A stretch of DNA of 20,020 nt from a virus: IMG/VR virus record IMGVR_UViG_3300028908_000034, positions 1-20,020 of that record; one strand, 5' to 3'. Under the pieces are notes generated by a model. It did no database searches. It was not told the DNA's origin and saw only the letters and a program-made list of their open reading frames with translations. Shown here in pieces: positions 1-20,020 of the stretch (position 1 is the stretch's first letter; each line of letters opens with the position of its first letter). The position numbers and the translations under genes were made by a program.

Positions 1-408
1 CCTAGCCCGGGCTTCATTGCGGTTGCCCCCGCTGCCGGCCGACATCATTTTCCTAGCCCGGGCTTCATTGTAGGGCCCCCCGTTACCGGCCAGACTCATT
101 TTCCTAGCCCGGGCTTCATTACGGTTGCCGCCGCTGCCGGCCAACCTCATTTTCCTAGCCCGGGCCTCATTACGGTTGGCCCCGCTGCCGGCCGGCCTCA
201 TTTCCCCGGCCCGGCCTTCATTACGGTTGCCCCCGCTGCCGGCCGACATCATTTTCCTAGCCCGGGCTTCATTGTAGGGCCCCCCGTTACCGGCCAGACT
301 CATTTTCCTAGCCCGGGCTTCATTGCGGTTGCCCCCGCTATCGGCCGACATCATTTTCCTAGCCCGGGCCTTATTTTGCTTTTGCCCGCCGCCGCCGAGG
401 TTCATTTT
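1..408 (-). other. Open repeat reading frame continuing past the stop of the 371-685 gene (possible C-terminal extension)
   Basis: Read in the phase of codon 408-406, the minus strand is open without a stop to base 1, giving at least 136 codons made almost entirely of the 17-residue repeat. No good ribosome site or separate start is obvious. The natural reading is that this is, or was, the C-terminal part of the 371-685 gene, reached by a +1 shift or by loss of one A at 405-409. The predicted product is Gly/Ala/Asn-rich with regularly spaced Arg and Lys, so strongly basic. It could be expressed by slippage, be a separate decayed 3' end, or reflect a sequencing indel. Confidence 0.5.
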
Positions 409-459
409 TCTTACCCGCGGCCTCATTGCGGTTACCGGCCTTATCGCCCCTATCATTTC
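1..459 (-). repeat. 51-bp (17-codon) tandem repeat array, coding-type
   Basis: Seven clear units of exactly 51 bp lie at 1-51, 52-102, 103-153, 154-204, 205-255, 256-306 and 307-357. Two degenerate units follow at 358-408 and 409-459, and a trace continues to about 510. Units at 52 and 256 are identical. Most units contain the 8-bp palindrome GCCCGGGC. On the minus strand each unit reads as 17 codons, with consensus KMMSAGSGGNRNEARAR, and this frame has no stop from 408 down to base 1. Several differences between units are synonymous (AAC CGC against AAC CGT; GAA against GAG) and indels between units 1-7 are absent, which points to a protein-coding repeat. The array is cut by the window edge, so the copy number is unknown. 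Confidence 0.9.
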
Positions 460-685
460 CGCCGCTTCTAGGTTCGCTCGCCTCTTTTCCCCCGCCGGCA
501 GCATCATTCTTTTTGCTTTCGGCCTTAATCTGCTCCCACGTTTCTGGGGATACCGCGAGTCCGGCCTCAATGAGACTTTCCCCGTACGGCGCCTCTGTTT
601 CGATGATCGTTCCCGGCTTAATATATCCTAACGATTTATCACGCGGTCCGTTATACACGCCGGGAACGATAACTATAACCTTCAT
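371..685 (-). CDS. Small basic-tailed protein of unknown function, 3' end frameshifted out of the 51-bp repeat
   Basis: I do not recognise this 104-aa protein. The N-terminal half (MKVIVIVPGVYNG..., about residues 1-50) looks like a small folded beta-rich domain. The C-terminal half is low complexity, rich in Gly, Glu, Asn, Lys and Arg, and ends with four arginines. The start at 685 is chosen because GGGAGGACGC precedes this ATG; an upstream ATG at 733 lies inside a hairpin. The C-terminal coding DNA is a degenerate form of the 51-bp repeat: the stretch GNRNEA matches the repeat consensus. At 405-409 the gene has five As where other units have four, which changes frame and gives a stop at 371. 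With one A fewer, translation would continue through all repeats beyond the window edge. It follows the capsid and decoration-like genes, so a head-associated role is possible but unproven. Confidence 0.7.
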   Translation of the reverse strand: MKVIVIVPGVYNGPRDKSLGYIKPGTIIETEAPYGESLIEAGLAVSPETWEQIKAESKKNDAAGGGKEASEPRSGGNDRGDKAGNRNEAAGKKNEPRRRRAKAK

Positions 686-704
686 TGCGTCCTCCCGAGA
701 GAAG

Positions 705-739
705 ATTTGGGTGTGCGGGATGCCCCCGCACACCCAAAT
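705..739 (-). terminator. Strong 15-bp hairpin just after the decoration-like gene
   Basis: Arms at 705-719 and 725-739 are perfectly complementary over 15 bp with a 5-nt loop. The hairpin lies between the stop at 744 and the start at 685. The minus-strand sequence after it is AAATCTTCTCTC, pyrimidine-rich but without a clean U-run. It could be a weak terminator, or a hairpin that protects or processes the abundant capsid mRNA while letting some transcription reach the next gene. Confidence 0.55.
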
Positions 740-743
740 AGCC

Positions 744-1184
744 TTATACCGTCACGGCCTCCGCGTAATTGCTCGGTTGCGTGACGGGTGCATCACCGGC
801 ACGATAGAACAACACAGGCGCAGCGATATGTGCTCCAGTTGTCCCCGAGCCCGCCGTAACCTTCAGTTGAACGTAGCGAAAACCATTGGCGAAATCAAGG
901 TTTTCCGGCTTAACCTCGATGGTCACGACGCGGTTATCGCCGTCAGCCGCCACCTGGGTAATAGCCCCACCAGAAATCGCCTTGCTGCCCGTTCCGGTCC
1001 CATCCGTAGCCTGGTACACAGAAGCATCTACGGTGGTATCAGTATCACCAATGGCAATAATGAACACCGCCCGCCCAAAGCCGCGAATATCGTACCAATC
1101 GGTTGTGGCGCTAGCCCCGTTGAGAGCCTGCGGCACAATCCCCTTGTCCAGTTTCACGTTATCGTGGAACGTTCGTCCTAACAT
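744..1184 (-). CDS. Putative head decoration / small structural protein
   Basis: This is a 146-aa protein directly downstream of the major capsid gene, the usual place for a head decoration or stabilising protein. The start at 1184 follows AAGGAGG with 5-nt spacing; the longer in-frame start would overlap the capsid gene. The sequence is rich in beta-forming and small residues (for example VFIIAIGDTDTTVDASVYQ), has no cysteine, no signal peptide and no membrane segment, and has the look of a small beta-sandwich virion protein. I cannot name a family from the sequence. The structural role is inferred from position and composition; a head-tail adaptor is less likely given its size and fold character. 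Confidence 0.6.
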   Translation of the reverse strand: MLGRTFHDNVKLDKGIVPQALNGASATTDWYDIRGFGRAVFIIAIGDTDTTVDASVYQATDGTGTGSKAISGGAITQVAADGDNRVVTIEVKPENLDFANGFRYVQLKVTAGSGTTGAHIAAPVLFYRAGDAPVTQPSNYAEAVTV

Positions 1185-1194
1185 GTCATCCTCC

Positions 1195-2613
1195 TTACGC
1201 AGCAACCTTCTGAACGGCAAACCGCCACGGTTCCATTACCCGTCCGCCTAGCCGACGCCGAAGCACGAAGTAGACAATGTTCTTCATGTCGGACGTAGCG
1301 TCGGTCGCACGCTTGATCCCCATCCCTATGCGGTCCACAATGTAGTACCCCGTCAAGTCGCCGAATATGATGGGATACGCATTGGCCGCCACGTCGGGCA
1401 TAATCTCCTGTTCGAGAACGGGGAATCCAAGCAACGTGCGCGGCAATGGCTTGTCGCCGCCCTGGTAGGCGAACGGCAACCACAGATTACGATTGGACGC
1501 ATCCGTAATCTTGGCGATAGCGTTTGCGGTCGCTCGGTTCATAATGAATACGGCGTTCTGTCGATACTGAGCGGGAACGGCGAATATGAGGTCCAGCAAT
1601 CCGTTCCACGTCAACGCAGACGCATTGCCCGTGTTAGCCTCAGTCAATCCAAGAGAGTTTACCCCGCCCGGCAGGATACCCTCGGGCTTTCCGACGCCAT
1701 TCCCCTTGATGAACTGGTTATCCTCGTCGATAGCCGACGCCTCGGCGAACAAGGTAGCCACCAGGGAATCGACACTGAACGCCGCGTCCTCCAGCAGGTT
1801 CTGAGACACCGGGATAGATGCCATCACCGTGTGCACGTCGATAGCCTTAAGGCCAAACGTCGCATTCGTAGTGTGCTCCGATTCGGTGGTCTCCTCGTCC
1901 ACCCAGGTCACCCGCACGGCACCGGTATACTGGTCGTCCCCACCCGTGATAACGGGGAATTCGACCCGGTCGCGCTGCGTGGTCCAGGCGCGAGCCCGGC
2001 CACGAATAACCGTCATCCCGGTCAACCGCTTAATGAATTGCGTCTTGAAATCGGCGGGAACGATATATCCGCCGAGGTGGTCCACGCCTTCCACCATCGT
2101 GCTCTTGAGCGCCCGGATATCCTTACCCGCCAGAATCTCCTGCCGAACCTGTTCGGGAGTGAGAACCAGTTGCTTGAGCAAGCCCCGCTCTTCGGGAGTC
2201 AACGCCTGTTCTCCACCTACCAGAAAACGCCGAAACGCCTGGCGGTGCGCAATCAGCCGCCGAGGATAATCCTTGCCGTACAACTCGGTCAGGATTTCCT
2301 TGACTTCCGCCGAAACAGGTCCGTATTGCCCCTCCAGGTACATGTTGAGCGCCGGATCCTCTTTCTCGTTCCCCTCGCCGTTATCGGCCGGCATGGTTCC
2401 GGACCCCTCACCGGGGAGTTGAATACTAACCCCGCCCTGGGGGAGATTATCGAACAGTCCCTTAGCCTCACGCGCGGCCTTAATCAACTCGGCCGCCTTT
2501 TCCATCTCCTTCTTGATGTTCAGCGCTTCGTCATGCTTGCCCTCGGCAACAGCCACGTCGAATTTTTGCCCCAGGCTAGTGAAACGCTGATATAGTGTCG
2601 TTAACGCATCCAT
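1195..2613 (-). CDS. Major capsid protein, HK97 fold
   Basis: This 472-aa protein builds the icosahedral head. The first ~100 residues are a charged, helical delta (scaffold-like) region (TTLYQRFTSLGQ..., then Lys/Glu-rich heptad-like sequence), as in HK97-type capsid precursors cleaved by the neighbouring protease. The rest matches the HK97 capsid pattern: a GGYIVP entry segment, strands around VEFPVITGG, a FGLKAIDVHTV strand, IPVSQNLLEDA in the spine helix region, and IKGNGVGKPEGIL in the loop preceding the A-domain. Residues near the end (RIGMGIKRATD) match the typical C-terminal capsid segment. The ATG at 2613 is preferred over the in-frame TTG at 2619 because AGGAGGG lies at proper spacing only for the ATG. 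It starts 2 bp after the protease stop, so the two genes are co-translated. Confidence 0.95.
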   Translation of the reverse strand: MDALTTLYQRFTSLGQKFDVAVAEGKHDEALNIKKEMEKAAELIKAAREAKGLFDNLPQGGVSIQLPGEGSGTMPADNGEGNEKEDPALNMYLEGQYGPVSAEVKEILTELYGKDYPRRLIAHRQAFRRFLVGGEQALTPEERGLLKQLVLTPEQVRQEILAGKDIRALKSTMVEGVDHLGGYIVPADFKTQFIKRLTGMTVIRGRARAWTTQRDRVEFPVITGGDDQYTGAVRVTWVDEETTESEHTTNATFGLKAIDVHTVMASIPVSQNLLEDAAFSVDSLVATLFAEASAIDEDNQFIKGNGVGKPEGILPGGVNSLGLTEANTGNASALTWNGLLDLIFAVPAQYRQNAVFIMNRATANAIAKITDASNRNLWLPFAYQGGDKPLPRTLLGFPVLEQEIMPDVAANAYPIIFGDLTGYYIVDRIGMGIKRATDATSDMKNIVYFVLRRRLGGRVMEPWRFAVQKVAA

Positions 2614-2615
2614 CG

Positions 2616-3734
2616 TCAACCCTCCTCTAAGATCTCCTTCGTGATGTCAACCCACATACGCGCCACCTCGATAACCGCGTCCTTCAGAGCGTCGTCCCCG
2701 GTCTCCCCGGACGTACCGCCCGACTCCTCGCCGGTCTCCTTGGCACAGCCCGCATCGCCAGTTGACGACACCCCCTCTGTAGGCGGATGTTCTTCCTCTT
2801 CAGATTCCAAATCCTTGAACTCAAGTCCGCACTCGGCGAAATGTTCCTTGACAACACCCACCGGATATTGGACCATCAATCGTGGCTCGGCCGGCATTGG
2901 CGTCAACGAAATCTCCACGATGGGCCACCGTAGAATTCGCCCGTCCTTTGCTACCCGCCGTGCCCGCGGCAACGTGCCGCTCGATGTTCCTAGTTTCTGT
3001 TTCCGAATCAAGTCTATGATGGCCTGTCGGTATCTGTCGGCCGCCTTAATCTGCGCTTCGTACCATAGCCCCATGCTATCCTTGACCAAATAGTCGACAA
3101 CACCCACGACCGACGTTTTCAATTCGTCATCACCAGCGTGACGATAAATCAACGGGAGCCGGCCAATCCCCTTGAACAAACGGTCCAATTCCTCCGTATC
3201 CGGAGTGAAATATTCGCCCGTCAAATCCTTGTGGTCCGGATCCCCCCACAGCACGGCATATCCGCCAACGCGGTGGGTTCCGTCATCGTCAACACCTAGG
3301 TCCTTCACCGCCCCGGCCGCCATCCACACCGTAACATCATTCGGGTCATACGGTCCCTCTACCCGGCCGGCCCGATAACGCCAGGTTCCCCCCAACACAT
3401 CGCTGGCCTTGCGCGCCAGTTGGACGCCCCTTTCCGCCCGGTCCGCCCAAACTACATCCTTGGTCGTCTCCCCGGCGTTGAATTCCTGAACTTGTTTCAA
3501 AATAGATGTCGGATCCACCTCGTTCCCCTCCCCCTCTTTCTGAATAGGATGCCACTTGCCGTCTTTGCCTTGTTTATACTTTTTCTTCACAGCGGCCCAC
3601 GCAACAGCGAAGGCCTTTTTCTCATCCCCCCCATATTCCTCGAATGCCGCGTTGAACGCGGCCACCCAAATTTTCCGCGCCCCCGCCGGTAACCGTTTAA
3701 CCGCGTCCGGCAAATTGTCCTGTGTGTAAGGCAT
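2616..3734 (-). CDS. ChaB-domain / HK97-family prohead protease fusion
   Basis: This 372-aa protein cleaves the capsid delta domain during head maturation. Residues ~1-60 match the ChaB fold: MPY, DNLPDAVKRLP, then AFNAAFEEYGGDEKKAFAVAW and AVKKKY. Residues ~150-290 carry the prohead protease domain (serine herpesvirus-assemblin-like, family S78) with a likely catalytic His199 in IYRHAGDD, Ser251/Ser252 in GTSSGT, and the conserved WPIVEISLTPMPAEP near 270-284. Between them is a charged linker, and the C-terminus is an acidic Ser/Gly/Glu tail (residues ~305-350) that may act as a built-in scaffold or be self-cleaved. GGAGGAGAC precedes the ATG. The gene is first after a promoter and a leader terminator and is followed at once by the capsid gene. 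The ChaB part gives no direct function here; a role in assembly is inference. Confidence 0.92.
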   Translation of the reverse strand: MPYTQDNLPDAVKRLPAGARKIWVAAFNAAFEEYGGDEKKAFAVAWAAVKKKYKQGKDGKWHPIQKEGEGNEVDPTSILKQVQEFNAGETTKDVVWADRAERGVQLARKASDVLGGTWRYRAGRVEGPYDPNDVTVWMAAGAVKDLGVDDDGTHRVGGYAVLWGDPDHKDLTGEYFTPDTEELDRLFKGIGRLPLIYRHAGDDELKTSVVGVVDYLVKDSMGLWYEAQIKAADRYRQAIIDLIRKQKLGTSSGTLPRARRVAKDGRILRWPIVEISLTPMPAEPRLMVQYPVGVVKEHFAECGLEFKDLESEEEEHPPTEGVSSTGDAGCAKETGEESGGTSGETGDDALKDAVIEVARMWVDITKEILEEG

Positions 3735-3751
3735 TGTCTCCTCCGCAAACT

Positions 3752-3789
3752 AAAAAAGCCGGAGCCCGTCTTTTCGACAGGCTCCGGCT
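3752..3789 (-). terminator. Intrinsic terminator in the leader of the protease-capsid operon
   Basis: The stem pairs AGCCGGAGCC (3757-3766) with GGCTCCGGCT (3780-3789), extended by GTC/GAC inside, and is followed on the minus strand by six Us (3757-3752). A second copy of the upstream arm, GAGCCGGAGCC in the RNA, lies at 3793-3803 and could pair with the same downstream arm. The terminator sits between the promoter at 3821-3839 and the protease start at 3734. It may end the long upstream packaging transcript, attenuate the local promoter, or both. Confidence 0.85.
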
Positions 3790-3820
3790 CTTGGCTCCGG
3801 CTCAGAAAGTCTTTCTTACT

Positions 3821-3839
3821 ATTATACCACACGTGTCAA
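3821..3839 (-). promoter_or_regulatory. Extended -10 promoter with palindromic operator-like motif (copy 1)
   Basis: On the minus strand TATAAT (3826-3821) is preceded by TGG, giving an extended -10. TTGACA lies only 7 bp upstream (3839-3834), too close to be its -35. Between them is the palindrome ACACGTGT. The same layout recurs at 12010-12028 with ACATATGT. It overlaps the stop codon of the 66-aa gene and should transcribe the protease and capsid genes. Confidence 0.7.
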
Positions 3840-4036
3840 TCGTGTGTAATCTCCACATCGAATAAGGCGTGAAGCAAATCGCCCAAATGCACCCGAATCT
3901 CCACCTGGGCCCGTTTGTCATAAACCATTATTACCGGACGGCCCGGTTCAACACGAAATAGTTTCGCTCCCGTGTCACTACGGACCCATTCCCCATCCAC
4001 GTGCCAACGTCCATCCGAGGCCCTGATTCGCGTCAT
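3836..4036 (-). CDS. Hypothetical 66-aa protein after the minor head gene
   Basis: I do not recognise this small protein. It is charged, with several likely beta strands (GEWVRSDTGAKLFRVEPG; AQVEIRVHLGDLLHALFDVEI) and no membrane segment or cysteines. Its ATG overlaps the TGA of the minor head gene by ATGA, so it is translationally coupled and is the last gene of the packaging-portal operon. Its stop codon lies within the promoter motif for the next operon. It is probably a small head-assembly accessory protein, a guess from position only. Confidence 0.75.
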   Translation of the reverse strand: MTRIRASDGRWHVDGEWVRSDTGAKLFRVEPGRPVIMVYDKRAQVEIRVHLGDLLHALFDVEITHD

Positions 4037-4704
4037 TCGTCCCTCTCCTCGTATTCAAGAGAACAGCGGCAATTTCCCAGGCACGCGGTATGTCCATCCC
4101 CGGGGTTGGGAAACGTTACGGCTGGCTGCCAGCCAAGGGCCTCCAGCGCCGCGCAATCATTACACACACGATTATCCCTGACTGTTAGCCAGCGCGCGTA
4201 CAACACCTTGCCCCGCTGTACAGCAGCCTCCTCGCGCCGTGTTCGCTCGGCCGCCCAGTATTGACTATACCCCTTTCCCGCGTACAGGGCCGCCCGCGCT
4301 GCCGCCTGTTCTGGCGTCAGTTTACCCGCCGCAATATCGTAGACGAAGCGGTTCAGGTACCTGTATTCCGAGCGTAGAATACCCCCGACACGTCCGTAAT
4401 CAGCAGCCGTCAGTTTGTCCCACCCCCCGGCCCCCAGCGCTGCCGAGGCCAAATGCAACGCCTTCAATTCCGCCATAGCCGCCCGCTGAAACACGGCCGG
4501 GGGGATGTCCCCCTTCGCCGCCATGCGCGCCAATTCGCCAAGGCGCGCCGCTGTGTTGTCCGTTACGTTGCGGAGCAAGTCGATAATCGTTTGACGGGAA
4601 ACAAATTTCCCCGTAGACAGGTCGCGATATCTGCTTACACGCCCGTCCCACGCAAAACCGGGGAGATTAAACTTGATCCCCGTCCTAACCTTTTTTGCGG
4701 GCAC
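4033..4704 (-). CDS. Minor head protein, Mu gpF / SPP1 gp7-like
   Basis: This 223-aa protein is the minor head (portal-associated) protein of the Mu F family. The C-terminal signature is clear: TVRDNRVCNDCAALEALGW, then FPNPGDGHTACLGNCRCSLEY, with spaced Cys and His residues that may bind metal. The N-terminal two thirds are mostly helical (ELKALHLASAALGAGGWDKL; YRYLNRFVYDIAAGKLTPEQ), as in the family. I chose the GTG at 4704 because GGAGG lies 7 nt upstream and it overlaps the previous stop as TAGTG; a longer in-frame start at 4770 would overlap the preceding gene by 67 bp. Family members sit inside the procapsid and are needed for infectious particles or DNA ejection. The location just after the portal block fits. 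Confidence 0.85.
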   Translation of the reverse strand: MPAKKVRTGIKFNLPGFAWDGRVSRYRDLSTGKFVSRQTIIDLLRNVTDNTAARLGELARMAAKGDIPPAVFQRAAMAELKALHLASAALGAGGWDKLTAADYGRVGGILRSEYRYLNRFVYDIAAGKLTPEQAAARAALYAGKGYSQYWAAERTRREEAAVQRGKVLYARWLTVRDNRVCNDCAALEALGWQPAVTFPNPGDGHTACLGNCRCSLEYEERDE

Positions 4705-4943
4705 TATTTCGCCTCCAGTACCAATGTGAAATACGGCGTCCCAATAACGCCCATCTCCCACGTCCACCACATGCGCGCATTCTCAACGTCGGCCGTCGTG
4801 ATGTCCGCAAGCGCCTCAATCTCACTATCCGTCAGGATACCCAGGTGTCTACGATAGGACCGGATGACCCGTTCAGCAATCAACGGATGCATACCGGCCT
4901 TGATGAGATTCTGCAGAATGCGCTCCGCTTCTTGTTCGTCCAC
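4704..4943 (-). CDS. Hypothetical 79-aa protein between portal and minor head
   Basis: I do not recognise this protein. It is mostly helical and acidic in its N-terminal part (DEQEAERILQNLIKAG), then basic (ERVIRSYRRHLGILTDSEIE), and ends with a hydrophobic WWTWEMGVIGTPYFTLVLEAK segment. The start is a GTG at 4943, 9 bp after the portal stop, with AGGGGGGGAAC as ribosome site. The stop overlaps the minor head start as TAGTG. Being between portal and minor head suggests a portal-associated accessory protein; this is inference. Confidence 0.75.
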   Translation of the reverse strand: MDEQEAERILQNLIKAGMHPLIAERVIRSYRRHLGILTDSEIEALADITTADVENARMWWTWEMGVIGTPYFTLVLEAK

Positions 4944-4952
4944 GTTCCCCCC

Positions 4953-6563
4953 CTAGTTGGTACCGGTTAACCGCACGGCCGACCGCACATTATCCACCCA
5001 GTTGTTACTGGCCCCTCGTCCGCGAACGTACAATACGCGTCCCGTAGCCCCCAGGGCCGCCCGGAAAATTTCCTTGACCTCGTCCGCTGTTTGGGCCCGC
5101 TCCAACTCGTCGGCTACCCAGGCTCGAATATCATTCGGCAGATACACGGCCCGAAACTGACGCCACGCGTCCGGCCGCCCATCGCGAAATCCCTTTTCCG
5201 CCACCCGTCGCCACCGCCCCAATTCCACAGCCCAGGCCTCAGCAATGGCCGCGCTGTCGTCCAGCCCCTTGCCCGCCTCTACCGTGGCCCGCTGCTCCGG
5301 GTTGGGAACACCAGCGAAACCAGGGGCTAGCGATTGTGGAGATTGCTTGGCGAGAATCCCCAGAATCCGCACCGGAACATCGGCAAGGGGATGGTTGATA
5401 GGCGGGAGGCCTAACTCCTCACGGTTCTCGTTGATTGTACGGTCCTGGCTGTACGTTCGATATTCCTGGACCGCCAGCATACGGTCTTGCGGCCCCACGT
5501 CAGGCACCTCGACACGCAAATCGTCACCGTAGAACAGGCGGAGGCGCGCCGTCAAACCGTATGCGAAATGGTCCGCAATCGGCTGTACCGTGTCGCGTAG
5601 AAAAGCGCTAACCGCCTCCCGCCGGCTATCTCCAGAAAGGGCCCCGTCAAACAACCCCTTTGGTACCCCGAAGGCCCTGTCTATCTCATCGCGCGAAAAT
5701 TCGCGTGACTGGAGAATTTGCATTTGCTCGAGCGTCTGCTGGACTAACTGGACACTGATTTCCCCAGCCCGCACCACGGCCGTGCGCCGCCGCCCTCCAA
5801 ATTCCCGCCTGATTTGCTGTTTAATTGCCTCGTAGGCGGGCTCCGTAATAGTTGGGGGAAGCGACACGATATTAGCCGGTACGGCGTTATCGTCACTGAA
5901 AAACGACCGAACCCATTGCGCTTGACTGTAGTCTATACGCATTCCGTTGAGTGCGGCGACCAAGGGGGATAATCCCTGCCAGTAATCCTCAGGGTTAGGT
6001 GTCCGAAAGTGGAACATGTATTCGCCCGGGATACGCACGACTTCGGTTGGACCAGCGTACAGGTAGTCAACTACCAACTGTCCGTCCGCCGTACGCCTGG
6101 CCGAATCGGGTATAGGGCGCACCGACGCCGAGGGTAGTGGTAGGATTTCGTCTATCCCAAGCCCCGGCCCGTTAGAAACGATGACGGCATACGCGTTCCC
6201 TCGCAGAAGATACCACATCGTCAGGTACTCAAACATGAATTTGCCCGACATGAACCCGTTCGGTTCGCGTAACACCGCCACGGCAGCGTGGTCCTCCGCC
6301 GTCTCACCGCCTACGGTTATATCCGCCTGCATCAACGCGGAAGCGACCTTGTTCCCGATAGCCTGAATATCGCGCCACGCCCAGGCCGACACCATCGCCA
6401 ATCTACGCGAATTTTCCTCCGAGATTGTTTCCTCGCCGAGCGGTTCGCCGCCGTCATAATACGGCAACAGGTTGGCAGACGACTCCCGGCGTGGCGCATA
6501 GGCCTGTATGGCGTCATACCAACCTTTCACAAAATATCCCAAGATTTTCCCAAACGCGTTCAT
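4953..6563 (-). CDS. Portal protein, HK97 type, with extended C-terminus
   Basis: This 536-aa protein forms the dodecameric portal ring through which DNA is packaged and ejected. Family features include AMVSAWAWRDIQAIGNKVAS near 55-75, PNGFMSGKFMFEYLTMWYLLRGNAY near 100-125, the LSPLVAALNGM helix, SREFSRDEIDRAFGVPKGLF near 285-305 and the QDRTINENREELGLPPI segment near 375-392. HK97-type portals are usually about 400-430 aa. Here about 110 further residues follow, with a charged helical region (EAWAVELGRWRRVAEKGFRD...), likely an added C-terminal crown or minor-head-like extension. The ATG at 6563 follows AGGGGGGGGAG. The gene follows the large terminase by 9 bp. Confidence 0.93.
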   Translation of the reverse strand: MNAFGKILGYFVKGWYDAIQAYAPRRESSANLLPYYDGGEPLGEETISEENSRRLAMVSAWAWRDIQAIGNKVASALMQADITVGGETAEDHAAVAVLREPNGFMSGKFMFEYLTMWYLLRGNAYAVIVSNGPGLGIDEILPLPSASVRPIPDSARRTADGQLVVDYLYAGPTEVVRIPGEYMFHFRTPNPEDYWQGLSPLVAALNGMRIDYSQAQWVRSFFSDDNAVPANIVSLPPTITEPAYEAIKQQIRREFGGRRRTAVVRAGEISVQLVQQTLEQMQILQSREFSRDEIDRAFGVPKGLFDGALSGDSRREAVSAFLRDTVQPIADHFAYGLTARLRLFYGDDLRVEVPDVGPQDRMLAVQEYRTYSQDRTINENREELGLPPINHPLADVPVRILGILAKQSPQSLAPGFAGVPNPEQRATVEAGKGLDDSAAIAEAWAVELGRWRRVAEKGFRDGRPDAWRQFRAVYLPNDIRAWVADELERAQTADEVKEIFRAALGATGRVLYVRGRGASNNWVDNVRSAVRLTGTN

Positions 6564-6572
6564 CTCCCCCCC

Positions 6573-7772
6573 CTAAACAAAGTCGATAAGTAAGGACCCT
6601 CGCCGCGCCCCCCACCAGGCGAGCGCGAGGGCCATAACGTAATCGTCGTGATATCCCTCCGGAGCGCTATAGCGCCAGATGCCGGAAGGTAGCCGCCTGG
6701 CCTCGTACGAACGTAACTCATTAATCAGTTCCGGATGGGGCAAGATTGCTAAGTCCCCCCGCTCTATCGCCAACGATAAACCCTCTATGACAACGCGTTT
6801 AGACGCGGCGGTGGTCTGGAATGGAACAACGGGTATCCCGCGCCGGACAACGTCCTCTATGAGAGCCGTTCCCATGGAATTCTCCTCCGCAACCACTTGA
6901 GATGGTCGCCACCTGGACACCAACTCCTCCAGCCGCCCCACCTGGAGTGCGTAATCCACCTGCCGCATACGTTCGGCGTGTACGACCGCACTAATCGTGA
7001 CATCCACCACAACAAACGCCGTAAAATCTTCTATCTTTCCCCAGTCTACGCCAACAACGTACGTATGTCCCTGGACGGGACCGTCCTGTTGCACCGGCTT
7101 AACGGCATCGTTAACGTTGCGAAATACCCCGCCCAGGTCATCCAGGAATTCGGCTAGAAATTCCTGGCGAAAAAATCGGTCCGATAGTGACCGCCTAGCC
7201 TCCTCGATTTCGTCCGGCGGGATATACGGATTAGCCGACGTAGGAAATCGCCACGACTTATACACGCGGCCATCTTCCTGTCCCTTGAGCCAAAGCCGGT
7301 AAAACCAGTTACGCCCTTTGGGCGTGGAGATAATGAGGGCCCCGCCGCGCCTATCCGCCAGGGTGGGCCTCAACACAGCTTCCCACGCCTCTTCGGGTAC
7401 AAGAGACGCCTCGTCTATGATAACGAAATCGAGCGAAACGCCGCGCAAGTGATCTGGGTTATGCGCCGAACGTACTCCTATCCCGCCGCCCCCCGGCAGT
7501 ATTATATCACGCGTGCCCCGGGATACTTTTACCCCGGGGATATCATTAATAATGTTGAGAATTTCTTTCCAGCCGACGGTGGCTAATTGGTACGTTGGCG
7601 CAACCCACCACACACGCTCCCCACGCGCCGCTTTTGTCAGTGATAGCCCGACGCCGAGAACCGTTTTCCCCCAGCGCCGTCCGCACGCTAAAACGTTGAA
7701 TCTCTTCAATCCACGTAAAACTTCCAGTTGGCTGTCGTGTGGTTCCGGCAACCGTATCAACACACGCGCCAC
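6573..7772 (-). CDS. terL: Terminase large subunit (ATPase/nuclease)
   Basis: This is the DNA-packaging motor, 399 aa from the GTG at 7772. Walker A is CGRRWGKT (30-37), Walker B is FVIIDEAS (116-123), and the coupling motif is ISTPKG (148-153). The C-terminal RNase H-like nuclease shows Asp243 in GVDWGK, VAEENS (294-299) and the YHDDYVMALALAW pair Asp376/Asp377. Length is on the short side for the family but all motifs are present. The GTG overlaps the stop of the deoxyribosyltransferase-like gene as TAGTG and has GGAGG about 10 nt upstream. A longer ORF from 7847 would overlap the preceding gene by 76 bp and is unlikely. TerS is one gene upstream and the portal directly downstream. Confidence 0.95.
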   Translation of the reverse strand: MARVLIRLPEPHDSQLEVLRGLKRFNVLACGRRWGKTVLGVGLSLTKAARGERVWWVAPTYQLATVGWKEILNIINDIPGVKVSRGTRDIILPGGGGIGVRSAHNPDHLRGVSLDFVIIDEASLVPEEAWEAVLRPTLADRRGGALIISTPKGRNWFYRLWLKGQEDGRVYKSWRFPTSANPYIPPDEIEEARRSLSDRFFRQEFLAEFLDDLGGVFRNVNDAVKPVQQDGPVQGHTYVVGVDWGKIEDFTAFVVVDVTISAVVHAERMRQVDYALQVGRLEELVSRWRPSQVVAEENSMGTALIEDVVRRGIPVVPFQTTAASKRVVIEGLSLAIERGDLAILPHPELINELRSYEARRLPSGIWRYSAPEGYHDDYVMALALAWWGARRGSLLIDFV

Positions 7773-8254
7773 TACCCGATATCCTCCAGAAACATGTCGA
7801 TGATGTTGTCCAGAACGGGCGCAATGTGTCCGTCGCACGCCAGCCAAACGTTAGAATACAACCGCGCCAGCGTTTCGAAATACCCGCGCGTTGGGTGTCC
7901 GGGCTCGCACCCTATCAGAACCTCACCGAACTCCTTACGTAACGCTATCCCCAGTTCAACCATCGACAACATCGCAAAAACGTGGCCGAAATTAACGACA
8001 ACGATATCCGCCACATCAATGCCGCCGTGCTCCCAGCGCACCTGGTCCACGTAATCGCTATCTCCGCTGTCTGGCCACGTAGACCGCCAATCATCACGCA
8101 CCGGGTCAATCACGACACCATCGATGCCCTTATATCGATAGCGTAGATGCCTCCACACACCTTTCCGCCAATTCGTCCATGTCGAGCCACCTAGAAAAAT
8201 GGCAAACGCCCGGCCGGCGACATCAATCTTCGCCGGCGGTCTCACTATTTTCAT
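7772..8254 (-). CDS. Nucleoside 2-deoxyribosyltransferase-like protein
   Basis: This 160-aa protein resembles the nucleoside 2-deoxyribosyltransferase-like family (Rossmann-type). The glycine-rich entry is AIFLGGSTWTNWR (18-30). DPVRDDW (50-56) and QVRWEHGGIDVADIVVVNF (71-89) follow, and the likely catalytic glutamate is Glu100 in SMVELGIALR. Such enzymes exchange bases on deoxynucleosides, or in some phage relatives act in nucleotide salvage or base modification. The gene lies between terS and terL, overlapping TerS by 32 bp and TerL by TAGTG, so it is made together with the packaging motor. That placement is unusual. The fold call is fairly sure; substrate and reaction are not. Confidence 0.75.
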   Translation of the reverse strand: MKIVRPPAKIDVAGRAFAIFLGGSTWTNWRKGVWRHLRYRYKGIDGVVIDPVRDDWRSTWPDSGDSDYVDQVRWEHGGIDVADIVVVNFGHVFAMLSMVELGIALRKEFGEVLIGCEPGHPTRGYFETLARLYSNVWLACDGHIAPVLDNIIDMFLEDIG

Positions 8255-8768
8255 CGTTCCACGCTCCCGAGCCCCACGTCACGTCCACGACGATGTTGCC
8301 CTGTGTTTCCGTGATTGTCTCCGGTGCCCCACGCGCCACGCGTTCCAGTTTGGCCGCCTCGACGAACCACTGGCGAACCTCGGTGGGAGATAGTTCAGTC
8401 TCAGGTAGTGTCTTCAGGCGCTGGGCCGCCTTGCTAATCATAGCCACCGCGATAGTGGCATGACGTTCATTCATTTCCCGGATTGCCTGCAGTTGCGCCT
8501 CGGCCGCCACGCGAGCCTTGTATTCGTCGAACGCCTCGGCCCGCCGCCGCCAGTGCCACGCGGATGAACGCTGGTACCAATAGTTTAGGCGGGATGGAGA
8601 CACGTTGCCTTCATACACTATTTCTATAGCTTTCTTAATCGTTCTCTCAAACGGGGGGAGATCGCGATAAACAACAAATGCGTGAAACGACTTGGGCGAT
8701 TCACCGGGTTGCCTCTCCCAAACCGGTTCCACCATATTTTCCAACGATATTCCCTTCACGTTAGGCAT
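8223..8768 (-). CDS. terS: Terminase small subunit
   Basis: This 181-aa protein is the likely DNA-recognition subunit of the terminase. It has the pattern WERQPGESPKSFHAFVVYRD, a helix-turn-helix-like stretch (PFERTIKKAIEIVYEG...SPSRLNYWYQRS), the WHWRRRAEAFDEYKAR block and then a long helical oligomerisation region (VAAEAQLQAIREMNERH...). These are typical of many phage small terminases. The C-terminus is acidic. AGGAG precedes the ATG at 6-nt spacing. It is separated from terL by the deoxyribosyltransferase-like gene. Confidence 0.82.
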   Translation of the reverse strand: MPNVKGISLENMVEPVWERQPGESPKSFHAFVVYRDLPPFERTIKKAIEIVYEGNVSPSRLNYWYQRSSAWHWRRRAEAFDEYKARVAAEAQLQAIREMNERHATIAVAMISKAAQRLKTLPETELSPTEVRQWFVEAAKLERVARGAPETITETQGNIVVDVTWGSGAWNDENSETAGED

Positions 8769-8940
8769 TTCCGTCTCCTATACCTTGTCTCCATTCCCAC
8801 AGTTTCCATAACGTCTTAAAAACCGCCGTAATCAAGCGCCGCTCAAACTGGACGACAACACTGCCGTCGACAGATATGCTCCAGCCGCTTAGGCGGTTTA
8901 CACCGTAACTAGAATTATACTCGATTCTCAACTGCCTCAT
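8761..8940 (-). CDS. Small 59-aa protein upstream of terS (easily missed)
   Basis: A short reading frame fills the gap between the methyltransferase and terS. It starts with ATG at 8940, inside the last codons of the methyltransferase gene, and ends with TAA at 8761, overlapping the terS start region. The product begins MRQLRIEYNSSYGVNRLSGW, then ISVDGSVVVQFERRLITAVF, then a Trp-rich KTLWKLWEWRQG helix. GGGGGGAAGACG precedes the ATG. It has realistic composition, and coupling at both ends supports a real gene. Function unknown; the amphipathic Trp-rich end could bind a partner or membrane. Confidence 0.72.
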   Translation of the reverse strand: MRQLRIEYNSSYGVNRLSGWSISVDGSVVVQFERRLITAVFKTLWKLWEWRQGIGDGNA

Positions 8941-10420
8941 CGTCTTCCCCCCAGGCCGCCAGGCTTTCCGGGTCTACGTCCAGGTCAATCTCGCCTATTT
9001 CCGCCATCGCTTCCCTGGCGTCCCCCTTGATGAACACAAGCACATTCTGGTGTGCTTTCCCCATCTTACGCATGTTCTGAAACTGCTGTATAACGCGAAC
9101 GGGGAGAGACCCAAGCGGCGTGACCAGGATAGCGTCGTTGTACAATCTCATCCCGACCCGTCCAAACGCCTCTATTGTATCACCGACAAGGTTATGATAT
9201 GTTCCGTCACGCCCACGGATATTCTGGACGACAATAACCGCAAACCTGTTTTCCCTCAATGCGTTAGCCGTATGTCTGATAATCTCTTCATACATTTCCA
9301 GAAACGACTCGTAATCACCTGCGTTACTCAAATCCCGTGGATCGTTGCTATACACCTCAAGGTTGAAATACGGCGGGCACGTCAGCACGAAATCAAATTC
9401 ACCCTCGACGAGTGATGGCAAATCGCGGCTATCTCCAATAATCCACGTCGGCTGACTGTCCGGAACTATCCGCTCAGCCTGGGCCCGATTAGCCAGAACC
9501 TGTTTTTCGCGCAATTCGATGCCGACGTACTCGCGTCCCAATACGGATGCCACTATACCGCGCTCGCTACCGCCGGCGAACGGGTCCAATACGCGCCCAC
9601 CCGGGGGGCAAAACCACCGATACATTAACTCGGTAAGAACCGGGTCGAATATAGAAAGCACCCCCCCCGTATTCGTCTGGGCTATTATAGACTCTTCGGG
9701 TAGGTAATTCTTGAGATGCTCACGAACAAATTCATCGTGAGAAATAGGGTGGCCTAATTTTTTCTCAGCATCACGTTTGTACCAATAATATCCAGGTATG
9801 GTGCCGGAAAGAGACCCGGACACCTTCGTGTCTATCCGCCCCAACTCCCCCTTCAGTCCCAACGAAACCCATGCCCGCTTTCTCTTTTGCCAGTACCCCT
9901 GGCGGGCATCCAATATAGAAAACGGTGGAACAATGAATCTGTCGCGCAACGTAGCGCTAACGTATTCCGCCGGTTCCTCGGGTGAATCATCCCCGATAAT
10001 ACTTTCTAAGTCTACGTCACTAATTGCCGACTGTAGCGCGCCGCGTACGTCATCGGTTATCTCGTCTATCTGGTCCAATAGCGCGGTTAGAATCCCCTCG
10101 TCCGCCTTGGCCATAGCCCCAATCGGATCGAACGTCGCCAGAACGCGGGCCTCTTCCTCTTCGCTCAGGTCAACATATTTTACGGGCACGGGAGTATCTT
10201 CCCCGTGACGCAATGCTAACGTCACACGCAAATGCCCGTCGATAATATGCCCGGTCCGTTTGTTCACAATAACATCGTCCACCCACCCGACTTCGCTAAG
10301 AACAAGATTCAACGCGTTCTGCTGCTCCTGCGGGTGGATACGCCAGTTAAGCGGGTTGGCCAGCAACTGACCGGCCGGAACAACGTCCGTCCCGACTATT
10401 CTGCTTTTGTATTTGCTCAT
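8915..10420 (-). CDS. ParB-like nuclease domain / DNA methyltransferase fusion
   Basis: This 501-aa protein joins two domains. Residues ~10-95 form a ParB/sulfiredoxin-like domain (LLANPLNWRIHP; IIDGHLRVTLAL at 59-70; VPVKYVDLSEEEEARVL). Residues ~255-475 form an SAM-dependent DNA methyltransferase of the N6-adenine/N4-cytosine type, with catalytic TCPPY at 347-351 and the SAM-binding DPFAGG at 279-284. The order, FxGxG-like motif before the catalytic motif here, should be compared with the alpha/beta/gamma classes. A middle region (FIVPPFSILDARQGYWQKRK) is seen in phage relatives of this fusion. No restriction endonuclease is adjacent, so it is a phage orphan methyltransferase, probably for anti-restriction or packaging-linked marking. 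The ATG at 10420 overlaps the preceding stop as ATGA; the longer ORF from 10444 is rejected. Confidence 0.9.
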   Translation of the reverse strand: MSKYKSRIVGTDVVPAGQLLANPLNWRIHPQEQQNALNLVLSEVGWVDDVIVNKRTGHIIDGHLRVTLALRHGEDTPVPVKYVDLSEEEEARVLATFDPIGAMAKADEGILTALLDQIDEITDDVRGALQSAISDVDLESIIGDDSPEEPAEYVSATLRDRFIVPPFSILDARQGYWQKRKRAWVSLGLKGELGRIDTKVSGSLSGTIPGYYWYKRDAEKKLGHPISHDEFVREHLKNYLPEESIIAQTNTGGVLSIFDPVLTELMYRWFCPPGGRVLDPFAGGSERGIVASVLGREYVGIELREKQVLANRAQAERIVPDSQPTWIIGDSRDLPSLVEGEFDFVLTCPPYFNLEVYSNDPRDLSNAGDYESFLEMYEEIIRHTANALRENRFAVIVVQNIRGRDGTYHNLVGDTIEAFGRVGMRLYNDAILVTPLGSLPVRVIQQFQNMRKMGKAHQNVLVFIKGDAREAMAEIGEIDLDVDPESLAAWGEDDEAVENRV

Positions 10421-10617
10421 TCCGGTAGCACCTCGACTCTGCACCTATCGCATAATACCTCGCTATGCTCTATCCCCTCCGCATCACGCCAGCGGATAGA
10501 CGCCCACCCGCTCATCCACGCAATGCGTTCAACTCCCCCCTTCGTCGGTGCCTCAATTCGCTTGCCGCACCGAGCACACACTAACACCCACCGCGTAATA
10601 ATAGGTTGGGCCTGCAT
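10417..10617 (-). CDS. Small two-CxxC (zinc-ribbon-like) protein
   Basis: This 66-aa protein has two CxxC pairs, CARCGK near residue 14 and CDRCRV near residue 57, a spacing consistent with one structural zinc site. Between them are Trp-rich strands (WMSGWASIRWRD). The start is one of two adjacent ATGs; the second (10617) is better spaced from GGAGG. It overlaps the upstream stop and its own stop overlaps the methyltransferase start (ATGA), so it is translationally coupled to the enzyme. It may bind nucleic acid or assist the methyltransferase; this is inference. Confidence 0.78.
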   Translation of the reverse strand: MQAQPIITRWVLVCARCGKRIEAPTKGGVERIAWMSGWASIRWRDAEGIEHSEVLCDRCRVEVLPE

Positions 10618-10952
10618 CATCCCTCCAGGCTATGCGGATTGCTACCACCCAATCCGTATTTCCCCTTGTTGGCATTATAGACTGCGTTCGCAATCATAAC
10701 GACCCATCCCAGACGTCCCCCAATAGCCGCCACGGCCAGGACGGGATCGTCCCACGGAATATTATTGAACAAGTCTCCAGTTAGCGCGGATACCGTTATT
10801 GTTACCACGAAAATGGTTCCATACGCCACCCAAACCTTGGCCGCCGACCCTTCCGTACCAGCGACGGCCTTGACCAACTCGATTACCCACGGCAACACAA
10901 AAGCCACTAGTGTCGAAACGATAATAAACGTCGCATTGTCATTCCCCTGCAT
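10617..10952 (-). CDS. Three-TM small membrane protein, holin candidate
   Basis: This 111-aa protein has three hydrophobic segments at about 8-30, 39-58 and 70-90, a short polar N-terminus and a basic C-terminal tail (NANKGKYGLGGSNPHSLEG). Size and topology fit a class I holin, and it lies four genes after the SleB-like hydrolase in the same operon. A second small membrane protein (11483-11644) is also a holin candidate, so one may be the holin and the other an antiholin or pinholin. AAGGAGG precedes the ATG at 5 nt. Without a recognisable family the holin call stays moderate. Confidence 0.7.
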   Translation of the reverse strand: MQGNDNATFIIVSTLVAFVLPWVIELVKAVAGTEGSAAKVWVAYGTIFVVTITVSALTGDLFNNIPWDDPVLAVAAIGGRLGWVVMIANAVYNANKGKYGLGGSNPHSLEG

Positions 10953-11478
10953 AACGGCCTCCTTTTTGTGTATGGTAATGTTTTTCGTTTCCGTTATAAA
11001 TATTTTCTATGTTGTACCTTTCGCAAATACCTAAATTCCTAAATATCTCACCTAGGTGCTTATGCCCCACCACCAACCCCTCGTAGGGCATAAGCACCAC
11101 GTTCCACCCACTACAGAACAATTCACCTACGGCCGCATAGGCCGCATAAATGTGCCTACGCGCCTCATCCTCGCTGGAAACGTGGCCAGCGGCCACTTGA
11201 GAACGCGCCAAAGCAACCGGCTCGCGCGCGGTTGCCAAAACAAGTGGTTCGTACCCCAGCGCCATCCACCGTCCGAGTATATCATCGAGGTCGGGCCACG
11301 AACCGCCGTGGGGCAAACTACGTCTGAACACAATCGGATGTTTCGCCGGTGGAAAATTCAAATCATCCCACCGCTGAACGTGTCCGGCGTCGCCGGCATA
11401 TCCGCATTCTATGACGAGGCGCGTGAGGAGACGTGTCCCGCTACCTTCCGGCCCCGTGACAAGAATAGCCTTAACCAC
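10939..11478 (-). CDS. P-loop sulfotransferase-like protein
   Basis: This 179-aa protein begins with a P-loop-type strand and glycine-rich loop, AILVTGPEGSGTRLLTRLV (about 4-22). The SGTRLL form resembles the PAPS 5'-phosphosulfate-binding loop of sulfotransferases more than a classical GKT/S Walker A. TAREPVALARSQV later in the sequence resembles the R-x-P...S 3'-phosphate-binding motif. The middle includes HPIVFRRSLPHGG, which could hold the catalytic base. I chose the GTG at 11478 because GGTGGTG lies 5 nt upstream, the RNA overlapping the stop region of the holin-like gene. The end overlaps the next gene by 14 bp. Kinase or other P-loop roles remain possible. Confidence 0.68.
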   Translation of the reverse strand: MVKAILVTGPEGSGTRLLTRLVIECGYAGDAGHVQRWDDLNFPPAKHPIVFRRSLPHGGSWPDLDDILGRWMALGYEPLVLATAREPVALARSQVAAGHVSSEDEARRHIYAAYAAVGELFCSGWNVVLMPYEGLVVGHKHLGEIFRNLGICERYNIENIYNGNEKHYHTQKGGRYAGE

Positions 11479-11482
11479 GAAA

Positions 11483-11644
11483 TCACCACCGCACAAATAG
11501 TATGCTAATCAGGGTCAATGCTGCGCCGGCCAGCACCGTGGACCATTCCCCACCCGTCCACGCCATCCACGCCCCCAGTGCGCCGATGGCGCTGCCGAAC
11601 AGCGATTTCCCCCATATCACCCCTCGGTGCGATGTACTCGACAT
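11483..11644 (-). CDS. Small holin-like membrane protein (53 aa)
   Basis: This short frame starts at ATG 11644 with GGAGG five bases upstream and ends at TGA 11485-11483, just before the next gene's GTG. The product has two hydrophobic segments, VIWGKSLFGSAIGALGAW and WSTVLAGAALTLISILFVRW. That fits small phage holins placed next to an endolysin. It lies almost wholly inside the 3' end of the longer hydrolase ORF in another frame. Its strong ribosome site and membrane-like composition make it the more believable product of this stretch. Confidence 0.72.
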   Translation of the reverse strand: MSSTSHRGVIWGKSLFGSAIGALGAWMAWTGGEWSTVLAGAALTLISILFVRW

Positions 11645-11963
11645 AATCCCCTCCGCCCTCGGTACCGAATGCGTATAGTTTCATCCCGCCACGACAATAA
11701 AAAACCGCCGTCTCACGCGCGTGATATTTCGCGATGAGACGACGGACGTTTTTCTGCTGCAGGTCATTATCGGAAAACAAAAAAACGGCCCCTGATGTTG
11801 GGTCCGGGAACCGTTGGAAATGATTCGCAATGAAACTGTCGGCCACGCCGGGGATGCCGCGGCCGTAGAACGTCTTATTCCGTGTATATACCCAGGCCAC
11901 GGCCAGCGCAGCCTGGAAACCACATAACGCTGCAGGTGCCTCTCCAGCAATAATTTCCGCCAC
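11505..11963 (-). CDS. SleB-like cell wall hydrolase, probable endolysin; C-terminal part doubtful
   Basis: The first ~105 residues resemble SleB/CwlJ-type hydrolases: AEIIAGEAP with a candidate catalytic Glu, AALAVAWVYTRNKTFYGRG, then FQRFPDPTSGAVFLFSDNDLQ and FYCRGGMKLYAF. These enzymes cleave peptidoglycan, and here the gene is first after a promoter, followed by a holin-like gene, as in a lysis cassette. The GTG at 11963 follows GGGGAGAG; an in-frame TGA lies directly upstream. The last ~45 residues (RQRHRRTGGVDGVDGWG...) look like out-of-frame sequence and overlap the holin-like gene completely. One extra G in the run near 11620 would end this protein at GGGTGA. So the true end may be near 11620, or a genuine long overlap exists. 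Confidence 0.65.
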   Translation of the reverse strand: MAEIIAGEAPAALCGFQAALAVAWVYTRNKTFYGRGIPGVADSFIANHFQRFPDPTSGAVFLFSDNDLQQKNVRRLIAKYHARETAVFYCRGGMKLYAFGTEGGGDYVEYIAPRGDMGEIAVRQRHRRTGGVDGVDGWGMVHGAGRRSIDPD

Positions 11964-12009
11964 TCATATCTCTCCCCGCCTCCCCAGAAGATATGTGCCC
12001 ATTACATAT

Positions 12010-12028
12010 ATTATACCACATATGTCAA
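12010..12028 (-). promoter_or_regulatory. Extended -10 promoter with palindromic operator-like motif (copy 2)
   Basis: TATAAT (12015-12010) preceded by TGG forms an extended -10. TTGACA is 7 bp upstream (12028-12023), and the palindrome ACATATGT lies between. The arrangement matches copy 1 at 3821-3839 in 17 of 19 positions. It lies just after a terminator and just before the lysis-packaging operon, which it most likely drives. Confidence 0.75.
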
Positions 12029-12035
12029 CACAAAC

Positions 12036-12062
12036 AAAAAAGGGCCGGCCTTGGGCCGGCCC
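12036..12062 (-). terminator. Intrinsic terminator after the 103-aa gene
   Basis: GGGCCGGCC (12042-12050) pairs with GGCCGGCCC (12054-12062) with a 3-nt loop, followed on the minus strand by six Us (12041-12036). It lies 12 bp after the stop of the upstream gene and insulates the promoter at 12010-12028. Confidence 0.9.
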
Positions 12063-12074
12063 CGCGCCGCCGAT

Positions 12075-12386
12075 TCATCTTAGCCTGCGAACGGTATTGT
12101 TTATTTGCATAATCGTATATGCTGTTCCCCAGAACCCCAGGCCGTTTGTGATGGCCGAGATTCTGTAATCTTGACCCCGGTATGTTAGAAGCCACTCTTT
12201 TCTGTCCCCCATACCGGGGCGCTGGACGGTGGTAAGGTTTTTCTCAATCTCATCGAATTCGCTAGGCCTCTCCTCTGGCCACTCCCCGGTGGCCAGAGAT
12301 GCAAAATACGCTACAACATCAGGCGAGACGTATGCATCATATTGTATCTTGATTTCGTCGTTGCTACCATAAAATTGTCGTTTCAT
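12075..12386 (-). CDS. Hypothetical 103-aa accessory protein
   Basis: I do not recognise this protein. It starts MKRQFYGSNDEIKIQYDAYV, has an acidic middle (EWPEERPSEFDEIEKN) and a C-terminal half that looks like a small alpha/beta domain (EWLLTYRGQDYRISAITNG, FWGTAYTIMQ). No membrane segments or metal motifs. The ATG at 12386 is preceded by GAGGGGGGCAAAA, a leader shared with other accessory genes in this window. It has its own promoter (12419-12447) and terminator (12036-12062), so it is a single-gene unit, the pattern of early host-takeover or anti-defence genes; that role is inference. Confidence 0.75.
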   Translation of the reverse strand: MKRQFYGSNDEIKIQYDAYVSPDVVAYFASLATGEWPEERPSEFDEIEKNLTTVQRPGMGDRKEWLLTYRGQDYRISAITNGLGFWGTAYTIMQINNTVRRLR

Positions 12387-12418
12387 TTTTGCCCCCCTCG
12401 TTTTTTGATTACACCAAT

Positions 12419-12447
12419 AGTATAGCATACCCTCTGTTTTTTGTCAA
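12419..12447 (-). promoter_or_regulatory. Sigma-70-type promoter module (copy A)
   Basis: TTGACA (12447-12442) and TATACT (12424-12419) are separated by 17 bp. It is flanked by GGGC upstream and by ATT-G-G-T-G-TAATCA-AAAAC downstream, almost identical to the modules at 13272-13300 and 17802-17830. It drives the 103-aa gene. Confidence 0.88.
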
Positions 12448-12464
12448 GCCCTTTGAAGGGAGAC

Positions 12465-12522
12465 TCATAAAAATAAAAGGTTAGGGGCGGTCCATATACC
12501 TATTGTTGTAGTGGACCGCCCC
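12465..12522 (-). terminator. Intrinsic terminator overlapping the 3' end of the 127-aa gene
   Basis: GGGGCGGTCCA (12484-12494) pairs with TGGACCGCCCC (12512-12522) with a 17-nt loop. On the minus strand it is followed by TAACCTTTTATTTTTATGAG, a U-rich tail. Its position inside the coding frame is unusual. It separates this unit from promoter copy A. Confidence 0.75.
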
Positions 12523-12848
12523 CGACTTTCTACCGATACGCCTTTTTCCAGCATAAATTGCCAGATTTCGTTAGCCACTTCCTCAGCCAGAGTCTCGAAC
12601 GCCTCTTCTTCGTTATCGCCGTACCACTCTGGCCACCCGCCCCAATTCTGGGGCTCGAATCGGAACGTGTATATAAACGCATCTTTCGGCCAATTAACAA
12701 ACGTGCCGCCAGAAAGCGGCTCACTGATGACGACCTCATAGTCGCCATCAGGCCGGGGAAGAAATGCAACCTCACGCCGCCAGCCGGCGATTATGCCACG
12801 GATTGTCTTTTCTGCAATGTCTTGCGGATCCATCTGTGATAGTTTCAT
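12465..12848 (-). CDS. Hypothetical 127-aa protein with a terminator hairpin inside its 3' end
   Basis: I do not recognise this protein. The N-terminus (MKLSQMDPQDIAEKTIRGII) and the helix EAFETLAEEVANEIWQFMLE resemble the layout of the neighbouring 105-aa protein, so the two may be distant paralogs. The middle is Trp-rich (FEPQNWGGWPEWYGDNE). The ATG at 12848 follows GGGGGGCAAAA. The last ~20 codons run through a 10-11 bp hairpin and its U-rich tail, so the annotated C-terminus (STTTIGIWTAPNLLFL) is probably a readout of the terminator after loss of an earlier stop. It is cotranscribed with the 105-aa gene upstream. Confidence 0.72.
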   Translation of the reverse strand: MKLSQMDPQDIAEKTIRGIIAGWRREVAFLPRPDGDYEVVISEPLSGGTFVNWPKDAFIYTFRFEPQNWGGWPEWYGDNEEEAFETLAEEVANEIWQFMLEKGVSVESRGRSTTTIGIWTAPNLLFL

Positions 12849-12872
12849 TTTTGCCCCCCCTGTTCATGTTTT

Positions 12873-12917
12873 CCCATCCCACCCAACCCCGCCCGTATCC
12901 CCGGCGTCGGTAGTTTG
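12873..12917 (-). repeat. Intercistronic G-run element, copy 1 (possible RNA G-quadruplex)
   Basis: In the mRNA sense the element follows the stop of the 105-aa gene and reads CCGACGCC, then G runs of 4, 3, 4, 3, 3 and 3 separated by ATAC, C, TT, T and AT. Loops this short favour an intramolecular quadruplex. Two related copies lie at 19307-19345 and 19850-19892, also between a stop codon and the next ribosome site. Confidence 0.85.
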
Positions 12918-12918
12918 T

Positions 12919-13236
12919 TTACAGCAGGTCCAACTTGTCTAGTTCTTCCGCAATCGCTTCATCTATTTCGTCCCACGTTGCCTGGCCGTCCATCACCAGG
13001 CCCGTGAAAAACCAAATCCACGCCATGGCCAAATTCTCGGCCACCTCTTTGAGCCCCTTCCCGTTCAGCGCATCTACGCTGATTTGAAACTTGCCGTCTT
13101 CGTACTTCACAGACGGCGCTTCCGGGAAGTGGTGAATAAACGTGTCTTGCCACCCGCCACCGTTCCACCGGGCTAACCGCGTAGTCGCTAATGCAATCTT
13201 CTGTATGTCGTCAATTCTTTGTATTTGTAGTTTCAT
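12919..13236 (-). CDS. Hypothetical 105-aa protein, paralog of the partial gene at the right edge
   Basis: Function unknown. The protein starts MKLQIQRIDDIQKIALATTR, has a beta-rich middle (QDTFIHHFPEAPSVKYEDGK) and a helical end (EVAENLAMAWIWFFTGLVMD, then GQATWDEIDEAIAEELDKL). That end matches the partial gene at 19893-20020 (WWEFFASQVEKGLATWTEVDQAL) at many positions, and both are followed by the same G-run element. So gene plus element appears to have been copied within this genome. GGGGGGACACAAAA precedes the ATG, and promoter copy B lies directly upstream. Confidence 0.78.
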   Translation of the reverse strand: MKLQIQRIDDIQKIALATTRLARWNGGGWQDTFIHHFPEAPSVKYEDGKFQISVDALNGKGLKEVAENLAMAWIWFFTGLVMDGQATWDEIDEAIAEELDKLDLL

Positions 13237-13271
13237 TTTTGTGTCCCCCCTGTGTTTTTGATTACGCTAAT

Positions 13272-13300
13272 AGTATACCATACATTCCTCTCTTTGTCAA
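13272..13300 (-). promoter_or_regulatory. Sigma-70-type promoter module (copy B)
   Basis: TTGACA (13300-13295) and TATACT (13277-13272) are separated by 17 bp. An upstream AAGGGC and a downstream ATTAGCGTAATCAAAAAC match the other two modules. It drives the 105-aa and 127-aa genes. Confidence 0.9.
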
Positions 13301-13335
13301 GCCCTTTTCGTGAGAAATTCCCCCAAAAACGCAAA

Positions 13336-13626
13336 TTAGTTTTCAACTTGGGCGGAATTTTCCCACCCGACCACCAGGTCAGCCAGTTCCTGGGGGGCAA
13401 CTGCAAACCCTACCTTACCACCCCAGAATTCAACGACTGTTTCCGTGTCGTGCGTTGCTAGCCCACGCGCGCGCATATGTTCACATATTTCCCCATACAC
13501 GCCATATTGGTAACGAACACGCACGTCACCAGACGCTTTTTCCACGTATGCGTACACGCGTACGTGGGCTTCGCTGCCGCACACACCACACCGGATAGTG
13601 GCCGGCGGATATTCTATTATGTTCAC
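13336..13626 (-). CDS. Hypothetical 96-aa protein with a CxxC pair
   Basis: I do not recognise this protein. It has one CGVCG motif near residue 13-17 and a later Cys in EICEHMRARG with His/Cys nearby, which could make a small zinc knuckle. Strands AHVRVYAYVEKASGDVRVRY and VVEFWGGKVGFAVAPQELAD suggest a compact alpha/beta domain. The start is a GTG at 13626, just after the stop of the previous gene. It is the last gene of the RNA ligase operon, and no clear terminator follows before promoter copy B. Confidence 0.72.
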   Translation of the reverse strand: MNIIEYPPATIRCGVCGSEAHVRVYAYVEKASGDVRVRYQYGVYGEICEHMRARGLATHDTETVVEFWGGKVGFAVAPQELADLVVGWENSAQVEN

Positions 13627-13629
13627 ACC

Positions 13630-13821
13630 CTATCTCTCCCCCGGGGGGCTTTCCCCCGGATCGTCGCAGCATTCTTCGCGGCGAACCATAACGTGAATAA
13701 CATACACATTCTGGTCCACCTCAGATACGGACGTTCGCACGACGGAACCATCCGGTAATCTATCCTGAACCGCCCTGGCCGCGTCGTACATTGCTCGCCG
13801 TAACTCCTCGTCGGTGACCAT
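13630..13821 (-). CDS. Hypothetical 63-aa protein
   Basis: A small unknown protein: an acidic helix (TDEELRRAMYDAARAVQDRL) followed by two beta strands (SVVRTSVSEVDQNVYVIHVM) and a charged tail with CC. The ATG at 13821 follows GGAGGG at 4 nt. It begins 12 bp after the RNA ligase stop and is followed at once by the GTG of the next gene. The competing frame 13623-13850 has an implausible Arg/Pro-rich product and no ribosome site. A GC hairpin (13641-13659) lies in its last codons. Confidence 0.72.
   Translation of the reverse strand: MVTDEELRRAMYDAARAVQDRLPDGSVVRTSVSEVDQNVYVIHVMVRREECCDDPGESPPGER
13641..13659 (-). other. GC-rich hairpin before the stop of the 63-aa gene
   Basis: CCGGGGG (13641-13647) pairs with CCCCCGG (13653-13659) around a 5-nt loop. 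It lies within the last codons of the 63-aa gene, immediately before the ribosome site of the 96-aa gene, and could influence translation of that gene. There is no U-run, so it is not called a terminator. Confidence 0.4.
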
Positions 13822-13833
13822 TCGTCCCTCCGG

Positions 13834-14460
13834 CTAATGTGGAAAGTCACTGTGCTTTATCTTCGTCGTGACAGGCCGGCCTCGCCGGGTATAAACGAGA
13901 ACGGCCGGCCGGGCCACGACACCTTCGGCCTGCACATCACCAAACGCCGAGCGAAATCCGCGACGCACGAATTCCGCTATCTCAGATAACGTGCCACGAA
14001 CAACGACTGGAACGATGGGAATGTCAAATTCTGCTGTGACGTACTCGACGGCGGGATAGGACCACCAATACCCGTCTGTCCACACATCGAACGCCACAAA
14101 CCGAACATCCCCATACAGCGGTCCAACTTTTTGGATTTTCCCGCCGAACCCCTCGCCGTAAATGCACGCCGGGTGCTCGCCGAAAAGTTCACGGAAAACA
14201 TCCGTCTTGCCGCAAAACGTCTCTTCCAGGACTTTCTTAAGCGCGGCCGGAATCTGGGCCTTATCTGTCCGGCCGCGAAATTCAACACGCTTTCCGTCCC
14301 AAATAACGCGAATATTCATCCCGTCCACCTTTTCCGTGCCGACCCACTCCAGACCAGATAGGTACTCTATTACCGGGTCAGCCCACTCCCCCTCGATCAC
14401 GTACCGCGGCTTTTCCGCGCGGCGTCTCCACATCGTTGGGATCTTAGGATATTTGTTCAT
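13834..14460 (-). CDS. RNA ligase (T4 Rnl2-like nucleotidyltransferase)
   Basis: This 208-aa protein has the nucleotidyltransferase motifs of ATP-dependent RNA ligases. Motif I is EKVDGMN with the predicted lysine nucleophile Lys44. RFRG-like VEFRGRTDKA (59-68) is near motif Ia, YGEGFGGKIQ (101-110) is motif III, FVAFDV (121-126) is motif IIIa, AEGVVARP (178-185) is motif IV and TTKIKHSDF (198-206) is motif V. It ends right after motif V, so it has only the catalytic domain, short compared with about 330 aa for T4 Rnl2. Such enzymes seal RNA nicks, often to repair tRNA cut by host defence. No kinase/phosphatase partner is visible here, though a KH protein is in the same operon. The ATG at 14460 (AGGTAAA upstream, 1 bp after the previous stop) is chosen over the longer ORF. 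Confidence 0.87.
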   Translation of the reverse strand: MNKYPKIPTMWRRRAEKPRYVIEGEWADPVIEYLSGLEWVGTEKVDGMNIRVIWDGKRVEFRGRTDKAQIPAALKKVLEETFCGKTDVFRELFGEHPACIYGEGFGGKIQKVGPLYGDVRFVAFDVWTDGYWWSYPAVEYVTAEFDIPIVPVVVRGTLSEIAEFVRRGFRSAFGDVQAEGVVARPAVLVYTRRGRPVTTKIKHSDFPH

Positions 14461-14461
14461 T

Positions 14462-14683
14462 TTACCTGTTCTCCTTTCTTTGTGTTCCAACATACACCCA
14501 CGTCCCATCACACGCCTCGACCCAACCATCGTTCGTCAATTCCGTTTTAGTCTTGCGGATTTCGTCATCAATCCGCGAGGCCGGCCAGGCCGAGGTCCAC
14601 ACTTTCGTATCCAGGTAACCGACGACAACGCCGGCCACAAAAACGATAATAAGCGCTCCAACGTAAATCGCAACGTCAATCAT
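14462..14683 (-). CDS. Small single-TM protein with charged C-terminal domain
   Basis: This 73-aa protein has one N-terminal membrane segment (VAIYVGALIIVFVAGVVVGY, about 4-23) followed by a hydrophilic domain (DDEIRKTKTELTNDGWVEAC, DGTWVYVGTQ). GGAGG lies 7 nt upstream of the ATG, and the gene overlaps the preceding small TM gene. It is the third membrane protein in a row just upstream of the RNA ligase. Function unknown; a membrane-anchored accessory factor is the most that can be said. Confidence 0.75.
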   Translation of the reverse strand: MIDVAIYVGALIIVFVAGVVVGYLDTKVWTSAWPASRIDDEIRKTKTELTNDGWVEACDGTWVYVGTQRKENR

Positions 14684-14801
14684 CGTGCCACCTCCGTTTG
14701 GCGTTCGGGTTCGCCACCAGGGCCCACCCGAAAACCATCCCCGCCAGGAAGGTCATCAAGATACTCGCTACCACCGCCGTAAATACCAAGAAATCGTGCA
14801 T
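14676..14801 (-). CDS. Tiny single-TM protein (41 aa)
   Basis: MHDFLVFTAVVASILMTFLA begins a hydrophobic segment that continues GMVFGWALVAN, followed by a short basic-acidic tail (NAKRRWHDD). The ATG at 14801 has AAAGGGGGAUG about 8 nt upstream; an in-frame ATG at 14807 is an alternative. Its end overlaps the next gene start. It lies entirely inside the 3' end of the 147-aa ORF in another frame, but its composition is the more protein-like of the two. Function unknown. Confidence 0.6.
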   Translation of the reverse strand: MHDFLVFTAVVASILMTFLAGMVFGWALVANPNAKRRWHDD

Positions 14802-15120
14802 GATCATCCCCCTTTCCCTGGTTTTCCTGGTTGGTTGGGCTACCAACCAGGTGGTAGCCACGCCAACCACCCCCTATTGCCCCGGTGGGTGGGTTGGACG
14901 CAGCGCGAACATACGCATAACCGCGCAGGGCGAGGTACATCCCTGCCCCCGCTCCTACAGCGATAACGGCTATGCTCAGAGCAGTGCTAAGAACAATCAC
15001 AGCATACGCTAGCGCCAGAGCAACCATACCGCTCGCCAATCCAACGACGAGCATCAGGTCTCGATTATCCTGGCGCACGTGGCGTATGCCGTATTCGTCG
15101 ACCCACTCTTCTCGGGCCAT
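14680..15120 (-). CDS. Two-TM membrane protein, C-terminal end doubtful
   Basis: The N-terminal 28 residues are charged (MAREEWVDEYGIRHVRQDNR), followed by two adjacent hydrophobic segments (LMLVVGLASGMVALALAYAV and LSIAVIAVGAGAGMYLALRG). The rest is polar and Gly-rich. From about residue 100 the frame overlaps the tiny TM gene at 14676-14801 and the product (GIYGGGSEYLDDLPGGDGF...) looks like out-of-frame sequence. One extra G in the run near 14809-14813 would end the protein at GGATGA, so the real end may be there. The ATG at 15120 is better spaced from AAAGGGGGG than the one at 15123. Function unknown. Confidence 0.6.
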   Translation of the reverse strand: MAREEWVDEYGIRHVRQDNRDLMLVVGLASGMVALALAYAVIVLSTALSIAVIAVGAGAGMYLALRGYAYVRAASNPPTGAIGGGWRGYHLVGSPTNQENQGKGDDHARFLGIYGGGSEYLDDLPGGDGFRVGPGGEPERQTEVAR

Positions 15121-15848
15121 CATCCCCCCTTTCTATCTATGGCCTCGACGGGCAGAAAATCATCCCCGAACCGGCGAAACCGACGACGGGAATTAATCCA
15201 GGCGTGCCATAGGCCAACGGCCTCCGAATACGTTGCCGGAACCATCCCCTCGCGCCCATTTCGCCTAATGCCCGACGCGACCAATAGCCGATTGACAATG
15301 TTCCACTGATGCTGGGTACATATATTGTCGGCAACCATCTGCCGACGTGAGATAGCCTTGATGGCCATCTCCTCCCCCCCGTTCTGCAGCGCGTTGTAAT
15401 ACCGCTGCAGAAACTTGATGCCTAAGTCTCTCCACCAGGACGGAGCCTGGACCACGCCGGCCGTACCGACGACATCCGCCCCTCCGCCCTGGTCGTCAGG
15501 TACCATCTCGGCCAGAGTCCTGGCCATCGCGGCCAGTTCCCGACGAAGACGTTCGTTTTCGAGCGCTAACGCATTCAATTCCGCATCTAACCTTCTTAGT
15601 TTTCGGCGTTCAATGCGCTCGTGGCGAAATACGCGCCACCCAGCAATCGTTGTCGTCGCCAACGTAGAAACGGCGAACGTGACGGGGAAGGCGTGCGCCG
15701 CCACTACGAACGCATCCAGCACCTGCGCCTCCACGACGTAGGCCCCGGCCATAATCATGGCTTCTATCGTCACCAATATCATCCCCCCAAGGAAAATCGC
15801 TTCCTGGAATAGCGTTTTTCCGGGGATGATGGGGGAGTCAATATTCAT
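15120..15848 (-). CDS. Membrane protein with coiled coil and possible C-terminal DNA-binding domain
   Basis: This 242-aa protein has two likely membrane segments at about 18-38 and 45-72, a basic linker (FRHERIERRKLRRL), a coiled coil (about 85-115: AELNALALENERLRRELAAM) and a folded C-terminal domain (about 138-225). That domain includes ISRRQMVADNICTQHQWNIV and LLVASGIRR, a pattern that could be a winged helix, and ends with a strongly basic RRRFRRFG. The architecture parallels the protein at 17858-18541. The ATG at 15848 overlaps the previous stop as ATGA; a longer start at 15896 would overlap the upstream gene. It could tether DNA or a replication complex to the membrane; this is inference, and I do not recognise the family. 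Confidence 0.75.
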   Translation of the reverse strand: MNIDSPIIPGKTLFQEAIFLGGMILVTIEAMIMAGAYVVEAQVLDAFVVAAHAFPVTFAVSTLATTTIAGWRVFRHERIERRKLRRLDAELNALALENERLRRELAAMARTLAEMVPDDQGGGADVVGTAGVVQAPSWWRDLGIKFLQRYYNALQNGGEEMAIKAISRRQMVADNICTQHQWNIVNRLLVASGIRRNGREGMVPATYSEAVGLWHAWINSRRRFRRFGDDFLPVEAIDRKGG

Positions 15849-16492
15849 TCGTTCCACATATCGCCTCCATACGCTGCGGTGACGTAAATTGGCCACCCGT
15901 CCCCGACCGTCTCCCCGTTAGCCCACACAGGTATTTCTACAACGGGAACGGACGGCGGGGGAACACAACGACGACACAATCGGTGTACCAGGGCGCGCAC
16001 GATATCGCGCCACCGCCAGAACCGAACACGGAGCCAATACACGTTCTTTCTGAGCGCGCGATCGACGACTTCCAGCAAGATTTCGGCCGCCCCCGCAGCC
16101 AAATCATCTATCGTCACATTGAGCGAATACTCAAGGATAAAAACAACTTTCTCCAGGGAGATAACATCGTGACGGATATCCCCCAAGCCTTGAGCATCGC
16201 CGGAAATATGGTCGCAACCGCGTGCGACGGGGATATGAATAACGTGGTCGGGTACATTAACCCGGCGGGGATACATCTCGAAAAACGTGATGCTGGCTGT
16301 CCTATCCCAACCAGGGCAAATCTGACCGGCCAGCCACGGCCAGAAACGCCCCAACGTTCTGATAGCGCCGGCGTGGGTATGCAAGGTTTCGGTGTTAACA
16401 CGACGCCCCCACCCGGCAGCGCGAACAACAACGACGTCCCCCGGCGTGGCCGAAGGACGCCAAACTTCATCAATCCATACTGGTATGCTCAC
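15845..16492 (-). CDS. Hypothetical 215-aa protein
   Basis: I do not recognise this protein. It opens SIPVWIDEVWRPSATPGDVV, then has several strand-like stretches (VNVPDHVIHIPVARGCDHIS) and a helical Arg/Trp-rich region near 150-175 (RKNVYWLRVRFWRWRDIVRA, then LVHRLCRRC) that might contact nucleic acid or membrane. A number of Cys and His residues are present without a clear metal pattern. The start is a GTG at 16492, overlapping the previous stop as GTGA, and its end overlaps the next gene as ATGA, so it is firmly in the operon. Confidence 0.7.
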   Translation of the reverse strand: MSIPVWIDEVWRPSATPGDVVVVRAAGWGRRVNTETLHTHAGAIRTLGRFWPWLAGQICPGWDRTASITFFEMYPRRVNVPDHVIHIPVARGCDHISGDAQGLGDIRHDVISLEKVVFILEYSLNVTIDDLAAGAAEILLEVVDRALRKNVYWLRVRFWRWRDIVRALVHRLCRRCVPPPSVPVVEIPVWANGETVGDGWPIYVTAAYGGDMWNE

Positions 16493-16719
16493 GGTTCCTC
16501 CCGTCTAACCTCTACCACCGCCAACACATTGCCGGCTCCATCCTTTATCCGGTGCGTGCCGACATCCCACCCCTCGTAGCCAGCACGCACGCCGGCAATA
16601 TAGGCAGCATAGGCATCCGGCGGTCCACCGGACCAACTCTCCACCCGAAGGCCGCCACCATCCCACTTCCCCACAACTATCGCGGCGCGATACCGCGCCA
16701 CGATAATCTTGCTATTCAT
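16489..16719 (-). CDS. Hypothetical 76-aa protein
   Basis: A small unknown protein with strands SKIIVARYRAAIVVGKWDG and NVLAVVEVRREE around a Gly/Ala/Tyr-rich middle (DAYAAYIAGVRAGYEGWDVG). The ATG at 16719 lies inside the last codons of the 100-aa gene (8-bp overlap), with GGGGGGCAATAGC as ribosome site. It belongs to the KH-RNA ligase operon. No motifs recognised. Confidence 0.7.
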   Translation of the reverse strand: MNSKIIVARYRAAIVVGKWDGGGLRVESWSGGPPDAYAAYIAGVRAGYEGWDVGTHRIKDGAGNVLAVVEVRREEP

Positions 16720-17014
16720 CGCTATTGCCCCCCTCCCCCTTTAGCCGATACCACCGGTCCACCACCGGCCGAAGGACCTTTTTTACCTCGCCGCGCGCAT
16801 ATCCCCATGCGAAGCGCGCGACGTCGTCCACTTCCGCCCCAGCCCCCACCTCAATGCGCACCGTCATCGAGGCATATGCGTTGTCATATCCCCCTGGCTG
16901 GGCAATTTTCCGGGAGTACGTCACCACGACCTCGGTGACGCGAAACTCCCCCTCGCCGGCACCTTCATGCACAACATAAACGCCGTCTTCGACTGTCGTA
17001 ACGATTCCGTCCAT
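16712..17014 (-). CDS. Hypothetical 100-aa protein
   Basis: Function unknown. The middle is beta-rich (FRVTEVVVTYSRKIAQPGGY, DNAYASMTVRIEVGAGAEVD), followed by a helical region (DVARFAWGYARGEVKKVLRP) and a basic end. This strand-strand-helix pattern occurs in several small phage and mobile-element proteins of unknown role. The ATG at 17014 follows GGGAGG at 5 nt and lies 11 bp after the KH gene stop; a longer ORF from 17110 overlaps the KH domain and is rejected. Confidence 0.75.
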   Translation of the reverse strand: MDGIVTTVEDGVYVVHEGAGEGEFRVTEVVVTYSRKIAQPGGYDNAYASMTVRIEVGAGAEVDDVARFAWGYARGEVKKVLRPVVDRWYRLKGEGGNSDE

Positions 17015-17025
17015 GATCGCCTCCC

Positions 17026-17541
17026 TTATTTGTCCATTGGAATAATTTTCACTCGGCGGCCAATCGCCCACGAAAGAGCCTTTATGTTGCGGCCGCCTTT
17101 TCCTATCCACCGCCCCACGTTTTTTCTCGGAACGGCGATAGTTATTTCGCGGCGGGTCACGCTAATGATTTTCATCAGACTATCATCCCCAAACGCTCGT
17201 AGACTATGGGGATGATAGTTTATCCCAACGCTAGTCGCCGCGATGAATAATAAATCGCGAAGGTCACCGTAATGCTCTGGGGGAATAACAGTATTCGGGG
17301 CAATCATTGGCACACGTATATACCGTTCGCAAATGTCGCAATACCGGGCAAAATCAAAACTAATGCCATCGCGACACTCTTCAGGGCCATCAACCTCGAA
17401 CATGTACCATACGTCCCCCGCCCCGCCACTAACCACGCCGGCATTGAATGTTAATTTACCGGCGCAGCCCGGCCGAAGCCGCGCCTTGACTTCGGCGACG
17501 GCCTCGATTTTTCCCACGTAACCACGTAAGGTTATTTTCAC
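17026..17541 (-). CDS. KH-domain RNA-binding protein
   Basis: This 171-aa protein ends in a KH domain (about 130-171). REITIAVPRKNVGRWIGKGG carries the diagnostic VGRWIGKGG loop (GKGG at 147-150) followed by NIKALSWAIGRRVKIIPMD, the classic KH strand-helix-GxxG-helix-strand layout. KH domains bind single-stranded RNA or DNA. The N-terminal ~125 residues are a separate unknown domain with strands (VKITLRGYVGKIEAVAEVKA) and a YCDICERY pair of cysteines at 68/71. The GTG at 17541 is chosen because GGAGG lies 7 nt upstream and the previous gene ends at 17544. It is the second gene of the operon that also encodes the RNA ligase, which suggests work on RNA. Its target is unknown. Confidence 0.82.
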   Translation of the reverse strand: MKITLRGYVGKIEAVAEVKARLRPGCAGKLTFNAGVVSGGAGDVWYMFEVDGPEECRDGISFDFARYCDICERYIRVPMIAPNTVIPPEHYGDLRDLLFIAATSVGINYHPHSLRAFGDDSLMKIISVTRREITIAVPRKNVGRWIGKGGRNIKALSWAIGRRVKIIPMDK

Positions 17542-17543
17542 TG

Positions 17544-17771
17544 TTATTCCTCCCACGCCTCCGCAAGTTTCTCTTCTACGAAGACGGCCATTTGCCGGTC
17601 CATAGCCGCCTTCAATGCGTCAAAATGATTAAAAACCACCCGCCACCCATAACGACGACGTGCTTCCGCATACACCCGCCGTCGCCCCTGGCGGATACTG
17701 GGCCGGAAGCGGGCCCCAGCCCAGGCCGCCTTCATTTCATGGTGCCACATTTCAGAAAGTCGCTGTTTCAT
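17544..17771 (-). CDS. Hypothetical 75-aa basic protein
   Basis: An unknown, very basic, Trp/Arg-rich small protein (MKQRLSEMWHHEMKAAWAGA, RQGRRRVYAEARRRYGWR) with an acidic C-terminal helix (MAVFVEEKLAEAWEE). The ATG at 17771 follows GGGGGGGCAAA, the same leader type as the other promoter-proximal accessory genes. It is the first gene after promoter copy C. Charge suggests nucleic-acid binding; no family recognised. A longer ORF from 17873 would start upstream of the promoter and is rejected. Confidence 0.75.
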   Translation of the reverse strand: MKQRLSEMWHHEMKAAWAGARFRPSIRQGRRRVYAEARRRYGWRVVFNHFDALKAAMDRQMAVFVEEKLAEAWEE

Positions 17772-17801
17772 TTTGCCCCCCCGTTTTCTGATTGCGCTTA
17801 T

Positions 17802-17830
17802 AGTATAGCACAGAACCCGCCTTTTGTCAA
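17802..17830 (-). promoter_or_regulatory. Sigma-70-type promoter module (copy C)
   Basis: TTGACA (17830-17825) and TATACT (17807-17802) are 17 bp apart. AAAAGGGC upstream and ATAAGCGCAATCAGAAAAC downstream match copies A and B. It should drive the long KH-to-RNA-ligase operon from 17771 to 13336. Confidence 0.9.
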
Positions 17831-17857
17831 GCCCTTTTCGCCCGAAAATGGAAAAAA

Positions 17858-18541
17858 CTATGGGGGGAACCACTTTCCATCGCGAAACGAGAACCCCACC
17901 GCCCCCAGGTCGCGGCGGGCCTGGCGCTCGGACACGCCGAGCATTTCGGCCGCATTGCGCGCCGTGATAGGCCGGTCCACGGTCCGCAATGCCTCCAGGC
18001 GGTCCGCGCGTGTCCGGTACGTCCGGACCTGACCGGACACATGTCCGCCGGGCGAAGGCGCAACCGGCGGTGTCTGCTGCGCCTTCGCCTCCGCCCGGAT
18101 GCGAGCCAGTTCACGACGATGTTCCATCCTCATTCGTTCTAGTTCAAGTTCCGCCTCACGCGCCGCGCGGGCGCGTTCCGCCTCGCTCTTTCGTTCTTCC
18201 TCAACCGCCTCCCACGCCCCCTCTACCCACCCGGCCGCAAGGGCAATACCCATCGGCGTTGCGGCCAGGATAATGTGGGTTAGAAGGTCGTGGCCGGCGA
18301 AATAGTGGTAATCGTAGACGACTTCCGCCGTCACGGATAACCCGACGGCCAGCCAGCCGCTCTTAACGCCGCGGCTGACCAGGGCGACGCCGCCGAACAT
18401 GGCGACCGCCATAACGACGGCACCGAACCACCCCCAGGCAAACGGGAGTGGTTCGTGCATCTGGGCCCCCAGCCACGCGCCGCTGATGCCGCTGCTGAAC
18501 ACAATCGCGGCGATGGCCGTACCCCGAACGGCCCACCTCAT
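17858..18541 (-). CDS. Polytopic membrane protein with coiled coil and C-terminal HTH
   Basis: This 227-aa protein has four likely membrane segments (about 7-26, 34-56, 63-77 and 87-105), then a charged coiled coil (about 108-154: EEERKSEAERARAAREAELE), a Pro/Gly linker, and a C-terminal helix-turn-helix (about 178-227: RADRLEALRTVDRPITARNA, then AEMLGVSERQARRDL and FSFRDGKWFPP), a typical winged-helix ending. The N-terminal layout resembles DUF2637-type membrane proteins of phages and actinobacterial plasmids. It would tether a DNA-binding domain to the membrane, for regulation or for positioning DNA or plasmid-prophage replication; this is inference. The ATG overlaps the previous stop as ATGA. 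Confidence 0.8.
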   Translation of the reverse strand: MRWAVRGTAIAAIVFSSGISGAWLGAQMHEPLPFAWGWFGAVVMAVAMFGGVALVSRGVKSGWLAVGLSVTAEVVYDYHYFAGHDLLTHIILAATPMGIALAAGWVEGAWEAVEEERKSEAERARAAREAELELERMRMEHRRELARIRAEAKAQQTPPVAPSPGGHVSGQVRTYRTRADRLEALRTVDRPITARNAAEMLGVSERQARRDLGAVGFSFRDGKWFPP

Positions 18542-18915
18542 TCGTCGCTCCTCGCAATACGGACGTATTGCGATTCGCGACGAAATTCCATCACCTCGGG
18601 GTGGGCCCGAGCATATCCCTCAAGGCCGCGCGTATCCCACGACACCCGGGTGACCAGCCTGGCGACATACGGGCCGCTATGGACCATATCCGCCCCTAAG
18701 GCCACCATCTCCTCCGCCAGGCGCTTTCGCGCTGCCTTCAATCGCCTCTCGTGTGCCAATTGCTCCGCCTTGGCACGCTCAATCTCAAGGCGGATAGCAC
18801 GGGCAACCTCTTCAGATGTGAGCGCCGCAATACGCGCCCACATCTCATCTTCGGTGCGGTTGATTTCGTCCATAATCGACCGCACCTCAGTCATAATGGT
18901 TACAAGATTATTCAT
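18538..18915 (-). CDS. Coiled-coil phage protein of unknown function
   Basis: This 125-aa protein is mostly helical: NNLVTIMTEVRSIMDEINRT, EVARAIRLEIERAKAEQLAH and ERRLKAARKRLAEEMVALG. The C-terminal part (VTRVSWDTRGLEGYARAHPE, then FRRESQYVRI) resembles the conserved end of several phage coiled-coil proteins of the Gp157/nuclease-inhibitor kind, but the match is impressionistic. The ATG at 18915 is preferred over 18921 because GGGGG is too close to the latter. It follows a leader with a long hairpin and overlaps the downstream membrane gene by ATGA. Confidence 0.75.
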   Translation of the reverse strand: MNNLVTIMTEVRSIMDEINRTEDEMWARIAALTSEEVARAIRLEIERAKAEQLAHERRLKAARKRLAEEMVALGADMVHSGPYVARLVTRVSWDTRGLEGYARAHPEVMEFRRESQYVRIARSDE

Positions 18916-18941
18916 AGGCATTCCCCCTTTTTATTAATGAT

Positions 18942-18986
18942 TTAAGGGCCGGGCACACGTACCATATCCGTGCGCCCGGCCCTTAA
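18942..18986 (-). other. Long leader hairpin upstream of the coiled-coil gene
   Basis: TTAAGGGCCGGGC (18942-18954) pairs perfectly with GCCCGGCCCTTAA (18974-18986), and the inner CACACG/CGTGCG region extends the stem with one mismatch. No U-run follows on either strand, so it is not a standard terminator. It lies between the upstream gene stop (18996) and the ribosome site of the 18538-18915 gene, and could be an mRNA-processing site, a translation-control hairpin or a protein-binding site. Confidence 0.6.
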
Positions 18987-18995
18987 TGCTCAGCC

Positions 18996-19289
18996 TTACA
19001 TCCAGTATACCACCTCCCGGTCCTGGTACCCGCACCACCGTTGGGCACCGGTCGGGGGCGTGTTATGGTAGTTGGGCGGATATTCGCCAACGTACCCCTC
19101 TACCACCTTGGCGAACCCGCCACCTACTAACTCATCGATAATATACATCGGTATATCTTCAATGTCGCACAAATACGCGTCCCCATCGGGCTCTCCCCCG
19201 TTATCCCCGAACATGCCAGCCCAGTCGCCCAATATATCCCAGGCCCCGTCCGGGTCAATAACCCACACCAACTTAATTTCATTAACCAT
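18996..19289 (-). CDS. Hypothetical 97-aa acidic protein
   Basis: Function unknown. The protein is acidic and Gly/Asp-rich (VWVIDPDGAWDILGDWAGMF, GDNGGEPDGDAYLCDIEDIP), and the C-terminal half is Tyr- and Trp-rich (YVGEYPPNYHNTPPTGAQRW, CGYQDREVVYWM). DNA-mimic or inhibitor proteins of phages can look like this, but that is speculation. GGGAAAC precedes the ATG at 19289, after G-run element copy 2. A promoter-like TGGTATACT overlaps the last codons. Confidence 0.75.
   Translation of the reverse strand: MVNEIKLVWVIDPDGAWDILGDWAGMFGDNGGEPDGDAYLCDIEDIPMYIIDELVGGGFAKVVEGYVGEYPPNYHNTPPTGAQRWCGYQDREVVYWM
19004..19012 (-). promoter_or_regulatory. Possible extended -10 promoter at the end of the 97-aa gene
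   Basis: TGGTATACT on the minus strand is an extended -10, identical in the hexamer to the three strong modules, but no good -35 is found 16-18 bp upstream. It would place a start just before the hairpin at 18942-18986. Confidence 0.35.
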
Positions 19290-19306
19290 GTTTCCCTCCC
19301 CTTTCT

Positions 19307-19345
19307 CCCATCCCTCCCAACCCCGCCCGTTCCCCGGCGTCGGTA
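19307..19345 (-). repeat. Intercistronic G-run element, copy 2
   Basis: In the mRNA sense it follows the stop of the 156-aa gene: CCGACGCC, then G runs of 4, 3, 4, 3, 3 and 3 with linkers AAC, C, TT, A and AT. Two more runs (GGGG and GGG, in 19293-19301) continue into the ribosome site of the next gene. It aligns closely with copy 1. Confidence 0.85.
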
Positions 19346-19350
19346 ATCCT

Positions 19351-19821
19351 TTATCCTATCCGCATTTCAGCAGAAAATATGTCCCCACCGTGCTCGTCCG
19401 CCCACACCGGAACCGCACGCCATGCGTGCGCCCCCGAAAGGCGGATTGTCTTTTTTACTATCGCTCGCGCCGCTTTTTCTGTGCCGTCCCACTTGACGGC
19501 ATTTTCGAACGTTGCCCCGGACGGGGCACTACCCATCCATACCACCGTCCGGCCAACGTTTTCCTTGGTCAGCATTTCGTCGAGGCGGGCATAATTGCTC
19601 TTAATATCGCTCGCAAACTTCTCGAGCGACGGTGCCCGCCATTCCACGTACCGCTCAACAGTGACGTTAAGCCGCCCCGTACGCTCGTATTCCTCCGCGA
19701 GCCGGCGCGCCACGCTCTGGGCAGCGCGCCGGGGGGCTTCCCCGTCGCGAAGAACAAGACGAATGATTTCTTTATCCTCGGGAACATTTGCCTCGTCAAC
19801 AAATATTTTAACCAGATTCAT
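19351..19821 (-). CDS. Hypothetical 156-aa protein
   Basis: I do not recognise this protein. It begins NLVKIFVDEANVPEDKEIIR, with alpha/beta composition, then helices RRAAQSVARRLAEEYERTG and LEKFASDIKSNYARLDEMLT, and a C-terminal part with ATFENAVKWDGTEKAARAIV and AHAWRAVPVWADEHGGDIF. No clear motifs. GGGGAGG precedes the ATG at 5 nt. It lies between two copies of the G-run element, as if such elements mark each gene of this accessory block. Confidence 0.75.
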   Translation of the reverse strand: MNLVKIFVDEANVPEDKEIIRLVLRDGEAPRRAAQSVARRLAEEYERTGRLNVTVERYVEWRAPSLEKFASDIKSNYARLDEMLTKENVGRTVVWMGSAPSGATFENAVKWDGTEKAARAIVKKTIRLSGAHAWRAVPVWADEHGGDIFSAEMRIG

Positions 19822-19849
19822 TTCAGCCTCCCCTTCATATTAGTATTTT

Positions 19850-19892
19850 CCCACCTACCCGCCCCGCCCGTTCCCCCGGCGTCGGGAGTTTG
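19850..19892 (-). repeat. Intercistronic G-run element, copy 3
   Basis: Directly after the TAG of the partial right-edge gene the mRNA reads CCGACGCC, then G runs of 5, 3, 4 and 3, then TAGGTGGG. It is slightly diverged from copies 1 and 2 but shares the CCGACGCCGGGG core and the AACGGGCGGGG block. Confidence 0.82.
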
Positions 19893-20020
19893 CTACAGGC
19901 CCATGCGCCACGCCGCGTTGCGCAGGGCCTGGTCCACCTCAGTCCATGTCGCCAGTCCCTTCTCCACCTGGCTGGCGAAAAACTCCCACCAGCCGGTCTC
20001 GAGGGAATCCACCACCGCCT
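19893..20020 (-). CDS. Partial hypothetical gene, paralog of the 105-aa gene
   Basis: The right edge cuts off the 5' part. The visible 42 codons end in TAG at 19893-19895 and read AVVDSLETGWWEFFASQVEK, then GLATWTEVDQALRNAAWRMG. This matches the C-terminal region of the 105-aa protein at 12919-13236 (WIWFFTGLVMDGQATWDEID) in the order of W, FF, V, G, ATW, E and D. Both genes are followed by the same G-run element. Function unknown. Confidence 0.75.
   Translation of the reverse strand, partial: AVVDSLETGWWEFFASQVEKGLATWTEVDQALRNAAWRMGL

Follow-up and report, generated by a model that had tools for sequence, protein, structure and literature searches.

At one edge of a phage genome fragment, a small gene runs into a tandem array of 51-bp units whose open reading frame is one base out of phase with the gene itself. 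The question raised by this locus is whether the array is the tail of that gene, a gene of its own, an untranslated element or one arm of a switch between two reading frames. The account favoured here, with a probability of about one half, is that the array is a coding expansion of the tail of the short gene, later split from it by a 1-nt insertion.

Gene order and the short gene

The window, i.e. the whole stretch of DNA that was analysed, is the entire 20,020-bp IMG/VR fragment, and its source is a tailed phage. The features relevant to the locus, in the order of the minus strand, are the following:

6573-7847, minus strand: terminase gene
4953-6563, minus strand: portal gene
2616-3734, minus strand: ChaB/protease-like gene
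1195-2613, minus strand: major capsid protein gene, HK97 type (PF05065, 5.5e-65)
744-1184, minus strand: gene of a phrog_28483-like protein of unknown function, syntenic with 11717-12166 of the relative L088 (57/151 identical)
371-685, minus strand: short gene, 104 aa, phrog_2616-like N-terminal domain, stop TAA at 373-371
406-437, minus strand: partial degenerate copy of the unit within the 3' end of the short gene, found by local alignment
405-409, minus strand: AAAAA run in the mRNA (TTTTT in the window)
355-405, minus strand: degenerate first unit, MNLGGGGQKQNKARARK in the repeat frame, overlapping the last codons and the stop of the short gene
1-354, minus strand: clear array of six complete 51-bp units and a 48-bp seventh, open in the repeat frame
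1-325 of the second contig, L002: continuation of the array, with the stop of the repeat frame at 374-376 of that contig

The short gene is preceded by a strong Shine-Dalgarno sequence (GGGAGG, -10.3 kcal/mol), and residues 1-68 of its product match positions 2-65 of the 77 in the phrog_2616 profile (E = 7e-06), while its tail is basic, of low confidence and ends in EPRRRRAKAK. It lies between the capsid and head-tail adaptor genes, as judged from the order in L088 and from the adaptor gene found on L002; the array, placed after the capsid genes by the initial annotation, indeed adjoins the 3' end of this small gene next to the capsid gene. Protein searches of viral contigs, phages and plasmids gave no relatives of the short gene or of the repeat, and the array unit matched no family and no PDB entry. 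AlphaFold models of both proteins are of low confidence (61 and 63), and Foldseek matches are weak (best 0.027), mostly to uncharacterised phage proteins. The N-terminal domain thus resembles uncharacterised and connector-type phage proteins and is unlike a surface or DNA-binding protein; a role of the repeat tail at the virion surface or in binding DNA is a conjecture.

Several further elements of the fragment deserve mention in their own right. The DNA methyltransferase gene (N6_N4_Mtase; 8915-10444, minus strand) encodes an N-terminal stretch that matches ParB-like partition families. Upstream of early-type genes, a dispersed repeat of about 80 bp (12375-12454, 13225-13310 and 17765-17840, minus strand) has TTGACA-like and TATACT-like boxes with GGGGGG and ATGAAAC after them, and resembles, by its motifs, a multiplied promoter and ribosome site. 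A second dispersed repeat, found upstream of several genes, is located as follows:

12841-12930, 19292-19345 and 19814-19900 of the window, and 23260-23330 of IMGVR_UViG_3300028908_000031: GC-rich leader repeat CGACGCCGGGGAACGGGCGGGG

Rfam and tRNA scans returned nothing.

The array and its phase

On the minus strand, positions 1-405 form a tandem array of 51-bp (17-codon) units in one frame that is open to the contig edge. TRF gives a period of 51 with 7.2 copies (score 496), besides higher-order periods of 102 and 204 over 1-436, and clear units start at 354, 303, 252, 201, 150, 99 and 48, the last being cut by the contig end; the two results agree with the seven or more units in one open frame initially described. 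From 354 to 1 there are neither indels nor stops in the repeat frame, and every clear unit is exactly 51 bp long, a length divisible by three and equal throughout, as in coding minisatellites.

Two degenerate copies precede the clear units. The one starting at 405 is identical to the consensus at 36 of 51 positions. The other lies within the short gene, where 32 bases from 437 to 406 align to the unit with a local score of 35, the maximum among 300 shuffles being 30, and where the gene frame reads GNRNEAAGKK, in phase with the GNRNEARARK of later units. Given this resemblance of the unit to the 3' end of the short gene, the array is taken as an expansion of the tail of that gene; the score above all shuffles and the shared phase (NRNEA) ahead of the A-run both support this reading.

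The phase changes by one base, as initially noted, at the A-run of 405-409, which has five A's, against AAAA or AAA in the clear units. From ATG685 to the repeat frame there are 280 nt, so that the two frames are offset by one base, and the gene frame ends at TAA 373-371, 16 nt ahead of ATG354.

The other half of the array

Array DNA patterns were scanned in viral and genome contigs, and the only additional match, from the viral collection, was L002 (IMGVR_UViG_3300028908_000031; 23,447 bp). This contig begins within the array and overlaps the window end exactly over 118 bp. The GC contents of window and L002 are 0.566 and 0.590, and their tetranucleotide frequencies correlate with r = 0.95, above the half-versus-half agreement inside either contig. 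Furthermore, L002 carries the genes expected next, namely those for the adaptor (phrog_442), neck, tail terminator, glycosyltransferase, tail and tape-measure proteins. On these grounds of sequence and gene content, window and L002 are taken as the same phage population, and the two array-bearing contigs are probably two halves of one.

In L002 the repeat frame carries on without a stop codon, reads NERRVVLWPT at its end and terminates 13 nt within the adaptor gene (GTG at 364). On this contig, the end of the repeat and the stop that the initial annotation had proposed to look for are both present. Both the continuation of the frame up to the adaptor gene and the constant 51-bp length of the clear units support the origin of the array as a coding tail. 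Positions 326-376 of L002 were considered as a further copy of the repeat and rejected, with a score like that of shuffles.

Together, the two contigs contain a minimum of about 11 clear units and two degenerate ones. The longest exact repeat in either half is 101 bp and the overlap of 118 bp is shorter than 127 bp, so that the real number of units may be above the minimum of 11 clear ones. The value of 127 derives from the far ends of the contigs, which have exactly 127 bp in common (window 19894-20020; L002 23321-23447), and this suggests short-read assembly with k=127.

The common 127 bp are the 3' end of a gene, ending in EVDQALRNAAWRMGL and a stop; if the contigs join at the array, they would form two near-identical copies pointing outwards, between which an unassembled segment may lie. 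L002 also shows two features of its own: a glycosyltransferase gene (phrog_2170, 4.7e-27; 2242-3318) between those of the tail terminator and the major tail protein, and, at 7639-8545, in-frame repeats with a 210-bp period within a long ORF (4700-10705; probable tape measure).

The mode of assembly bears on the possibility that the fifth A is an artefact of sequencing or assembly, the gene being intact and its real product one long fusion protein. The frames are phase-homologous across the junction, where the codon preference also switches (see below), and the breaking of contigs at the array marks the region as hard to assemble. However, a consensus error in a five-base homopolymer is uncommon in a short-read assembly, as the exact common end suggests this one to be, and an artefact is very unlikely.

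Is the repeat frame translated?

Codon log-odds were trained on 16 genes from the window and L002. In each half of the array the repeat frame outranks the five others, with 0.071 and 0.081 against -0.2 or lower; over 570-406 the gene frame scores 0.387 versus -0.084 for the repeat frame. Thus, the preferred frame switches at the A-run, which is a further point for the tail-expansion origin. In leave-one-out trials the true frame was best in 49/49 windows and no wrong-frame window reached 0.08, the repeat-frame score itself being near the lower limit of those of real genes; scores of 0.1 or less occur in only about 4% of true windows.

The substitutions are less telling. The initial annotation described synonymous differences without indels and considered selection on the protein likely. 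The lack of indels holds, whereas the 23 extra alleles among distinct units fall on all codon positions (9 third, 8 second and 6 first), and pN/pS in the repeat frame is 0.52, with a permutation p of 0.17, which is not significant; the substitutions are therefore no proof of selection on protein by themselves. As 74% of permuted arrays are also stop-free, the open frame is weak evidence too. In sum, the array frame is open and has codon support, is offset by one base from the upstream gene and shows no significant selection.

These values also enter into a doubtful alternative, in which the array is untranslated or neutral, left after truncation of the gene and kept by frequent tandem duplication, or acts as an RNA or DNA element. 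It would account for a pN/pS like that of permuted arrays and for the many stop-free permutations, and the array transcript is strongly structured (z = -5.0). However, repeats that contain GC palindromes are expected to give such a fold score, and the opposite strand also reaches -3.1; codon usage favours the repeat frame in both halves, the clear units are all 51 bp, and the frame stops at the adaptor start.

If translated from ATG354, the minimal joined repeat ORF would encode 203 aa with a pI of 11.55, 39 K/R versus 18 D/E and 76 G/S/N, and the predicted peptides include MSAGSGGNR and MSLAGNGGPYNEAR. How ribosomes would reach it matters, because the candidate starts of the repeat frame have Shine-Dalgarno energies of -2.0 to -6.9 kcal/mol, compared with about -9 to -12 for most genes here. 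Such weak signals favour an origin by read-through over an independent gene. They weigh against the tentative proposal of two genes, in which nothing is missing from the 104-aa gene and the array constitutes an ORF of its own downstream, expressed by termination-reinitiation, with TAA at 373-371, then TAGGAAAATGATG at 354/351 and an operon-like ending over the adaptor start. The short distance of 16 nt between stop and ATG354, the best codon score of six frames, the 13-nt overlap with the next gene and a short form that is about as long as the L088 homologue and also Arg-rich at its end all suit two genes; yet neither L088 nor the databases searched yielded a homologue of a separate repeat ORF.

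A syntenic relative

L088 (IMGVR_UViG_3300044998_000491) was reached through portal relatives. Its gene order is capsid, phrog_28483-like protein, two further ORFs, a homologue of the short gene and a phrog_442 adaptor, the latter identical to the adaptor here at 54/192 residues. The homologue has 109 aa, is identical to the short gene product at 22/42 positions (52% over 42 residues; E 3e-10) and matches phrog_2322, a head-tail connector (9e-04). The 51-bp array is absent from L088. A profile scan started from the two-sequence alignment found the L088 contig again, and only that one, among viral contigs, and none among genome contigs. In the more distant connector relatives (L009-L083) different genes occupy this place. 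In two unrelated phages, L080 and L009, the ORF near the adaptor, upstream of the adaptor match, is itself repetitive, with units of the GTGTAYDATV and GTGTALAPG types, and repeats beside neck genes may be recurrent.

The relative points in two directions. Its homologue ends in TRRPRRR before the stop, and the last codons, CGG AGG, overlie the Shine-Dalgarno sequence of the adaptor; in the phage studied here the same CGG AGG is in the repeat frame, not in the gene frame. This phase match, with a chance of one in three, suggests that the repeat frame is the original frame of the tail. The similarity of the 104-aa form to the homologue in length and Arg-rich end suggests the opposite, and by this comparison of sequences the functional gene may consist of the short form alone.

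L088 also bears on the initial suggestion that the gene may switch, by slippage at the A-run, between short and long products. The phase change does coincide exactly with a homopolymer, past which the repeat frame stays open. However, frame 0 reads AAG AAA AAT GAA at this site, without a stop codon there, and the passage from gene frame to repeat frame requires a shift of +1 (or -2). A5 is a weak slippery run, five A's being short for transcriptional slippage. No slippery site that is both suited to this shift and conserved in relatives was found: there is only A5 here, L088 has the short form alone, with neither array nor second frame, and L002, the sole other contig with the array, does not include the A-run region. 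A programmed or phase-variable switch is thus extremely unlikely, and it is highly improbable that the A-run is a real switch point by which virions would carry both a short connector-region protein and a long, basic, repeat-tailed form with a variable number of units.

Origin of the array

A coding expansion of the gene tail, the favoured origin, does not need a regulated switch. What is seen in the sequence is that 51 bp akin to the 3' end of the short gene have been multiplied, partly as multi-unit blocks (compare the periods of 102 and 204), so that at least 11 clear in-frame units now fill the space before the head-tail adaptor gene; the expansion is specific to this lineage. The repeat frame would be the original frame of the gene tail, and the ancestral product presumably consisted of the N-terminal domain followed by a long, basic repeat tail rich in Gly, Asn, Arg and Ala (its 203-aa minimum has a pI of about 11.6). 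The fifth A at 405-409 would be a later 1-nt insertion, or an unresolved assembly variant, that shortened the product to 104 aa. As assembled, the sequence would yield the repeats only through weak reinitiation at ATG405 or ATG354, or never. Against this account stand the frame broken as assembled, a 104-aa form near the 109 aa of L088 and also with an Arg-rich end, purifying selection that is not significant, a 3'-end phase match with a one-in-three chance, and the low-edge codon score. Its chief competitors, each of rather low probability, are the two-gene arrangement with reinitiation and the untranslated array.

Relation to other phage repeats

Tandem repeats have been reported in 85% of phage genomes, according to a report cited by the authors of the corynephage CL31 study (PMC8002715). 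In CL31, the putative minor tail gene clg55 contains an in-frame coding minisatellite of 42 bp (14 aa) whose copy number is 4, 6 or 8 between plaques, and the usual assembly methods failed there (PMC8002715). The array described here is likewise a coding-type minisatellite of a phage that is hard to assemble. It differs in that the CL31 array is in frame inside a minor tail gene, whereas the present one, broken in phase by one base, occupies the 3' end of a small gene located between those of capsid and adaptor, and its unit sequence matched nothing else in the collections searched. The BACON-domain repeats of crAssphage, which have grown by successive duplications in a tail-associated protein (PMC6949934), are similar as tandem protein repeats in the structural region of a phage; however, BACON repeats are folded domains, and those found here are 17-residue low-complexity segments without a family match. 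With connector-region proteins of the phrog_2616/phrog_2322 type the short gene shares the N-terminal match and the place ahead of the phrog_442 adaptor, but the relative L088 has no array, the tail expansion being specific to this lineage. By analogy, the array belongs with the CL31 and BACON repeats, from which its gene and its phase break set it apart.

The locus adds a head-tail-region gene with a coding-type minisatellite to those of phages. Genes of this type probably go under-reported, since short-read assembly breaks at the site of the array. The locus also shows that, where a phase break adjoins a repeat, the rest of the array and a syntenic relative should be consulted before any switching is proposed.
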